Positions 1 to 64,000 of a stretch of DNA of 64,000 bases are shown here, piece by piece. This stretch comes from Chloroflexus aurantiacus J-10-fl (GTDB lineage Bacteria > Chloroflexota > Chloroflexia > Chloroflexales > Chloroflexaceae). The notes under the pieces are model-generated. The model made no database searches, was not told where the DNA came from, and saw only the letters and a program-made list of their open reading frames with translations. Position numbers and translations under genes: made by a program. The stretch covers positions 3,906,001 to 3,970,000 of the forward strand of contig NC_010175.1 in NCBI RefSeq assembly GCF_000018865.1. The letters run 5' to 3'. Every line of letters begins with the position of its first letter. Position 1 is the first letter of the stretch.

Positions 1-37
1 ACGTTGCGTATTCTGCAGGGTAGAAGGGAGATCGCTC

Positions 38-1765
38 ATGCAGCACCGTCTCTGGTTGTTGTGCTTGTTTATCCTGGCCGGATGTGCAGCGGCGACGGTG
101 CCACCTTCGCCAGAGTCATCACCGCTGCCATCCGCGTCACCAACTATTGTTGTAACCACGCCAACCAATAGTCTGCCCACCGCTGTACCAACCCTCACCC
201 CAACGGTAGCGGCTGCCTCGCCGGTTGCGACGGCTGTTCCGCCAACGCCAACGACAATTGCGCAACCGGATGTGGTCGTGCCGGCCTATCCCGCCGAAAT
301 CATGTTTCTGCGTAACGGCTCGCTGGTTGCGCTTGACCCGGCGAGTGGTCAGGAGCGAGTTCTGGCAAGCGGGGTGCGTGATTGGGCGGTTGATGCATCT
401 GGTCGGCAGATTGCCATCGCCAATGATCAGGGTATCAGTATTGTGGATCGGGCGAGTGGTGTCGTGCGCAGTGTCGTGAATAACCGCACTGCCTACGGGC
501 TGAGCTGGACATCTGATGGGTTGTCGTTTGCTTATGCGGCAGCATCTGAAGCACCGGTGTTACCGTTTGATTGGGAGCGTTGGAGTCGCTGGTGCGCAGC
601 CGCTACGGTGTACATCGTTGATCTTCCTTCCGCAACCGAGCGCACGATTGGCCCTGGCTGTGATCCTGTCTTTGCCTCGGATGGCCGGCGGCTGGCGTAT
701 GCAACGCCGCCAACGATGCAACCTGCCTTCCTTCCCTTCCCCGGTCAGACGAACGCGATTCAGTTGGTGAACCGGGCCGGTGCTAACGCATGGAATCCGG
801 CGACGGCAGACGGATCGCCCGATCAGGGCTATCTCGTCTACGCGCCGGCCTGGTCACCCGATGCACGAGAGTTGGCTTATCAGCGGTTTCTCGGTTATCA
901 GGCTCTGGTTGACATAAATCTGACAATGATTGCCGATAGTAGCGCAGGTGGGGGTGAGCCGGTTCTGGCCGGGGCGGGCTGGCATCGGCCACCGGCATTT
1001 GCGCCTGATGGAGAACGGGTAGCAATTATCGAGTACAACTTTAGTGATGCGCGCGGATTCACCGGGTACGACATCTGGAAGCTGTATCTGGTTGAACTGC
1101 GTGGTGAGCGCACTGAGTTTTTGCCGGGTGGTGATCTGACGTTGCGCGGTCAGTTGATCGCCCGGATTCCGCGGATTGTCGCCGCAGCCTGGTCGCCTGA
1201 CGGCAGTTCGCTGGCGGTACTGGCACCGGCAGCCTGGAATCCAACCGCCGATGCCAACAATCCCCTGTATGCGAACGAGGGAATGGGAGAGATCTGGCAG
1301 CTCTTGCCCCAGGGTACCCCGCAACGGCGTCTGACGACCGCGGTGGATTATGCCAGTTCGTTGGTATGGGCACCGGCCGATCTGGTGACCGCGCAGACGG
1401 CAAGCGGGACGATCCGGTTTCCGGCTGATTGGGAACTGTTGCCGCTGGCGCAGGAATCTGATCTGATGGCGACGGCCAACGGGCGATTTATTGGGCGGCG
1501 AACCGTTGCCGATGCCTCGTTGCTGAGTGCGGCGGGTTGGGCGCAGACGGTTGCCGATTGGGTGACGGTGGTTGATGCCGAGTCGCCTTATCAGCTTCCC
1601 GATGGGAGTCAGCTTATTGCCTTTAGCGGTCAACGTTCTGATGGCAGCGCGATTGCCGGGGTTGTGCGGCTGACATCCACTGCGATTATTGTCAGCTTCG
1701 CACCGCAGGCGGAATGGCCGGACTATCGGGCGAGTGGGATTGCACTGGTCGTAGCAGCACGATAA
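38..1765 (+). CDS. Exported lipoprotein with TolB/WD40-like beta-propeller
   Basis: The product is 575 residues. It starts with a short hydrophobic signal peptide and a lipobox L-A-G-C with Cys16, so it should be lipid-anchored outside the membrane. A Pro/Thr/Ser-rich linker follows (about residues 17-75). The rest contains recurring propeller-type blades of the kind W-S-P-D-x-x-x-L-A, for example 'AWSPDARELAY' and 'AWSPDGSSLAVLAP', as in TolB/PD40 propellers. A ribosome-binding sequence (AGAAGGGAG) lies about 8 bases before the ATG. The start is supported by that site and by the signal peptide. The function is unknown: such propellers usually bind protein or peptidoglycan partners. It stands alone before a long non-coding repeat region. 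Confidence 0.85.
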   Translation: MQHRLWLLCLFILAGCAAATVPPSPESSPLPSASPTIVVTTPTNSLPTAVPTLTPTVAAASPVATAVPPTPTTIAQPDVVVPAYPAEIMFLRNGSLVALDPASGQERVLASGVRDWAVDASGRQIAIANDQGISIVDRASGVVRSVVNNRTAYGLSWTSDGLSFAYAAASEAPVLPFDWERWSRWCAAATVYIVDLPSATERTIGPGCDPVFASDGRRLAYATPPTMQPAFLPFPGQTNAIQLVNRAGANAWNPATADGSPDQGYLVYAPAWSPDARELAYQRFLGYQALVDINLTMIADSSAGGGEPVLAGAGWHRPPAFAPDGERVAIIEYNFSDARGFTGYDIWKLYLVELRGERTEFLPGGDLTLRGQLIARIPRIVAAAWSPDGSSLAVLAPAAWNPTADANNPLYANEGMGEIWQLLPQGTPQRRLTTAVDYASSLVWAPADLVTAQTASGTIRFPADWELLPLAQESDLMATANGRFIGRRTVADASLLSAAGWAQTVADWVTVVDAESPYQLPDGSQLIAFSGQRSDGSAIAGVVRLTSTAIIVSFAPQAEWPDYRASGIALVVAAR

Positions 1766-1793
1766 GTTGGAGTGGGGAGTGGGGAGTGGGGAT

Positions 1794-1945
1794 GGGCGTG
1801 CTCCATACTGGTTGTCGCGCACCGCAATTCCGGTCCCCCCTCACCTCACCCCCCTGCCCCCGCTCCTCTCCCTCGTGGGAGAGGAGCGAGGGAGGATGGT
1901 GGGCGTGTTCCATACTGGTTGTCGCGCACCGCAATTCCGGCCCCC
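1794..1945 (+). repeat. Two direct copies of a ~45-bp GC-rich repeat
   Basis: The phrase beginning GGGCGTGCTCCATACTGG occurs at 1794-1839. It recurs with one or two changes at 1901-1945, followed each time by a run of C. The two copies flank a hairpin. They lie directly downstream of the lipoprotein gene and form the left edge of the non-coding repeat nest. Confidence 0.75.
1861..1888. terminator. Strong hairpin downstream of the lipoprotein gene
   Basis: Arms CGCTCCTCTCCC (1861-1872) and GGGAGAGGAGCG (1877-1888) pair perfectly over 12 bp around a TCGT tetraloop. The position 95 bases after the lipoprotein stop suits a transcription terminator. No T-run follows, so it could equally be one of the dispersed palindromes common here. 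Confidence 0.45.
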
Positions 1946-1967
1946 CTCCCGGCCTCCCCCCGCTGGG

Positions 1968-2236
1968 GCTATGCATTACCCATACCTCGCATACTGCCTT
2001 GCCCGCGTGCCGGAGCGGGTCGGGGGCGTGATGACGGGCGTGATCCCCAGCCGGGAGCTGGGAACGCGCGCCTCCGGCGCGCACGGTGCCGGTACCAGTG
2101 CTGGAGGGAGGAGCCAGGCGCAAGCTCCCACCCCTGGCGGCATTCACAAACGGCCAGGACAGATGAACGAACCCAACGTCTACCCTATCAGGAAGCCCTG
2201 GCTCACACGTCTGCCCTCCCCTCTCCCGCCCCCGGC
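1968..2236. repeat. Repeat segment gamma, copy 1
   Basis: The segment begins with the shared end motif GCTATGCATTACCCA and runs to the start of the next element. It recurs at 3068-3321 with few differences, including the CCGGAGCGGGTCGGGGGCGT stretch and the 'ggcattcacaaacggccagg' stretch. Both copies are followed immediately by an alpha element, so gamma plus alpha behaves as one duplicated unit. No believable coding sequence was seen. Confidence 0.75.
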
Positions 2237-2999
2237 GCTAGGCATTACCCATACCTGGTGTCAACCACGTGTGTATCAGCGGGTATGATCGCCATAGGTG
2301 CTGTTGTGGGTGACTGGCACGATGGCAGCGCGCCGCGCCAGCCGTGTCGGCACGTGCCGGATGGGTTGCCTTACACACCCATCATGTGCGTGTCGCGCAG
2401 TTTGGCGTGCGGCAGCGTGGCTGCCGCACCAGCCGTACTCACGATCTGGCGCGGATTGCAGCGGACACCCGTGCCGGTACGTACCCCTGATGATGGGGAT
2501 GGCTGAGCACAGGCCAACCGCCTGCCCCACAGCGTGCTGGTGCCGGTAGTGTGGAGGGGCGGGTTCTCAACCCGCCCCTACGGACGGTGCCTGTGCCGTT
2601 CACCTGACCATCCACGGGATGCGGTGGACGGGAATGTCTTGCATCGCGTGCCATGGATAGTTGTTCAGAGGTGATCGCAGCCGCTACGCTCCCCGCTCCC
2701 GCGCAGCGCTATGCCTTACCCATACCCAGGTTGTCAACCGCTTCGCTCATCAGTCAAACCTGTCTCATTGTGCGCGATCCTGGGCACTATCGCGTCACCC
2801 TGCTGTCGCGTGGGTCGTACGTTACGAACGGAAAGCGGATGATAGCAGCGGAGGTAGCCGTTGGATCAGACCATGGGGAAGACGCCCAGCCTGCGCACCA
2901 GCGGCCACGGCCAGCATCTGCCGGCGGTGGAGGGGATGCCTCCACAGGGAGCGCTTGCAGCCCGACCTAACGCAGCGCGACATGTGGGCAATGCATAGC
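2237..2999. mobile_element. Alpha-type MITE-like element, composite copy
   Basis: The left end is a variant of the shared terminal motif (GCTAGGCATTACCCA, 2237-2251). The right end is its inverted form (TGGGCAATGCATAGC, 2985-2999). A second left-type end lies inside at 2708-2722, so this may be one element nested in, or fused to, a shorter 292-bp derivative. It carries the family's central palindrome GCGGCAGC...GCTGCCGC near 2410. It encodes no transposase and is presumably mobilised in trans, if still mobile. Confidence 0.6.
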
Positions 3000-3067
3000 C
3001 CCAGCGGGGAGACGCTCTTCTCTCCTCCCCCCAGCGGGGATACACTCATATCTCCTCCCCCCCAGCG
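3000..3067. repeat. ~30-bp minisatellite, about two units
   Basis: Units of the type CCCAGCGGGGA-TAC-CTCTTCTCTCCTCCCC lie between the right end of one element and the left end of the next. The same unit recurs in a longer array at 3765-3888 and in inverted orientation at about 4816-4862. These units consistently fill the gaps between elements. Confidence 0.7.
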
Positions 3068-3321
3068 GCTATGCATTACCCATAACTCGAATACTGCATT
3101 GCCCGCGTGCCGGAGCGGGTCGGGGGCGTGATGACGGGCGTGCTCCCCAGCCGAGAGCCAGGAGCGCGCGCCTCCGGCGCGCATGGTGCCGGTACCATTG
3201 CTGGAGGGAGGAGCCAGGCGCAAGCTCCCACCCCTGGCGGCATTCACAAACGGCCAGGACAGATGAACGAACCCAACGTATACCCTATCAGGAAGCCCTG
3301 GCTCACACGTCTGCCCTCCCC
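3068..3321. repeat. Repeat segment gamma, copy 2
   Basis: This is the second copy of the segment at 1968-2236. It again starts with GCTATGCATTACCCA and again directly precedes an alpha element. Differences are scattered single-base changes and a short deletion near the right end. Confidence 0.75.
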
Positions 3322-3765
3322 GCTATACATTACCCACAACTGGTGTCAACCACGTGCGTATCAGCGGGTATGATCGCTATTGGTGCTGGTTTGAGCGACT
3401 GGCCCGGGGCAGTTCGCTGCTCAAGCCGTGCCGGCGCGTGCTGGATTGATTGCCGTATCCGCTCGTCATGCGCGTGTCGCGCAGTTTGGAGTGCGGCAGC
3501 CATGCTGCCGCGCCAGCCGTACTCACGATTCGGCTCGTGGCATACCGTTGACCCTGCTGGTCACGAGGATGGTGGATGTATTCGTGATGGTCATCGAGTC
3601 GGTCAGGCATGCATGCGATCCCTGCGCGTAGACGTATTGTTACACCAGGTTCGTGCCTGCGTACCAGCGGTCATGGCCAGACCCTGCCGACGGTGGATGG
3701 AATGCCTCCACAGGGAGCGCTTGCAGCCCGACCTAACGCAGCGTGACATGTGGGTAATGCATAGC
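3322..3765. mobile_element. Alpha-type MITE-like element (444 bp)
   Basis: It is bounded by inverted ends GCTATACATTACCCA (3322-3336) and TGGGTAATGCATAGC (3751-3765). Inside are the family's conserved blocks: 'ctggtgtcaaccacgtgcgt', the palindrome GTGCGGCAGCCATGCTGCCG around 3491, and 'gacctaacgcagcgtgacat' next to the right end. The same blocks occur in the same order at 44091-44635 and reversed at 32313-32774. No transposase gene is present. The plausible reading frames here are not conserved between copies. Confidence 0.7.
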
Positions 3766-3888
3766 CCCAGCGGGGATACGCTCTTGTCTCCTCCCCCCAG
3801 CGGGGATACGCTCTTGTCTCCTCCCCCCAGCGGGGATACCCTCTTCTCTCCTCCCCCCAGCGGGGATACCCTCTTCTCTCCTCCCCCC
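3765..3888. repeat. 30-bp minisatellite, four units
   Basis: The phrase CGGGGATAC recurs at exact 30-base intervals (3771, 3801, 3831, 3861). The unit consists of CCCCAGCGGGGATAC followed by CTCTT-TCTCCTCC. The array links the alpha element on its left with the beta element on its right. Confidence 0.9.
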
Positions 3889-3892
3889 AACG

Positions 3893-4345
3893 GCTATGCA
3901 TTACCCACAAGTCACCTAGTAGCCGATACGATGCATCGGTGTATCACGGGCCACCAGGGATCGCCTTGGCCGTGTCCGGTAGGGGCGCACGGCCGTGCGC
4001 CCCTACCACTGCCGGTACGGGATGCTGCCGTCATCCACGGCACGACAATCGTCGCTGGCTGGCACCCGGTGATGCCCGATCAGGGTGCAGCAGCGCCCAC
4101 GGCGGGGATGAGCGCCTGTCTGGAAAGCACCAGTCCTGACCTATCCCGCAAGATACCTCCGTGTGCCACCACGGTGGCCATCCGGGTGCCGTCGGTGATC
4201 CCTGTGGCGACGGGCGGATGAACCGGATAGCTTCGGCATCACGACAGGGCTGGTACCGAGCAGTGATGCCCGGGGGAGCACAGGCGGCGATAGTCCCTGA
4301 TGAGAAGCGCAGATGGTACCTATAGCGTTGTGGGTAATGCATAGC
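3893..4345. mobile_element. Beta-type MITE-like element, copy 1 (453 bp)
   Basis: It has perfect 18-bp terminal inverted repeats, GCTATGCATTACCCACAA at 3893 and its inverse ending at 4345. It is nearly identical to the 453-bp copy at 4363-4815. It contains a 24-bp perfect palindrome (AGGGGCGCACGG and its complement, about 3982-4006). No protein-coding gene is evident. The end motif is shared with the alpha elements, which suggests one mobilising enzyme. Confidence 0.8.
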
Positions 4346-4362
4346 GGCCTCCCCCCGCTGGG

Positions 4363-4815
4363 GCTATGCATTACCCACAAGTCACCTGGTAGCCGATACG
4401 ATGCATCGGTGTATCACGGGCCACCAGGGATCGCCTTGGCCGTGTCCGGTAGGGGCGCACGGCCGTGCGCCCCTACCACTGCCGGTACGGGATGCTGCCG
4501 TCATCCACGGCACGACAATCGTCGCTGGCTGGCACCCGGTGATGCCCGATCAGGGTGCAGCAGCGCCCACGGCGGGGATGAGCGCCTGTCTGGGAAGCAC
4601 CAGTCCTGACCTATCCCGCAAGATACCTCCGTGTGCCACCACGGTGTCCATCCAGGTGCCGTCGGTGATCCCTGGGGCGACGGGCGGATGAACCGGATAG
4701 CTTCGGCATCACGACGGGGCTGGTACCGAGCAGTGATGCCCGGGAGAGCGCAGGCGGCGAGAGTCCCTGATGAGAAGCGCAGATGGTACCTATAGCGTTG
4801 TGGGTAATGCATAGC
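4363..4815. mobile_element. Beta-type MITE-like element, copy 2 (453 bp)
   Basis: This copy has the same length and the same 18-bp terminal inverted repeats as the copy at 3893-4345, with only scattered substitutions by eye. The copies are in direct orientation, separated by 17 bases. Near-identity implies recent tandem duplication or recent transposition. Confidence 0.8.
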
Positions 4816-4984
4816 CGCTGGGGGGAGGAGATAAGAGCGTATCCCCGCTGGGGGGGAGGAGCCTACCCCCGCCCCAAGCGGGGTTGGGCTGGGGGGCGTG
4901 TCTCTCCCCTTTCCCGCGTGCGCTTTTTATTACCAATAATCCTGTGGAAGTGTGACTGTCGCCCTGTCCCCGTGACTGGGGGTA

Positions 4985-5115
4985 AATGCTGTATCTCACC
5001 CCTGATGGTGAGTACGGCTGGCGCGGCAGCGTGGCTGCCGCACGCCAAACTACGCGGCACGGGCACCTCTGTCTGGAAATGGTATCCTCTCCGAAACGTG
5101 ATCCCACTGCATGTG
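4985..5115. repeat. Fragment of an alpha-type element
   Basis: It contains GTACGGCTGGCGCGGCAGCG and the palindrome GCGGCAGC...GCTGCCGC followed by 'cgccaaac' and later 'gaaacgtgatcccactg'. The same blocks occur in the truncated element at 32775-33161. The terminal motifs are missing, so this is a decayed internal fragment. Confidence 0.55.
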
Positions 5116-5120
5116 GGGAG

Positions 5121-5288
5121 ACTCTCTTCTCGTTCCTCTCTTCTCGTTCCTCTCTTCTCGTTCCTCTCTTCTCGTTCCTATTTTCTCGCTCCTATTTTCT
5201 CGCTCCTATTTTCTCGCTCCTATTTTCTCGCTCCTATTTTCTCGTTCCTATTTTCTCGCTCCTATCTTCTCCCTCCTATCTTCTCCCT
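5121..5288. repeat. 14-bp pyrimidine minisatellite
   Basis: About twelve units of a 14-base pyrimidine-rich motif (TTCTCGTTCCTCTC, changing to TTCTCGCTCCTATT and then TTCTCCCTCCTATC) end a few bases before the dnaG stop codon. On the dnaG-coding strand this is a purine (GA/GGA) tract directly after the stop. It may act as a transcript 3' end or simply be slippage-prone sequence. Confidence 0.9.
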
Positions 5289-5290
5289 CC

Positions 5291-7258
5291 TCACTGGCCG
5301 AGCAGATTGCGTAAATCGGGAAACGTGCTCGATTGGCGTGGACGTGTGATCTGTTCGGCGTAGCTGCTCAGATCGCGAATGTGCTGCAAAACCTGTTGGA
5401 TTTCTTCTTCATCAGTCAATTCATCCAGTCGCTCTTTGTAGCGACGGATGCGGGCCATAATTTGCGCCTTGCGGATCAGACGGGCACATTGTTCGGCTTC
5501 GTGCCTGAAACGCACATCGTCAGGGCGACGGTTCAGAACCTCGAGCAGGGCTTTGGCCTCGCTGCTTAATGGCTCGCCGAGCGTGTCTACCCAGAATTGC
5601 AAACTCTCTGGGTCGGTTGGCCGCAACTCAAGCGGTGTGGCCAGATACGCCTGCCAGATCGCCTGATGCAGCGGTTCTTCAAGCAGGTCTTCCAAACCGG
5701 CCCCGAAGAGCGCACCGGCGTCGCGGTGCTGTTTTTTGAGGTTCTCCAGCAGATTTTCGATGGCCAGATTCACCGAGGGATAGCGCAGGGCCAGGGCCAG
5801 CAAGTAGGCTTCGGTATGGCGACGGTGTTCATCGAGCGGTGTGGTGCTTACCGGAGATGTTGCCGGTAACGGTGGTGCTGATGGCCGTGATGTGCGGTTC
5901 CGCTCGCTCCGTCGCGTTGGTTGCAGACGGGTCCGAATGAGATCAACGATTAACTCGCTGCGGACACCGGTAAGCTGTTCGACCCGGGCAACGTAGACCC
6001 GCTGGGCAGCGCCGTCAAGCTCACTCAGGAGGGGAATGATTCGCTCAAGCGCCTGCCGTTGTTGGGTCGGATCGTGCATGTCGAGACCGGCGGTGTATGC
6101 CTCAAGGTAGAAATCCATCACCGGTGCGGCCTGATCGACCAGGGTTTGCCAGAGCTGGGGATCGGCAGCAATCACCTCGTCGGGATCACGTCCCGCCGGC
6201 AAGCGAATGATCCGGATGGTCACATCGTTCTCCAGGCGAACGATCCCCTGCGCCGTGGTCACCATGCGACCTTCGCCTTCCTCTTCGCTCGTCGTGCGGA
6301 TGGTTTCCAGACCGCGAAGGGTTGCTTTCTGACCGGCAGCATCGGCGTCAAGCGCCAGGTAGACCTGATCGGTGAGCCGTTTAAGCTGGTTGATGTGAGC
6401 TTTGCTCAGGGCTGTTCCCAGGGGTGCCACCACATTACGAAAGCCGTGCTGGTGGGCGGTAATCACATCAACATATCCCTCAACCACAATCGCCCGGTTG
6501 GCCGTCCGAATCGCGTCGCGGGCCAGGTCTAACCCGTATAGCACCTCACTCTTCTTGAACAGCGGGGTTTCTGGAGTGTTGAGATATTTGGGTTGAGCGT
6601 CACCCAGTGCCCGACCGCCAAAGCCAATCACCTCACCGCGAATATTACGGATCGGAAAGATAATCCGGTTGCGAAAGCGGTCGTAGGGGCCACGTTCACC
6701 GGGAATAACCAACCCGGCAGTGATCAGGTCTTCGACACTGTAGCCCTTCTTTTCGTGCAGATAGGAAAAGAGATGATTCCAGTCATCGAGGCTATAGCCG
6801 ATCTGAAAGGCATCAATTGCGTCCTGGTTAATCCCGCGCCTGGCGATGTAATCACGGCCAGGTTCACCGCGACTGAGATTGAGCAGCACATAGTTGAAGT
6901 AGCGAGCGGCGATACCATTAATCTCAAGCAGCCGTGCCCGCCGCGCATCTTCCTGGCGCTGGGCATCATTCTTCGGTTCAAGCCTGATCCCGGCCCTTGC
7001 AGCCAGCAGCTCCAACGCCCCCTTGAAGTCCAACCCCTGCTTACGCATCACAAAATCGAAGGCGGTACCGGAGGCGTGGCAGCCGAAGCAATAGAAACTC
7101 TGGGTGTCGGGGTAGACGTGAAAGGCCGGTGTGCGCGTATTGGGATGGAACGGACAGAAACCGACAAAACTGCGCCCGCTGCGTCGCAGGCCAACCCCCA
7201 TCGAGTTGATCAGGTCAACGATGTCGATATTGGCTTTAATATCATCAATAACGCTCAT
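5291..7258 (-). CDS. dnaG: DNA primase DnaG
   Basis: DnaG makes the RNA primers for Okazaki fragments at the replication fork. The N-terminal CHC2 zinc finger is visible as C-P-F-H and C-F-G-C ('FCPFHPN' and 'FYCFGCHASG'). The TOPRIM catalytic core shows E-G-Y-x-D and D-A-D ('AIVVEGYVDVI' and 'YLALDADAAG'). The C-terminal part is the expected helicase-binding region. I place the start at the ATG at 7258 (655 residues). An in-frame TTG lies 12 bases upstream, but the sequence GAGGAAGG between them is a good ribosome-binding site for the ATG. It follows dgt by about 37 bases on the same strand and is probably co-transcribed. Confidence 0.95.
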   Translation of the reverse strand: MSVIDDIKANIDIVDLINSMGVGLRRSGRSFVGFCPFHPNTRTPAFHVYPDTQSFYCFGCHASGTAFDFVMRKQGLDFKGALELLAARAGIRLEPKNDAQRQEDARRARLLEINGIAARYFNYVLLNLSRGEPGRDYIARRGINQDAIDAFQIGYSLDDWNHLFSYLHEKKGYSVEDLITAGLVIPGERGPYDRFRNRIIFPIRNIRGEVIGFGGRALGDAQPKYLNTPETPLFKKSEVLYGLDLARDAIRTANRAIVVEGYVDVITAHQHGFRNVVAPLGTALSKAHINQLKRLTDQVYLALDADAAGQKATLRGLETIRTTSEEEGEGRMVTTAQGIVRLENDVTIRIIRLPAGRDPDEVIAADPQLWQTLVDQAAPVMDFYLEAYTAGLDMHDPTQQRQALERIIPLLSELDGAAQRVYVARVEQLTGVRSELIVDLIRTRLQPTRRSERNRTSRPSAPPLPATSPVSTTPLDEHRRHTEAYLLALALRYPSVNLAIENLLENLKKQHRDAGALFGAGLEDLLEEPLHQAIWQAYLATPLELRPTDPESLQFWVDTLGEPLSSEAKALLEVLNRRPDDVRFRHEAEQCARLIRKAQIMARIRRYKERLDELTDEEEIQQVLQHIRDLSSYAEQITRPRQSSTFPDLRNLLGQ

Positions 7259-7295
7259 AACCTTCCTCAACCCGGCAGATTACTGCACAGAGGCG

Positions 7296-8366
7296 TTACA
7301 GCACGTGCCACAGACGCGGGACAAAAATGCGGTTGAATGTATCGAGCGCATAGCGATCTGTCATCCCGGCGATATAATCAACCACCGCTCGTTCGATAGG
7401 CTCACCGCGTTGCTCGACAATAGTGCGTAGTTCAGCGGGAATCTCTTCGGGATGGCGGCTGAAATGCTGGTAAAGCGTTTCAATAATAAAGCGCACCTTC
7501 TCATCTTCGGCTTTGGCTTCAGGACGAAGATAGACGTGCTGATACAGAAACTCGCGCAACGTATTGGTTGCGGTCAAAATGGGCTGACTCATCGTCAGCA
7601 CAGGCGGATCAGGTGGCGACCCTTCGCCGGTGGCCCACCAGTTATGATAGATCAAATCGCTGACCATAGTCGCAATCCGTTTACTATGGCTGTCGCCCAG
7701 CACAGCCACGCATTCAGCCGGTAGGTCTTCGTTGCGCAGCAATCCGGCCCGGATCGCATCATCAATATCGTGATTGATGTAGGCCACGCTATCACACAGC
7801 TTAATAATCTGGCCTTCGAGGGTACTGGCGGTGCCCCAGGCAGTTGCCGTAATATCACGCCGGGCTTTGGAGTGGAAATGTATCCCCTCGCGCACAGCGA
7901 ACGTCAGATTGAGGCCGGCGCCATTCTGTTCGAGCACTTCAACAATGCGACGTGATTGCTCGTTGTGACGAAAATGACCGGGACAGATGCGGCTCAACGC
8001 CGTTTCGCCAGCGTGACCGAACGGAGCGTGACCAATGTCATGCCCCAGACCGATGGCTTCCGTCAAATCTTCGTTCAGCCGCAACGCACGGGCGACCGTT
8101 CGTGAAATCTGCGTCACCTCAAGCGTATGGGTTAGCCGGGTGCGGTAATGATCGCCGAGTGGTGCGATAAAGACCTGCGTTTTATGCTTAAGGCGCCGGA
8201 ATGGCTTGGAATGCAAAATCCGATCACGGTCGCGTTGGTATGCCGTGCGGATGGGGCATGGGGGTTCGGGAACATCGCGCACGGCATCAGCACTTCTGGC
8301 GGCATATGGCGAGAGGGTTTGGGCTTCGAGTGCCTCACGCATTTCGCGTATCGATGGGTACGACAT
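7296..8366 (-). CDS. dgt: dGTPase-like HD-domain triphosphohydrolase
   Basis: This 356-residue protein belongs to the dGTP triphosphohydrolase family, which removes tripolyphosphate from deoxynucleotides. Motifs of the metal-binding HD domain are clear: R-L-T-H-T-L-E-V, G-L-G-H-D-I-G-H-A-P-F-G-H and a later Y-I-N-H-D-I-D-D. The region 'HKTQVFIAPLGDHYRTRLTH' is typical of the bacterial short form. The ATG at 8366 is preceded by CGGAGC. It lies upstream of dnaG on the same strand, an arrangement that links nucleotide pool control with replication. The substrate may be broader than dGTP, as in many bacterial homologues. Confidence 0.9.
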   Translation of the reverse strand: MSYPSIREMREALEAQTLSPYAARSADAVRDVPEPPCPIRTAYQRDRDRILHSKPFRRLKHKTQVFIAPLGDHYRTRLTHTLEVTQISRTVARALRLNEDLTEAIGLGHDIGHAPFGHAGETALSRICPGHFRHNEQSRRIVEVLEQNGAGLNLTFAVREGIHFHSKARRDITATAWGTASTLEGQIIKLCDSVAYINHDIDDAIRAGLLRNEDLPAECVAVLGDSHSKRIATMVSDLIYHNWWATGEGSPPDPPVLTMSQPILTATNTLREFLYQHVYLRPEAKAEDEKVRFIIETLYQHFSRHPEEIPAELRTIVEQRGEPIERAVVDYIAGMTDRYALDTFNRIFVPRLWHVL

Positions 8367-9427
8367 GAGTTTGCTCCGTTGATACGGTATTTGCCTGACG
8401 TGCGTTTGAGTTAACAGGTGCGATCTGCTTTACTTTAACATACATTCGGTGGTAGTGGCGGGGAGGTGGCACAGTGAGGTGGTAGCCACCTGAAATCTGT
8501 TTCAACCATGCGCAACAGCAGGTAGGGCGAGGTGTGCTCCGTTCCCTGGTATCCTGCCGTGATCTGGGAGGATGATCGTCAGCCTGGGCAGTCATCGCTA
8601 TCCGCTTGATGCACTCTTTCCGTTATGCAAGGCACTATAAAGAAGATCATACCTGAGTGATTGATGCACAGTTACCATAGAACCGGTGACACTGCTGCTC
8701 GTGATATGGCCAATGCCGGGCGGACGTTGGCCGTGTATCCCTGATTGCGAATGTTTATGCTTGTACCGGCCGTTCTCGCATATAGCTGGCAAAGATCGCA
8801 AGCGCAGCAGGATCAAAATGCACTCTTTCGTGCCCGTCGGCATAACCTTGCAGGGCCGTTGCTACTACCGGGCGTTGTGCAACCATTTGTCAATCACTTT
8901 TTAGTACCAGGGATGGTGAAAAATCTTGTCCTATGACGGTACGGAACGGGTCTTCTCAGGCGTTGGTGATAGTGATAACACCAGCCATTACCAGGGCGCT
9001 GACGATTGCGCATCGTTGCATAGAAGTTGGAAAAGTGCCTTTTACACCTTTTCAACCGCCCGGCTTTGGTCACTCCCAGGATTGACAAACATATATCGAG
9101 GTTGTGTATTGACATAACTTTTCAACCTGGCGAGTGCTCGCTGTACTTATGTGTGGCTGTGCGTAGCATGATCTGCCATGAAAAGCAGCATCGGTTAGGT
9201 GCTATCTATCAGTTGGTGCTGTCCAATGCAGGACTATCACCCAGAGAATGATCAGGGTGATTAGCTATCTGAGGTTATTGTGTCAAGCGTCGCAATGCTT
9301 TGTCGTGGTGCATAGGTTGTACAGAGTATCAGCAACTGGTGGTTGGAGGCGATTTCATCCAGTGCCGTGCTTGCTGTTATGGATGACACCTGCTTATCAG
9401 CCCGAAAAACCTCCACAGATTTTACTA
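8367..9427. other. Non-coding or decayed stretch, about 1 kb
   Basis: No open frame here looks like a protein: candidates are short, lack ribosome-binding sites and show no recognisable motif. A weak hairpin AGGTGGC/GCCACCT lies at 8464-8491. The phrase GCACTCTTTC appears twice (about 8619 and 8821). The stretch separates divergent dgt from the exported propeller gene and may be decayed genes. Confidence 0.5.
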
Positions 9428-9462
9428 AGGGGTCAGCGAAGGCTTTGCCTTCACCGACCCCT
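9428..9462 (-). terminator. Hairpin after the exported propeller gene
   Basis: AGGGGTC-GCGAAGGC pairs with GCCTTC-GACCCCT around a TTT loop, with one internal mismatch. It lies 35 bases past the stop of the gene on the minus strand. The following bases are not T-rich, so termination is inferred from position only. Confidence 0.45.
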
Positions 9463-9497
9463 AGCAGTGTCATACGCGATCTGTACCTGCTACCCCC

Positions 9498-11519
9498 TCA
9501 CTCCGCATCCAACACCTGAATCTGGGTTGGCGTTGTGACAAAGATCGCCGGATCGCCCTGATACCAGGATATTTGCCCCATGATGGCAACCTGCTGGCCG
9601 ACGTGGTACATCTGCTCCGGCGGGACGCTGAATTGTGACCAGTACGCCTTGCGGATGATGGCTTTGAAGGTTCCCTGGTGGGGATTGCTGAAGCCGAGCA
9701 GCACCTGCTTGCCGTTGTTGACAACATACTGAAGCGTACCGGTGACCGTGGCCGTATGTCCTGCCCATTCGCGCGTGGCGGTATGTGGAATGACGATCTC
9801 TTCGTGGGTCACCGGGATGGTTTGGGGGGCGTCGGCAACAGTCGGCATCGGCGTATTGTTCCATCCACTCGTCGGATTCCCGGCGGTCAGCGCTACAATT
9901 GCGCCATCGGCGCTACGGAAATAGAGATTCTCGTTACTGACAACCCAGGTCGCGTATTCACTCCAGTACCTATCGTATACCGTACCCTGGTTGTAGTAAA
10001 TGTAGAAGCCGAAGTCGTAGGGCCGGGTGTTGTAGAGACCACTGGCGCAATAGTGGGAAGTGCTGAAAGAGCATGTGCCCGGGTTATCGTGCGAGGTGGC
10101 TACCGTGGGCAGGCGCTGGCTGGTGATCTTGTTGGTGAAACTACCGCGTGCGTCCGAGCGATCCAGGATGCGCAGGGCAAAGCCGGCCTCCCAATGCCCA
10201 CCGAAGAGAATATCTCCCGCCATCGAAACATTGGGCTGTTCGTCGGTGAGCAGGTACGGATTGGCCTCACCGGGCGGCCAGTCGAAGGCGATAAAGCGTA
10301 CATCACCACCGCTAAGCCCACTCACGGTCGTGTTATCCAGCACCATCTCGCCGAAGTGGGAGTCCCAGCGGGCGTCGTGGGCATGACGGGCGCGAATGAT
10401 AGTATAGACGACCTCTTTGCCGTTGGGTAACCGCTTGACAACGGGTTGTGGCCCCATCGGCATATAATCATTATCACCGTAGCCACCGTGACCAACATTA
10501 GCAATAAAAGGAACAGTTCCATCGTCCAGATCAAGCACGAAGAGCGCCTGATCACCTGGATTCTGGCTCAGCATCTGCCGCATGGCGCTATTGGTCTGCG
10601 GCCATTCGCGCCAGAGGGTGTGCCAGTCCAGTTGCACTTTCACCAAGACATACCCGCTGCCGTCGGCGATGACCGGCCAGCCGTACCGGTATCTGGTGGG
10701 GTCGGCGAAGGAACGACTCGCATGCACGGGGCGCACACGCCATTGCCGTCCACCGTCGCTGTTACGAATAGCGTGTACATACAGGTCTGGCTCGGTAGCG
10801 ACAATGACCAGACCGCGTGAAGGGGAGTAGGCGGGAGGCACGGCCACGGTCGCGCCGGCGTTGTAGACCCAAATTTGCTGCATCTTCTGCTTGTTGATTG
10901 CGTAGACCGAATTGCCCATCGCGAAGAGCACTCGATCAGGCAGAAGAGCTGGCGGCAACGATAGCGTGCTGCTCTGACCGGTGGCAAATTGACCCAGCAC
11001 CACCCCATCACTGGCACGCAGTTTGTAGAGGGTGCCATTGGCCGAGACGACAAAGACTGATTGGGTGTCGTGATCGTAAGCGACCGTCGAGTTGATAGTC
11101 CCAATGCCGCTGCGCTGCCAGAGTTGCTGCCCACTGCTTTCACTGAGGGCAAAGACGCCATCAGTGCCGGCAGCGATGTAGACCCGTCCACCGCCGGTTA
11201 CCGGCTGCACATTGCGCGGCAGCGAGCCGGTGCTGGTCACTTTGCGCACGCGACCATTGGCATCGACGCCATTCCAGATCCAGCGCAACCGCCAGGGCGG
11301 TGGCATAACCTGCGCGGTATAGCTGGTGTGCTGGGCATTGTGAGCGTGCTGACTCCACTCCCCGGAAGAGCTGCCGGTAGAACCTGGATTCATTACTAGT
11401 GGTATGTGTATCTGCGTTGGTGAACTTTGGGCGCTGAGGTACGGGAGATGTGCAGTTATTGTTCCACTTAGCGTCACCAGGGAGATGAGCAGGATGAGGG
11501 CACGAGTTGTGATGTTCAT
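9498..11519 (-). CDS. Exported PQQ-like beta-propeller protein
   Basis: The product is 673 residues from the ATG at 11519. That start gives a clean signal peptide (MNITTRALILLISLVTLSG, then a likely cleavage near A-x-A); an in-frame extension to 11711 encodes low-complexity sequence and is unlikely. The body has repeats of outer-membrane-assembly/PQQ-dehydrogenase propeller type ('GGRVYIAAGTDGVFALSESSGQQLW', 'YDHDTQSVFVVSANGTLYKLRASDGVVLGQF'). Residues for PQQ binding could not be assigned, so enzymatic activity is not claimed. It probably acts outside the membrane. It stands between a gene-poor stretch and the DISARM island. Confidence 0.75.
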   Translation of the reverse strand: MNITTRALILLISLVTLSGTITAHLPYLSAQSSPTQIHIPLVMNPGSTGSSSGEWSQHAHNAQHTSYTAQVMPPPWRLRWIWNGVDANGRVRKVTSTGSLPRNVQPVTGGGRVYIAAGTDGVFALSESSGQQLWQRSGIGTINSTVAYDHDTQSVFVVSANGTLYKLRASDGVVLGQFATGQSSTLSLPPALLPDRVLFAMGNSVYAINKQKMQQIWVYNAGATVAVPPAYSPSRGLVIVATEPDLYVHAIRNSDGGRQWRVRPVHASRSFADPTRYRYGWPVIADGSGYVLVKVQLDWHTLWREWPQTNSAMRQMLSQNPGDQALFVLDLDDGTVPFIANVGHGGYGDNDYMPMGPQPVVKRLPNGKEVVYTIIRARHAHDARWDSHFGEMVLDNTTVSGLSGGDVRFIAFDWPPGEANPYLLTDEQPNVSMAGDILFGGHWEAGFALRILDRSDARGSFTNKITSQRLPTVATSHDNPGTCSFSTSHYCASGLYNTRPYDFGFYIYYNQGTVYDRYWSEYATWVVSNENLYFRSADGAIVALTAGNPTSGWNNTPMPTVADAPQTIPVTHEEIVIPHTATREWAGHTATVTGTLQYVVNNGKQVLLGFSNPHQGTFKAIIRKAYWSQFSVPPEQMYHVGQQVAIMGQISWYQGDPAIFVTTPTQIQVLDAE

Positions 11520-11952
11520 AGCGGTGTTTCTAATCCTTTGTGGGTAAAGGTCTGAACATCGAGATTCTAAATTGTCATCGTGCAGGCACCGGCCGTTGCA
11601 ATGGTGTCGGCGCAGGCAATGTGATCGTATCATTGCGGGAAGAGGGGGGAAATAGGAAAAAAGGGCTAAGTGCGGTGTGGGAGTAGGGTGGTGATGTGGT
11701 AAGTGGGACATTGTGGTCGGAAGGGGTGGGAAGATATGCGAGCACGTTGCTGGATGGCTTGCTTCGGGCGATCAGGATGGAGTGCCTGTATTGTGGGTGA
11801 GTGCCCTGTTTATGCTGCCACTGTACTTCGTACCGGAAACGTTTGAAATATACCGAACGGCAGGTCACTGACAGAAGCGGTTTTAGGTGTCCGATTGACT
11901 CACACGATCAACCGGGCATCGCCTCTTTCTACAGGATGTCATGAGATGATAG
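11520..11952. other. Intergenic stretch between propeller gene and DISARM
   Basis: No convincing gene was seen. A purine-rich run (GGGAAGAGGGGGGAAATAGG, about 11637-11656) is the only notable feature. It must hold the promoter of the gene ending at 9498 and the end of the drmC transcript, but no clear -35/-10 pair was recognised. Confidence 0.45.
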
Positions 11953-12435
11953 TTAGATCCCTGCATGTCCAGTCAGTCTGTCAATTGCTACCCCAATTGT
12001 CGCTGCTTCCTGACCATCAATCAAAACAGCCATTTCATGGTTGAGAATCAGCCCGTTGTATGAAAGGTTTGAAGAACCAACCAGGGCACGTTTCCGGTCA
12101 ACTACCAGTACTTTAGCGTGCAGATCGCCGCGTTCGTTACCAGGGTTGAACGGATAGAGTTGAAAGTGGCGGTATTTCTTCTGTAACTCATTCAGGATGT
12201 GTTGAATTGATTCGTGTTGTTCAGGCAGACGATTGACAATCATGCGTACACGTACTCCCCGTAACAACGCTACTTCTAGCAGCTTGAAAATCCGATCAGT
12301 TTTGCCGATAGCATACGCTGTCAGCAGAATTTCATCCCGAGCTTCTTCCAGCAGCTCCTCAATTGCCGACTCTATTGAACCGATTCCACTTCCCATCCAT
12401 CCCAGACCACTGACAACAACCTGAATCTTGCTCAT
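11953..12435 (-). CDS. drmC: DrmC-like phospholipase D-fold protein (DISARM)
   Basis: This 160-residue protein has one phospholipase D catalytic signature, H-x-K-x4-D followed by G-S-S-N ('LHAKVLVVDRKRALVGSSNLS', about residues 107-127), in a compact PLD fold. DISARM loci typically encode such a protein beside DrmA and DrmB. The start overlaps the drmB stop by 4 bases (ATGA), so translation is coupled. With one motif per chain it would need to dimerise to form a nuclease or phosphodiesterase site. It is rather short for the family, but the motif and ends look intact. The family name rests on motif plus neighbours. Confidence 0.78.
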   Translation of the reverse strand: MSKIQVVVSGLGWMGSGIGSIESAIEELLEEARDEILLTAYAIGKTDRIFKLLEVALLRGVRVRMIVNRLPEQHESIQHILNELQKKYRHFQLYPFNPGNERGDLHAKVLVVDRKRALVGSSNLSYNGLILNHEMAVLIDGQEAATIGVAIDRLTGHAGI

Positions 12436-14264
12436 TGTAACCCTTCCAGAAGTAATTTACGGTCAAGCGACATATTCCGATGTTCACAGGAAGTTTCAGA
12501 CACCAGCGAGCAGGCATAACAGGCTGCACCATTGTAGCGATCCCTGCCAAACCTTTCCTCACCACAAAGTGGATCGTTCGAGCAGATGTCCAGTGTGCGC
12601 AGAGCACGTTCCAGGACTCGCTCGAATTCTGGTACCAGGGCAATCAATCCACCCAGTGTGCCATCTCCACCGGGTTGAGCAGTATACAGCAGGATGCCTC
12701 CGTTCGCCTGACCTGTTCGCTCATCCACGTCAAGAAAGATCCGTTCACGAATAGCGGCTGAGGAATAGCCCGAATCGACTGAAAGGGCATTGATCAATCG
12801 ATGTGCTAGAGTATGCCACCAGACGAAGGTGGGATGAAGCTGATGGCTGTCGCCGGCAAGCAAACTGTTTCCCAGGTATTCATCCGGGTTTTGCCACGCC
12901 TGCCACCATAACTGTGCCACGCAACCATCATCATCATTCAGAGCCGGCATGTTGTAAGGTTTGGTCTTTAGATCAAGGTCAATGAAAATCCCTTCGCCGG
13001 AGAGTTCTGCTCCGATGTACCAGCGACGACCAGGGGTAGAAGATAATTCAAAAACGGTGTCAACAGTTTGCGCTCCTGCTGACTGACCGGCCGGAATGCG
13101 CCGATAACCTCGCTGCACCATTACGACCCGTAAGCGACTGACGGGGGTGACGCGAAAGTGCAGCCGGTTCCATACTACATTACGACGTACCTGACTGAGC
13201 TGCACCTCAAAATTAGGCACTTCACCAGGGCGTTTCGGCGGTGCAGGGGGATGTCCACGCTCTGCCGCCTGGAGCAAAGCATGAAATTCATCCCGACGAA
13301 ATTCATATGGTGTTTTGGAAATTGCCAGCCCGAGAATGTCTCCAATAGCGCTGAAGATCTCTTCTTCAGAATAAGATTCGATCTGGCGAAGTATTTCTGG
13401 TTCCAGTTTTTGACGATTGACCAGACTTTCCAGCGTTCTGATAAACTCCTGCTTACTCCCAAATGGACGGGTCTCATGCATTAACACGATGGCGTAAATA
13501 TCGCTGATTTGTAACAGGCGATGCAGGCTGGTGTCGCACCGTGGTATAACCAGTGCAGAGACAATTTCGGGGATGCGCAAATTGGCAGCTCCGCGCTGAA
13601 TGATACGGGATTCGTACTGGCAGCCGGGACGGAATGCGCCGCCTCCTTCTGGCTCCTTTTCCGGGAAGCGCCCAGAACAGGGCCAGGGCTGGCTGTATGC
13701 GACGCCTAGATTGATCTTCCCCTTGCAATCGGGACATTCGACCGTGATATTTTTCAATGCACCACTGCCATGCCATAACAGAAAAGAGGGAGAGCAGTTT
13801 TCCTGTGTGTGTGTGATAATTCCTATCCAGTCAACATCGTCCAGATGTCCGGCGGGACATGCCCGTACAAAGCGAATGGCCTGCCGGCTGGCAATTCGCC
13901 ATGCTTCCCATTTGTTCTTCGCTCGGGGACACCGGGGACAGATTCGATCGTCGTCCTGTGTTTTTCGGTAAAGAATGTTATGGATCGGGCACAGTGACCA
14001 TGCGGGAAACCTTTTTGTTTTATACAACGCTTTAGTTTCTGGCTTGCCCAGTTCCGCGTTGGAAGGCAGTCGCAAAATCCCTGCCCCTCCCAGCAAGCCC
14101 TGAGAAAGACGTTGATCGGTGATTTCAAAGCGTGTCGGGTTATCTATATCTGAAAAGACATCAGAGAGTTCTGTTGAAAGGATGATACGCGGGCCGTTAA
14201 TCCCTTCCAGGATTGCGCCGGGTCCGTATGTGGTCAAAAACTGAGAACGGCGAATTTGTGGCAT
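12432..14264 (-). CDS. drmB: DrmB-like DUF1998 protein (DISARM)
   Basis: The product has 610 residues. The N-terminus 'RRSQFLTTYGPGAI' and the C-terminal DUF1998 block are characteristic: 'GGILLYTAQPGGDGTLGGLI' and a cysteine-rich tail with C-x5-C, C-x2-C and S-C-E-H-R-N ('GAACYACSLVSETSCEHRN'), probably binding zinc. An N-terminal C-x2-H...C-x2-C pair is also visible. DrmB forms a complex with the helicase DrmA in known DISARM systems. It begins 3 bases after the drmA stop and overlaps drmC by 4 bases, so drmA-drmB-drmC is one operon. Confidence 0.85.
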   Translation of the reverse strand: MPQIRRSQFLTTYGPGAILEGINGPRIILSTELSDVFSDIDNPTRFEITDQRLSQGLLGGAGILRLPSNAELGKPETKALYKTKRFPAWSLCPIHNILYRKTQDDDRICPRCPRAKNKWEAWRIASRQAIRFVRACPAGHLDDVDWIGIITHTQENCSPSFLLWHGSGALKNITVECPDCKGKINLGVAYSQPWPCSGRFPEKEPEGGGAFRPGCQYESRIIQRGAANLRIPEIVSALVIPRCDTSLHRLLQISDIYAIVLMHETRPFGSKQEFIRTLESLVNRQKLEPEILRQIESYSEEEIFSAIGDILGLAISKTPYEFRRDEFHALLQAAERGHPPAPPKRPGEVPNFEVQLSQVRRNVVWNRLHFRVTPVSRLRVVMVQRGYRRIPAGQSAGAQTVDTVFELSSTPGRRWYIGAELSGEGIFIDLDLKTKPYNMPALNDDDGCVAQLWWQAWQNPDEYLGNSLLAGDSHQLHPTFVWWHTLAHRLINALSVDSGYSSAAIRERIFLDVDERTGQANGGILLYTAQPGGDGTLGGLIALVPEFERVLERALRTLDICSNDPLCGEERFGRDRYNGAACYACSLVSETSCEHRNMSLDRKLLLEGLQ

Positions 14265-14267
14265 GGC

Positions 14268-17200
14268 TTAATCCTCGAACATGGTTGTTTCTTCAATATC
14301 GCGCAAAGATTGAGGGGCATTCTCAAAAGCAACTTCAAACCGTCCCAGATGTTGTGAGTCGCCAAGAACAACATGGCGTCGTGGTGCCCGAATCACAGCC
14401 GGTTCACTGTAAACGAATTCGTCTGGATCGGAGTGTTGTTCGGCAATCATTCGCCAGCGGTCGAGTTCTGAATTTGCTTCCCGTTCAGTGTCCCCAGGCG
14501 CAGGTCGGCGGCCTGATGGCTGATTTTGCGCACGTTCTTCAAATAGACCTGGAATAGTTTTGACCTCTGGAGCATAGCGTTTGTCTCGCATATGGTGTGC
14601 GCCTGAGAAAAATTTGCTGCTGATACGCTGTTCCACGCGCCATAGTTCATCCAGATCAACCCCGCCAATCTGACGTGCCAGACGCAGGAGAATGACAGCT
14701 ACCGGTCCCAGGGCACGTTCGCGGGCCCGTGGCGAGAAAGGGGCAACTGTAACCGGCTCGACATGCCGGTACAGACCACGATGGTAGCCCGTAAAAAATT
14801 CATAGTGATCGAGGTCACGTGGACGGGTGGCGCGAAAGGAGGTAATCACCAGGCCACAGGTTCTGCGTCCTACCCGTCCAGTCGCCTGGATGTATGCGGA
14901 GGTTGTTTTGGGCTGACCGTGTACTACCATCAGGCTCAGCCGATCAACATCCACTCCGGTTCCAAACATCGATGTCGCAAAAACAGCATCCGGTGTGGAC
15001 GGTGAAGGTAGTGCAGTTTCCAGTCTGCGCAGCAGATTAGGTAATTCGGTCGACTTCGAGCGGCTGGAGAGTTCCACACGCTGATATTCATCCAGATTTC
15101 GGCGATTGGAAGACCGATGCTTCAGCCATTCAGGGATGTCTTGCCGGTAAAGAGAGAGAGTACCTGCTAGTTCACGCAAGGCGTTAAAGTATCCCACCAG
15201 CGTCCAGAATGGATCCAGCTCATTATCGGGTCTTCCATTGAGGCGCAAATCTTCGGCACACTGCAAGAGAGCCGACCAGATGCGCACAATTGGTGTTTGC
15301 GCACCTTTGCCCGGAGCACAGACACCAACGTATAACCGCCCCGGTCGAGTGGCGTCAAGCGGATGCGTTTCCCCAGTAACAGCGAAAAATCTATCATCGG
15401 CGGAGAGTGCCGGGGGTGGGAATTGCGCCAGTGAACGGTTGAACAGTGCTTTAACCTGGGGATCAGCCCGACGGACAGTGGCGGTGGAAGCGATGTATTT
15501 AGGGCGCACCACGCTACCATTCACTACACGCTGACAGAGATAGTCTACCGCTGTCTCGTAAATCCCCACCATGCTACCCAGTGGACCTTCGATGAGATGC
15601 AGTTCGTCTTGCAAAATCAGGTCGGGCGGTGCGAAAGGCTCGACCTGTACGCAGGCGTCTTCTGGCGAGGGGTGCCGGAAATAGCCCACCCTGTTCGATT
15701 TTGGTAATGTAGCAAGATGATCGGCGGGATTGCCCTGACGATAATAACCGTAACGGGCATGATAATGAGTGACATTACCAAACAATGCCGCTGCTTCTCC
15801 TTCGTATGCCAGACGGGCAAACTTATCTACCGTTGAAATGACCAGCGATGGACAGCGAGCATAGATCTGATCATCAACAGTAAAAGCGGGAACAGGGATG
15901 GCTCGTGAACGTTTTTGGTACCCTGCTTCCCGGAAAGGCTCTGGAATATCTTGCCAGTCCATGTCATCGGAGAGTGGTAATCCAGACTCACGTTGTGCTG
16001 CAAGCCTCAGGTTGACCTGCCCTCTCCATTGAACCGTCCTGCTCTCGCGTGGTAGCGGTACCTGTTCTGCCCAGGCATGCTGGTTCAATTCACAGTCGGG
16101 ATTAGGACAGAAGATTTCAAAGTCGATATCTTTAGATGAATTTCTCTGAGTTGTAACACTGATGATGTAATAACCCGGACGTGATGGACGGGCAGCCTGA
16201 AATGCTGCATTTGCGCCAAGGAGTGGCTGGAGCATATTCCAGACATAGGTATCCACTTCCTCAGCTTTCCATTGTTCCTGTGGTTCAATGCGTATCTGTA
16301 GAACCAGCGTGCTGCAGGTGTTGACGAAGTGTCGGATACGGACATTCTCGATCTTAACCTTTGGTTTGGGATGCCGGATATTGATTGGTGCAGTTGGAGG
16401 CAGATTCATGCCAGTCAGGTACAGTGTATGAGACCCTTCACCCAAACCCTCTTCCGGCACCGCCAGCAGCGCACCGCAGACCGGGCATTGAGTGACCTGA
16501 GCCGGTTCACCTTGGGATACATATGATGCATTCTTTTGGTTCTGACGTATGCCTTTCAAAATATCAAGTGCGCCAGGAATGTAAGAATAGGAATTGCCTG
16601 CATTTGTAAAACCAAATCCGCGTAGTTGATTGGGGGTGACGCCGCCACCGACCCAAAGACCGGCAGAGAAACGCACGCCGCCCCAGAGAAAATCGTCTTT
16701 GTGCAGACATGCCTGTGGTCGCCAGCCGGCCGGTTGGTTATCCTTCAGTCCCCAGACACGCAGGATTTCGCAGGCGGTAATGACCCCCAAAGCACGACGA
16801 AACTGCTGGATGGTAAGCAGACGTAACGTGTAACGCGAGAGCACCGCCACTCCACCACCGGTGGTGTCTCCCTGCCGGTTCCTGCGGGCGACAAGACGGC
16901 GCAGGCCGAGAAGAAAAGCTGTCAGACCCAGATAGGCTTCGGTTTTGCCGCCACCGGTGGGGAACCATAACAGGTCACAGGTTTCGCGGTCAGGACGCAG
17001 TGGATTGACCAGTGGGGGAATGTTCAGCATGATAAACGCCAGTTGAAACGGGCGCCAGGTAAATTGTCCACCGGTCTGTCCGCGATGTTTCCAGCCTGCC
17101 TGCATGGCAATGGCTTTGTTCGCAAAGCAGAACGCCAGGCGTGCGTCTTCATTTGTACAGAGCACGTCAATCGCTTCCTGAATCCTGGTCGCGGTACGTT

Positions 17201-18311
17201 GACACTCTTCCAGATTGCGCTGCGCAGCCATCTGAAAGTTACCATCAAGAGTTGGAACAGCACGTTCCTGTTCTGTGATCCAGGCACGATAACCGTTTAC
17301 CAGTGGTTGGAGAGCAGCGCGTAACGCTTCTGGTTGCCACGTTTCGGCCAGAACTTCAGCACGGAGTTCCGGGGACGGGCCATAACTGGTGTTCCATGAA
17401 ATATCTGGAGATTGAACCAGATATATTGGGACAAGTTCGGTACGCACGTCGGCGGGCGAGAATTTTGCCCGTTCGGTCTCCGGCACAATCTCTGCGTCCG
17501 TCCATGCAAAAGGCGCTTCCGCTGGACGTTCAAAGGCGGTAGACTTTTCCGGGTCAATCTCCTTCCAGATCGCCGCACACATGTGACCACGGGCCAGGGC
17601 GGTGCGATGCCGATACTGTAAAGCCAGCGACTCTTCTTCGCGGGTTTCTTCAGCCAGCAGCGTGGATTCTGTTTCAGCTATCTGTACCGGGATCAGATGT
17701 GTACCGGCCGACAGATGAACCCGAATTTGCGGCTGAAAGAGATAATCTTCTGTTTGCGGACGTGATTCTTCTGGCACGATACGCTCATTGACCAGGAAAA
17801 TACTGATGCGGTAACTGTCCTCTACACGACGAGAGCGAACCAGTAAACGGATGTCTTTATCTGGCATGAAGGACTGACTATCAAGGGTGGCATTCACCGG
17901 TCCGCTGAGATACATCTCCGGCTTGCGTTCATACTCTTTGTCGGTATTGCGCAGATAACGTGCCCAGGTGATACAAATTTCGATATACGGATCACCCTGT
18001 GCTGCCTTCACCGTGAAGCTTAGCCCGATAGAACGAGGCAATGCCCGTGGGTCGAGAGCAGGCGAGAACATGCCTGTCGCTGCCACAAAGCCCTGATTAT
18101 CCTGATCTTCTTCACTGGAGGTTTCTTCAATGACCTGATCTACCTGGTCTTCGATACGTTCGTCCTGCGAGCGGGCATTACGCGGCTCCAGCACACCGGT
18201 AATGTATTCCTGGCGCGGGTCCTCGTCTTGCGGCAGGATTTCGTACCGTCCATTGCGGGGTCCCAGGATTTCACGAACCAGCGCAGTCAGTAGTTCATCG
18301 CGAATGTTCAT
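14268..18311 (-). CDS. drmA: DrmA-like superfamily 2 helicase (DISARM)
   Basis: This very large helicase (1347 residues) is the DISARM core protein. Walker A is 'FPTGGGKTEAYLGL' with Lys456. The DExH box is D902-E-L-H ('LILQDELHLIEGPLG'). Motif VI is 'YIQATGRVGR', preceded by 'VFATSMFGTGVDVDRLSLMVVHGQP'. A possible zinc pair occurs mid-protein ('CPVCGALLAV'). In characterised systems DrmA with DrmB binds and blocks incoming unmethylated phage DNA. The gene is first in the drmABC operon, with a 12-bp palindrome 22 bases upstream of its start. A long separate N-terminal region has no motif I recognise. Confidence 0.85.
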   Translation of the reverse strand: MNIRDELLTALVREILGPRNGRYEILPQDEDPRQEYITGVLEPRNARSQDERIEDQVDQVIEETSSEEDQDNQGFVAATGMFSPALDPRALPRSIGLSFTVKAAQGDPYIEICITWARYLRNTDKEYERKPEMYLSGPVNATLDSQSFMPDKDIRLLVRSRRVEDSYRISIFLVNERIVPEESRPQTEDYLFQPQIRVHLSAGTHLIPVQIAETESTLLAEETREEESLALQYRHRTALARGHMCAAIWKEIDPEKSTAFERPAEAPFAWTDAEIVPETERAKFSPADVRTELVPIYLVQSPDISWNTSYGPSPELRAEVLAETWQPEALRAALQPLVNGYRAWITEQERAVPTLDGNFQMAAQRNLEECQRTATRIQEAIDVLCTNEDARLAFCFANKAIAMQAGWKHRGQTGGQFTWRPFQLAFIMLNIPPLVNPLRPDRETCDLLWFPTGGGKTEAYLGLTAFLLGLRRLVARRNRQGDTTGGGVAVLSRYTLRLLTIQQFRRALGVITACEILRVWGLKDNQPAGWRPQACLHKDDFLWGGVRFSAGLWVGGGVTPNQLRGFGFTNAGNSYSYIPGALDILKGIRQNQKNASYVSQGEPAQVTQCPVCGALLAVPEEGLGEGSHTLYLTGMNLPPTAPINIRHPKPKVKIENVRIRHFVNTCSTLVLQIRIEPQEQWKAEEVDTYVWNMLQPLLGANAAFQAARPSRPGYYIISVTTQRNSSKDIDFEIFCPNPDCELNQHAWAEQVPLPRESRTVQWRGQVNLRLAAQRESGLPLSDDMDWQDIPEPFREAGYQKRSRAIPVPAFTVDDQIYARCPSLVISTVDKFARLAYEGEAAALFGNVTHYHARYGYYRQGNPADHLATLPKSNRVGYFRHPSPEDACVQVEPFAPPDLILQDELHLIEGPLGSMVGIYETAVDYLCQRVVNGSVVRPKYIASTATVRRADPQVKALFNRSLAQFPPPALSADDRFFAVTGETHPLDATRPGRLYVGVCAPGKGAQTPIVRIWSALLQCAEDLRLNGRPDNELDPFWTLVGYFNALRELAGTLSLYRQDIPEWLKHRSSNRRNLDEYQRVELSSRSKSTELPNLLRRLETALPSPSTPDAVFATSMFGTGVDVDRLSLMVVHGQPKTTSAYIQATGRVGRRTCGLVITSFRATRPRDLDHYEFFTGYHRGLYRHVEPVTVAPFSPRARERALGPVAVILLRLARQIGGVDLDELWRVEQRISSKFFSGAHHMRDKRYAPEVKTIPGLFEERAQNQPSGRRPAPGDTEREANSELDRWRMIAEQHSDPDEFVYSEPAVIRAPRRHVVLGDSQHLGRFEVAFENAPQSLRDIEETTMFED

Positions 18312-18704
18312 AGTTCCTCGCGGATCAGACGTTCTGTATACAGACCGATAAATGGTACCTGGAAGTCATAACCTGTCGGGTTGTGCAGGGAAGGTTTTAA
18401 CCGTTCTTTCTGCACCAGTCAGCGGGTAACTGCCTAATGATCGGCATTCAACGGCACGCACGAAGGCGTTAGCATGTAACATAGCAGTTCATGACTGCTC
18501 TCGTCAAGATTCTGAGTCCAGATTTCGCGGAAGTATTCCTGACCACGCTCAAATACAATCGGGAGGTGCTCTGCACGTCTTCACGACATAACTGTTTCTT
18601 TTTCATGGTCTGCTCCAGCTATTCTGTTCGCCCCACGAACAGATGCAGATCGGTAATTTTGGGTCCGACAACAAATGGACAGACGGTCAGATCGTGAGCG
18701 GATG
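18312..18704. other. Gap inside the DISARM island; possible drmA control region
   Basis: The 393 bases between drmA and the glycosylase gene hold no convincing gene. In class 2 DISARM loci an additional gene, drmE, is expected nearby; none is seen here. The gap presumably carries the drmA promoter, though no strong -35/-10 pair was recognised on the minus strand. Confidence 0.5.
18333..18344. promoter_or_regulatory. 12-bp palindrome upstream of drmA
   Basis: TCTGTATACAGA is a perfect palindrome 22 bases before the drmA start codon. It could be an operator for a dimeric repressor. No matching regulator gene is adjacent, so the role is inferred from position and symmetry only. Confidence 0.35.
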
Positions 18705-19388
18705 TCACGCCGTGGACTCCTGTGTTGCGAAGGTACACCAGGTGTTGAGCGGGCATTGGGCGCAGAGCGGTTGCCGGCGCGTCAGGCAAACCAGGTGCGC
18801 CAGATCGAGCAGGGCGTAGTTGAACATTCGTGGCTGTTCATGGTCGAGGAGCGAAGCAAGTGCGTGCCGAAAGCGTGCGCTGCGTCGGGATGAGTCTCTG
18901 ACCGGCCAGCCCAGCAGTCGTCCGGTAATGCGCACGGTATTGGTGTCAAGTAGAACCTCTGGCTCGTTCCAGGCAAAGCAACGTACAGCACTGGCAATGT
19001 AATCACTGATACCGGGAAGGGAGAGCAAATCCTCTTTGCGGCGTGGAACGTTGCCGTGGTAGCGAGTGGCAATTGCCTGAAGCATCTCGTAGAACAACCG
19101 GGATCGCCAGGTTAACCCCAGTGAACCGAGCATTTGATAGATGTCACCCTGAGATGCCTGTGAGAGCGATGTGAGATCAGGATAGCGGGCCAGGAAGGCT
19201 TCATATACCGGCACAACCTGCTTTACCTGTGTCCGATGTAGCAAAATCTCTGCCAGTAAGATATGGTATGGGTCCGTCGTTTGCCGCCACGGAAATGAGC
19301 GTACATGCTCAGCCCCCCATTGGTGTAACGCTACACGCAGGGCCTGTACCTCATCGGAGCTGAATGGAAGCAGCGTATCGTTGGTCAT
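18705..19388 (-). CDS. MIG/MutY-like base-excision glycosylase, probably T:G-specific
   Basis: The 227-residue protein is a helix-hairpin-helix GPD glycosylase. Its N-terminal 'SFPWRQTTDPYHILLAEILLHRT' and C-terminal 'FNYALLDLAHLVC' closely resemble, as I recall it, the thymine glycosylase Mig of Methanothermobacter, whose gene lies beside a cytosine methyltransferase. The hairpin reads L-P-G-I-S-D-Y, with Tyr where endonuclease III has Lys, and the catalytic Asp is in 'LLDTNTVR'. A 4Fe-4S loop reads C-x7-C-x2-C-x5-C, one residue longer than the usual first spacing. The start overlaps the methyltransferase stop by 4 bases. Inferred role: repair of T:G mismatches from deaminated 5-methylcytosine. 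A MutY-like A:G activity is the alternative. Confidence 0.78.
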   Translation of the reverse strand: MTNDTLLPFSSDEVQALRVALHQWGAEHVRSFPWRQTTDPYHILLAEILLHRTQVKQVVPVYEAFLARYPDLTSLSQASQGDIYQMLGSLGLTWRSRLFYEMLQAIATRYHGNVPRRKEDLLSLPGISDYIASAVRCFAWNEPEVLLDTNTVRITGRLLGWPVRDSSRRSARFRHALASLLDHEQPRMFNYALLDLAHLVCLTRRQPLCAQCPLNTWCTFATQESTA

Positions 19389-20353
19389 GTATCAGCAATC
19401 AGCGTCTGAACGATAGCCTGCATCACTGGCGGACACACGGCGTTTCCCAACATCTTAATCTGTTCTCTGCGGTTACCGTGATTAATGACAAATTCCGGCG
19501 GAAACCCCATCGCTTTTTTCAATTCAGGCGGCTGAAGCATTCGCATCTCATGGCCGCCACGACCGTCCGGGCGCACCAGTGCAAAGCGGTCCAGGGTTGT
19601 AATGGTGCGCAGTGGTGTGTCAAGTGACTGCCAGCCACCAGCTTTGTCCGAACCGTAATACACGAGCAAAAAGGGTGTATCCCTGCCCAGAACATCGATA
19701 GCGTTCTGTGCTCTTACCAGCGTGCGGGCAGCCCGGTTTGCAGTTACCAGTGGTGTATAACGATAGGAGCCATTGAGGTTTATCGCATACGATGCTGGAA
19801 GTGGTTCATAACGACAGGGCACAACTGCGCGTGGTTCACGATCACGGTCGAAGAGCAGATACAGGCGACGGCGTCTTTGCGGCACACCGAATGCACTGGC
19901 AACCAGCATCTGCTCCAAAACACGATAACCACTACGCTGCATGATCTCAAGAAAATGTCTGTAGTGTTCCCATAAACGAAAAGCGGGAACATTTTCAACC
20001 ACTACCCATCGTGGTTGAAACACTTCTGCAAACCGCCAGACATTCCAGGAAAGGCGAAGGCTGGCCTTGTCTTTCGGACTCGCGCCTCGTGCCACGCTGT
20101 GGCTGGTACACTCCGGTGAAGCAAGAATAAGATCAACGTGACCAATTGTTTCGTGAAAGTGGTGAATCTGCCTTCGTGACAGGATGGCAAGATCAACGTT
20201 GTAAAATCGTGCTTCCGGGAAGTTATCCTGAAATACCTGTCCGGCGAGTGCCCATTTGTCGAAACCGGCAGCGATGTCGATCCCTGCCGCTCGCGCACCG
20301 CAGGAATTACCACCAATACCACAAAATAGATCGATAGCTCGAATGGTATTCAT
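19385..20353 (-). CDS. DNA (cytosine-5) methyltransferase, DISARM-associated (DrmMII-like)
   Basis: The 322-residue enzyme has the ordered C5-methyltransferase motifs. Motif I is 'DLFCGIGGNSCGARAAG' at the N-terminus. Motif IV carries the catalytic Cys in 'ASPECTSHS' (Pro-Glu-Cys instead of Pro-Pro-Cys). Motif VI is 'VVENVPAF', motif VIII is 'PQRRRRLYLL', and motif X is 'MLGNAVCPPV'. It transfers methyl from S-adenosylmethionine to cytosine; the recognition sequence cannot be read from the gene. It heads the minus-strand island and is coupled to the glycosylase gene. Its likely task is protecting host sites from the DrmABC machinery. No matching restriction endonuclease gene is adjacent. Confidence 0.9.
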   Translation of the reverse strand: MNTIRAIDLFCGIGGNSCGARAAGIDIAAGFDKWALAGQVFQDNFPEARFYNVDLAILSRRQIHHFHETIGHVDLILASPECTSHSVARGASPKDKASLRLSWNVWRFAEVFQPRWVVVENVPAFRLWEHYRHFLEIMQRSGYRVLEQMLVASAFGVPQRRRRLYLLFDRDREPRAVVPCRYEPLPASYAINLNGSYRYTPLVTANRAARTLVRAQNAIDVLGRDTPFLLVYYGSDKAGGWQSLDTPLRTITTLDRFALVRPDGRGGHEMRMLQPPELKKAMGFPPEFVINHGNRREQIKMLGNAVCPPVMQAIVQTLIADT

Positions 20354-20421
20354 GCCTGATTTCTCTGATCCTGCAACAGCAGGATCATATTGTATACGAA
20401 GAGTGGGCTATTCGCCACATT

Positions 20422-21042
20422 TCAGCTACTTCCCCGCTCCCGCTCGCGTTGTGCCCGCAGCTCTGTCGAAGAAATATCCCGGCGGAAGAGGTCTTCGGGG
20501 ATGGGGGTGAAGAGCTGTTCGTAGCCTGCCGGTAGTTGCAGATCGGCGAGGGTGTAGAAGCGCCCGTTGATCTGGCGCCCGGCGACGAAGAAGCGGCATC
20601 CGGCTGCGGCCAGTTCGGCGAAGGCGGCGAACATTGCCGCTTCGTCGCCGTAGTAGCGAGGGGTTACGAGGCGCAGGGCGGTGTCGTAGCCGAGGACGAA
20701 TGCCCGACCGGGGTAGAGGCGGGCTTTCTGGACGAAGAGGGGGGCGGCGGCGAGGATGACGTGGTGGCGGTGCTGGAATTGGGCGATCCGACGTTCAATC
20801 TCTTCAAGCGCGAGTTCGCCTTTGTCGGCGTTTCGGACTGTTAGCTCGAAGTGGACTGGTTTTCCGGTCATGATGACTACGGCCCGTTGCATGCCGAGAT
20901 GACCAGCGTGCAATGGGTTGAAGCTGCCGGGTAGGATGGCCCCCGGCGGCGGATCGTCGATCCGCCGCTCACCAGTGGGGGTGATGGTGATTGATCCGAC
21001 TCGACCACTCAGGATGTCGCTTAATTCGGCGGCATTGATCAT
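20422..21042 (-). CDS. Cytidylyltransferase-fold (NMN/nicotinate adenylyltransferase-like) protein
   Basis: The 206-residue protein has the nucleotidyltransferase signature G-S-F-N-P-L-H-A-G-H ('LPGSFNPLHAGHLGM', about residues 37-51) and the C-terminal I-S-S-T-x-x-R motif ('ISSTELRAQRER'). Together they define the NadD/NadM/CoaD-like fold that transfers AMP or CMP to a phosphorylated substrate. The N-terminal 36 residues are an extension absent from short NadD proteins. The substrate is not certain, so no gene symbol is given. The start overlaps the smc stop by 4 bases, so it is translated from the smc transcript. Confidence 0.75.
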   Translation of the reverse strand: MINAAELSDILSGRVGSITITPTGERRIDDPPPGAILPGSFNPLHAGHLGMQRAVVIMTGKPVHFELTVRNADKGELALEEIERRIAQFQHRHHVILAAAPLFVQKARLYPGRAFVLGYDTALRLVTPRYYGDEAAMFAAFAELAAAGCRFFVAGRQINGRFYTLADLQLPAGYEQLFTPIPEDLFRRDISSTELRAQRERERGSS

Positions 21043-24000
21043 GGCGCTGTTCCCACGTATTCGGCGACACGCAGCGAGACAACCCGTGATGCTCCGTCGT
21101 CACCCATGCTTACGCCGTACAGGGTGTCGGCTACTTCTATCGTACCACGGTTGTGGGTGATGACGATGAATTGGGTACGGTCGGTGAGGCGCTGGAGCAT
21201 GGTGCGGAATCGCCCGATGTTGCTCTCGTCGAGGGCGGCGTCGGTTTCGTCGAGAATGCAGAAGGGGCTGGGGTTGACTTTCAGGATGGCGAAGAGGAGC
21301 GCCACCGCCGTGAGTGTGCGCTCGCCGCCGGAGAGGAGGGCGATGTTTTGTGGTCGTTTGCCCGGCGGGCGGGCAATGATCTCTACGCCCGGCGCAGTGC
21401 GCTTGCCGTTGTGTTCGTCGCTGTCGGTGCTTTCGACGAGTTCGAGGCGGGCACTGCCACCGCCGAAGAGTTCCTGGAATACGGCACTGAATTCGCCGGC
21501 TACTGCATTGAAGGTGTGCTCGAAGCGGCTGTGCATTGCTTCGTCGAGTTCGGCAATGAGCTGGTGCAGGGTGGCACTGGCAGCCCGTAGATCGGCAGCC
21601 TGGCTGGTCAGGAAGGCATGGCGGTTCGCCGCTTCTTCATACTCTTCCAGTGCGAGGGGATTGACGACGCCAAGGCGTAGGATGCGTGCCCGTAACGCTT
21701 CGATGGCTGCCGGTAGTTCGGATAGCGGTGGCCCTTCCTCAGCCGGCGGTGGGGCCGTCAGGTCAACTCCATCGGCAGCGGCGCGCTCGAAGAGTGTTTC
21801 GAGCCGGTCGCTGGCGCGTTGCGCTTCGCGCACGAGCCGGCTGTGTTCGGCTTCCGCAGCCAGCAGGTCGTTGGTTGCCTGAACCTCGGCTGCTTCAAGC
21901 TGAGACAGTTCAGCTTCCGCAGCGCCTATCTCTGCTTCCAGCGGTTCGATGTGACTCCGCAGGGTTTGCAGGTCGCTCAAGAGCTGTTGCTGGCGGGTGA
22001 TCATGGTGGCGTAACCAGCTTCACGCTCGATCCGTTCGCTGCGGAGCGCGTTTAGGGTCGCCTCAAGGTCGTGAGCCTGGCGCGTGAGATCGGCCAGGGT
22101 GCGTTCGTGGCCGGCAAGCAATTCGGCGAGCATGCGCTGCCGGCTTTCGCCGGCGGTCAGCGTGGCCCGTAGATTGGCCAGCCGCTCTTGTCCGGCACGA
22201 TCGGCCTGGGCCTGCTGTTCTTGCTTTTCGCGCAACGCTGCCAGTTCGGCCTCGGCAACTGATCGCTCGTGGCGCAACGCAGTTTGTTGTTCGCGCAGGG
22301 AGGTGAGTTGGGCGGTTAGCGATGTCAGTTCCTGTTGCAGACGTTCCTGTTGGTTCACCAGCCATTGCTGCTCTTGCTCGCTCTGGCGGGCGCGATGTTG
22401 CGCCTGCTCCAGCGCGTTGCGGGCGGCATCGCGCCGCCGTTGAGCTTCGCGTTCGGCCTGTTCGGCGTTACGGAGGCGGGTAATGGTTGCCTGCAACTCC
22501 TGATCAAGCGCCTGGCGCCGTTCGTCAATGGCGGCCAGGGCTGATCGGGCAGCGGCAACCTGTTCCGGTAGTTCGCGCAGTTCACGTTCGCGGCGCAGGG
22601 CACCGCTCTCTTTGGTTGGTGCACCACCGGTGACTGCACCGCCGCTCTGCACCTGGTCGCCGGCCAGGGTGACAATCGTCCAGCCAGGGGGGAGATTGCG
22701 CACTTCGGCGCGTGCCGTTGCCAGGTCGGTGACAACGAGGGTGCGACCGAGGAGTTGATCGACGACGATAGCGTAATCGGGATCGCAGGTGACCAGTTCT
22801 GAGGCCACGCCAATGACCTGGGATGAGAAGGCAGGCCGACGGCTGTGATCTGGACGGCGCAGGGTGTCGAGCGGGAGAAAGGTGGCCCGGCCCACGCCGG
22901 TGCGGCGGAGTTCGGCGATGGCATCTTCGGCGTCGCGCCACTGCTCAACCACAATGTGTTGCAGACGGGCACCCAGCGCCACTTCGATGGCCGTCTCCAG
23001 TTCGGGTGGTACCCGGATCAGTTGCTGTACCAGGGTGAACCGGCGACCGTGACGTTCAGCCCATTCGAGTGCGGTGCGCACGCCGGCAAATGTTCCGGCG
23101 TGGGAACGGGCCAGCCGGGTTAGCGCTTCCAGACGGGCTTCGCGTTCGGCCAGCGTGTGGCGACAGCCGGCCCGCTCTTCATCGAGTGCCGCACGCGCTT
23201 GACGTAACTGTTCGACGGCCTGCCTGGTGCTTTGGACGACTGTACTGCTTGCCTGGTATTCCTGCGCGGCAGCGGTTAAAGCCATCTGCGCATTGGCAGC
23301 CGCGGCCTGGGCGGTAGTGGCATTGATAGTTGCCTGCTGTAACGTCGCTGCAAGTCGTTCAATTTCACCATGTAACCGTTCATGCTGGGCCGTCAGTTGA
23401 TCAATCTGACTGAGCACACGCGCCTCTGCGCGCGTCGCCTGTAAAGCGCGTTCCTGGGCCGTCGTGAGGGCTGCGGCGAGACTCGCTCGTGTCTGGGCGT
23501 CTGCCTGTTGTTCGCGTTCGGCCATGGCAAGCTGCTGCCGGATGGTCATCAGTTCTTGATCGATCTGGGCCAGTTGAGCAGCAATCCGATCACGCTCATC
23601 GGTCGTCGCCTGGCGGCGGTCGCTCAGCATGGTCAGTTGCCGTTCGACCTCTTCGCTGCGCCGGATGGTCGCTGCCAGCCGTTCCTGTTCGATTGCCAGA
23701 TCGCGCTGGATCGCTTCTGCCTGCTGATGCAGGAGTGCCGCCTGATGATGCAATTCGCCGAGCGCTTCACGCCGTTCGCGCAGGGCCGCCCGGTGTACCT
23801 GAACAGCGGTCATTGCGCCGGCATGCACGGCCCGCCGGCGGGCCAGTTCGTCTTCAGCCTGTTGGGCTTGCAGCCGGGCCTGCTGTTCCTGAGCCTGCGC
23901 TTCGCGCCATCCGGCGTGATGCCAGCGAGCCAGCAGCGTGTGGAGTTCGGCCTGCCATTCGCGGTACTGGCGGGCCTGTCCGGCCTGACGGCGCAGGCTG

Positions 24001-24599
24001 CGCAAGCGGGGTTCGAGATCGGCCAGCAAGTCGGCGACGCGCTGCAAGTTGGTCTCGCTTTCGCGCAGGCGACGGATGGCTTCGGCTTTGCGTAGCTCGA
24101 ACCCGCCGATTTCGGCTGCATCTTCAAACAGCCGGCGGCGTTCGGACGGGCGCAGGGTGAGAGCGGCATCAACCAGACCCTGATTGATAATCGTGTAGGA
24201 ACCGCCGAGTGGTTCGACGGCGGCCAACAGATCGCGCAGTCGGACACGAGCGCGGTTGATGAAATACTCATTCTCGCCTGTTCGCGTCACGCGCCGGGTG
24301 ATTGTCACTTCATCGAAATCGAGGGGCAAGAGGCGGTCGCTGTTATCAATCGTCAACGCCACCTCGGCCAGTCCTGCCGGCGGACGCTTGCCACCACCGG
24401 CAAACAGCAGCTCGCCGGCCTGTTTGCAGCGGAGCGCGGCCATGCTCTGCTCGCCGAGCACCCAGCGCACTGCATCGGCCAGGTTTGATTTGCCACTCCC
24501 GTTCGGCCCGACCACAGCCGTAATCCCGGGCTGAAACTCAAAGACGGTACGGGTCGCGAATGTCTTGAAACCTTGAATTTCCAGTCGTTTGAGGTACAT
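21039..24599 (-). CDS. smc: Chromosome segregation ATPase SMC
   Basis: SMC dimers organise and help segregate the chromosome together with ScpA/ScpB. From the ATG at 24599 the protein is 1186 residues, normal for the family. The N-terminal head has 'VVGPNGSGKSNLADAVRWVLGE' (Walker A). Long coiled coils rich in Gln, Arg, Ala and Glu surround a hinge around 'LIRVPPELETAIEVALGARLQHIVV'. The C-terminal head has the ABC signature 'LLSGGERTLTAVALL' and Walker B 'FCILDETDAALDESN'. A GTG start 27 bases upstream is possible, but GAAGGA sits just before the ATG, which matches the usual start 'MYLKRLEIQGFK'. Confidence 0.95.
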   Translation of the reverse strand: MYLKRLEIQGFKTFATRTVFEFQPGITAVVGPNGSGKSNLADAVRWVLGEQSMAALRCKQAGELLFAGGGKRPPAGLAEVALTIDNSDRLLPLDFDEVTITRRVTRTGENEYFINRARVRLRDLLAAVEPLGGSYTIINQGLVDAALTLRPSERRRLFEDAAEIGGFELRKAEAIRRLRESETNLQRVADLLADLEPRLRSLRRQAGQARQYREWQAELHTLLARWHHAGWREAQAQEQQARLQAQQAEDELARRRAVHAGAMTAVQVHRAALRERREALGELHHQAALLHQQAEAIQRDLAIEQERLAATIRRSEEVERQLTMLSDRRQATTDERDRIAAQLAQIDQELMTIRQQLAMAEREQQADAQTRASLAAALTTAQERALQATRAEARVLSQIDQLTAQHERLHGEIERLAATLQQATINATTAQAAAANAQMALTAAAQEYQASSTVVQSTRQAVEQLRQARAALDEERAGCRHTLAEREARLEALTRLARSHAGTFAGVRTALEWAERHGRRFTLVQQLIRVPPELETAIEVALGARLQHIVVEQWRDAEDAIAELRRTGVGRATFLPLDTLRRPDHSRRPAFSSQVIGVASELVTCDPDYAIVVDQLLGRTLVVTDLATARAEVRNLPPGWTIVTLAGDQVQSGGAVTGGAPTKESGALRRERELRELPEQVAAARSALAAIDERRQALDQELQATITRLRNAEQAEREAQRRRDAARNALEQAQHRARQSEQEQQWLVNQQERLQQELTSLTAQLTSLREQQTALRHERSVAEAELAALREKQEQQAQADRAGQERLANLRATLTAGESRQRMLAELLAGHERTLADLTRQAHDLEATLNALRSERIEREAGYATMITRQQQLLSDLQTLRSHIEPLEAEIGAAEAELSQLEAAEVQATNDLLAAEAEHSRLVREAQRASDRLETLFERAAADGVDLTAPPPAEEGPPLSELPAAIEALRARILRLGVVNPLALEEYEEAANRHAFLTSQAADLRAASATLHQLIAELDEAMHSRFEHTFNAVAGEFSAVFQELFGGGSARLELVESTDSDEHNGKRTAPGVEIIARPPGKRPQNIALLSGGERTLTAVALLFAILKVNPSPFCILDETDAALDESNIGRFRTMLQRLTDRTQFIVITHNRGTIEVADTLYGVSMGDDGASRVVSLRVAEYVGTAP

Positions 24600-24637
24600 C
24601 GATCCTTCGTTGTCTGATACTTGCACACCGACGAACT

Positions 24638-24666
24638 ATTGTACTTCAGACCGGCGAAGTGGTAAA
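24638..24666 (-). promoter_or_regulatory. Candidate smc promoter
   Basis: On the minus strand TTTACC (24661-24666) and TACAAT (24638-24643) are separated by 17 bases, about 40 bases upstream of the smc ATG. The -10 fits sigma-70-type consensus well; the -35 is weaker. Confidence 0.5.
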
Positions 24667-24678
24667 GTGAAATATCGC

Positions 24679-24707
24679 TTGATCGGCCTTCTCTGAGCGG
24701 CTATAAT
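24679..24707 (+). promoter_or_regulatory. Candidate recO promoter
   Basis: TTGATC (24679-24684) and TATAAT (24702-24707) are separated by exactly 17 bases. The predicted start near 24714 leaves an unusually long leader of about 170 bases before recO. The smc and recO promoters diverge from the same 100-bp region. Confidence 0.65.
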
Positions 24708-24883
24708 ACAGCGTGCAAGGATAAGGCATTCATTGTGCATGCCTGATTAACGACAGCACGGTAATTGTTTTGCGGGTCAGACTGACAAGTCAACGAGGGT
24801 CACCGACGGGGACTTGCATCAACCACACCCGCACAAGGCGCATCGCCGGTACAGCCCGACGGCGCGTAATGGCGACAGGTTCC

Positions 24884-25639
24884 ATGCGAGAGCGAGTGTA
24901 TCGCAGCGAGGCGGTTATTCTTCGTCGTACCGATTTTGCCGAAGCCGATCGTCTGCTCCTGATTGCTACGCCAACCGGTAAGCGATGGGTTATCGCCAAA
25001 GGTGCGCGCAAGATGAAGAGTCGGCTGGCCGGCCACATCGAACTCTTCACCCACGCGCAGATGATGTTTGCCGTGGGGCGTAATCTTGATATTGTTACCC
25101 AGAGTCAGATTGTGCATGCCTTTCCGGTCTTGCGTACCGATCTGACACGGTTGGGCTGTGGGTATTACGTGGCCGAGTTATACGACCGCCTGGCCGCTGA
25201 GTCGGAAGAAAACCCGCTCCTGTTTCAACTTCTGGTCGAGACGCTGCAAGCGCTGGATGGCAGCGCCAATCCTGAACTGACGTTGCGGAGCTTTGAATTA
25301 CACCTGCTCCACATCCTCGGCTATCGTCCGCAGTTGCACTATTGCGTGGTTTGTAACGAGCTGTTGACGCCGGCTGCCGACCGGTATAGCCCGACGCTCG
25401 GTGGTGTGCTCTGCCCCCGTGATCGCACCGCCGATCCAGCCGCTCTCTCAATGAACGAGCCGACCTTTCGCCTGCTGCGCTATCTGCAAGCGCAACCTGT
25501 GACGGCTGCTGAAACACTCCGTATTTCACCAGCGACACGTCAGGAAGCCGCTACACTCCTGCGGGCCAGCTTACGCCTGTTGCTCGAACGTGATCTTAAA
25601 TCAGCCGGGTTTCTCGATCATCTGTTATCATCACAGTAG
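24884..25639 (+). CDS. recO: DNA repair protein RecO
   Basis: RecO helps load RecA at single-strand gaps with RecF/RecR. The N-terminal OB-fold region 'YRSEAVILRRTDFAEADRLLLIATPTGKRWVIAKGARK' is typical. A zinc-binding set 'YCVVCNELL' and 'GVLCPRD' (C-x2-C...C) lies in the C-terminal half. I choose the ATG at 24884 (251 residues) because it places the family's conserved N-terminus at the start. An ATG at 24869 would add five residues, and earlier in-frame starts encode an Arg/Thr-rich stretch not expected in RecO. It precedes a PH-domain gene by about 45 bases. Confidence 0.88.
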   Translation: MRERVYRSEAVILRRTDFAEADRLLLIATPTGKRWVIAKGARKMKSRLAGHIELFTHAQMMFAVGRNLDIVTQSQIVHAFPVLRTDLTRLGCGYYVAELYDRLAAESEENPLLFQLLVETLQALDGSANPELTLRSFELHLLHILGYRPQLHYCVVCNELLTPAADRYSPTLGGVLCPRDRTADPAALSMNEPTFRLLRYLQAQPVTAAETLRISPATRQEAATLLRASLRLLLERDLKSAGFLDHLLSSQ

Positions 25640-25684
25640 TACTGGTATGGTTACGACACTGCCGACATCAAAGGAGGGCGGGCC

Positions 25685-26374
25685 ATGAGTTACGTAGAAA
25701 GCCTGCTCGGGCGGGGAGAGCAAATTCTATACATTGCCCGCCAGCACATTTTTGTGTTGATTGTGAACATCTTGACCGAATTGTCGTTGATTGCCATCCT
25801 GGTGGCTGCTGGCGTCGCCTCGAATATGGCGTTTCGGAATAATCCGGCAGCGATGATTGGCAATATCAGCGTCAGCAATCTGATTTTGCTGATCTGTATT
25901 GTGATCAGTGTGATTGTACTGATCAGTGGTTTTCTCGACTTTTTACGCTGGAATTCGGAGCAAATTGTTATTACTGACCGTCGGGTTTTGCAGATACGTG
26001 GGATTTTTAACAAACGGGTGATTGATTCCTCACTCGAAAAGATTAACGATATTGAATTGCGCCAGAGCATTTTCGGGCGTATCTTCAATTTCGGTACTAT
26101 CGAGATACTCACTGCGTCCGGCAGCGAAGGTGCGAATCTGATGGATCGGATTGAAGCGCCACTGGAATTCAAGCGGGCATTGCTGGAAGCGAAGCATAAT
26201 CTCGAACGGGGGTATGGCTATCTGGAAACCGATGGCTACGTACCCGGGCGACCGGTTGGTGGGGTGATTGATATTCAGCGCACGTTGGAAGAACTGGCCC
26301 GGCTGCGGGATCGGGGGATTCTGTCGCCGGAAGAGTTTGAGGCGAAGAAACGCGATCTGCTCAGCCGTATTTGA
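25685..26374 (+). CDS. PH-domain (YdbS-like) membrane protein with SHOCT tail
   Basis: The 229-residue protein has two membrane segments (about residues 18-40 and 60-83), followed by a bacterial PH domain (W-N-S-E-Q-I-V-I-T-D-R-R-V... and 'IFNKRVIDSSLEKINDIELRQSIFGRIFNFGTIEI'). It ends with a short SHOCT helix pair ('LARLRDRGILSPEEFEAKKRDLL'). An excellent ribosome-binding site AAAGGAGGG precedes the ATG. Proteins of this type are membrane-associated with poorly known roles, sometimes in envelope stress. The end overlaps an in-frame upstream extension of the next gene, but not its likely start. Confidence 0.8.
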   Translation: MSYVESLLGRGEQILYIARQHIFVLIVNILTELSLIAILVAAGVASNMAFRNNPAAMIGNISVSNLILLICIVISVIVLISGFLDFLRWNSEQIVITDRRVLQIRGIFNKRVIDSSLEKINDIELRQSIFGRIFNFGTIEILTASGSEGANLMDRIEAPLEFKRALLEAKHNLERGYGYLETDGYVPGRPVGGVIDIQRTLEELARLRDRGILSPEEFEAKKRDLLSRI

Positions 26375-26436
26375 TTTATTGTTCCGGTGATGTTACTGAT
26401 CCCGTCAGGATCGGTGTAGATAGAGACAGGTGGTCA

Positions 26437-27258
26437 ATGTATAACGATATCGAACAGGCTTGCGCAGCCATCGTCCCGCGGCTGCGCCTCTCGCCACGGG
26501 TTGGCCTCATTCTCGGTTCCGGCTTGAGTGCGCTGGCCGACGAGATGACTGATGCGGTTGTGATTCCGTACCGTGACATTCCCGGCTTTCACGAGCCAAA
26601 AGTCGTTGGTCATCGCGGTGAGCTGGCGATTGGGATGCTGGCCGGTCAACCGGTAGCGGCGATGCGTGGCCGGTTTCATTTCTACGAAGGCTACAGCATG
26701 CAGGAGGTAACCTTTCCGGTGCGGGTGCTGCGTGCCCTCGGCTGCGAGACGCTGATCGTTACCAATGCTGCCGGTGGTTTACGGCCCGACTGGCAGGTTG
26801 GGGATATTATGCGGATCAGCGACCAGATTTTTCTGCCGGGGATGGCCGGCCATCATCCACTGCGCGGCCCAAACGACGAGCGGCTGGGGCCGCGGTTTCC
26901 GGCGATGGTGGGCGCCTTCGATAATGATCTGGTGCCGCTGACCCGCGCAGTAGCAGCCGATCTGGGCATCACGTTGCGCGAGGGTGTCTATTGTATGCTG
27001 AGTGGCCCTCATTTCGAGAGTGCTGCCGAGTTGCGGATGCTGCGCACATTGGGAGCCGATGCGGTGGGGATGTCAACTGCGCCGGAGATTATTGTGGCAA
27101 TACACGGCGGAATGCGGGTATTGGGCTTTTCCCTGATAACGAATCTGGCCTTGCCAGATGGCCCACCGGCTAACCACGAAGAGGTGATTGAAGCCGGTGA
27201 AGCGGCCAAACCGAAATTTGCCGCTCTGCTGCGCGGTATCCTGGCTCGGATGGAGTAA
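26437..27258 (+). CDS. Purine nucleoside phosphorylase (trimeric PNP type)
   Basis: It cleaves inosine and guanosine with phosphate to give base and ribose-1-phosphate in purine salvage. From the ATG at 26437 the protein has 273 residues, usual for PNP class II. Visible motifs are 'VGLILGSGLSALADE' (phosphate loop), 'VGHRGELAIG', 'MRGRFHFYEGYS' (phosphate-binding Arg/His), 'VTNAAGGLRPDW', 'GVYCMLSGPHFESAAELRML' and 'ADAVGMSTAPEIIVA' followed by 'LITNLA' (purine-binding). MTA phosphorylase is related, but the G-V-Y/S-G-P-H-F-E block favours PNP. The start is supported by ACAGGTGG just upstream. Confidence 0.9.
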   Translation: MYNDIEQACAAIVPRLRLSPRVGLILGSGLSALADEMTDAVVIPYRDIPGFHEPKVVGHRGELAIGMLAGQPVAAMRGRFHFYEGYSMQEVTFPVRVLRALGCETLIVTNAAGGLRPDWQVGDIMRISDQIFLPGMAGHHPLRGPNDERLGPRFPAMVGAFDNDLVPLTRAVAADLGITLREGVYCMLSGPHFESAAELRMLRTLGADAVGMSTAPEIIVAIHGGMRVLGFSLITNLALPDGPPANHEEVIEAGEAAKPKFAALLRGILARME

Positions 27259-27332
27259 TGTTGCCGGATGACGAGACCCAATTGCCCGGCACGGCTTGCC
27301 CGGAAGATTAATAATAGAGATGGGAATTTGCT

Positions 27333-30131
27333 ATGCGCACACTCACACCATTGACCGCAGTGGCCGCCATTGATGACGCAACCCGAACGGCATTGGCTGC
27401 CTATTGGATCACCAGCGTCGAAGAGCTGGTGGCGACGGCACGGGCCACCAATACCGGTTTGGGCAGCGGTCTGGCTGCGCTGGCGCAGGTGTTGGGGCGC
27501 AGCGAAGATGATGTGCGAGCGATGGTGATGGCGGCGCTGGATGTGGTGCCCGACGCCAGCTCGTTCAGTGTCGATGTGGCAATGGAACCGGTTGGTACCG
27601 GCGCCATTTTCGATGATCTGCCCGAAGTTGATGCGACGGCGTTCAGCCCACCGGTTGGGCTGCCGGCAGAGGTGGCGCCACTGTTGAACCTGCCCCCACC
27701 GGTGAGCCAGGGGCCGCGCAATACTTGCGTCGCCTTTAGCATTGCGGCGATGGTGCAAATCTTGAGCAAAGACCCGACCGATCTTTCCGAGCAGTTTATT
27801 TACTGGATTAGTAAGGATCGTGACCGGATTCCGGGCGATGTTGGTACCAATCCGCTGGTCGCGATGCGAGCGGTGGCCGAGCTGGGGGTGTGTCGGGAAG
27901 AGACGTGGCCCTACCGGCCAGAGCCGGTTGATAACCAGAACCCTGGGCACGAACGACCGAGTCCGGCTGCATTTCAGGAGGCAAAACAACGCCGACTGGC
28001 GGCAGTCGAACAATTGCCGGCGCGTGATGTGCAACAGATTAAAGCTGCATTGGCGGCTGGACGACCGGTGTTAATCGGCTTGATGATCGGTGAGCATTGG
28101 ACGAGTAGCGGACAGGTGCGTCGGATCGGGCGTGTGCGGCGGGCATTGCCCGGCGAGCAACGTCTGGGTGGGCACGCAATGTGTGCGCTGGGCTATCGCG
28201 ATGATCCGACGGCACCCGGCGGCGGTTACTTCATCGTGCGTAATTCGTGGGGCAGTGATTGGGCAAGTGAAAATCCTGATGGGCCGGGATATTGTTACGT
28301 ACCGTACCAACTGATCTTTGATGAGGGCCTGGCCGCCCTGGTGGCCACGGGTGTGATTATTGAACAACCGGAACCGGTCGCTCCTGTGCTGGGCAAGGCT
28401 GCACCTGACGAACTCACAGCCATCCTGACCGAGATGCAGGCCCTGCGGAGCCGGCTCGACGCCTTGATCGAGCGGGTACAGGCCCTGGCCGGTGTCCAAT
28501 CGGCGGTAAGCGTGGCGGACACCGAAGCCGTGCCGGTCGCTCCCGCAGAGCCGGCAGTGCCGGTGGTGACCGGCTACAGCGGCCCGCTGATCCTGGTGGC
28601 CGATGATCAAAGTCCCGATGAATTGTATCCAAACGGCATCGATGGCCGGCGTGGCGAGCCACTCCTGCGCATTGATGCAAAGCGAGCCAGTGAACTGGCG
28701 CAGCACAGTGAAGACCCGAAAGACCTGCACGCGCTCCACAAAACCCGCAACGAAGCCGAAGAAAAGCATTTTGGTGTCGTCGCCGAGGTCGATCAGGAAG
28801 ATTTGGCGCAGGCGCGCTGGGCGCTGGTGGTCAGCGCAACCGACGATGTGCGTCTGATCGAGGCGCTCTGGCCGTTGATTGAACATCGGGCGCAGCAGCA
28901 GGGGATTGTACTACCGGCAGTCAACTTTCGCCAGGGGGAAACCTGTGCCGAGTGGGCCGGGCGCTATGCCGATCCGAAGCAACCATGGGAGCAGCGTGCG
29001 CCAGTCCTGGTGCATCGCCCCGGTGAACGGGTGAACGCCTGGCTGGCCCGCCACGGTACAATGGCCGGCCCTGTCAAGCCGAGTCAGGGTGTACCCTTCT
29101 ATCTCCTAATCGCCGCCCGGCCAGGGCCACTGGCTGAGAACGACCGCGCGTTTATCAGTTTCAATTTCCAATACGAACTCGACATCTTCTGGGGTGTAGG
29201 TCGGCTCTGTTTTACGGATGAACGTGGGCATCATCGCTACGCCGATTATCGTACCTATGCCCAACGGCTGGTTGATTACGAACGGCGGGCAGCACGAGAG
29301 ATTCGTCTGCGGCGCGAGATTGTCTATTTCGGCACGCGCCACGATCTCGACAAATCAACCGAGCGTAGTGCGCTCGAACTGGTAACCCCGCTGGCTAAAT
29401 GGCACGAGCGTGGGTTACCGCAAAAACAGGGTTTTGCCAAACGGCTCCTGCTGGCCGGGGATGCGACACGCAGCAATCTCGAACTGGCCCTGCGCGATGG
29501 CAATCAACCGCCGGCGATCCTCTTTAGCGCTACCCATGGACTGGGATTACCGGCCACTGATCGCGAGCTTATTCCCTATCAAGGCGCGCTCGTGACGCAA
29601 GACTGGACCGGTTTTGGTGGGATCAAGCGCGAGCACTGGTTTGCGGCGGAAGACTTGCCGACCAATCTTTCGCTTGAGGGGATGGTTGCCCTGATCTTTG
29701 CCTGTTACGGTGCCGGTTGTCCGCAGCAAGACGAATTCATTTTCGACCCCGAAAAAGGTCGCCCAATTATTGCCCCCTTCACGTTCGTTGCCCAACTGCC
29801 GCAGCAGATGCTATTGCGCGGTGCGCTAGGTGTGGTTGGCCATGTTGAACGAGCCTGGACGTATGGCTTCAGCATGGATGGTGCGCGTGGTCAAACCCAG
29901 AGCTTTGAAGATGTGATCGGGCGTCTGGTAACCGGGAAACGACTGGGGAGTGCGACCGATCAGTTCAACATCATCCAGGCCGCCCGTTCGCTCACCCTGG
30001 CTGAAGAGCTGGAGAACATCAAGTTCGGCAAGCAACCCGAACCGCGTGAGCTTTCGACGCTCTGGATGGCGCGGAATGATGCGCGCAACTATATGCTGCT
30101 CGGTGATCCGGCAGCGCGGCTGGCGATCTGA
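27333..30131 (+). CDS. Dual cysteine protease: papain-like domain plus clan-CD-like domain
   Basis: This 932-residue protein has no obvious signal peptide. Residues 1-70 resemble a helix-hairpin-helix type domain. Residues about 110-340 form a C1 papain-like protease, with Cys132 in 'GPRNTCVAFSIAA', His281 in 'GGHAMCALGY' and Asn304 in 'VRNSWGSDW' as the triad. A linker with a short heptad stretch ('LTAILTEMQALRSRLDALIERVQAL') follows. The C-terminal third matches clan CD (gingipain C25/CHAT-like), with His735 in 'SATHGLG', Cys791 in 'IFACYGAG' and a final 'YMLLGDPAARL'. Both centres look complete. It lies alone after the PNP gene. The physiological role is unknown; a regulated protease or cell-fate effector is an inference. 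Confidence 0.75.
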   Translation: MRTLTPLTAVAAIDDATRTALAAYWITSVEELVATARATNTGLGSGLAALAQVLGRSEDDVRAMVMAALDVVPDASSFSVDVAMEPVGTGAIFDDLPEVDATAFSPPVGLPAEVAPLLNLPPPVSQGPRNTCVAFSIAAMVQILSKDPTDLSEQFIYWISKDRDRIPGDVGTNPLVAMRAVAELGVCREETWPYRPEPVDNQNPGHERPSPAAFQEAKQRRLAAVEQLPARDVQQIKAALAAGRPVLIGLMIGEHWTSSGQVRRIGRVRRALPGEQRLGGHAMCALGYRDDPTAPGGGYFIVRNSWGSDWASENPDGPGYCYVPYQLIFDEGLAALVATGVIIEQPEPVAPVLGKAAPDELTAILTEMQALRSRLDALIERVQALAGVQSAVSVADTEAVPVAPAEPAVPVVTGYSGPLILVADDQSPDELYPNGIDGRRGEPLLRIDAKRASELAQHSEDPKDLHALHKTRNEAEEKHFGVVAEVDQEDLAQARWALVVSATDDVRLIEALWPLIEHRAQQQGIVLPAVNFRQGETCAEWAGRYADPKQPWEQRAPVLVHRPGERVNAWLARHGTMAGPVKPSQGVPFYLLIAARPGPLAENDRAFISFNFQYELDIFWGVGRLCFTDERGHHRYADYRTYAQRLVDYERRAAREIRLRREIVYFGTRHDLDKSTERSALELVTPLAKWHERGLPQKQGFAKRLLLAGDATRSNLELALRDGNQPPAILFSATHGLGLPATDRELIPYQGALVTQDWTGFGGIKREHWFAAEDLPTNLSLEGMVALIFACYGAGCPQQDEFIFDPEKGRPIIAPFTFVAQLPQQMLLRGALGVVGHVERAWTYGFSMDGARGQTQSFEDVIGRLVTGKRLGSATDQFNIIQAARSLTLAEELENIKFGKQPEPRELSTLWMARNDARNYMLLGDPAARLAI

Positions 30132-30225
30132 GAGGGTCTTTGCTTCGCAAGAACGCTGGCAGCGTGCGCCACTGGCGCATGATCAGGATGTCTGAACAGG
30201 TTGTCCTCTGGGAACGCGAGTTGTC

Positions 30226-30247
30226 GGGGCACGGCATGCCGTGCCCC
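30226..30247. repeat. 22-bp perfect palindrome (REP-like)
   Basis: GGGGCACGGCA followed by its complement TGCCGTGCCCC. It is one of a set of GC-rich palindromes with the outer form (T)AGGGGC...GCCCCT(A). It sits about 95 bases after the protease gene. Confidence 0.7.
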
Positions 30248-30294
30248 TACTGTCCAGTGGTGAAGCGTTACCAGGTGTGCTACCGGTGAGTCGT

Positions 30295-30318
30295 AGGGGC
30301 GACGCATGCGTCGCCCCT
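30295..30318. repeat. 24-bp perfect palindrome (REP-like)
   Basis: AGGGGCGACGCA is followed by its exact complement. A near-copy lies at about 32168-32190, and a differently centred relative lies in each beta element (for example 3982-4006). Identical outer arms with changing centres suggest a dispersed palindrome family. Confidence 0.75.
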
Positions 30319-30349
30319 GGAGTTTGGCCCTTTCTGGGAGGGACTTGCC

Positions 30350-31006
30350 ATGCGGGTGCCAGCATGGTATATGGTATCGTACAAGGTTATGACCACGACC
30401 ATCAGTCAGGAGGCACGCGATGCCCAGGAAGCAGTCCCCCACCCCCACGGCCACTGTTCCGGTGGTACTCGCCACGACCGTCCGCGCTTCCTGGTCGTGA
30501 GTGGCGGGGCGACCTGGCAGCAGGGGAAGCGCCGTCCGCGCCTGGGACGGCGTGCGCCGGCCTTCTCTCTAGTCAATGCGGTGGAAACGGACACGGACTG
30601 GGTGGTACCCCTGTCCGTGGGTAACATCCTGGCCTGGGTCTGGCAGCGCTGGGACCTGGAGGTCGCTCATCGCGAGCTGAACGCCGGCGTTGGGGTCGGT
30701 CAAAACCAGGGCGGGAACCAGCGGTCAGCGGTGGTCGGTGGGCCGTGGCGTGGCTGGGTCGCCGCGGTGCTGGTGCTGGCCGGCTATCGCACGTGGGGGT
30801 GGATCCGTGGCCCCACCCGACCGGAACGCTGGTGGCGGGGAGCGCAGCGGTGGCGTTTCACCACCCGGTGGCGCAGCTACCGGGCTGCCCTGTGGGGCAC
30901 GGCGGCATGTCGGTCGCGCTGGACGACGTCCACGGACGATTGGCTGAACCAAGCGCACCCGATCATCGCCCTGTCCAACTCCGCACTCGGGGCGGCCAGG
31001 GCATAG
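30350..31006 (+). pseudogene. Remnant of a DDE transposase
   Basis: The frame encodes 'WVVPLSVGNILAWVWQRWDLEVAHRELNAGVGVGQ' and 'WVAAVLVLAGYRTWG'. This resembles the C-terminal part of DDE transposases of the IS701/DDE_5 kind, where a W-x-I-E-V-x-H-R-x-L block carries the last catalytic Glu. The N-terminal catalytic region is missing and the remainder is Arg/Gly-rich with many changes. The whole is about half the normal length. No terminal inverted repeats were identified. It is most likely a dead fragment of an insertion sequence. Confidence 0.65.
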
Positions 31007-31111
31007 GGGGGATAGCGGCCTTCTCACCCCCCAAACGACCCATCCATCAGCACGCAACCGAGAGTCACCAGCGTCTGCTCCCGACTCTAGTCATCTCTCC
31101 TGCGTCCACAA

Positions 31112-31235
31112 AACAGCCAAACTCCAGCGCGGCAGCATGGCTGCCGCACCAGCCGTACACACGATCCGGCACGTGTCATGTCGTTGATCCTGCTGGTCAC
31201 GGGAATGATGTCCGTACTCGTTCGATCATGTCATC
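31112..31235. repeat. Internal fragment of an alpha-type element
   Basis: It contains 'ccaaactccagcgcggcagc', the palindrome GCGGCAGC...GCTGCCGC, 'cagccgtacacacgatccgg' and 'gatcctgctggtcacg', in the same order as the alpha elements at 3322 and 44091. It lacks both terminal motifs. Confidence 0.6.
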
Positions 31236-31284
31236 TGTCAGAAATGAATGAGATACCTTCTTGTAGATGTTTTTGAAATAGGCT

Positions 31285-31752
31285 CTATTCTGCCTGCTCT
31301 GGCAGTTGGGATGCCAACGATAGAAGTGGTATCACTGTGATCAGCGATGCGAAAGGTGCAAAATCATCTGGATTATTCGTCAGAATCCGCTTTATCCCAA
31401 ATGCCTGCATTGTGGCGACGATATTTGTATCGTGGATTTGTCTGCTATAGCCCCGTTCGAGCAGTGTAAGAAGTTGGGCTGTGACTAATGGGCTTTCCTC
31501 GGCGATGTGAAAGCGCACCGCAAACTGGCGCACCGCAGCAGTTAGTTCTGTGATTGGAATACCGATGTGTGGGCGAGCTAACGTCGCCAAATATTCCCGT
31601 AGGACTTGACGACTAATCCATAGTGGCGTGTGATGCGCCTCGAAAGCCGTAATCGCCGCCCGGGCGAGATCGTAGAACGGCGAGGTATCTACACTGGCGT
31701 ACACCAAAATATTTGTGTCCAGGAAGATTGGATCAGCGTCCGCGATCGTCAT
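31285..31752 (-). CDS. PIN-domain toxin (VapC-like ribonuclease)
   Basis: The 155-residue protein begins 'MTIADADPIFLDTNILVYA', with the first catalytic Asp in L-D-T-N. It has a central Glu in 'VLREYLATL' and later acidic residues in 'IHDTNIVATM' and 'ILTNNPDDF', the usual PIN-domain quartet. VapC toxins cut specific tRNAs or rRNA. The start codon at 31752 lies inside the upstream antitoxin gene (20-base overlap), typical of coupled toxin-antitoxin pairs. An earlier in-frame start exists but would add Cys-rich sequence within the antitoxin frame. Confidence 0.85.
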   Translation of the reverse strand: MTIADADPIFLDTNILVYASVDTSPFYDLARAAITAFEAHHTPLWISRQVLREYLATLARPHIGIPITELTAAVRQFAVRFHIAEESPLVTAQLLTLLERGYSRQIHDTNIVATMQAFGIKRILTNNPDDFAPFASLITVIPLLSLASQLPEQAE

Positions 31753-31954
31753 ACAATTCCTCACGCCGAAGGGGCAGGTTGTTCGGCCATGTTTCAAGAT
31801 GGATGCTTGGGAGTGGTCGCGGTTCTGGAGTTGTTACTTCCGAGGACGATTGTTGGATTACCTGCATTGTCAGATCATTGAGTAAGTACAACTTCTCTTG
31901 AAAAGAGAGTTGCCGTATGAGTTCGCGAACCTTAGTTAATTGATCCGTCGTCAT
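31733..31954 (-). CDS. VapB-type antitoxin candidate
   Basis: This 73-residue protein is encoded directly before the PIN toxin, overlapping it by 20 bases. The N-terminal helices 'VRELIRQLSFQEKLYLLNDLTMQVI' resemble small antitoxins of the DUF2281 kind. The C-terminal part, rich in Pro and charged residues ('PNNLPLRREELYDDRGR'), fits a disordered toxin-binding tail. GAGGAGG lies about 10 bases before the ATG. The pair should autoregulate. The assignment rests chiefly on position and size. Confidence 0.72.
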   Translation of the reverse strand: MTTDQLTKVRELIRQLSFQEKLYLLNDLTMQVIQQSSSEVTTPEPRPLPSIHLETWPNNLPLRREELYDDRGR

Positions 31955-31979
31955 TTCACTACCGCCTCCTCACGATATG

Positions 31980-32312
31980 CTACCCCCTACGCTGCCCAAT
32001 TACAGGGTATCACGTTGCTGTTCTCCTATCAAGAGATAGTCGTATTTGCATCATCCTGGCCCCTTGACCAGACGCGAATTATTTTCCTGATGGGTGACTC
32101 TTTCTGGTGATCATCCTTCACTGCATCGTCCAGGTCAAGTAGTGGTTGTTCCATTTGCCGGTTGAGAAGGGTGACGCATGCGTCGCCCCTACACTTTCAC
32201 GTGCAGTTGCATCCAGGGACAGCACCGGAGTGATCAATGGAAGCGGGTCATGCGTGCGCTGTTCTCAGCGATGGTATGCGACACGCCCTCACCCCAGCCT
32301 GATCCCGCTGGA
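31980..32312. other. Intergenic stretch with a REP-like palindrome
   Basis: No gene was recognised. A palindrome related to the one at 30295 is present around 32168-32190 (GGGTGACGCATGCGTCGCCC). The rest looks unstructured. Confidence 0.5.
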
Positions 32313-32774
32313 GATATGCATTACCCACATGTCATGCTGCATTAGCCGGGCTGCAAGCGCCCCCGTGGCGCGGGCTTCCAGCCCGCGTACAGGCATCATC
32401 TCCACCGCCGGCAGGTGCTGACCGTGGCCGTTGGTGTACGGGCACGAACCTGATGCAACAACACCTCTACGCGCAGGTGGCGCATTCATGCCTGACCGCC
32501 CCGATGATCGTTATGAACACATCCAGCATCCCCGTGACCAGAAGGGGGAACGGCGTACCACGCACCGGAACGTGAGCACGGCTGGCGCGGCAGCATGGCT
32601 GCCGCACTCCAAACCATGCGCCACGCGCATGACGAGCGGGTGCAGCAATCCATTCAACACGTGATAGCACGGCTGGAGCTGCGCACTGCCGGGCCAGTCG
32701 CCCACAACAGTACCTATGGCGATCATACCCGCTGGTACAACCGTGGTTGACACCGGGTGTGGGTAATGCATAGG
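32313..32774. mobile_element. Alpha-type MITE-like element, inverted (462 bp)
   Basis: The ends GATATGCATTACCCA (32313-32327) and TGGGTAATGCATAGG (32760-32774) are inverted copies of the family terminus. The internal blocks run in the opposite order to the copies at 3322 and 44091: 'gcatgcctgaccgc...', then the palindrome near 32585, then 'catacccgctgg' and 'ggttgacaccgg' next to the right end. No transposase frame is present. Confidence 0.7.
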
Positions 32775-33161
32775 TGACCAGAAGGGGGAACGGCGAACCA
32801 CGCGCTAGGTTGTGAGCACGGCTGGTGCGGCAGCACGGCTGCCGCACGCCAAACGTCGCGCCACGGGTAATGTCGGTCGGCAACGGTATCTCCACTGAAA
32901 CGTGATCCCACTGGGCGCAGAGCTGCGGGGTAACCGCTGCGCCCTCCACGTGATCGCAAGCACGGCTGGTGCGGCAGCCATGCTGCCGCACTCCAAACCC
33001 TGCGCCACGCACACGATGCGCGTGTAAGGCAACCCATTCAGCACGTGATACCACGGCTGGAGCTGTGCGCTGCCATCGGGCCAGTTGCCCACAACAGCAT
33101 CTATGGCGATCATACCCGCTGATGCGCACGTGGTTGATACCAGGTGTGGGTAATGCATAGG
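32775..33161. mobile_element. Truncated alpha-type element abutting the previous copy
   Basis: It starts with 'tgaccagaagggggaacggc', a block internal to the neighbouring copy, and ends with a normal terminus TGGGTAATGCATAGG (33147-33161). The other terminus is missing. It contains two GCGGCAGC/GCTGCCGC palindromes (about 32828 and 32970). This looks like a tandem duplication of the element with partial loss. Confidence 0.65.
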
Positions 33162-33333
33162 CTGGAGGCGAGTGCAAATGGTTCAGTGTTGGTCAGGAGC
33201 GTGGGTGGGTGGTGGGTAAGGCGGAGGCTCGCGCGCTCAGGAAGATAACACAGTGGGCGCACAGTGGTGCAGTACTCAGATGCAGTGTCGCGGCAACGTT
33301 AGATAGCGTGTTCTGAGTTCTTCTACCTGACTC

Positions 33334-33362
33334 TTGACGTACAGATCATTTCCGACTACACT
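33334..33362 (+). promoter_or_regulatory. Promoter of the small gene at 33392
   Basis: TTGACG (33334-33339) and TACACT (33357-33362) are separated by 17 bases, a good sigma-70-type pair. The predicted transcription start leaves about 22 bases before the ATG at 33392. Confidence 0.65.
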
Positions 33363-33391
33363 ACCAGTAATACAGATTGAGAGGAGAACCC

Positions 33392-33631
33392 ATGACCGCC
33401 GCTCGTCGCACACCATACACGTTACCGCAACTTCCTTTTACCGGTAATCAACCCCTACACGCCGAGATTGCCGATCCGACGTGGCCACTTGCCTTTAAGA
33501 CATTACTACTTCTCAATGGCGCGACCTCAGTTCACGATCAACTGCTGGTATCGCTGTCAGAAGCCGATCTCGTCGCACTCCGTGGTAGCCTGTTGTTGCT
33601 CCAGCACGACGAGCCAACCAATATTGCCTGA
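33392..33631 (+). CDS. Small hypothetical protein (79 aa)
   Basis: I do not recognise this protein. The ATG is preceded by GAGAGGAG at good spacing and by a strong promoter, so the gene is probably real. The sequence 'WPLAFKTLLLLNGATSVHDQLLVSLSEADLVALRGSLLLLQHD' suggests two amphipathic helices. No signal peptide or membrane segment is clear. It is isolated between repeat elements and an oppositely oriented gene. Confidence 0.6.
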   Translation: MTAARRTPYTLPQLPFTGNQPLHAEIADPTWPLAFKTLLLLNGATSVHDQLLVSLSEADLVALRGSLLLLQHDEPTNIA

Positions 33632-33664
33632 GCCTGACATTGTTGATGGCAAGGTGTGACGATT

Positions 33665-33694
33665 GTCTGACGTACAGCTATACACCGTCAGACT
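33665..33694 (+). terminator. Hairpin after the small gene
   Basis: GTCTGACG pairs with CGTCAGAC around a 13-base loop, about 35 bases after the stop codon. No T-run follows. It may be a weak terminator. Confidence 0.4.
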
Positions 33695-33772
33695 GTCTCG
33701 AAACGTCCTGCTGCTGAGTGTCTTATCCGTCCAGTCTGTAATGGTCATAGCTATGGATTTGTAAACAAAGAG

Positions 33773-33797
33773 AGGGGCAGGTGTTCAACCTGCCCCT
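33773..33797 (-). terminator. Terminator of the minus-strand gene 33843-34286
   Basis: AGGGGCAGGT and ACCTGCCCCT form a perfect 10-bp stem with a 5-base loop. On the minus strand the stem is followed by CTCTTTGTTT, a T-rich tail, so it fits a rho-independent terminator 46 bases past the stop of that gene. Confidence 0.75.
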
Positions 33798-33842
33798 GTT
33801 GTTGCTGATTTGGTCTGGTTCTATTAGGAGGACCCTACCCCA

Positions 33843-34286
33843 TCAGGCTTTCACCAGATGATGGTTTGGTTCGTTTGAGTGATAGATACGTGCTATCAAA
33901 TGAAGCAGGTATTGCTCAACCTCCATCACAACCAGACGTTCGGCTGGCGAGAGAGGGAGTTGACTCAGCTCTTCAAAATACCAGCGAATCATGGTTGTGG
34001 TATGCTCATACGCAACTCCCCAGCGGGGCAATACGCCCCGTGCCCAGCGTAATTCGGTTTCGGCGATCTCGAACGTGTTGAACAACAAGATTGCCCGCAC
34101 CAGATCACCGAACGGTTGCACTGCCACGCTGGCCATCCGTTCGACCGGGTCGTAATTCTCTTCCAGGCGCAGGGTGTGGGTTAATTCGGGGAATGCACGT
34201 AACAATCGTCCGGCAACTCGTTTGGCGAGGGCTGGCCGATGCTCTGCGATCCGACGAGCAAGCTGGCTGGCGGTAACTTCGTCCAT
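33843..34286 (-). CDS. Hypothetical all-helical protein (147 aa)
   Basis: The family is not recognised. The sequence is rich in Leu, Arg, Glu and Ala with no membrane segment, and appears entirely alpha-helical ('SQLARRIAEHRPALAKRVAGRLL', 'TTTMIRWYFEELSQLPLSPAERLVVMEVEQYLLHLIARIYH'). It carries conserved-looking His and Trp positions, and a globin-like or sensor-helix fold is possible but unproven. The gene has its own TATAAT at 34315-34320, an AAGGAAGG ribosome-binding site, and a terminator downstream, so it is a complete single-gene transcription unit. Confidence 0.7.
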   Translation of the reverse strand: MDEVTASQLARRIAEHRPALAKRVAGRLLRAFPELTHTLRLEENYDPVERMASVAVQPFGDLVRAILLFNTFEIAETELRWARGVLPRWGVAYEHTTTMIRWYFEELSQLPLSPAERLVVMEVEQYLLHLIARIYHSNEPNHHLVKA

Positions 34287-34314
34287 ACGTGCCTTCCTTT
34301 GGTCGTGTACCTTG

Positions 34315-34320
34315 ATTATA
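34315..34320 (-). promoter_or_regulatory. -10 box of the 147-residue protein gene
   Basis: TATAAT on the minus strand, about 30 bases before the start codon. No good -35 was found at 16-18 bases. Confidence 0.5.
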
Positions 34321-34395
34321 GCACGTCATGGTCCTCGTTCAGTTGTGCATTGATGCTGAATTGGGTTGACACTTCCGGTGCAGCGGTGATGGCGA

Positions 34396-34815
34396 TCAGC
34401 CGCTGAACAGGGTCTGCGCTGCACGCACGATAGCCCGTAAACGTGGACGCTGAAGGCGATCTATAGCTTCGGCAAGTGGCACCCAATCGACGGCCACAAT
34501 CTGCTCACTACCGCCCGTTGGTCGGGCGCGTCCCTTAATCGCACGCAGCAGGTAGTAATCAACAATTTTGCGCTGCTGACCGCGTGGCCCGCTGATCAGG
34601 TAGTCAATACTGCCCAGCATATCAACCACCTCAGCAGTTACGTGGGTCTCTTCGCGCACTTCGCGCACAATCGCTTCCAGCGCTGGTTCGTCGCGCTTGA
34701 GTTTGCCCTTTGGTAATGACCAGAATCCTTTTCGTTTGCGAATGAGCAAAATCTCGATGGTGCCGTCGGGTTGAATGCGATACACAACGGCGCCGACGCC
34801 GTGGATTGGTTTCAT
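34396..34815 (-). CDS. Nudix hydrolase
   Basis: This 139-residue protein has a complete Nudix box, G-x5-E-x7-R-E-V-x-E-E-T ('GKLKRDEPALEAIVREVREETHV', about residues 37-59). It therefore hydrolyses a nucleoside diphosphate linked to another group. The pattern 'GAVVYRIQPDGTIEILLIRKRKGFWSLPKGKL' is like Ap4A or ADP-ribose/8-oxo nucleotide hydrolases of the MutT type; the substrate is not decidable here. It lies alone on the minus strand. Confidence 0.88.
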   Translation of the reverse strand: MKPIHGVGAVVYRIQPDGTIEILLIRKRKGFWSLPKGKLKRDEPALEAIVREVREETHVTAEVVDMLGSIDYLISGPRGQQRKIVDYYLLRAIKGRARPTGGSEQIVAVDWVPLAEAIDRLQRPRLRAIVRAAQTLFSG

Positions 34816-34842
34816 GTCAAGTTGACCCTCTTTTGACCAATT

Positions 34843-34870
34843 ATCATATTTGATAGTGTAGATGTGTCTA
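34843..34870 (-). promoter_or_regulatory. Candidate promoter of the Nudix gene
   Basis: On the minus strand TAGACA (34865-34870) and TATGAT (34843-34848) are spaced by 16 bases, about 30 bases before the start codon. An inverted repeat TGTAGA-TGTG-TCTACA overlaps the -35 and could be an operator. Confidence 0.45.
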
Positions 34871-34931
34871 CATCAATTATTTCCATATCATACATCATTT
34901 TGGGAGAAAACTCGGAACGACGGGGTGTTGA

Positions 34932-35816
34932 TTACCCTTTCACGTAGCGGTGAATAATTGCGTCAACGTGGGCACCATACCCTTCGCCGAACAGGTTGAG
35001 GTGGTTGAGCAGGTGGTACAGGTTGTAGAGATCGCGGCGATCCCGATAGCCGGGTTCAAGTGGCCAGGCTGCCTGATACGCCTGGTAGAAGCGAGGAGAG
35101 AAACCGCCAAAGAGTTCGGTGAAGGCCAGTTCGGCTTCGCGATCACTGTAGGAAATTGCTGGATCAATGAGGACCGGTGTACCACCAGGTCCGTTTAGCA
35201 CATTGCCACTCCATAGATCGCCGTGGATAAGTGATGGCACATGAACGACACCACCGAGCCAATCGTCAAGATGGTCAACGATGTATGCAAGTGCGCGGCG
35301 CCGTCGTGGGTGTAGCAGACCGTTACGTTCTGCCAGTTCGATCTGCGGCAACAGGCGCTGTTCACGGAAAAATGTAATCCAATCAGTCTTCCAACCGTTG
35401 CGTTGCGGTGTCCCGCCGATAAAGTTGTCGCGTTCCAGGCCATAGGCGGCGGCGGTGCAACGGTGCAGTGCCGCCAGTTGCTCGCCGAGTCTGGTTGCAT
35501 CGAGTGGATGACCGTCGCTGCTGATCCATTCACTGAGCAGGATTGCCGGTTGTTGCCCATCGGCTGCACAGGCCAGAATAACTGCCGGCACGCGAATGGT
35601 CGTGGTTGCTGCCAGTGTTTGCAGGCCATGCGCTTCAGCAGCCACCATTGCAGCCGGTGCGCCATTGTTCGCCCACTTGAGCGCGAAGTGCTGACCTTTA
35701 ATGGTGATCCGGGCCAGGCGAGCACCAAAACTACCGCCGAGATGTTCGACGGCTTCGATTGGTTGCCCAAGCGCTGCAATGATTGGGTTGGTGACATGTG
35801 CCGGCAACGAGGTCAT
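34932..35816 (-). CDS. Fructosamine kinase family protein
   Basis: The 294-residue protein has the aminoglycoside-phosphotransferase-like kinase fold. The catalytic loop 'SLIHGDLWSGNVL' and metal-binding 'PVLIDPAISYSDREAELAFTELFGGF' are those of ketosamine-3-kinases, followed by the family's C-terminal 'YNLYHLLNHLNLFGEGY'. The enzyme phosphorylates sugar-amine adducts so that they fall off proteins, a deglycation repair activity. No partner gene is nearby; the Nudix gene follows on the same strand after about 115 bases but has its own candidate promoter. Confidence 0.88.
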   Translation of the reverse strand: MTSLPAHVTNPIIAALGQPIEAVEHLGGSFGARLARITIKGQHFALKWANNGAPAAMVAAEAHGLQTLAATTTIRVPAVILACAADGQQPAILLSEWISSDGHPLDATRLGEQLAALHRCTAAAYGLERDNFIGGTPQRNGWKTDWITFFREQRLLPQIELAERNGLLHPRRRRALAYIVDHLDDWLGGVVHVPSLIHGDLWSGNVLNGPGGTPVLIDPAISYSDREAELAFTELFGGFSPRFYQAYQAAWPLEPGYRDRRDLYNLYHLLNHLNLFGEGYGAHVDAIIHRYVKG

Positions 35817-35867
35817 ATCTGCATCATACGTGTCTAACCATAATCACGAGTCAATGATAAAAGACCG

Positions 35868-35901
35868 ACGCCCTTGCGTCAATAATCCAACGCAAGGGCG
35901 T
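35868..35901 (-). terminator. Terminator of the PspC-domain gene
   Basis: ACGCCCTTGCGT and ACGCAAGGGCGT form a perfect 12-bp stem with a 10-base loop. On the minus strand it is followed by CGGTCTTTTAT, giving a short T-run. It lies 35 bases after the stop of the PspC gene. Confidence 0.8.
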
Positions 35902-35935
35902 ATCGGTACGTCAGAGCTGTTGTTGTGTAGATCGG

Positions 35936-36199
35936 CTAGTTGAGTTTCTGTCCCGTGTACGGGTCATACTTCCACTCGCCGGTCGGGTCTTGAGCCGGTG
36001 TGGTTGGCAATGCCAGCTCCTCTTTCGGCATCACAATCCAGAGAATGACGTAGATCAGCGGGCTGAGACCACTCAGAACGGCCAGGACAAAGACCAGACG
36101 CACGATGGTGCTGTCGATACCGAAGTAGCGGGCGATGCCACCGCATACGCCACCGAGCATGCTATCGGTTGCGCTACGGGTTAGGCGGTTGGTTCCCAT
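35936..36199 (-). CDS. PspC-domain membrane protein
   Basis: The 87-residue protein starts at 36199, just after a strong AAGGAGG site. It has the PspC pattern 'GGVCGGIARYFGIDSTIVRLVFVLAVLSGLSPLIYVILWIVMPKE': a short N-terminal basic region and one or two membrane helices. PspC proteins take part in membrane-stress responses. Its C-terminal tail 'GEWKYDPYTGQKLN' is short and hydrophilic. No other psp gene is adjacent. A divergent exported protein gene shares an 11-base motif upstream. Confidence 0.88.
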   Translation of the reverse strand: MGTNRLTRSATDSMLGGVCGGIARYFGIDSTIVRLVFVLAVLSGLSPLIYVILWIVMPKEELALPTTPAQDPTGEWKYDPYTGQKLN

Positions 36200-36215
36200 G
36201 ATGTTCCTCCTTGAT

Positions 36216-36321
36216 TTCAAAGTCGTTCCCGTTTCCTGGGTATACGACGTGAATGATTGCCATTTGTTGCAGCCGTCTCCACAATCTTCTCACGACCACT
36301 TCACGAGTTCTTCAAAGTCGT
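36216..36321. promoter_or_regulatory. Direct repeats TTCAAAGTCGT in a divergent promoter region
   Basis: The 11-base motif TTCAAAGTCGT occurs at 36216-36226 and 36311-36321, once near each of two divergent genes. It could be a shared regulator site for the PspC gene and the exported protein gene. Confidence 0.35.
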
Positions 36322-36397
36322 GCGTTACCCTGAAGATGTCGCCGGATCATTCTGGCGTGATGAAGTCGCAACACAGCATAGCAAGGGAGGTTTGACG

Positions 36398-37063
36398 ATG
36401 AAACGAACACTTGTCAGTAGTATTGCCGGCGCTGCGCTGGCGTTGACCCTGCTCTGGTATCAGTCGGTATCGGTTAGTGCGGCTCAAGTCGTCGAGGCGA
36501 ATCCGACCACGGTCGAGCTGGGCTATGGGCGCGGTGGTGGCTGGCGTGGATGGGGAATGGTCAGTGTCGGTTATCTGGTGCGCACGTTGAGTACGCTTAC
36601 CGGACTTGATACAACAACCATTCATACGGAGTTGCAGAATGGGCGGAGCCTGGCCGATATTGCAGCCGCCAATGGCAGCAGTGGCGATGCGCTGGTGCAG
36701 GCAGTCGTTGATGCGGCCAAGACCCGGCTCGATCAAGCGGTGGCTAATGGACGGTTGACCCAGGCGGAAGCCGATCAGCTTTTGACCTCGATCCGGGATC
36801 GGGCAACAACTCTGGTGAACGACACGACGTTGGGTACCCAACTGGCTAACCGGGCTGCGAAGGTTTCGCAGCGGAGCACGTTAGGCTGGTTGATCCAGGC
36901 CGCTGCCGATCAGACCGGCCTTGATCAGGCAACCATCCGCTCGCGCCTCCGCAACGGTGAGACGCTACGGGCGATTGTTACTTCAGCAGGTGGTGATCCG
37001 CAGCGGGTGATTGATGCCGCAGTTGATGCCTTCCGCCAGGCGGCGACGACTGCAATGCAGTAG
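36398..37063 (+). CDS. Exported helical protein with two related repeats
   Basis: The 221-residue product begins with a signal peptide ('MKRTLVSSIAGAALALTLLW', cleavage likely after 'VSA'). A Gly/Arg/Trp stretch follows ('GYGRGGGWRGWG'). Two repeats of about 60 residues share 'LTGLDTTTIHTELQNGRSLADIAAANG' and 'QTGLDQATIRSRLRNGETLRAIVTSAG', each followed by a V-D-A-A helix. This pattern is common in secreted proteins of Gram-positive and Chloroflexota bacteria with unknown role. AAGGGAGG precedes the ATG. A hairpin follows the gene. Confidence 0.75.
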   Translation: MKRTLVSSIAGAALALTLLWYQSVSVSAAQVVEANPTTVELGYGRGGGWRGWGMVSVGYLVRTLSTLTGLDTTTIHTELQNGRSLADIAAANGSSGDALVQAVVDAAKTRLDQAVANGRLTQAEADQLLTSIRDRATTLVNDTTLGTQLANRAAKVSQRSTLGWLIQAAADQTGLDQATIRSRLRNGETLRAIVTSAGGDPQRVIDAAVDAFRQAATTAMQ

Positions 37064-37090
37064 GGGAGGAGATAGGAAATAGGAGATAGG

Positions 37091-37120
37091 GTGTAGCGCA
37101 GGCTGCGGCCTGTGCTACAC
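37091..37120 (+). terminator. Hairpin after the exported helical protein gene
   Basis: GTGTAGCGCAGG and CCTGTGCTACAC pair over 12 bases, with a single G-U, around a 6-base loop, 28 bases after the stop. There is no clear T-run. Confidence 0.55.
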
Positions 37121-37363
37121 TGCTATTGCACGATTCGACTGATCCTATCACGCCGGGCTTTACCCATAACCTGATGATCGCGCCGTCACGATAACCCTGA
37201 TTCGGCCCAGACGTACCGGTAGTGACGCACGATTGGGCACTCCTACCGGGCATTCGTCTGGCAAGGCGCGAGATCAACGTGTCGTATTTGCCATCTTATT
37301 GGTCGTACACAAGCGACCCACAGAGAGAGTTGCTCCAGGTGAACACACAGCCAGTATTGCCAT

Positions 37364-38128
37364 TCATTCACCCTGTTGCCGACGCATTGATCGCACCGCT
37401 GCTACCAGGCGCGGTAACACTTCACCGGCCTTTCCGTACACGGTGAACAGTGGTGAGCGAGCGGTAGTGGTTTGTTCAAGGTTGAGGATCAACACAGTCG
37501 CGCCCCGTGACAGGGCAATGCGTGGTAGTGAGGCTGCCGGTTCGACAACCCCTGATGTCCCAATCGAGCAGAAGACATCGCAGTCGAGGGTTGCAGCATA
37601 AGCAGCTTCCAGGGCACCAGGTGGCAGATATTCGCCAAACCAGACCACATCAGGGCGCAACAATGCGCCGCAGTTGGGGCACTGCGGTAGCTCTTCGTCG
37701 TAATCCCAGGTGGTATGGATTGAACCATCGACCGTACAGCGGGCACGGTGGATGTTGCCGTGCAGTTCGATCACCTGTGGGCTACCGGCCCGCTGGTGTA
37801 ATCCGTCAATATTCTGCGTAACCAGCGTGAGCCTTGGTACCAGGGTCGCCAGATCGGCCAGGGCATGGTGGGCCGGGTTAGGCTGGGCAGTACAGGCTTT
37901 CACCCGTCGCTCGGCGTACCAGCGCCAGACCAGTGCTGGGTTGCGGGCAAAACCTGCCGGTGAAGCCAGTTCCTCCGGGTCAAAATGTGACCAGAGACCG
38001 GTCTGAGCATCACGAAACGTTGGAATACCACTTTCAGCCGATACGCCGGCACCGGTCAGCACGGTGACATGACGGGCCGTGGATAGAGCTGTAGCCAGTA
38101 TCGTGATGACATCATCGAGATCGTTCAT
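37364..38128 (-). CDS. NAD-dependent protein deacylase (sirtuin)
   Basis: The 254-residue protein has all core sirtuin motifs: 'VLTGAGVSAESGIPTFRDAQTGLW' (NAD binding), 'TQNIDGLHQRAG', the catalytic His in 'VIELHGNIHRARC', and 'CSIGTSGVVEPAASLP'. The zinc region has C-x4-G in place of the first C-x2-C ('RCTVDG') followed by 'CPNCG'; Escherichia coli CobB has a similar first half, so this fits the class III bacterial deacylases that prefer acyl groups such as succinyl. It follows the histidine phosphatase gene by 18 bases, so the two are probably one operon. Confidence 0.9.
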   Translation of the reverse strand: MNDLDDVITILATALSTARHVTVLTGAGVSAESGIPTFRDAQTGLWSHFDPEELASPAGFARNPALVWRWYAERRVKACTAQPNPAHHALADLATLVPRLTLVTQNIDGLHQRAGSPQVIELHGNIHRARCTVDGSIHTTWDYDEELPQCPNCGALLRPDVVWFGEYLPPGALEAAYAATLDCDVFCSIGTSGVVEPAASLPRIALSRGATVLILNLEQTTTARSPLFTVYGKAGEVLPRLVAAVRSMRRQQGE

Positions 38129-38146
38129 GACCGGCCTCCGCTACGT

Positions 38147-38662
38147 TCAGGACGGCTTGAACACCAGATCGAATCGGCTGGCCCGCTGGTTGGTAAAGGT
38201 GACGTGCCAGATGCCACAGGTAGGGGCCGGATTGCCCCCAGGGTACACGTGATGACGCAGATCGATCTGATCGTGACTCAATTCGAGCAGGAATGCCCGA
38301 ATCGGTGAACCGTGCGAGACAATGGCAATTCGCCGGTATGGCGAATCGGCCAGTCCGGCCAGAACCTCACGTATCCGCGCCCGTACCTGCTCGAACGTTT
38401 CGCCCGGTGCATGCTCTTGCACCAGGGTGGTGAAGGCGACCGGTATGTTGAGAACATCAACCAACACCTCAGCCGTCTGGGTGGTACGGGCAAATGGTGA
38501 GACCAAGAGCTGCTCAATCCCTTTATCGGCCAGAAAGTTCGCGACCTGGCGAGCCTCAACACGCCCTCGTTCCGACAGATCAGGCCCTGGCGGTAACTGG
38601 TACGGAATAGACGGATTGTGAACAGGTTGACCGTGGCGAATAAGAAAGAGATCGGAAAGCAC
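38147..38662 (-). CDS. Histidine phosphatase family protein
   Basis: The 171-residue protein belongs to the phosphoglycerate-mutase-like superfamily. The phosphohistidine site is 'LFLIRHGQPVHN', the second conserved region is 'VSPFARTTQTAEVL', and the later His is in 'IAIVSHGSPIRAFL'. It removes phosphate from a small substrate that cannot be told from sequence; cobalamin or sugar phosphatase roles are common. It is the first gene of a two-gene operon with the sirtuin. Confidence 0.85.
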   Translation of the reverse strand: MLSDLFLIRHGQPVHNPSIPYQLPPGPDLSERGRVEARQVANFLADKGIEQLLVSPFARTTQTAEVLVDVLNIPVAFTTLVQEHAPGETFEQVRARIREVLAGLADSPYRRIAIVSHGSPIRAFLLELSHDQIDLRHHVYPGGNPAPTCGIWHVTFTNQRASRFDLVFKPS

Positions 38663-38730
38663 TGAATTTCCTTACATCTTGCTGTAGTAACAATGATCAC
38701 GTATCATCATCAATAGTGTACCATACAGGA

Positions 38731-38759
38731 TTGACGGCGCGTACTGCAACATATACAAT
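38731..38759 (+). promoter_or_regulatory. Promoter of the arsA-arginase operon
   Basis: TTGACG (38731-38736) and TACAAT (38754-38759) are separated by exactly 17 bases, a near-consensus sigma-70-type promoter. It leaves a leader of about 70 bases before the first gene. Confidence 0.75.
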
Positions 38760-38834
38760 TGATGCGGCGTCGCATCAACAAATGAGCGAACCGGTTGTCC
38801 ATTACTTCAGATTCCGATACAGAAGGATACATCA

Positions 38835-40040
38835 ATGCGGTTGATCCTTTATCTCGGCAAAGGCGGCGTCGGCAAGACTACCACTTCGGCAGCAACGGCA
38901 GTGCGCGCTGCCGAATTAGGGTATCGCACGCTGGTCGTGAGCACCGATGTAGCCCATAGTCTGGCAGATGCGCTTGATACACCGTTAGGCTCGCTGCCTA
39001 CCCAGATTACCGAACGGTTGTGGGGGCAAGAGATTAATGTGCTCGACGAAGTACGTGAGCATTGGGGTGAGTTGCGGGTCTATCTGAGTAACCTGCTTCG
39101 CCGGCGCGGAGTTGATGAAGTAGCAGCCGAGGAGCTGGCGATCATTCCTGGTATGGAAGAGGTGGTTAGCCTGCTCCATATTCGCCGCCAGGCGCGTGAA
39201 GGTAATTTTGATGTGGTGATTGTGGATGCGGCGCCTACCGGAGAGACCGTTCGCCTGTTGACGATGCCCGAAACCTTTCAATGGTACGCAGCGCGGGTGA
39301 TGGATTGGGAGCCGACGACATTGAAGGTGGCGCGTCCACTGGTCAAACAATTAGTCCCGGCAACCGATGTCTTTGCCAAGCTTGAACGACTAACAAAAGG
39401 TGTCGAAGCGCTGCGGGCAACCCTGACCGATCCACAGATCAGCTCTTATCGCCTGGTGGTGAACCCTGAGCGGATGGTGATTAAAGAGGCGCAGCGTGCC
39501 TCGACCTATCTGGCGCTGTTCGGCTATCCGGTTGATGGAGTCGTGCTCAATCGGGTGCTGCCGGTCGATCAGGTCGAAGGCGCTTTTATGCAGGAGTTGG
39601 CCCGTATTCAGCAGGGTTATCGGCAAATGGTCTACGATCTCTTCCGCCCCTTGCCGATTTGGGAAAGCCCCTACTTTGCGCGTGATCTGGCCGGTATTGA
39701 AGATTTGGCCATGGTTGGTCGTCGTCTGTTCGGCGATGATGATCCGGTGAAAGTCCATTTCATCGGTAAAACCCAGGAGATTGTCAAGCAGGGCGATGAG
39801 TATGTGCTGCGCTTGCCGTTGCCGCACGTCGAGATCGGTAAGGTGTCGATGACGAAGCGCGGTGATGAGCTGTTCATCGAGATTGGCAATTTCCGCCGTG
39901 ATATGCTCTTGCCGACGACGCTGGCCGAACGTCCGGCACGGCGGGCCTATTTCCGCAATGGTGTGCTCGAAGTCTTCTTCGGCCCGCCAGAGACCCTCTC
40001 GCTGAAGACGGATGCCCAGGAGGAGTCGACCCCTTCATGA
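38835..40040 (+). CDS. ArsA/Get3-family ATPase
   Basis: The 401-residue protein begins with the deviant Walker A 'LGKGGVGKTTTSAA', followed by 'VVSTDVAHSLADAL' and 'VVIVDAAPTGETVRLL', as in ArsA/GET3 ATPases. The C-terminal 70 residues ('VHFIGKTQEIV...LPLPHVEIGKVSMTKRGDELFIEIGNFRRDMLLP') form the small HSP20-like domain seen in bacterial ArsA-like proteins. The arsenite-binding Cys triad of plasmid ArsA is not apparent and no arsB gene is nearby. A role in membrane-protein or tail-anchor handling is therefore as likely as arsenite export. It overlaps the arginase gene by 4 bases. Confidence 0.85.
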   Translation: MRLILYLGKGGVGKTTTSAATAVRAAELGYRTLVVSTDVAHSLADALDTPLGSLPTQITERLWGQEINVLDEVREHWGELRVYLSNLLRRRGVDEVAAEELAIIPGMEEVVSLLHIRRQAREGNFDVVIVDAAPTGETVRLLTMPETFQWYAARVMDWEPTTLKVARPLVKQLVPATDVFAKLERLTKGVEALRATLTDPQISSYRLVVNPERMVIKEAQRASTYLALFGYPVDGVVLNRVLPVDQVEGAFMQELARIQQGYRQMVYDLFRPLPIWESPYFARDLAGIEDLAMVGRRLFGDDDPVKVHFIGKTQEIVKQGDEYVLRLPLPHVEIGKVSMTKRGDELFIEIGNFRRDMLLPTTLAERPARRAYFRNGVLEVFFGPPETLSLKTDAQEESTPS

Positions 40041-40945
40041 GTAGTGGATCACAGATTGCAATTCTCGGCGTTCCCATCGATCTTGGAGCCGGACGGCGTG
40101 GCGTCGATATGGGGCCGAGTGCCATTCGCTACGCCGGTCTGAGCCGAAGACTGGGCGAGTTGGGCTATCAGGTGGTTGATTTCGGCAATCTGACGGTGCC
40201 GATGGTCGAGACGACCCCACCGCCACCACCTGATTCACGCCTGCGCTATCTTGAGCCGATTGCCGATATGTGTGGGCGGCTGGCCCGGCAGGTGGCCGAT
40301 ATTGTCCAGCAGGGGATGCTGCCCCTCATTCTGGGTGGTGACCATAGTTTAACTATCGGTTCCGCCAGTGGGAGTGCGCGGCAGCGACGACTTGGTCTGA
40401 TCTGGATTGATGCCCACGCCGATTTTAACGATGAACACACGACACCGAGTGGCAATATTCACGGCATGCCGCTGGCTGTGTTAACCGGACGCGGGCATCC
40501 GACGCTCACCGGTTTTGCCGGTCGCATACCGGCTTTCGATCCGGCGCACGTCGTATTGATTGCCGTGCGCGATCTCGATCCGCTGGAGCGGGAAGCATTG
40601 CGCGCTTCGCCGATCACCGTCTTTACCATGCACGAGATTGATCGCTGTGGGATGGCAACGGTGATGGAGCGGGCGCTGGCAATTGCCACGACCGGTACTG
40701 AAGGATTTCATCTCAGTTTTGATCTCGATGTTGTCGATCCGCGCGAGGCGCCCGGTGTGGGTACACCGGTAAGCAGTGGGATTTCGGCTCGCGAATCACA
40801 TCTGGCGATGGAACTGATCGCCGAGAGTGGTGCGCTGCGTAGTCTGGATGTGGTCGAAGTTAATCCGATCCTCGATGAGCGTAACGCGACTGCGCAGTTG
40901 GCCGTCGATCTGGTTTTGTCAGCGTTAGGTAAACGTATTTTGTAG
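40037..40945 (+). CDS. rocF: Arginase
   Basis: The 302-residue enzyme hydrolyses arginine to ornithine and urea. The binuclear manganese ligands are all visible: 'LGGDHSLTIG', 'WIDAHADFNDEHTTPSGNIHGMPLA' and 'LSFDLDVVDPREAPGVGTPVSSG', with a late 'VEVNPILDERNATAQLAVDL'. The T-x-S-G-N-I-H-G-M block favours arginase over agmatinase. The ATG overlaps the end of the ArsA-like gene (ATGA), so both come from the promoter at 38731. It is followed by a strong terminator. Confidence 0.9.
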   Translation: MSSGSQIAILGVPIDLGAGRRGVDMGPSAIRYAGLSRRLGELGYQVVDFGNLTVPMVETTPPPPPDSRLRYLEPIADMCGRLARQVADIVQQGMLPLILGGDHSLTIGSASGSARQRRLGLIWIDAHADFNDEHTTPSGNIHGMPLAVLTGRGHPTLTGFAGRIPAFDPAHVVLIAVRDLDPLEREALRASPITVFTMHEIDRCGMATVMERALAIATTGTEGFHLSFDLDVVDPREAPGVGTPVSSGISARESHLAMELIAESGALRSLDVVEVNPILDERNATAQLAVDLVLSALGKRIL

Positions 40946-40980
40946 TGCTGGAGAACCGGCCTATACTGTCGCAATAGTGA

Positions 40981-41011
40981 ATGTCGGGCGGGCTTCCAAC
41001 CCGCCCGACAT
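40981..41011. terminator. Convergent terminator between arginase and lipoprotein genes
   Basis: ATGTCGGGCGGG and CCCGCCCGACAT form a perfect 12-bp stem with a 7-base loop. It lies 35 bases after the arginase stop and 14 bases after the stop of the converging lipoprotein gene, so it may serve both strands. Confidence 0.7.
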
Positions 41012-41025
41012 TGTCTGTCCAGGCA

Positions 41026-41403
41026 CTAGATCGTCACCTGATACTCGACCCCATTGACGATCACGGTGTACTGACCGGCTGTAAAAGGCCCTTCCAGCAT
41101 GATCCGCTGATCGAGCAACGGCGCAATCGCCGGGCAAACTTCGGCGCCGCTGTGAGCGGCATTGATCGTAATTGTGATGACATTACCCTCACGGCGCTGA
41201 TTGATTCCGGCAAACGTCGTACAGCCATCTCCCAGGTACCCGACAATATGTGCCTGCACCTGGGGTGGATTGGATTCGAGCACGGCAAAATCAACCCGCT
41301 CAATAGTTACGATCCCTGCTCGTGGTGTCGGGGTTGCCGTGGTACAGGCAGTAAGGATCAACATCAGTCCGGCGATAACGAGTAAGATGATTCGACGCAG
41401 CAT
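41026..41403 (-). CDS. Small lipoprotein
   Basis: From the ATG at 41403 (preceded by AGAGGAAAA) the product is 125 residues. It has a signal peptide 'MLRRIILLVIAGLMLILTAC' ending at lipobox L-T-A-C with Cys20. The mature part has two further Cys (in 'GDGCTTFAG' and 'AEVCPAI') that could form a disulfide, and looks like a small beta domain ending 'AGQYTVIVNGVEYQVTI'. The family is not recognised, though similar lipoproteins are common in Chloroflexota. It converges on the arginase gene. Confidence 0.8.
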   Translation of the reverse strand: MLRRIILLVIAGLMLILTACTTATPTPRAGIVTIERVDFAVLESNPPQVQAHIVGYLGDGCTTFAGINQRREGNVITITINAAHSGAEVCPAIAPLLDQRIMLEGPFTAGQYTVIVNGVEYQVTI

Positions 41404-41511
41404 TTGTTTTCCTCTTTCACTAAACAACTACCGACTCTGAAACGCCGGCACGTGCGATTTGGTTCCCATTGGTAACAAACTGCTGCGCTCGCCTTACGGC
41501 AACGTGGTACA

Positions 41512-42642
41512 ATGCACTATGCTATGGAACAACGCTGTTTGTATGATTACAACCTGTCTGAACTGACCGAACTCCTGCAAAGCTGGGGAGAACCGGCCTT
41601 TCGTGCCCGTCAACTGTACCGGCATCTGTATGTCAACCTTGCCCGCCAGGTTGATCAGATGACCGATCTGCCGCTCGCTCTGCGTTCCCGGCTCGCCGAG
41701 ATACCGTTCTCGACTCTCCGCTGCGAACAGGTGCAGATCGGTGACAATGGGATGACCCGTAAGGCCCTCTTCCGCTTGCCCGACGGTGCTGTTGTTGAAA
41801 CCGTATTGATGGTCTATCCCGACCGCTCAACGGTATGTGTGTCAACGCAGGCCGGTTGCGGTATGGGCTGCGTCTTCTGTGCCACCGGTCAGCTCGGTCT
41901 TCTGCGCAACCTGAGCAGTGGCGAAATCGTTGCTCAGGCAATTTGGGCTTCACAGGAGCTACGGGCGATGGGTATGGCCGGTCCGACCGGTCGCGTCAGT
42001 AACCTTGTTTTTATGGGGATGGGTGAACCATTTGCCAACTACGACCGCTGGTGGCAGGCGGTAGAGCGATTGCACGATCCGCAGGGGTTTAACCTCGGTG
42101 CCCGCAGTATGACCGTCTCCACTGTAGGGCTGGTCAAGGGGATCGAGCGATTGGCCAATGAACGCTTACCGATCAATCTGGCAATTTCGCTGCATGCGCC
42201 CGATGACGCTCTGCGCAGCGAATTGATGCCGGTCAATCGGCGTTATCCAATCGCCGATCTGATGGCTGCCACCCGCAACTATATTGCCAAAACGCGCCGG
42301 CGAGTCTCTTTCGAGTATGTGCTGTTGCAAGGCAAAAACGACCATCCGCATCAGGCAATCGCACTAGCCCGCCTGCTCCGACATTCGGCACCGCGTGGTC
42401 CGCTGCTCTTTCACGTCAATCTGATACCGTGGAACCCGGTTCCTGGCACGCCGCTTGGCCGTTCAGAGTGGGAGCGTGTGACGACGTTTCAGCAAATTTT
42501 GACCGATTACGGCATTCCCTGTACCGTGCGGGTTGAGCGAGGGGTAGAAATTGCTGCGGCGTGTGGTCAGTTGGCCGGTCGGCATAGTGTGCCACTGAAC
42601 ACGGTAGAACAAGAAATACCAGCACGCAACGTTACCGGATGA
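41512..42642 (+). CDS. rlmN: 23S rRNA A2503/tRNA methyltransferase RlmN
   Basis: The radical-SAM enzyme methylates C2 of A2503 in 23S rRNA and A37 in some tRNAs. The iron-sulfur motif C-x3-C-x2-C is C116-G-M-G-C120-V-F-C123. The later catalytic Cys351 lies in '[10 protein letters not shown]'. The substrate-binding blocks '[19 protein letters not shown]' and '[23 protein letters not shown]' are typical. Length is 376 residues from 41512; a start at 41524 (372 residues) is equally possible. hisS follows after 45 bases on the same strand. Confidence 0.93.
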
Positions 42643-42687
42643 CACCTGCGAGTTCGAGATTCCTCTTTGTACACAGACGAGAGTTGT

Positions 42688-44004
42688 ATGGCGCCGATTC
42701 AAAATGTTAAAGGAATGCGCGATCATCTGCCGGCAGATATGATGCTACGGCAATACATCGTCAATACGCTGACGCGCATTAGTGAAAGTCACGGCTTCGA
42801 GCCTTTGCAGACCCCGATCATCGAGTATGCCGAGACGCTGGAAGGCAAGCTGGGTGATGAAGAAAAGCTGATTTACCGGTTTGAAGACCATGGTGGCCGC
42901 CGTCTGGCTCTGCGCTACGATCAGACGGTGCCGTTGGCGCGTGTGACTGCTCAATACGCCGGGCAATTAACATTACCCTGGCGCCGATATGCGTATGGGC
43001 CGAGCTATCGCGGTGAACGCCCCGCGCGTGGTCGGTATCGAGAGTTTTACCAGTTTGATCTCGATATTGTCGGGAGTGCCTCGCCATTGGCCGATGCCGA
43101 GATTGTGGCGATGTTGTGTGAAGCCCTGACTGCGCTTGGTTTTCCCGGTTTTGTCACGCTGTTAAATCACCGTCAGATCATCGGTGGTATTGCCCGTGTG
43201 AGCGGTTTGTCCGAAGAGGCTGCCGGCGGTGTCTATCGTGCCATCGATAAGTTCGACAAGATTGGCGCTGATGGTGTGCGGGCTGAGTTGATCAAGTCTG
43301 GTGTGACTCCTGCTGCGGCTGACCAGATTCTGGAGCTGGTACAAATTGATGGTACGGCAGATGAAGTTCTGGATGCACTTGCCCAAAAACTGGCCGCCGA
43401 TGAGCGAGCAGTAGCAGCGATTGCCAATCTGCGTGCCGTCCTGGACGGTCTGATGGCGATGGGGGTTCCGGCTGAGCAGTATCGGGTGGCTCCTCGCCTG
43501 GCGCGCGGTCTTTCGTACTACACAGGAGTCGTCTTTGAGGCGATTACCCCGCACTGGCCGGAGGGTTCACTGCTTGGAGGTGGTCGCTACGATCACCTGA
43601 TCGGGCTGTTTGCCGGTCGCAACATTCCTACGGTTGGGCTGGCCTTCGGTATTGACCGCCTGCACGATGTGATGATCGAGCTAAACCTCGGCCCGCGTCC
43701 GCAGACAACGGCTCTCGCATTTGTGACGTTGTTCGGCGCAGAACAGGTTGCCGAGAGTCTGAGGCTGGCGGCTGAGCTGCGGGCAGCAGGTATCAATACC
43801 CTTATCGCACTTGAACCAGGGAACATCGGTAAACAGTTCAAGGAGGCTGACCGGCGTGGGGTGCGGTTTGCTCTGGTCCTCGGCCCCGACGAACTGGCCC
43901 GTGGTGAGGTTGTGATCAAAGATTTACAACGCGGTGAACAACGCTCGCTTCCCCGTGCAGCGGCTATCAGTCTGCTGGCTGAGGCGTTGAGCGAGGGTAA
44001 GTAA
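42688..44004 (+). CDS. hisS: Histidyl-tRNA synthetase
   Basis: From the ATG at 42688 the protein has 438 residues, as expected. Class II motif 1 is 'QNVKGMRDHLP', motif 2 is 'RYAYGPSYRGERPARGRYREFYQFDLDIVG', the histidine-binding 'LARGLSYYTGVVFE' follows, and motif 3 is 'VGLAFGIDRL'. The C-terminal anticodon-binding domain begins near 'TTALAFVTLFGAEQVAESL'. An in-frame TTG 21 bases upstream is unlikely as a start. It is probably co-transcribed with rlmN. Confidence 0.94.
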   Translation: MAPIQNVKGMRDHLPADMMLRQYIVNTLTRISESHGFEPLQTPIIEYAETLEGKLGDEEKLIYRFEDHGGRRLALRYDQTVPLARVTAQYAGQLTLPWRRYAYGPSYRGERPARGRYREFYQFDLDIVGSASPLADAEIVAMLCEALTALGFPGFVTLLNHRQIIGGIARVSGLSEEAAGGVYRAIDKFDKIGADGVRAELIKSGVTPAAADQILELVQIDGTADEVLDALAQKLAADERAVAAIANLRAVLDGLMAMGVPAEQYRVAPRLARGLSYYTGVVFEAITPHWPEGSLLGGGRYDHLIGLFAGRNIPTVGLAFGIDRLHDVMIELNLGPRPQTTALAFVTLFGAEQVAESLRLAAELRAAGINTLIALEPGNIGKQFKEADRRGVRFALVLGPDELARGEVVIKDLQRGEQRSLPRAAAISLLAEALSEGK

Positions 44005-44054
44005 GTGTCACGTCTCGGCAGGTTAAAACCCTGCCTCAATGCGTGGAAGGCCGG

Positions 44055-44090
44055 CGGGGCTGGCGGCGCAGAAAGGTGCCGCCAGCCCCG
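44055..44090 (+). terminator. Hairpin terminator of hisS
   Basis: CGGGGCTGGCGGC and GCCGCCAGCCCCG form a perfect 13-bp stem around a 10-base loop, 50 bases after the hisS stop. There is no T-run because a repeat element starts immediately at 44091. Confidence 0.6.
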
Positions 44091-44635
44091 TCTATGCATT
44101 ACCCATAACTGGTGTCAACCACGTGCGTATCGGCGGGGATGATCGCTATGGGTGCTGTTGTGGACGACTGGCCCAGTGGCAACGCGCTGCTCCAGCCGTG
44201 CCGGCACGTGCTGGATGGATTGCCGTACCCGCTTGGCATTCGCGTGTCGCGCAGTTTGGAGTGCGGCAGCCATGCTGCCGCAGCAGCCGTACTCACGATC
44301 CGGCGCGTGGCATACCGTTCCCCATCCTGGTCACGGCGGTGCTGAATGTGCTCATACCAATCATCGAGTCGGTCCGGCATGCGCAGCAGAGCGCACAACG
44401 GTAAGGTCAGCGGGGGAGGCTGAATGTGCTCATACCGATCATCGAGTCGGTCCGGCATGCATGCGCTACCTGCGCGTAGACGTTTCGTTGTACGAGATTC
44501 GTGCCTGCGCACCAGCGGCCACGGCCAGCACCTGACAGCGGTGGAGAGGAATGCCTCCACGCAGGCTGGAAGCCTGCGTCACGGGGAGCACGTGCAGCCC
44601 GGCCTAACGCAGCGCGACATGTGGGTAATGCATAG
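44091..44635. mobile_element. Alpha-type MITE-like element with 8-bp target duplication
   Basis: The termini TCTATGCATTACCCA (44091-44105) and TGGGTAATGCATAG (44622-44635) are inverted copies. An 8-base direct repeat CAGCCCCG flanks the element at 44083-44090 and 44636-44643, as expected for a transposition target duplication. The internal blocks match the copy at 3322 in order, including 'ctggtgtcaaccacgtgcgt', the palindrome GTGCGGCAGCCATGCTGCCG near 44268, and 'taacgcagcgcgacatgtgg' at the right end. It carries no transposase. Confidence 0.75.
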
Positions 44636-44636
44636 C

Positions 44637-44798
44637 AGCCCCGCAGGGGCTTCCACGCTGTCAGGTAGGGCTTCAGCCCGCATGACCCCCAACCCCGCCG
44701 GCACTTCCATGCCGTCAGAGAGGGCTTCAGCCTGCATGACCTCCAGCCCCGCCGGCACTTCAATGCTGTCCGGTAGGGCTTTAGCCCGCCTGACCTGA
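44637..44798. repeat. 54-bp tandem repeat, three units
   Basis: Units start at 44637, 44691 and 44745, each beginning A-CCCCGC and containing GTAGGGCTTCAGCCC-like sequence, with about 80-85 percent identity by eye. A period of 54 is divisible by three, but no frame with a start is convincing. The array lies between the repeat element and the HTH gene. Confidence 0.85.
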
Positions 44799-45212
<414 letters not shown>

Positions 45213-45324
45213 TTGTGTCGGCACTCGCAACAACATTCAGATGCTGTTGCCATTTTTGGGAGAGTCGGGTGCTATAACTCACATCAGAGAACAGGATGGA
45301 TCACAATCGGAAAGGAAGCAGACG

Positions 45325-46335
45325 ATGAAACCACATTACCGTTCATGGCCTGTTATGGGGATTGCAGTGGGAGTGCTGATGATGGTTCTGGCCTGTGGTG
45401 GTGGTGCGGCGACACCATCGCTCGTTGCCACATCGCCCGCTCAGGGAGAGCAATCAGCACCTGTATCGCAGACAACTGCCGTTGCGGATGCGGCGCAACC
45501 GCAGGTCTTCAACATCGGCGATGTTATCAGCATAGATAGTCTGAATCTGATTGTTCTCGGCTGGCAGGTTGTAGAGGGTAATAGCTTTGTCCAGCCTGAT
45601 CCCGGACAGCGGTTCATTGCGGTCGAGATGGTAGTCGTTAATCAGGGTGACTCGCCAAAATCGGTTTCCGGCTTATGGCAGTTGTCGCTCAAGGATGCTG
45701 AGTTTCGCAAGTATACTCCCGATTTCAGTGCGACGGCTGCAATCGGTGATCGTCAGCTCGGTGGCGTGCTGGTTCCTGGTGAGCGTTTGCGAGGATGGAC
45801 AGGATTTTCTATCCCGGAGGATGCCCATGGGCTGACATTAACCTTCGATGGCAACCTGTTCAGCGGTGGTACGGTTTCGGTTGCCCTTGGTGATGATCCG
45901 GTCAGGCAAGAGCCGCCGGCAACCATTCCTGGCGAGCAGCCAATCACTGCCTTCAATGTCGGTGAATCGGTTCAGGTCGGTGATCTGGTCATAACGGTCA
46001 ATGAGGTTACATCACCTTCCGGCGACCGCTTCAATCAGCCAGACGATGGCTACCGGTTTGTGCTGGTTGACGTAACAATTGAGAATCGTGGTGCGCGTTC
46101 CCGCTTCCTTTCTTCAATTCAAACCTGGATCAAAGATGCGCAAGGGTATCGCTATACCGGGGATATTACGGCAACTTCGCTGGCGACGGGTGGCAGGATT
46201 GATGGCGAACTCCCTGCCGCTCAAACGGTACGTGGTCAGATTGGTTTTGAAGTGCCGGTTGACGCATCTGAGCTACGTTTTGTTTTCGATCCTGATGTGA
46301 TCGGCGGTGCACCGGTATCAATCCGCTTACCGTAG
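45325..46335 (+). CDS. Lipoprotein with two DUF4352-like domains
   Basis: The 336-residue product has a lipoprotein signal ending in V-L-A-C with Cys24, then a Thr/Ser/Gln linker. Two related domains follow, each starting 'FNIGDVISIDSLNLIVLGW' or 'FNVGESVQVGDLVITVNEV'. Each contains 'G-x-R-F-I-A-V-E-M-V-V-V-N-Q-G' or 'G-Y-R-F-V-L-V-D-V-T-I-E-N-R-G' and ends with a P-x-D-A/S-x-x-L-x-F motif, all typical of extracellular DUF4352 immunoglobulin-like domains. AAAGGAAG precedes the ATG. Its link to the downstream CRISPR genes is only positional; a strong hairpin separates them. Confidence 0.82.
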   Translation: MKPHYRSWPVMGIAVGVLMMVLACGGGAATPSLVATSPAQGEQSAPVSQTTAVADAAQPQVFNIGDVISIDSLNLIVLGWQVVEGNSFVQPDPGQRFIAVEMVVVNQGDSPKSVSGLWQLSLKDAEFRKYTPDFSATAAIGDRQLGGVLVPGERLRGWTGFSIPEDAHGLTLTFDGNLFSGGTVSVALGDDPVRQEPPATIPGEQPITAFNVGESVQVGDLVITVNEVTSPSGDRFNQPDDGYRFVLVDVTIENRGARSRFLSSIQTWIKDAQGYRYTGDITATSLATGGRIDGELPAAQTVRGQIGFEVPVDASELRFVFDPDVIGGAPVSIRLP

Positions 46336-46347
46336 CTGCTGTGCTGA

Positions 46348-47359
<1,012 letters not shown>

Positions 47360-47376
47360 CTGCAACTATAGTGCAG
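47360..47376. promoter_or_regulatory. Inverted repeat ahead of the cas operon
   Basis: CTGCA-ACTATAG-TGCAG begins at the base after the WYL gene stop codon and lies about 55 bases before cas8. The symmetry and position suit an operator for the WYL regulator. No clear promoter pair was seen around it. Confidence 0.35.
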
Positions 47377-47430
47377 GCTGGGATGATAGACTGCGTTTTG
47401 GTAGTAGATGTTTGAATAACGAGGGCAAGC

Positions 47431-48933
47431 ATGAATCAGATACGCTACACCGGCCATCCATTCGTTGATGTCGGTTTTGCCACAATGACGGCGTTTGTCG
47501 GGAAGCAACGTGTTGCCGATCTCAATGCCGGTGATTTTCAACGTATTGCCGATTACATTGAGGCAAATTATGTGCGGCAGCCGTTGCAGAGGTTTCTGAC
47601 AGTAGCGCTTACCACGAATGCATGGTTTGTCCAGCCGGCGTTTAACCCAGACCGTCCCGGCTTGTCGCCTGACCAACAGGCTAATGCACGTCAAAAACGT
47701 GATTACTGGGCCAAACGGCATCTGCGGCAGTGGGCAGAGGCAGCCAGAGCGCTTGAAACCTGCCTCTTCACCGGTTTGCCGGCGGCAGCATTTGAGTTGT
47801 CGGGCAAACTGCAACCCGGACGGGTCGGGCGGGCGCAGATGCCGTTGTTGCAAGGCGACGATTCGATCAATTTCTTTGTTAACGGCGACCCCGGTCTGCC
47901 GATGGCACCGGAGGCGATTCTGGCTTTGCAGGCGATGCCGTTGGGTTGTGCCAGGGTAGGCAATAATCTGCTCGCTGTGCATTGTGATGATGAGCGGTTG
48001 ACGATTGCGTTTGCCAATCGGTTTTTGCAGCGTAACCTGAGCGACGTGGCAAAAGCGCAGGCTGCCGGTGAAGAGAAACTACCCGGTTCCCCGCGTAGTT
48101 TGCGGACATTGCTGATTGAGACGCTGGCCGATATTATGCGCCAGCAACTCGAAGGGGCGCAACGGACGACGATCACGGCTTACCATTTCTCTAACTTCGG
48201 TCAATCACCATTCCTGGAGCTGTATCATCTACCGCTCCAGATTACCGGTTTTCTGCTTGCGGTGTATACGCCGACCTATCGCAACCTCTGGAATGAGCTG
48301 GTTGCCCGAAGCTGGCAGCGCGTGACGCCGACCGGGAAGCGTGGGAAGGCTGCCGAACCGGCTGAACCGCGGGTGAACTATCTGTACGAAGACTTGTTCA
48401 CACTCCCGGCACAGGCAGCGCAGTTTGTGCGTACCTATTTTCTCCGCATCCCTGATGTGAATCGATCTACCAATCGATCTACTGATGACCCCCGTCGCGA
48501 CTATTCACTCCGTCGGGATATTGACCTTGTTTCATGGCCGCTGGTTGAACTCTTTGTGCAGGAGGTAATGCTTATGACCGATGATCGAGTGGCGATTGTG
48601 AAGGAATTGGGCGATAAACTCGCCGACTACACCCGCAAACAAGGCGGGAAGCGCTTTTTCCGTCAGTTCTTCACCGTGCAGCGGAGTGACCATTTTCTGA
48701 GCCTGCTCAACAGGACGAATATCGACTACACGCGCTATACGCAGGGGCGCGAAACGCTCTTCACTCTTGATAGTTTTCTAACCGTCTTTATGGAAGGTGA
48801 GGAGGTGTTGCGCAGCGATTGGCGTTTGATGCGCGATCTAGTGTTGATCCGTATGGTTGAACAGTTGCGAGACTGGATTGCCGGTAATCCTGATGCTGTT
48901 CCAGATGATGCGGAAGTTGCTGTTAGCGAATAA
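47431..48933 (+). CDS. cas8b: Cascade large subunit, Cas8 (type I-B)
   Basis: The 500-residue protein is the first gene of the cas operon, directly before Cas7 and Cas5, the usual place of the large subunit that recognises the PAM. Recognisable Cas8a1/Cst1-type features are the start 'YTGHPFVDVGFATMTAFVGK', a middle region 'CLFTGLPAAAFELSGKLQPGRVGRAQMPLLQGDDSINFF' where some relatives carry zinc-binding C-x2-C pairs (only one Cys here), and 'HFSNFGQSPFLELYHLP'. GAGGGCAA precedes the ATG. Cas8 families diverge strongly, so the exact subfamily is uncertain; the position makes the role fairly sure. Confidence 0.8.
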   Translation: MNQIRYTGHPFVDVGFATMTAFVGKQRVADLNAGDFQRIADYIEANYVRQPLQRFLTVALTTNAWFVQPAFNPDRPGLSPDQQANARQKRDYWAKRHLRQWAEAARALETCLFTGLPAAAFELSGKLQPGRVGRAQMPLLQGDDSINFFVNGDPGLPMAPEAILALQAMPLGCARVGNNLLAVHCDDERLTIAFANRFLQRNLSDVAKAQAAGEEKLPGSPRSLRTLLIETLADIMRQQLEGAQRTTITAYHFSNFGQSPFLELYHLPLQITGFLLAVYTPTYRNLWNELVARSWQRVTPTGKRGKAAEPAEPRVNYLYEDLFTLPAQAAQFVRTYFLRIPDVNRSTNRSTDDPRRDYSLRRDIDLVSWPLVELFVQEVMLMTDDRVAIVKELGDKLADYTRKQGGKRFFRQFFTVQRSDHFLSLLNRTNIDYTRYTQGRETLFTLDSFLTVFMEGEEVLRSDWRLMRDLVLIRMVEQLRDWIAGNPDAVPDDAEVAVSE

Positions 48934-48959
48934 TTAATGGAGAAAGGAGAGGAACAACC

Positions 48960-50051
48960 ATGGCCTTCGTAACCGGTTTATTCTTGATTGATGCGCCGGC
49001 GTCGGCACTCAACAATCTCGGTTCGATTCCAGGTGAGCGTGAAGAGAACACGGTCGGCGTCAAAGTCATTACCACCAAAGCCGGCAATTTTCCCTATGTG
49101 TCGGCGCAGGCGTTTCGCTACTGGCTACGCACAACGCTCGAACGGCGGGTACCGGAGTGGCGTTCATCGCCGATCTTCCGTGAAGAGAAGATTGCCTACA
49201 CCGACGCCAACCCGATTCGTTACTGGGACGATGATCTGTTCGGGTATATGCGGGCACCGGGCAAAGGTGAGACGGCGAAAAAGAGTCGGGAGCAGATGAG
49301 TTTGCTGGAAGAATCTACGCCGGTGACAGATACAGTTACCCGCGCTTCACCGTTCCGGGTGAGTACACTGGTCTCGATTGCACCGGTCAATCCGACCAGT
49401 GATTTTGGTGTGATGTCGCGGCACGAAGGAAATCCGGTGCCTCATGAGCATCAATTCTATCGTACCACGCTGAAAGGTCTCTTCTCGCTTGACCTGTGGG
49501 CATGTGGTACCTTCTCGTACCGCAATCGTACTGGTTTTCGCAACCTCGACGATGAGCGGGTGCGTTTGGTGAAGGATGTGGCCGGTGTCGAGCATCTCGA
49601 AAGCGAGAAGTCGTACCGCTTGCCGAAGCAAGAGCGCCTGGCCCGCGTAAAAGCCCTCTTTGCCGGGATGGCGCAATTGGAGGGTGGTGCGAAACAAGCC
49701 CTACACTACACCGATGTCAGCCCGGCGCTGGTGATCTTTGCCGTTACCACGGGTGGTAATCATGTCTTCCACCATACCGTCGGTGCGCAGCGTAATGGTT
49801 TACCAGAGATCAAGATTGACGCTTTACAGGAAGCCCTGCGTGTCTTCGCCGATGGCATCCGTTCGCCGATCTATGTGGGGTGGGTGAAGGGGTATCTCGA
49901 TGAGGCACGGGCAGCTTTTGAGCAATTTGTTACTCAGCATAATGAAGAAGCTGCGGCGAAAGGTTTGCCACACATCATCCTGAGTCATCCGCGCGAAGCC
50001 TTTGCCGCCTTCATTCAGGACTGTGATACACATCCTGAATGGCTGGATTAG
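48960..50051 (+). CDS. cas7: Cascade backbone subunit Cas7 (Cst2/DevR type)
   Basis: Cas7 subunits line the crRNA spacer in the interference complex. The 363-residue protein has the DevR/Cst2 N-terminus 'FVTGLFLIDAPASALNNLG', an RRM-like core, and 'VKVITTKAGNFPYVSAQAFRYWLR', a region conserved in type I-A/I-B Cas7. A further hallmark is 'PLFRVSTLVSIAPVNPTSDFGVMSRHEGNPVPHEHQFY'-like sequence (begins at about residue 124). A very good ribosome-binding site (AAAGGAGAGGA) precedes the ATG, as expected for the most abundant subunit. Cas5 begins 8 bases after the stop. Confidence 0.9.
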   Translation: MAFVTGLFLIDAPASALNNLGSIPGEREENTVGVKVITTKAGNFPYVSAQAFRYWLRTTLERRVPEWRSSPIFREEKIAYTDANPIRYWDDDLFGYMRAPGKGETAKKSREQMSLLEESTPVTDTVTRASPFRVSTLVSIAPVNPTSDFGVMSRHEGNPVPHEHQFYRTTLKGLFSLDLWACGTFSYRNRTGFRNLDDERVRLVKDVAGVEHLESEKSYRLPKQERLARVKALFAGMAQLEGGAKQALHYTDVSPALVIFAVTTGGNHVFHHTVGAQRNGLPEIKIDALQEALRVFADGIRSPIYVGWVKGYLDEARAAFEQFVTQHNEEAAAKGLPHIILSHPREAFAAFIQDCDTHPEWLD

Positions 50052-50059
50052 GGGGGATT

Positions 50060-50797
50060 ATGCAGGCGCTCAAGATTGTGCTCGAAGCTCTGACAACTTC
50101 ATTTCGCTATCCTCACTTTATGTTGGGGGTACAGCCGAGCTTTCCATTGCCGCCGCCGGCAACCATTTATGGGCACATCTGTAGCGCGTTGGGCGACTGG
50201 GTTGATCCAGCAGGACTGGCGTTTGCCTACCATTTCACCGCTGCCGGTGAAGGGCACGACCTTGAGCATATTCATGTGCTCTCGGCGTCATCGGGAAAGT
50301 TGCCCGGCGGCGAACCCAAGGTGCTTGAAGGGAACATCAATCCCTTCAAGCGCCAGCTCCTGCTCTTTCCGCGGTTGACCCTCTACCTCAACCGACCGGA
50401 GTGGATTGATGCCTTTCGTTTTCCGCGCTACCCGGTGGTTCTGGGTCGTTCACAAGACCTGGCAGCCTATACCCACATCGACATTGTCGATCTCCAGCAG
50501 GCCGATCAGGTCTATTTCGAGCATACCCTGTTGCCCTTTGCCATGGCTACCCAGGCCCCGGCGGGTGTTGTCACGCTGATGCCGCGCTGGATTAACTATC
50601 GTCAGCGTCGGCAGCCCAGCTTCGCCCGCTATCTGGTCTTGACCGAACGGATTACAACCAGGCAGATGCTGCGTTTTGGTCAGCAATCGGCAACATACTG
50701 GAGTGATCCAACAGCACCGGTTGTTGATGGATTGCCACTCGGTTTGTGGTTTCATACCTTTGTGGGAGCAGACGATGAAGCCTTTGCCATGGCCTGA
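50060..50797 (+). CDS. cas5: Cascade subunit Cas5
   Basis: Cas5 caps the 5' handle of the crRNA in Cascade. The 245-residue protein has the RAMP N-terminus 'LKIVLEALTTSFRYPHFMLGVQPSFPLPPPATIYGHICSALGDW', with the P-P-x-T-I-Y/V-G-x-I/L motif typical of Cas5t. Later parts ('FPRYPVVLGRSQDLAAY') also fit. I start it at the ATG at 50060, behind TAGGGGGG. An upstream in-frame ATG at 50039 would overlap the Cas7 gene. The 3' end overlaps the start of cas3 by 23 bases. Confidence 0.88.
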   Translation: MQALKIVLEALTTSFRYPHFMLGVQPSFPLPPPATIYGHICSALGDWVDPAGLAFAYHFTAAGEGHDLEHIHVLSASSGKLPGGEPKVLEGNINPFKRQLLLFPRLTLYLNRPEWIDAFRFPRYPVVLGRSQDLAAYTHIDIVDLQQADQVYFEHTLLPFAMATQAPAGVVTLMPRWINYRQRRQPSFARYLVLTERITTRQMLRFGQQSATYWSDPTAPVVDGLPLGLWFHTFVGADDEAFAMA

Positions 50798-53129
50798 TTG
50801 GCAGGAAGATCTGTTGGCCAAGAGTCAGCAGTACGGCGGAGAGACATTAGCCAGTCATACGTGGGATGTTCTCTGCCGACTGGCCGATCTCTATCGGTTG
50901 CGACCGAACCTCGCAGACCTGGCAGGCGGGGTGCGCCTGTGGCATTGCCTGTACTGGGCCACCTTTCTCCACGATTTCGGGAAGGCGGCGGCAGGTTTTC
51001 AGCGACGGTTGCGTGGTGGCCCGGCATGGTCGCATCGTCACGAAGTGCTCTCGCTGGCCTTTGTCGATGCGATTGCGCATGATCTGAATGAGTTAGAACA
51101 GCGCTGGGTCGTAGCGGCGATTGTGTCGCACCACCGTGATGCACCGGAAATTCGTGAACTGTACCCTGCCGGGTTGCGCAAAGATCCGCTAAGCGATCTT
51201 TGCGCTGAACTGCAACCGGCTACTGCTGATCATCTGCATCGCTGGCTTGGCGAATGCGCGAATCCCTGGCGTATCGAGCTGGGGATGGCGGATGTGGTTG
51301 CGGAAATCAGCCCGCAATCACATCCCATTGATGCCAGACGCATCCGTTACTGGCTATCGGTCTATCACCAGTGGGTAGATATATTGACTGCTGCGGGCAC
51401 AGCAACCACTGCCCGTATTCCCGGTATTTTGTTGCGCGGCCTGATCACCACTGCCGATCACATGGCGTCGGCGCATCTCCAGCGGATACCGGAACCGATA
51501 CGCCACTCGTGGCAAGCAGTTATTCCTGCCGGACGGGAAACATATTCTCATCAGGTTGCAAGTGCCGGTGCGAGTGCGCAGCACGTGTTGTTGATGGCGC
51601 CAACCGGTAGTGGCAAGACCGAGGCTGCTTTGGCCTGGGCATTGGGTGATGGCAGTAACCCACCGGCGCGTATCTTCTACACACTTCCTTATCAGGCCAG
51701 TATGAACGCAATGTACGACCGACTATGCGGACTCTTCGGGAATAATGTTGTTGGTCTTCAGCACGGTCGAGCTGCCCAGGCACTCTACGCCCGTTTCCGG
51801 GATGGCGAGGAATGGTCTGCAACGACGGTGCGCAAGGTACAGTGGGAGAAGAATCTCAACCTCTTACATGCCCGTCCCCTCAAAGTACTCAGTCCCTACC
51901 AACTGCTCAAAGCTCTCTTTCAACTGCGCGGCTTTGAGGCCATGCTGACCGACTATGCACGGGCGGGTTTCATCTTCGACGAGATTCACGCCTATGAACC
52001 AGAACGACTGGCCCTTATCACCGGCTTGATGCGCTATTTGCGCCGGCATGTTGCGGCCCGCTTCTTCGTGATGTCGGCTACCTTCCCGACTCTCATTCTC
52101 GAACAGCTCAGTGATGTGCTGGATACGCCAACTATCATTCAGGCCACACCAGACATCTTTGCCCGCTTCCGTCGTCATCAGTTGTACCTGCGTGATGGCG
52201 AGCTGACCGATCCTGCAATTATCACCGAGATTGTCACCGCAGTGCGTGATGGGAAACAGGTTCTGGTCTGTGTCAATACGGTCGCACGGGCGCAGATGGT
52301 GCGTGATCTGCTAATGCAGGCTGGTTTGAGCGACGAGCAACTCATCCTGATCCACAGTCGCTTCACCTATGGAGATCGCAATCGGCTGGAGCAGACAATC
52401 GTTGAGCGCTGTCGCAGCGATAGCGCCCGGCGGCCACCGTTAGCGCTAGTGGCCACCCAGGTGGTCGAAGTTAGCCTCGACATCGATTTGGACACTCTCT
52501 ACAGTGATCCGGCGCCACTGGAAGCCCTCTTGCAACGCTTCGGGCGGGTTAATCGACGGGCAGCGAAAGGAATCTGTCCCGTCTACATCTTCCGTCAGCC
52601 CAACGATGGCCAGGGAGTTTATGGTCGCCATCGTGATCCCGAACAGGCCGGTCACATCGTGCGGGTCACGCTGGCCGAACTCGAACGTCATCATGGTGAC
52701 ATTGTCGATGAGTCCGCAGTACAGACCTGGCTGGATACCATCTATGCCGACCCATTGTTGCGTGAGCAATGGTTGACAGCGTATCAGAACATAAGCCGGC
52801 AAGTTGAACAGATCATCAACGGCCTCTGTCCGTTCCAGAGCGATGCCCAGCGTGAAGATGAATTCGAGCAGATGTTTGACGGTGTGGACGTGGTGCCGGC
52901 CTGCTTCGAGCGCGACTATGTCAGTCTGCTGGTCGAAGAGCGCTTTATCGAGGCGAATGATTATCTGGTCAGCATTAGCAAACAGCGGTTCGCCATCTTA
53001 CGCAGTCAGGGTAAGGTGCGACCTGCGGAAGAGACCGGTCAGCGACGAGTCTGGGTTGTGCAAACGCCCTACGACTCGCGTAATGGTCTCTCATTTGGCG
53101 ATACGGTCATTGATCCAGATTGGAGTTAA
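50775..53129 (+). CDS. cas3: Cas3 nuclease-helicase
   Basis: Cas3 is recruited by Cascade to nick, unwind and degrade the target DNA. The 784-residue protein has an N-terminal HD nuclease (H28, H66-D67 in 'TFLHDFGKAAAGFQ', later 'VSHHRD'). A superfamily 2 helicase follows, with Walker A 'APTGSGKTEAALAW' (Lys281), D402-E-I-H in 'GFIFDEIHAYEPE', 'FFVMSATFP', 'ATQVVEVSLDIDLD' and 'QRFGRVNRRA'. HD and helicase are fused and both look intact. The ATG at 50775 is preceded by TGGGAG and lies within the cas5 end. cas6 starts 2 bases after the stop. Confidence 0.93.
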   Translation: MKPLPWPDWQEDLLAKSQQYGGETLASHTWDVLCRLADLYRLRPNLADLAGGVRLWHCLYWATFLHDFGKAAAGFQRRLRGGPAWSHRHEVLSLAFVDAIAHDLNELEQRWVVAAIVSHHRDAPEIRELYPAGLRKDPLSDLCAELQPATADHLHRWLGECANPWRIELGMADVVAEISPQSHPIDARRIRYWLSVYHQWVDILTAAGTATTARIPGILLRGLITTADHMASAHLQRIPEPIRHSWQAVIPAGRETYSHQVASAGASAQHVLLMAPTGSGKTEAALAWALGDGSNPPARIFYTLPYQASMNAMYDRLCGLFGNNVVGLQHGRAAQALYARFRDGEEWSATTVRKVQWEKNLNLLHARPLKVLSPYQLLKALFQLRGFEAMLTDYARAGFIFDEIHAYEPERLALITGLMRYLRRHVAARFFVMSATFPTLILEQLSDVLDTPTIIQATPDIFARFRRHQLYLRDGELTDPAIITEIVTAVRDGKQVLVCVNTVARAQMVRDLLMQAGLSDEQLILIHSRFTYGDRNRLEQTIVERCRSDSARRPPLALVATQVVEVSLDIDLDTLYSDPAPLEALLQRFGRVNRRAAKGICPVYIFRQPNDGQGVYGRHRDPEQAGHIVRVTLAELERHHGDIVDESAVQTWLDTIYADPLLREQWLTAYQNISRQVEQIINGLCPFQSDAQREDEFEQMFDGVDVVPACFERDYVSLLVEERFIEANDYLVSISKQRFAILRSQGKVRPAEETGQRRVWVVQTPYDSRNGLSFGDTVIDPDWS

Positions 53130-53131
53130 GT

Positions 53132-54133
53132 ATGACACTTACCGTACATCACCTCATCTTCACCGCGACGGCGGAAACCCCGGTTGTCCTGGCGGCGCAA
53201 AGTGGGCCAGCGGTACGCGGTGCGGTTTCCAATGCGCTATGGACACGCTTTTGTGCCAACAAAGAAGCACCAACGTGTGCCGATTGCCCCCTCTACAGTC
53301 GTTGCCCGGTTGCCGCGTTGGTCGCCCCGATGCGGAGTGAAGATGAGAAAGGCAGTGACCAGCGGCCCCGTCCGTATGTCGTGCGTCCGCCGCTCGCCGA
53401 TGATCAGCACGCCCGGCAGGGTGAGAGCATGCATTTTCAGCCAGGCGATACCATCCGGTTTGGCCTGGGATTATTTGGGCATGCCGAAAACCTGTTCCCT
53501 TTCATCGTGATGGCGGTGCGGGAACTGGAACGTGATGGCATCGGGGTCAAACTGGACGAATTGCGCCGACGGCGGGGCCGCATTGCTCTCCGCTCTATTG
53601 AGGCGTACCATCCTCTGAGTGGAGCCAGACAGACGCTCTACCCATTACCCGGCGGAACTGTGTATTTTCCCGGTCTGCCGATTGACGCAGCAGCAGTACG
53701 TGACTACGCGGCGCGGTTGCCGACTGAAGAAATCACCCTCTTCTTCCATACCCCCATGCGGCTCATCGATCAAGATCGTCTGGTCAAGACCATCGCCTTA
53801 CGGCCACTTATCCAACGCCTGATGCGTCGGCTCGATGATCTGTCGCGTGCTTACGGCGATGGCCCACTCACCATCGATTTTCGCGGATTACTGGCCCTTG
53901 CCGAACAGGTGACCGTCACCGCCGACAAAACGCGCTGGATCGACGTCGTCAGCGTCTCGTCGCGCCAGCAACGGCGGACACCGGTTGGTGGCCTGATCGG
54001 CAGTGCAACCTTTCGTGGGCCATTGGCGGAATTGCGTGAACTCATCGTATGGGGCAGCCTGATCCATGTTGGGCGCAATGCAGTCAAGGGTGATGGCTGG
54101 TACACTCTCCAGGGCATGCCGGTCTGGCCGTAG
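53132..54133 (+). CDS. cas6: CRISPR RNA endoribonuclease Cas6
   Basis: Cas6 cuts the repeat transcript to yield crRNAs. The 333-residue protein has a RAMP fold: an early C-x2-C-x5-C ('CADCPLYSRC'), the mid region 'FLGFGLFGHAENLFPF'-like 'RFGLGLFGHAENLFPFIVMAVREL', and the C-terminal glycine-rich part 'GLIGSATFRGPLAELRELIVWGSLIHVGRNAVKGDGWY', as in the Cas6 family with the extra N-terminal region. GGAGTT lies before the ATG. It ends the first cas operon; a 324-base gap precedes cas1. A hairpin in the array's repeat fits Cas6 cleavage. Confidence 0.86.
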   Translation: MTLTVHHLIFTATAETPVVLAAQSGPAVRGAVSNALWTRFCANKEAPTCADCPLYSRCPVAALVAPMRSEDEKGSDQRPRPYVVRPPLADDQHARQGESMHFQPGDTIRFGLGLFGHAENLFPFIVMAVRELERDGIGVKLDELRRRRGRIALRSIEAYHPLSGARQTLYPLPGGTVYFPGLPIDAAAVRDYAARLPTEEITLFFHTPMRLIDQDRLVKTIALRPLIQRLMRRLDDLSRAYGDGPLTIDFRGLLALAEQVTVTADKTRWIDVVSVSSRQQRRTPVGGLIGSATFRGPLAELRELIVWGSLIHVGRNAVKGDGWYTLQGMPVWP

Positions 54134-54457
54134 CTCCAATGGTGGCAACGGCGACAACCCGGCCTGACCTGCGTTTGTTGCTTCTGCACCTTAACAATTG
54201 AAGTAACGTTTCGGTGGGGTCATCGTCTACATATTGCGCGTTGGGGTGGTGGCGCTTGCCACCACCCTGCGCCAGGAAACATTCCCACGGGTTCATCGTC
54301 TATGTGTGGCACGATGGCAAAGATATTCGTATCGTATCTCCTTGCATCATGCGCAAACATGTGTATATTGAAAAAGAGCACTTGAACCTTAACAATCGAT
54401 CACTGTTGCCCTTTCTAAGGCGACACCAGCACTCTATCCTGAAAGGAAGGCTATACC
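54134..54457. other. Gap between cas6 and cas1 with hairpin and repeats
   Basis: No gene was found. GGGTGGTGGC and GCCACCACCC form a 10-bp stem with a 4-base loop (54244-54267), a possible terminator of the cas8-cas6 operon. It lies between two near-copies of the phrase TTCATCGTCTA (about 54219 and 54293). The phrase CCTTAACAAT occurs at about 54190 and 54386. Confidence 0.5.
54342..54369 (+). promoter_or_regulatory. Candidate promoter of cas1-cas2-cas4
   Basis: TTGCAT (54342-54347) and TATATT (54364-54369) are spaced by 16 bases, about 90 bases before cas1. With the 324-base gap this suggests the acquisition genes are transcribed separately from the interference genes. Confidence 0.5.
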
Positions 54458-55471
54458 ATGGAACTCATCGTCGATGAACGAGGTAGCTTCATTGGCAAGC
54501 ATCAGGGCCGTTTACGGGTCACAAAGGACAACGAACGGCAAAAAGAAGTGCCGATCATGCACCTGCGCCAGGTAATTATCGCCGGTGGAGGCATTGCCAT
54601 TAGTAGTGATGCAATCCGGGCGTGTAGTGAAGAGGGAATACCGATTCACTTCATTAGCAGCAATGGTACACCGCAAGCCAGCCTGTACAGTGCCGGCCTC
54701 ACCGGAACTGTTCTGACCCGGCGGGCGCAACTGCGCGCGTATGACGGCCCGGCTGGTGTCGCCCTTGCCCGTGCATTCACATTAGGCAAACTCGGCAATC
54801 AAGCGAATCTTCTCCGCTATGTTGCGAAGAATCGTAAAGGAACCGCACCGGAAATATATGAACTGCTCATGGCGACTGCGGCAGAAGTTGTCGATTATCA
54901 GATTGCCGTTGAGCGGCTGCATGGAGAGACCGTCGATGACATTCGTGACGCATTAATGGGCATCGAAGGACGTTATGCAGCCCGCTACTGGCAGGCGATT
55001 GGGTCCCTGATACCGCCGGCATTGAACTGGCCAGGACGGGAAACAAGAGGTGCGAGCGATCCGTTTAATCAAGTACTCAATTACGGATATGGTGTTCTCT
55101 ACGGTCAGGTTGAACATGCGATAGTACTGGCGGGTCTTGACCCCTATGCTGGCCTACTACATGCAGATCGTCCAGGAAAACCCAGTCTGGTCCTCGACCT
55201 GATCGAGGAATTCCGGCAAGCAGTTGTAGATCGGACACTCCTCGGGCAGATCACTCGTGGCTGGCAGATCGGGCGTGAGGAAGATGGGAGACTTGACCAG
55301 CCAACCCGTGAACGTATTGCCACTAAGGTCTTAGAGCGGCTTGAAACGACAGAGCCGTATGAAGGCAAACGTCAGCCACTACGTCATATTCTCCAGTGTC
55401 AGGCGCGACACATTGCGACGTATGTGCGGGGAGAGCGTGAATCTTACACCCCATTCATCATGGGATGGTAA
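54458..55471 (+). CDS. cas1: CRISPR integrase Cas1
   Basis: Cas1 with Cas2 integrates new spacers at the leader end of the array. The 337-residue protein has the catalytic metal ligands in their usual setting: E170 in 'ALMGIEGRYAARYW', H235 in 'GLLHADRPGKPS' and D247 in 'LVLDLIEEFR'. The N-terminal 'ELIVDERGSFIGKHQGRLRV' is the usual beta-sandwich domain of the type I-B form. GAAAGGAAGG precedes the ATG. cas2 follows 11 bases later. Confidence 0.95.
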   Translation: MELIVDERGSFIGKHQGRLRVTKDNERQKEVPIMHLRQVIIAGGGIAISSDAIRACSEEGIPIHFISSNGTPQASLYSAGLTGTVLTRRAQLRAYDGPAGVALARAFTLGKLGNQANLLRYVAKNRKGTAPEIYELLMATAAEVVDYQIAVERLHGETVDDIRDALMGIEGRYAARYWQAIGSLIPPALNWPGRETRGASDPFNQVLNYGYGVLYGQVEHAIVLAGLDPYAGLLHADRPGKPSLVLDLIEEFRQAVVDRTLLGQITRGWQIGREEDGRLDQPTRERIATKVLERLETTEPYEGKRQPLRHILQCQARHIATYVRGERESYTPFIMGW

Positions 55472-55482
55472 GGAGGGCCGCG

Positions 55483-55740
55483 ATGCAATGTCTTGTCATC
55501 TACGACATTCCCAATGATCGGGCAAGACAGCGAGTCGCTGATGCCTGCCTCGACTATGGCCTGCAACGAATTCAATATAGTGCTTTCGCCGGGAATCTCA
55601 GCCGGACCCATCAACGGGCACTATTCGGCGAAATAACCCGGCGGGTCAAAGGTCATACCGCAAACGTCCAACTTTTCGTCTTCGACAGCAAAACCTGGAG
55701 TGATCGGCGCATACTGGAGCAGCAATATGACGATGCCTGA
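55483..55740 (+). CDS. cas2: CRISPR integration subunit Cas2
   Basis: The 85-residue protein begins 'MQCLVIYDIPNDRARQRVADACLDYGLQRIQYSAFAG', a standard ferredoxin-like Cas2 with Asp at the dimer interface ('YDIP-D-R-R'), and ends with 'VQLFVFDSKTW'. The start at 55483 follows AAGGAGGG; an in-frame ATG-like start 18 bases earlier lies in the ribosome-binding region. It overlaps cas4 by 14 bases. Confidence 0.94.
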   Translation: MQCLVIYDIPNDRARQRVADACLDYGLQRIQYSAFAGNLSRTHQRALFGEITRRVKGHTANVQLFVFDSKTWSDRRILEQQYDDA

Positions 55741-56335
55741 TCTTGATACGATTGAAGTCAGCGATATCAAACAGTGGCGTTACTGTCCGCGGGTTGTGTG
55801 GTACACCTACTGCCTGCCTGCCATTCGTCCAAAGACAGATTTAATGCGTCAGGGAGCTGCGAGTCACCGTGCTGAGGAAGACCGGGAAGAGCGGCGTTCA
55901 CTTCGCACATATGGCCTGAAAACCGGAGAGCGTTTCTTCCACGTCTATCTACGGTCAGAGCGACTTGGCGTCAGAGGAATCCTCGACCTGGCAATTGCAG
56001 TACCCAACCGGTCAGACCCGGCAGCAAAAATAGTCGTGGTTGACTACAAAGATAGCGAGCAGGATGCCGGGCCGCACTTCAAACTTCAGGTAGGCGCCTA
56101 CGCACTTCTCATAGAAGAGACGTGGGGTTTACCGGTAGAAACCGGATGGATATACCACATTCCATTACGGAAAGCGGAAAAAGTCCCAATCAGCCCCCAA
56201 TTACGCAAAAACGTAATCGAAACGATTGCTGCGGTGCAAAAAGCCATTCGGACTGAAGCGCTACCACCGCCACCGTCGAGCCGGGCACTCTGCGTCAACT
56301 GCGAGTTTCGCCGCTTCTGCAACGACGTCGTATAG
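55727..56335 (+). CDS. cas4: CRISPR adaptation nuclease Cas4
   Basis: Cas4 trims prespacers and helps choose those next to a correct PAM. The 202-residue protein has a RecB-like nuclease core ('GVRGILDLAIAV', 'KIVVVDYKDS', 'KLQVGAYALLIEE') and the four cluster-binding cysteines: Cys20 in 'WRYCPRVVWY' and Cys189, Cys192, Cys198 in 'CVNCEFRRFC'. The ATG at 55727 lies inside the cas2 end, with GGAG upstream. An ATG six bases later is an alternative. It is the last cas gene before the leader. Confidence 0.92.
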   Translation: MTMPDLDTIEVSDIKQWRYCPRVVWYTYCLPAIRPKTDLMRQGAASHRAEEDREERRSLRTYGLKTGERFFHVYLRSERLGVRGILDLAIAVPNRSDPAAKIVVVDYKDSEQDAGPHFKLQVGAYALLIEETWGLPVETGWIYHIPLRKAEKVPISPQLRKNVIETIAAVQKAIRTEALPPPPSSRALCVNCEFRRFCNDVV

Positions 56336-56371
56336 ATCGACCCTGAGAATAGTCATATACGTAGTCGATTC

Positions 56372-56421
56372 GCAACTGAGTACCGAAAGCCGTCATCAAC
56401 AGCGTATTGGTACTCAGTTGC
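56372..56421 (+). terminator. 13-bp inverted repeat after cas4
   Basis: GCAACTGAGTACC (56372-56384) and GGTACTCAGTTGC (56409-56421) are perfect inverses separated by 24 bases, starting 37 bases after the cas4 stop. It could end the cas1-2-4 transcript or be a protein-binding site in the leader. No T-run follows. Confidence 0.45.
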
Positions 56422-56638
56422 TCTACGTCCAATGAGTAGATAACGCATCAGAGACAGATCGATGCACTTCGCAACCCGGACGAGATTCTGAACAAACCTG
56501 GAGTTGCGAACACAACCCCAAACAAACCCTTGCACAACCGGCCAGGACAGATATAATGAACGTATAGGAAGGCTCCAGAGATGCTTACAACGACCAACGA
56601 GAGTGATCACAGCGCATGGGTAGGAATAGAGAGGTTGG
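56422..56638 (+). promoter_or_regulatory. CRISPR leader
   Basis: This is the A-rich stretch directly before the first repeat, on the cas side. It holds two copies of AACAAACC (about 56489 and 56520) and the array promoter at 56530-56557. In type I systems the leader directs transcription and spacer insertion at the first repeat. Confidence 0.7.
56530..56557 (+). promoter_or_regulatory. Promoter of the CRISPR array
   Basis: TTGCAC (56530-56535) and TATAAT (56552-56557) are spaced by 16 bases. The predicted transcription start lies near 56564, about 75 bases before the first repeat. The direction fits the repeat orientation deduced from its 3' GAAAC end. Confidence 0.75.
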
Positions 56639-59600
56639 CTTTCAACAATTTCGGCTCACGGTAGAGCACTGAAACTGCCACCGGCCCCGGCCGGCGTAGG
56701 CGACGGAGTAGCTTTCAACAATTTCGGCTCACGGTAGAGCACTGAAACCGTTGACGTGGTCGTCGAGCTGGTTCCACGGGTGCGGGACTTTCAACAATTT
56801 CGGCTCACGGTAGAGCACTGAAACTGGAGCGATGACGCAGATGACGCAGGCGGCAGCGGCCTTTCAACAATTTCGGCTCACGGTAGAGCACTGAAACCGC
56901 GGCTAATTTCGCGCAACAAAATTGCGCGTGTTTGCTTTCAACAATTTCGGCTCACGGTAGAGCACTGAAACTGTAATGTTGTGTCCAGTTCGACCGACAT
57001 ACCAGCGCCTTTCAACAATTTCGGCTCACGGTAGAGCACTGAAACACGCAATCAGCCGCGATAGCTGGCTATGGTCGGCGGACTTTCAACAATTTCGGCT
57101 CACGGTAGAGCACTGAAACTGCGTTTGCTGGCACGCGCCGCACTTGATGGTCAGCCTTTCAACAATTTCGGCTCACGGTAGAGCACTGAAACCATACGGA
57201 GCCTGATCAAACCCATGCTCCGAATGTCTTTCAACAATTTCGGCTCACGGTAGAGCACTGAAACACGACTTCGTGCGCATTGCCACCGACCTACACAACA
57301 CCTTTCAACAATTTCGGCTCACGGTAGAGCACTGAAACGTTCTTTTCGCGTTCCGGGAGTTGTTTATAAAACGTAGCTTTCAACAATTTCGGCTCACGGT
57401 AGAGCACTGAAACATAATAGGCCGCCGAGTGTTGATCAAGAAAAAAATGCTTTCAACAATTTCGGCTCACGGTAGAGCACTGAAACTACATCATTTCCCT
57501 CGCGGCGTTGCACCTCTGCTGGCGCTTTCAACAATTTCGGCTCACGGTAGAGCACTGAAACCATACGGAGCCTGATCAAACCCATGCTCCGAATGTCTTT
57601 CAACAATTTCGGCTCACGGTAGAGCACTGAAACACGACTTCGTGCGCATTGCCACCGACCTACACAACACCTTTCAACAATTTCGGCTCACGGTAGAGCA
57701 CTGAAACTCGTCACGTTTGCGACTGTACGTGCGGTAGAATACCACTTTCAACAATTTCGGCTCACGGTAGAGCACTGAAACTCAAAAATTCCGCATCGTC
57801 GGCGTACCCAAGCGCAATCTTTCAACAATTTCGGCTCACGGTAGAGCACTGAAACAAGCGCAATCTCCGCCGAGCGACGAACATTGCCTGACTTTCAACA
57901 ATTTCGGCTCACGGTAGAGCACTGAAACGTGTGTTATCTGGCCGGATTGACGTTCTGGCCACCACTTTCAACAATTTCGGCTCACGGTAGAGCACTGAAA
58001 CACGGCGCCGAGAACGGCGTTAAGGAAATACTGGCCGGCTTTCAACAATTTCGGCTCACGGTAGAGCACTGAAACCACAACTGGTTGTAGTGTACTCGAT
58101 GAAACAGGCGTCTTTCAACAATTTCGGCTCACGGTAGAGCACTGAAACATCATTCGCTCTCTGGACGGGAACGGTCCGAACCATTCACTTTCAACAATTT
58201 CGGCTCACGGTAGAGCACTGAAACCGAACGCTCACAGCAGTGGGTGAAAACGGCAACGGACTTTCAACAATTTCGGCTCACGGTAGAGCACTGAAACGTT
58301 TGCTCGGCAATGGCGGTTAATTGCGGTTCGTACTTTCAACAATTTCGGCTCACGGTAGAGCACTGAAACATCTAACGTCACCACCGGCCTGGTCTCACAA
58401 GACCCTTTCAACAATTTCGGCTCACGGTAGAGCACTGAAACCTCTGTCTTGCGACGGGGATCAGGGCGGAGGCAGCGCTTTCAACAATTTCGGCTCACGG
58501 TAGAGCACTGAAACTCGGTCACGAACTGCTTTTGGACGGGGGAAGAAGACCTTTCAACAATTTCGGCTCACGGTAGAGCACTGAAACCATTCGCCGTAAG
58601 GATTAGCAGCTCCTTAGTTTGCGGCTTTCAACAATTTCGGCTCACGGTAGAGCACTGAAACCATACCTGTGCTACGGATTGTCGGCGTATCTTTTTCTGC
58701 TTTCAACAATTTCGGCTCACGGTAGAGCACTGAAACGCCCCGGCCGGCGTAGGCGACGGAGTAGGGGTAGCGGTAGCTTTCAACAATTTCGGCTCACGGT
58801 AGAGCACTGAAACTGCTTTTCGTTGCCTCGCTGGTCGGGAAGCTCAGCGGCTTTCAACAATTTCGGCTCACGGTAGAGCACTGAAACGCGTTTTGCGGCG
58901 ATGTCGGCACTACTGCCGCCGGCTCTTTCAACAATTTCGGCTCACGGTAGAGCACTGAAACACGGTGAGCGGGTGCGCTCGGCGCGCTGGCTCGGCGCCT
59001 TTCAACAATTTCGGCTCACGGTAGAGCACTGAAACTGCCGAGCGCTTGCGCACGGACGATGTGATCCTCACCTTTCAACAATTTCGGCTCACGGTAGAGC
59101 ACTGAAACCGCTGCTGCTCGCAGCGTTGCGCGCATCTGCTGCATCCTTTCAACAATTTCGGCTCACGGTAGAGCACTGAAACTCTGCTTCCAGTTGTCGA
59201 TAATTTGCTGCGCCTGCTCCTTTCAACAATTTCGGCTCACGGTAGAGCACTGAAACGCGTTTGAGCTTGAGCTTGACGAGACTGACGGCGACTTTCAACA
59301 ATTTCGGCTCACGGTAGAGCACTGAAACGCAAGAGTTTGTCAAGGGGTATTTTGAGAGATTTTCAGCTTTCAACAATTTCGGCTCACGGTAGAGCACTGA
59401 AACGGCAAGTGAGCTGGGCCGGCTCAAGCTTACGCAGCAGTCTTTCAACAATTTCGGCTCACGGTAGAGCACTGAAACACCATCGTGCGCTACGCGACGG
59501 CCAGCGATGCGGTGCCTTTCAACAATTTCGGCTCACGGTAGAGCACTGAAACAGCGGTTTACCGCAGACGACATCGAGCGGCGGTACGGCTTTCAACAAT

Positions 59601-62600
59601 TTCGGCTCACGGTAGAGCACTGAAACGTGTATCACTTGCAGCCGCCGCCTCTACAAGCGGCAACCCTTTCAACAATTTCGGCTCACGGTAGAGCACTGAA
59701 ACTGACGTAATGTGGTCGTAATATGACGTTGACGTAATCTTTCAACAATTTCGGCTCACGGTAGAGCACTGAAACACTAATGTCGTTCAGCACGTGCTCA
59801 TTCGCACACACTTTCAACAATTTCGGCTCACGGTAGAGCACTGAAACAGCAGACGGAGCAGCGACGCGACATAATCAACATCGCTTTCAACAATTTCGGC
59901 TCACGGTAGAGCACTGAAACCGCGGCAAGGCCGGCCTGTAGCGTCTGCCCGACCGTGCTTTCAACAATTTCGGCTCACGGTAGAGCACTGAAACACGGTG
60001 CAAAGTGGTGATCAAACAGTCGCCGGTTGGCTTTCAACAATTTCGGCTCACGGTAGAGCACTGAAACGTTCGTACCGAATAAGGCGGCACAATGATGTAG
60101 TTATCTTTCAACAATTTCGGCTCACGGTAGAGCACTGAAACCCGAACGGCTACTGGCCAACATCCGCGAAGAGTTAGACTTTCAACAATTTCGGCTCACG
60201 GTAGAGCACTGAAACTCCAGTTTTATGGGTTCGCGCGCGTATGGATTGCTTCCTTTCAACAATTTCGGCTCACGGTAGAGCACTGAAACGTAATGGTTTG
60301 GTAACGGGAGCGGATGTTGAAATCGCCTTTCAACAATTTCGGCTCACGGTAGAGCACTGAAACGTTTTTCGCACGCGCTACACGTCACTTCGATCATAAC
60401 TTTCAACAATTTCGGCTCACGGTAGAGCACTGAAACGTCCGGGCGGGGAGTTGCGCGTGCAGTCGCAGTTTATCTTTCAACAATTTCGGCTCACGGTAGA
60501 GCACTGAAACGAGACAGTATGAGCGTCGAATGGATGGTTACAGTCATCTTTCAACAATTTCGGCTCACGGTAGAGCACTGAAACTTGCTTTTGCTAAGAA
60601 CCTTTTTCCAACGGCGACGGCTTTCAACAATTTCGGCTCACGGTAGAGCACTGAAACACTAATGTCGTTCAGCACGTGCTCATTCGCACACACTTTCAAC
60701 AATTTCGGCTCACGGTAGAGCACTGAAACTACTCATGTGCGGGTCATTCTGGTAATACCATCGACATGCTTTCAACAATTTCGGCTCACGGTAGAGCACT
60801 GAAACGGCGCTGGCGCTGGCGTTGGCGCTGGCGTTGGCGTTCTTCTTTCAACAATTTCGGCTCACGGTAGAGCACTGAAACACAGTGTTGCCGTTATCGC
60901 GCTACGTCAGGGCTGTTGACTTTCAACAATTTCGGCTCACGGTAGAGCACTGAAACACAGTGTTGCCGTTATCGCGCTACGTCAGGGCTGTTGACTTTCA
61001 ACAATTTCGGCTCACGGTAGAGCACTGAAACAGATGCCAGTCAAGATGATAGCTGCTGCGTTCACCTTTCAACAATTTCGGCTCACGGTAGAGCACTGAA
61101 ACGGTGCTTAATCCGCGCTGCGAGCAGCAGCGTTGCGCGCCTTTCAACAATTTCGGCTCACGGTAGAGCACTGAAACGGTTAGTTAGGAAGGAATGATAC
61201 TATGCAACTGTCTCGTCTTTCAACAATTTCGGCTCACGGTAGAGCACTGAAACGAGTATTTCAACCGTATACATGTTAATCTCTTAATATCTCTTTCAAC
61301 AATTTCGGCTCACGGTAGAGCACTGAAACGTACACCGCCTGCGGCGAGAGGCCGGCCAGCAGCCTCTTTCAACAATTTCGGCTCACGGTAGAGCACTGAA
61401 ACTGTGATTGGTCACAATGTTAAACACCGCATTCTCGTTCTTTCAACAATTTCGGCTCACGGTAGAGCACTGAAACGCGGTGTGGCGTGATGCTCTTCCG
61501 GTATGCGCCCGTTCTTTCAACAATTTCGGCTCACGGTAGAGCACTGAAACACGTATCACCCGCCGCGCTCTGCACCATTTGTGCGCTTTCAACAATTTCG
61601 GCTCACGGTAGAGCACTGAAACGTGTCGAAGCAATCGAGCAGAACGAAGTGATGTATGGCCTTTCAACAATTTCGGCTCACGGTAGAGCACTGAAACGGG
61701 ATGACTTTGTTACATTAAACCCTGGCTATTACCTTTCTTTCAACAATTTCGGCTCACGGTAGAGCACTGAAACCTCACTACACTGTGGTGATGAGGCTTT
61801 TGTTTTTTGCTTTCAACAATTTCGGCTCACGGTAGAGCACTGAAACACTCCACTGCCTAGCCCTACCCCGGCGCCTACCGTCTTTCAACAATTTCGGCTC
61901 ACGGTAGAGCACTGAAACTTCCTTACATATCTTTTTGGACCGAATACTTCAAACTTTCAACAATTTCGGCTCACGGTAGAGCACTGAAACTAAAGATTAA
62001 TAGTATGAAAAGGCCTGCCAATAGCCTTTCAACAATTTCGGCTCACGGTAGAGCACTGAAACGTGCTAAAATACAATCGCTTAATCGTTTAACTTGAACT
62101 TTCAACAATTTCGGCTCACGGTAGAGCACTGAAACTCGAAGGTGTCAATTTTACGGGAACAATCGAAATAACTTTCAACAATTTCGGCTCACGGTAGAGC
62201 ACTGAAACTATATACTATCCCTACGGGGAGTGGTATGGATACTACTTTCAACAATTTCGGCTCACGGTAGAGCACTGAAACCTCACTACACTGTGGTGAT
62301 GAGGCTTTTGTTTTTTGTCTTTCAACAATTTCGGCTCACGGTAGAGCACTGAAACTTATATTGCAGCGTACTGCCTGAGTGATGCACGGATCTTTCAACA
62401 ATTTCGGCTCACGGTAGAGCACTGAAACGGTCGATGCGTTGCGGGCAATCGCGCTTGATGAGCAGCTTTCAACAATTTCGGCTCACGGTAGAGCACTGAA
62501 ACTTCGGCAGAGGGCAGGGTCACGTCGGGATGCTGGACCTTTCAACAATTTCGGCTCACGGTAGAGCACTGAAACATCGAATTCGAATCTCATTGCTTCT

Positions 62601-64000
62601 CTCGACTACCGCTTTCAACAATTTCGGCTCACGGTAGAGCACTGAAACGCCAGCGTCTGCGCGATCTCCTCGACCAGCTCCTCCTTTCAACAATTTCGGC
62701 TCACGGTAGAGCACTGAAACCTGAGATGCCGGACCGCGCGGCTCAGATTGCTGCGTTTTTGCTTTCAACAATTTCGGCTCACGGTAGAGCACTGAAACCG
62801 TCGACGTGGTCGTCGAGCTGGTGCCGCGATTGCCTTTCAACAATTTCGGCTCACGGTAGAGCACTGAAACCCTGAGTCGTGCGCGTTCGGCTGGCGCGAG
62901 TTTGCCTTTCAACAATTTCGGCTCACGGTAGAGCACTGAAACATAACGGTTGCTGCGACACGGGAGGGCGAGCTAATGCCTTTCAACAATTTCGGCTCAC
63001 GGTAGAGCACTGAAACCGCGGATGCCCTCGGCATGGCGCTTGCTGCCGAGCGCCGCCTTTCAACAATTTCGGCTCACGGTAGAGCACTGAAACAGGCGTT
63101 GCAGCGGTTGGTGGCTGGCGGCATCCTGACTTTCAACAATTTCGGCTCACGGTAGAGCACTGAAACACGTTGTGCGTGCAGTCGCGGCGAGGGGTGCATC
63201 TGCTTTCAACAATTTCGGCTCACGGTAGAGCACTGAAACCTCCAACGCATCGGTATACCAGCGATCATACCGCTCTTTCAACAATTTCGGCTCACGGTAG
63301 AGCACTGAAACGTCCGGGCGGGGAGTTGCGCGTGCAGTCGCAGTTTATCTTTCAACAATTTCGGCTCACGGTAGAGCACTGAAACCGTGCGTCCATCACG
63401 CTATTACGGCTGGTACGATACCTTTCAACAATTTCGGCTCACGGTAGAGCACTGAAACTCGATTGCAACAGGGTAAGCGCTGCCGTCACCCCTGCGCTTT
63501 CAACAATTTCGGCTCACGGTAGAGCACTGAAACAGTTTCTGCTGCCGCTCCTCTTCATGCTTGGCGTGCTCCCTTTCAACAATTTCGGCTCACGGTAGAG
63601 CACTGAAACCCGTGCTCAATGACCGGCAAACGGCGCAATGGGAGCCTTTCAACAATTTCGGCTCACGGTAGAGCACTGAAACCGCAGCCATGACCGACCG
63701 AAAGGTGGCGGATGATGCTTTCAACAATTTCGGCTCACGGTAGAGCACTGAAACTCTCATTATCTTCTTTTTTTCCCCTATCTCTCATCATCCCCTTTCA
63801 ACAATTTCGGCTCACGGTAGAGCACTGAAACACGGTAACGTTGCTACGCGCAAGTGTGTGGTGTACACCTTTCAACAATTTCGGCTCACGGTAGAGCACT
63901 GAAACAACATTGTTGCAGGTTTTGCTCTGGCAAGCGATCAACTTTCAACAATTTCGGCTCACGGTAGAGCACTGAAACATAAACGGTGACGTTGTTCATG
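56639..64000 (+). CRISPR. Type I-B CRISPR array: 100 repeats counted, continues past the window
   Basis: The 37-bp repeat starts CTTTCAACAATTTCGG and ends GAGCACTGAAAC. I counted 100 copies by eye, from 56639 to 63978, and saw no base variant among them. There are 99 complete spacers of 34-41 bases and a partial one at 63979-64000, so the array is longer still. Inside the repeat, GCTC-ACGGTA-GAGC can form a 4-bp hairpin; cutting at its 3' base would leave the 8-nt handle ACTGAAAC, the normal Cas6 product. Orientation is plus: promoter, leader and cas genes lie to the left. Spacer sources cannot be identified here. Duplicated and overlapping spacers are listed in the findings. Confidence 0.98.

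What the first reader, a model, noticed from the sequence alone, without database searches (positions are those of the whole stretch)
11953..20353. DISARM-type island whose cytosine methyltransferase is coupled to a MIG-like thymine glycosylase
The sequence shows drmA, drmB and drmC in one minus-strand operon, and upstream a C5-methyltransferase overlapping by 4 bases a glycosylase gene whose hairpin has Tyr in the Lys position (L-P-G-I-S-D-Y) and an Asp in 'LLDTNTVR'. From family knowledge, Mig-type glycosylases repair T:G mismatches and one is encoded beside a cytosine methyltransferase in a thermophilic archaeon. Inference: in a thermophile, self-marking by 5-methylcytosine is mutagenic, so the defence island carries its own repair enzyme. 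This would be a glycosylase-bearing DISARM variant.
Basis: partly seen in the sequence, partly recalled or inferred. Interest (0 to 1): 0.78.

Follow-up and report, generated by a model that had tools for sequence, protein, structure and literature searches.

The report
DISARM defence with built-in mismatch repair
A bacterial anti-virus gene cluster that marks its own DNA by cytosine methylation also carries a DNA-repair enzyme that probably mends the mutations this mark causes, and related clusters repeat the pairing with one of two unrelated kinds of repair enzyme.

Summary
On the minus strand, 20353-11953 encodes a C5 methyltransferase (DrmMII), a 227-aa HhH-GPD glycosylase overlapping it by 4 bp, and DrmA, DrmB and DrmC, inside a 12-kb stretch missing from six of six same-genus genomes. 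Other residues and a tree put the enzyme outside MutY, on the side that holds Mig. The linkage recurs in Chloroflexota, once as a methyltransferase-glycosylase fusion behind DrmB. Of 66 DrmA-DrmB loci, 12 of 17 with a C5 methyltransferase have a glycosylase or the unrelated Vsr, against 2 of 49 without (p=1e-7). A fourth locus of the window's DrmA type has Vsr instead. But 16 of 40 non-DISARM C5 methyltransferases of the phylum also have such a partner: the coupling belongs to C5 methylation and DISARM shares it; only the glycosylase share looks higher in DISARM. Thermophile enrichment is unproven. Most likely function: T:G repair after deamination of DrmMII's 5-methylcytosine; activity untested. 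New variant of a known kind.

The parts
19385..20353 (-). drmMII-type C5 cytosine methyltransferase, 322 aa; motifs SPEC (IV), ENV (VI), QRRRR (VIII), GNAV (X)
   Evidence: only C5 MTase of its genome at E<=1e-30
18705..19388 (-). HhH-GPD glycosylase of the Mig side, 227 aa, no C-terminal MutY domain; Glu47, Tyr130, Asp148 and four Cys (201, 209, 212, 218), all invariant in the 11-row alignment
19385..19388 (-). 4-bp overlap of methyltransferase end and glycosylase start
18312..18704 (-). 393-bp spacer between glycosylase and drmA
14268..18311 (-). drmA, SF2 helicase of the long DrmAL type, 1347 aa
12432..14264 (-). drmB (MZB domain), 610 aa
11953..12435 (-). short drmC, single PLD domain, 160 aa
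8382..20448 (.). about 12-kb stretch that holds the island and is missing from six of six same-genus genomes, where its flanks (dGTPase-like gene at left, NadD-like gene at right) are neighbours
   Evidence: G+C 0.535 against 0.604 (left) and 0.562 (right)

Best explanation
This is a DISARM anti-phage operon of the drmMII kind in which the self-marking cytosine methyltransferase has its own mismatch-repair partner. DrmMII puts 5-methylcytosine on the host genome, which by the published model damps DrmAB on self DNA. 5-methylcytosine deaminates to thymine and leaves a T:G mismatch that uracil glycosylase does not remove. The overlapping HhH-GPD gene, on the Mig side of the family, makes a glycosylase that excises that thymine, and host base-excision repair restores C, so that both the genome and the self-mark are kept. 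Shown here: gene order, family, residues, recurrence, replacement by Vsr, fusions, and the statistical tie to C5 MTases. Inferred: the T:G activity, its preference for DrmMII sites, and the benefit to self-recognition.
For: (1) Phylogeny: 11 MutY rows form one side of a branch (100/99); the window enzyme, the 14 other C5-linked glycosylases kept in that tree and 1kea Mig are on the other side. (2) Residues discussed for thymine recognition in PMC2714593 (passages): the window has Phe at Mig F27, Arg at R30, Arg at R47, Tyr at Y126; E. coli MutY Gln182 is Tyr here. (3) 227 aa, so no room for the C-terminal 8-oxoG domain, while the genome has a longer MutY of its own, L002. (4) Recurrence: the same family near DrmA/DrmB in L005, L065, L067, L093, L095, and fused to the C5 MTase behind DrmB in L061. 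(5) Replacement: the fourth DrmAL locus, L064, has C5 MTase plus Vsr, and L118 has a C5-Vsr fusion beside DrmA/DrmB. (6) Repair genes at 12 of 17 DrmA-DrmB loci with a C5 MTase against 2 of 49 without, p=9.6e-8; 11 of 17 against 1 of 49, p=1.2e-7, if both Nth-like genes (L120, L082) are not counted. (7) The only C5 MTase of the genome at E<=1e-30 is this one.
Against: The best solved-structure hit of the window protein is MutY (126 bits), ahead of Mig 1kea (112.5 bits). At the Mig A50 position it has Val, the MutY residue, and at L187 Tyr, found in neither, so its specificity could differ from T:G. The residue markers are not clean: L061 has Gln at 187, and L104 and L108, outside the MutY clade, have Gln47. 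The tree is unrooted, does not join the window enzyme to 1kea specifically, and four long rows were dropped. 5 of 17 C5-bearing loci have no repair partner, and L045 has Vsr without a recognised C5 MTase. Vsr-type domains are also predicted nucleases fused to DrmA-like helicases in ARMADA systems (PMC12458937, passages), so a Vsr near DISARM need not be a repair enzyme. 393 bp separate glycosylase and drmA in the window.
Confidence: 0.7

Rival explanations
1. The glycosylase is a defence effector: it excises bases from incoming phage DNA (as Brig enzymes do) or acts as a restriction glycosylase, and DrmAB processes the resulting abasic or nicked DNA.
For: Glycosylases as anti-phage effectors are known: Brig3 in PMC13160076 (abstract and passages) and restriction glycosylases in PMC10273834 (passages). 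The gene sits inside a defence operon. Vsr-type domains serve as predicted nucleases in the related ARMADA systems (PMC12458937, passages).
Against: It goes with C5 MTases, not with DrmA/DrmB as such: among the 49 loci without a C5 MTase the one HhH-GPD hit, L082, is Nth-like and 3.4 kb away. Brig3 appears to be of the uracil-glycosylase superfamily (passages), another fold family.
Confidence: 0.11
2. It is a MutY-like adenine glycosylase (or one of broad specificity) picked up by chance with the island.
For: mutY model 157 bits, MutY first among solved structures; Val at the A50 position.
Against: Lacks the Gln47 found in 11 of 11 MutY rows and the Gln182 of E. coli MutY, and is too short for the C-terminal domain; outside the MutY clade (100/99); linkage recurs in diverged loci and as a fusion.
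Confidence: 0.08
3. It is a T:G repair partner, but of the methyltransferase cassette rather than of DISARM: MTase plus glycosylase travel between DISARM, paraMORC-like restriction systems and plasmids, and nothing about it is special to DISARM. (This differs from the best explanation only in emphasis.)
For: 16 of 40 non-DISARM C5 MTases of Chloroflexota have such a partner, and by the same 3-kb rule the excess in DISARM is marginal: 9 of 12 against 16 of 40, p=0.049, or 8 of 11, p=0.088, with one locus per genus. Related MTase-glycosylase pairs stand beside different DrmA types and, in L006, beside a GHKL ATPase and a receiver protein.
Against: The window and L005 have a different MTase (at most 34% identity to the others) with a glycosylase 50-63% identical to the others, so the pair is not always inherited as a unit. 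The glycosylase share is higher in DISARM: 6 of 12 against 2 of 40, p=0.001 (a comparison chosen after seeing the data).
Confidence: 0.11

Closest known systems
Class 2 DISARM (drmMII type)
   Same: drmA, drmB, drmC and a C5 methyltransferase in one operon; PADLOC already holds a DrmMII profile matched over its full length by this MTase
   Different: none of the five island proteins is DrmE; carries a glycosylase gene that is not in the list of components seen in PMC9142583 (passages)
Mig.MthI, T/G mismatch glycosylase of Methanobacterium thermoautotrophicum (1kea); that it lies beside a C5 methyltransferase gene is recalled
   Same: HhH-GPD with four conserved Cys, Phe27/Arg30/Arg47/Tyr126 equivalents, no C-terminal domain
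   Different: Val for Ala50, Tyr for Leu187; stands in a DISARM operon
Vsr endonucleases of C5 restriction-modification systems (PMC8011034 and PMC2292703, passages)
   Same: companions of C5 MTases, also fused to them (L118 by Pfam; L185 and L188 by own profiles)
   Different: unrelated fold and chemistry (strand nick, not base excision; recalled)
MutY (A/G adenine glycosylase)
   Same: closest by plain score to solved structures
   Different: separate clade, other substrate residues, longer protein

Membership tests
DISARM | DrmA helicase over the family cut-off | tested here: met
   NF038326 1828.7 bits, cut-off 999
DISARM | DrmB over the family cut-off | tested here: met
   NF038324 475 bits, cut-off 240
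DISARM | DrmC PLD protein | tested here: met
   PADLOC PDLC02614 190 bits nearly full length; NCBIfam NF038319 97 bits, below its 133 cut-off
DISARM | DNA methyltransferase of DrmMI or DrmMII type | tested here: met
   PDLC02654 783.6 bits
DISARM class 2 | DrmE (class definition recalled) | tested here: inconclusive
   the five island proteins were scanned and none is DrmE; the rest of window and genome were not scanned for it
DISARM | anti-phage activity | not testable with these tools
   needs a phage assay
Mig thymine glycosylase | outside the MutY clade, on the side of 1kea | tested here: met
   100/99; unrooted, after dropping 4 long rows
Mig thymine glycosylase | Phe27, Arg30, Arg47, Tyr126 equivalents | tested here: met
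   Arg30 and Tyr126 are shared with most MutY rows
Mig thymine glycosylase | Ala50 and Leu187 equivalents | tested here: not met
   Val and Tyr; hence called Mig-like, not Mig
Mig thymine glycosylase | T:G activity | not testable with these tools
   needs an assay
MutY | curated NCBIfam score | tested here: not met
   157 bits against 286.5
MutY | Gln at E. coli position 182 and C-terminal domain | tested here: not met
   Tyr; 227 aa only
Nth/endonuclease III | catalytic Lys in the hairpin | tested here: not met
   Tyr130

The most novel reading that the evidence does not exclude
DISARM couples base excision directly to immunity: the glycosylase (or Vsr) is recruited by DrmA/DrmB, so that excision or nicking intermediates at mismatched or unmarked sites help decide where DrmAB loads, and the enzyme is both guardian of the self-mark and part of the attack.
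Probability: 0.08. Interest if true: 0.85.

Novelty: new variant of a known kind. Interest (0 to 1): 0.57.

Why it matters
Every defence system that marks self with 5-methylcytosine pays in C-to-T mutations and in lost marks. That Vsr accompanies C5 restriction systems is in print (PMC8011034, PMC2292703; passages). That DISARM carries such enzymes, of two unrelated kinds and even fused to its methyltransferase, was not found in the listings and passages seen (limits under literature in the full report). If true, it makes the mutational cost of DISARM measurable: delete the repair gene and count mutations at the methylated motif. It also warns against calling short glycosylase genes beside C5 methyltransferases 'MutY'.

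Tried and rejected
Tyr at the Lys position as a Mig marker: rejected, the genome's own MutY and B. stearothermophilus MutY have it. PADLOC label 'Type II nicking endonuclease' (PDLC03398) for the glycosylase: not diagnostic, the genome's own MutY scores higher (128.7 against 106.4 bits). Thermophile enrichment: 16S was found in 7 of 13 and 23S in 6 of 12 genomes asked. 23S G+C: glycosylase-bearing DISARM genomes 0.632 (own), 0.589 (G165), 0.573 (G071, Nth-like fusion); Vsr-bearing 0.536 (G005), 0.547 (G004), 0.596 (G319). 16S: 0.62 own (centre of the locus), 0.65 G222, 0.60 G165 (part), against 0.54 G005; G367, with glycosylase but no DrmA in the stretch, 0.55. Overlapping and too few; left open.

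AlphaFold model of the glycosylase from three sequences: mean pLDDT 52, not used. Viral contigs: 56 pattern matches, no relative. Boundary repeats: the 20 largest direct and 25 longest inverted repeats listed for 8000-21000 are short and imperfect; no target-site duplication was identified. The first tree, with Nth-like rows, had a weak backbone; rows L004, L120, L082 and L011 were dropped.

Rows left out of the 66-locus count: window and L005 (given, or found through the glycosylase), and 7 of 73 fetched loci without both DrmA and DrmB in the stretch (L057, L115, L116, L121, L123, L124, L127). Weaker DrmA-model matches (generic helicases) were not fetched. Plasmid loci: 13 of 85 matching records were fetched, chosen by me for spread from the 30 listed. 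C5 control: 40 loci, about every second entry of the hit list after known DISARM ones were taken out; the non-DISARM pairs L096 and L103 were not drawn. The control used a 3-kb distance from the MTase, the DISARM count a 6-kb distance from DrmA/DrmB; by the control's rule L119 fails.
Full report
What is there. DrmA, DrmB, DrmC and DrmMII are confirmed by profile. The glycosylase matches the mutY model at 157 bits, well below its 286.5 cut-off, endonuclease III at 60.6 bits, and HhH-GPD of Pfam at 25.3 bits, just below its cut-off. The genome, of 5,258,541 bases (recalled as the size of Chloroflexus aurantiacus J-10-fl; no call names it), also has a longer MutY (L002, 40% identity) and two weaker HhH-GPD matches. 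The DISARM methyltransferase is its only C5 methyltransferase at E<=1e-30.

Origin. In six of six same-genus genomes of the sample the NadD-like gene right of the island is directly followed by the dGTPase-like gene that lies left of it in the window, so window 8382-20448, about 12 kb, is present only here. No genus tree was made, so gain here and loss in the others are both possible; the lower G+C (0.535 against 0.604 to the left and 0.562 to the right) speaks for gain. One same-genus genome, G052, has elsewhere a 76-codon ORF that matches only the start of DrmA.

What the glycosylase is. PMC2714593 (passages) discusses the residues that set Mig apart from MutY and notes that the Tyr is also found in a MutY that does not excise thymine. 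In one search the window enzyme has the Mig residues at F27, R30, R47 and Y126, the MutY residue at A50 (Val) and a third one at L187 (Tyr). In the same table 11 of 11 MutY rows have Gln47, 10 of 11 Leu27 (L109 has Phe) and 10 of 11 Gln or Glu at 187 (L111 has His). The C5-linked rows other than the Nth-like L120 have Phe or Tyr at 27 and Arg or Lys at 47; L061 has Gln at 187. The tree of 32 rows separates the 11 MutY proteins from the other 21 with 100/99 support; these hold 15 C5-linked proteins, the window's included, 1kea and five others. Four long rows were dropped for that tree. Within its side the window enzyme forms a supported clade with L005, L065, L093 and L006, but is not joined to 1kea. 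By plain score its best solved structure is a MutY. I therefore call it Mig-like.

Recurrence. A scan of genome contigs with the glycosylase gave three relatives, of which the third, L007, is a MutY. L005, an Anaerolineaceae MAG, has the same gene order from the C-terminal part of the MTase to DrmC. L006 has MTase, glycosylase, a GHKL ATPase and a receiver protein, which resembles the paraMORC and response-regulator restriction systems of PMC8011034 (passages). Among 400 Chloroflexota genomes three DrmA pass the DrmAL cut-off: own, G005 and G100; L005 is a fourth. G100 (L065) has the glycosylase with another type of C5 MTase, which PADLOC also calls DrmMII (408 bits); G005 (L064) has C5 MTase and Vsr instead. 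A search of 400 Chloroflexota genomes with the L065 glycosylase shows six matches of 194 bits or more (the query's own gene and the window's among them), then 160 and less. Five of the six lie within 4 kb of DrmA or DrmB; the sixth, G367, is the L006 locus again. In L093 the gene between glycosylase and DrmA matches DrmE over its C-terminal part (82.8 bits, residues 634-856 of 870), so a class 2 DISARM with DrmE also has the glycosylase.

Fusions. L061 has C5 MTase and HhH-GPD in one 644-aa frame directly behind DrmB (Pfam HhH-GPD 22.9 bits, below its cut-off; own profile 169 bits). L120 has HhH-GPD and C5 MTase in one 685-aa frame, but its glycosylase half is Nth-like with Lys at the Tyr position. 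L118 has C5 MTase and Vsr in one 580-aa frame beside DrmA and DrmB; the gene between is a homologue of the DrmE of L093 (107 bits), although PADLOC did not recognise it at E<=1e-10.

Count. 73 loci were fetched through DrmA (53 Chloroflexota, 7 Pseudomonadota out of 299 genomes, 13 plasmids); 66 had both DrmA and DrmB in the stretch (47, 7 and 12). With a C5 MTase within 6 kb: 17, of which 12 have a repair gene (glycosylase in L061, L065, L067, L093, L095, L120; Vsr in L064, L074, L090, L118, L119, L125) and 5 do not (L060, L063, L087, L092, L131). Without: 49, of which 2 have one (L045 Vsr; L082 an Nth-like gene 3.4 kb off). Fisher p=9.6e-8. With the two Nth-like genes, L120 and L082, not counted: 11 of 17 against 1 of 49, p=1.2e-7. 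With L082 not counted and L095 dropped (same genus as L067): 11 of 16 against 1 of 49, p=5.4e-8; of these, with at least 2 kb visible on both sides: 9 of 14 against 1 of 40, p=3.4e-6; Chloroflexota alone: 9 of 11 against 1 of 35, p=4.7e-7. The profiles were built from these same loci, related loci are not fully independent, and neighbours cut off by contig ends are missed.

Control. 40 non-DISARM C5 MTases of Chloroflexota: 16 have a repair gene within 3 kb, 14 Vsr and 2 glycosylase (L182 Mig-like; L175 a fusion with an Nth-like half). So the tie is to C5 methylation, not to DISARM. By that same rule DISARM C5 loci of the phylum reach 9 of 12, p=0.049, or 8 of 11, p=0.088, with one per genus: no clear excess. 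The share of glycosylase is higher (6 of 12 against 2 of 40, p=0.001; Mig-like only and one per genus 4 of 11 against 1 of 40, p=0.006), but these comparisons were chosen after seeing the data, and two more non-DISARM pairs, L096 and L103, were seen outside the drawn 40.

Cassette. The MTases of window and L005 are 61% identical to each other (L005 is partial) and at most 34% to those of L065, L093, L006, L067 and L095, which share 49-82%; the glycosylases share 39-80%, and the window's 50-63% with the others. So MTase and glycosylase can be re-paired. Mig-like genes beside C5 MTases also occur on plasmids of Caldicellulosiruptor, Thermus and haloarchaea.

Mechanism. PMC9142583 (passages) reports that 5-methylcytosine lowers DrmAB ATPase and proposes that methylation spares self DNA. 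From established chemistry, 5-methylcytosine deaminates to thymine. A T:G-specific enzyme next to the MTase would mend this. Vsr in the same place is the strongest hint, since the known common substrate of Mig and Vsr is the T:G mismatch; but PMC12458937 (passages) predicts Vsr-type domains as nucleases fused to DrmA-like helicases in ARMADA, so Vsr need not mean repair. Not shown: activity, motif, benefit.

Literature. Searches for DISARM, DrmA, DrmMII and DrmE with glycosylase, Vsr and related terms gave no paper that describes a glycosylase or Vsr as a DISARM component in what I saw. Limits: one search listed 20 of 54 papers; passages were read in PMC10273834, PMC12458937, PMC8011034, PMC2292703, PMC9142583, PMC2714593, PMC12707154, PMC13160076 (with abstract) and PMC4081073, the rest only as listings; the founding DISARM paper was not held and supplements were not available. 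This is no proof of absence.

Noticed in passing
L120:4874-6931 and L175:4886-6841: C5 methyltransferase fused behind an Nth-like HhH-GPD domain with Lys in the hairpin (LPGLGVKSA, LPGIGPKSA); L175 has no DrmA or DrmB in the stretch fetched. Could be bifunctional enzymes with AP lyase.
   Followed up: partly
L118:10748-12490, L185:4107-5720, L188:1149-2798: C5 methyltransferase fused to Vsr in single frames, with DrmA/DrmB nearby (L118) and without (L185, L188, by own profiles).
   Followed up: partly
L006:8774-13968 and L010, L012: C5 methyltransferase, Mig-like glycosylase and an ATP-binding protein (GHKL in L006) together in an Anaerolineales MAG and on haloarchaeal plasmids.
   Followed up: partly
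L066:1765-1995 (G052): 76-codon ORF that matches only the start of DrmA in a same-genus genome, behind an AAA-domain gene; perhaps a relic of another DISARM.
   Followed up: no
window:19385-20353, L197, L198: Methyltransferase motif IV reads SPEC (window, L197) or SPVC (L198) instead of PPC as in L064, L065 and L067; L197 lies beside a gene annotated as MZA anti-phage protein MzaE.
   Followed up: partly
L008:9950-10633 (Gloeothece plasmid): Mig-like glycosylase with no annotated C5 methyltransferase in the 20.6-kb stretch; the plasmid gene table is incomplete.
   Followed up: no
window:27333-30131: 932-aa ORF that by eye looks like a papain-type peptidase joined to a caspase-like (CHAT) region.
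   Followed up: no
window:4783-5363: Short repeated units (LLFSRSYFLAPIFS) in overlapping ORFs, probably a DNA repeat.
   Followed up: no
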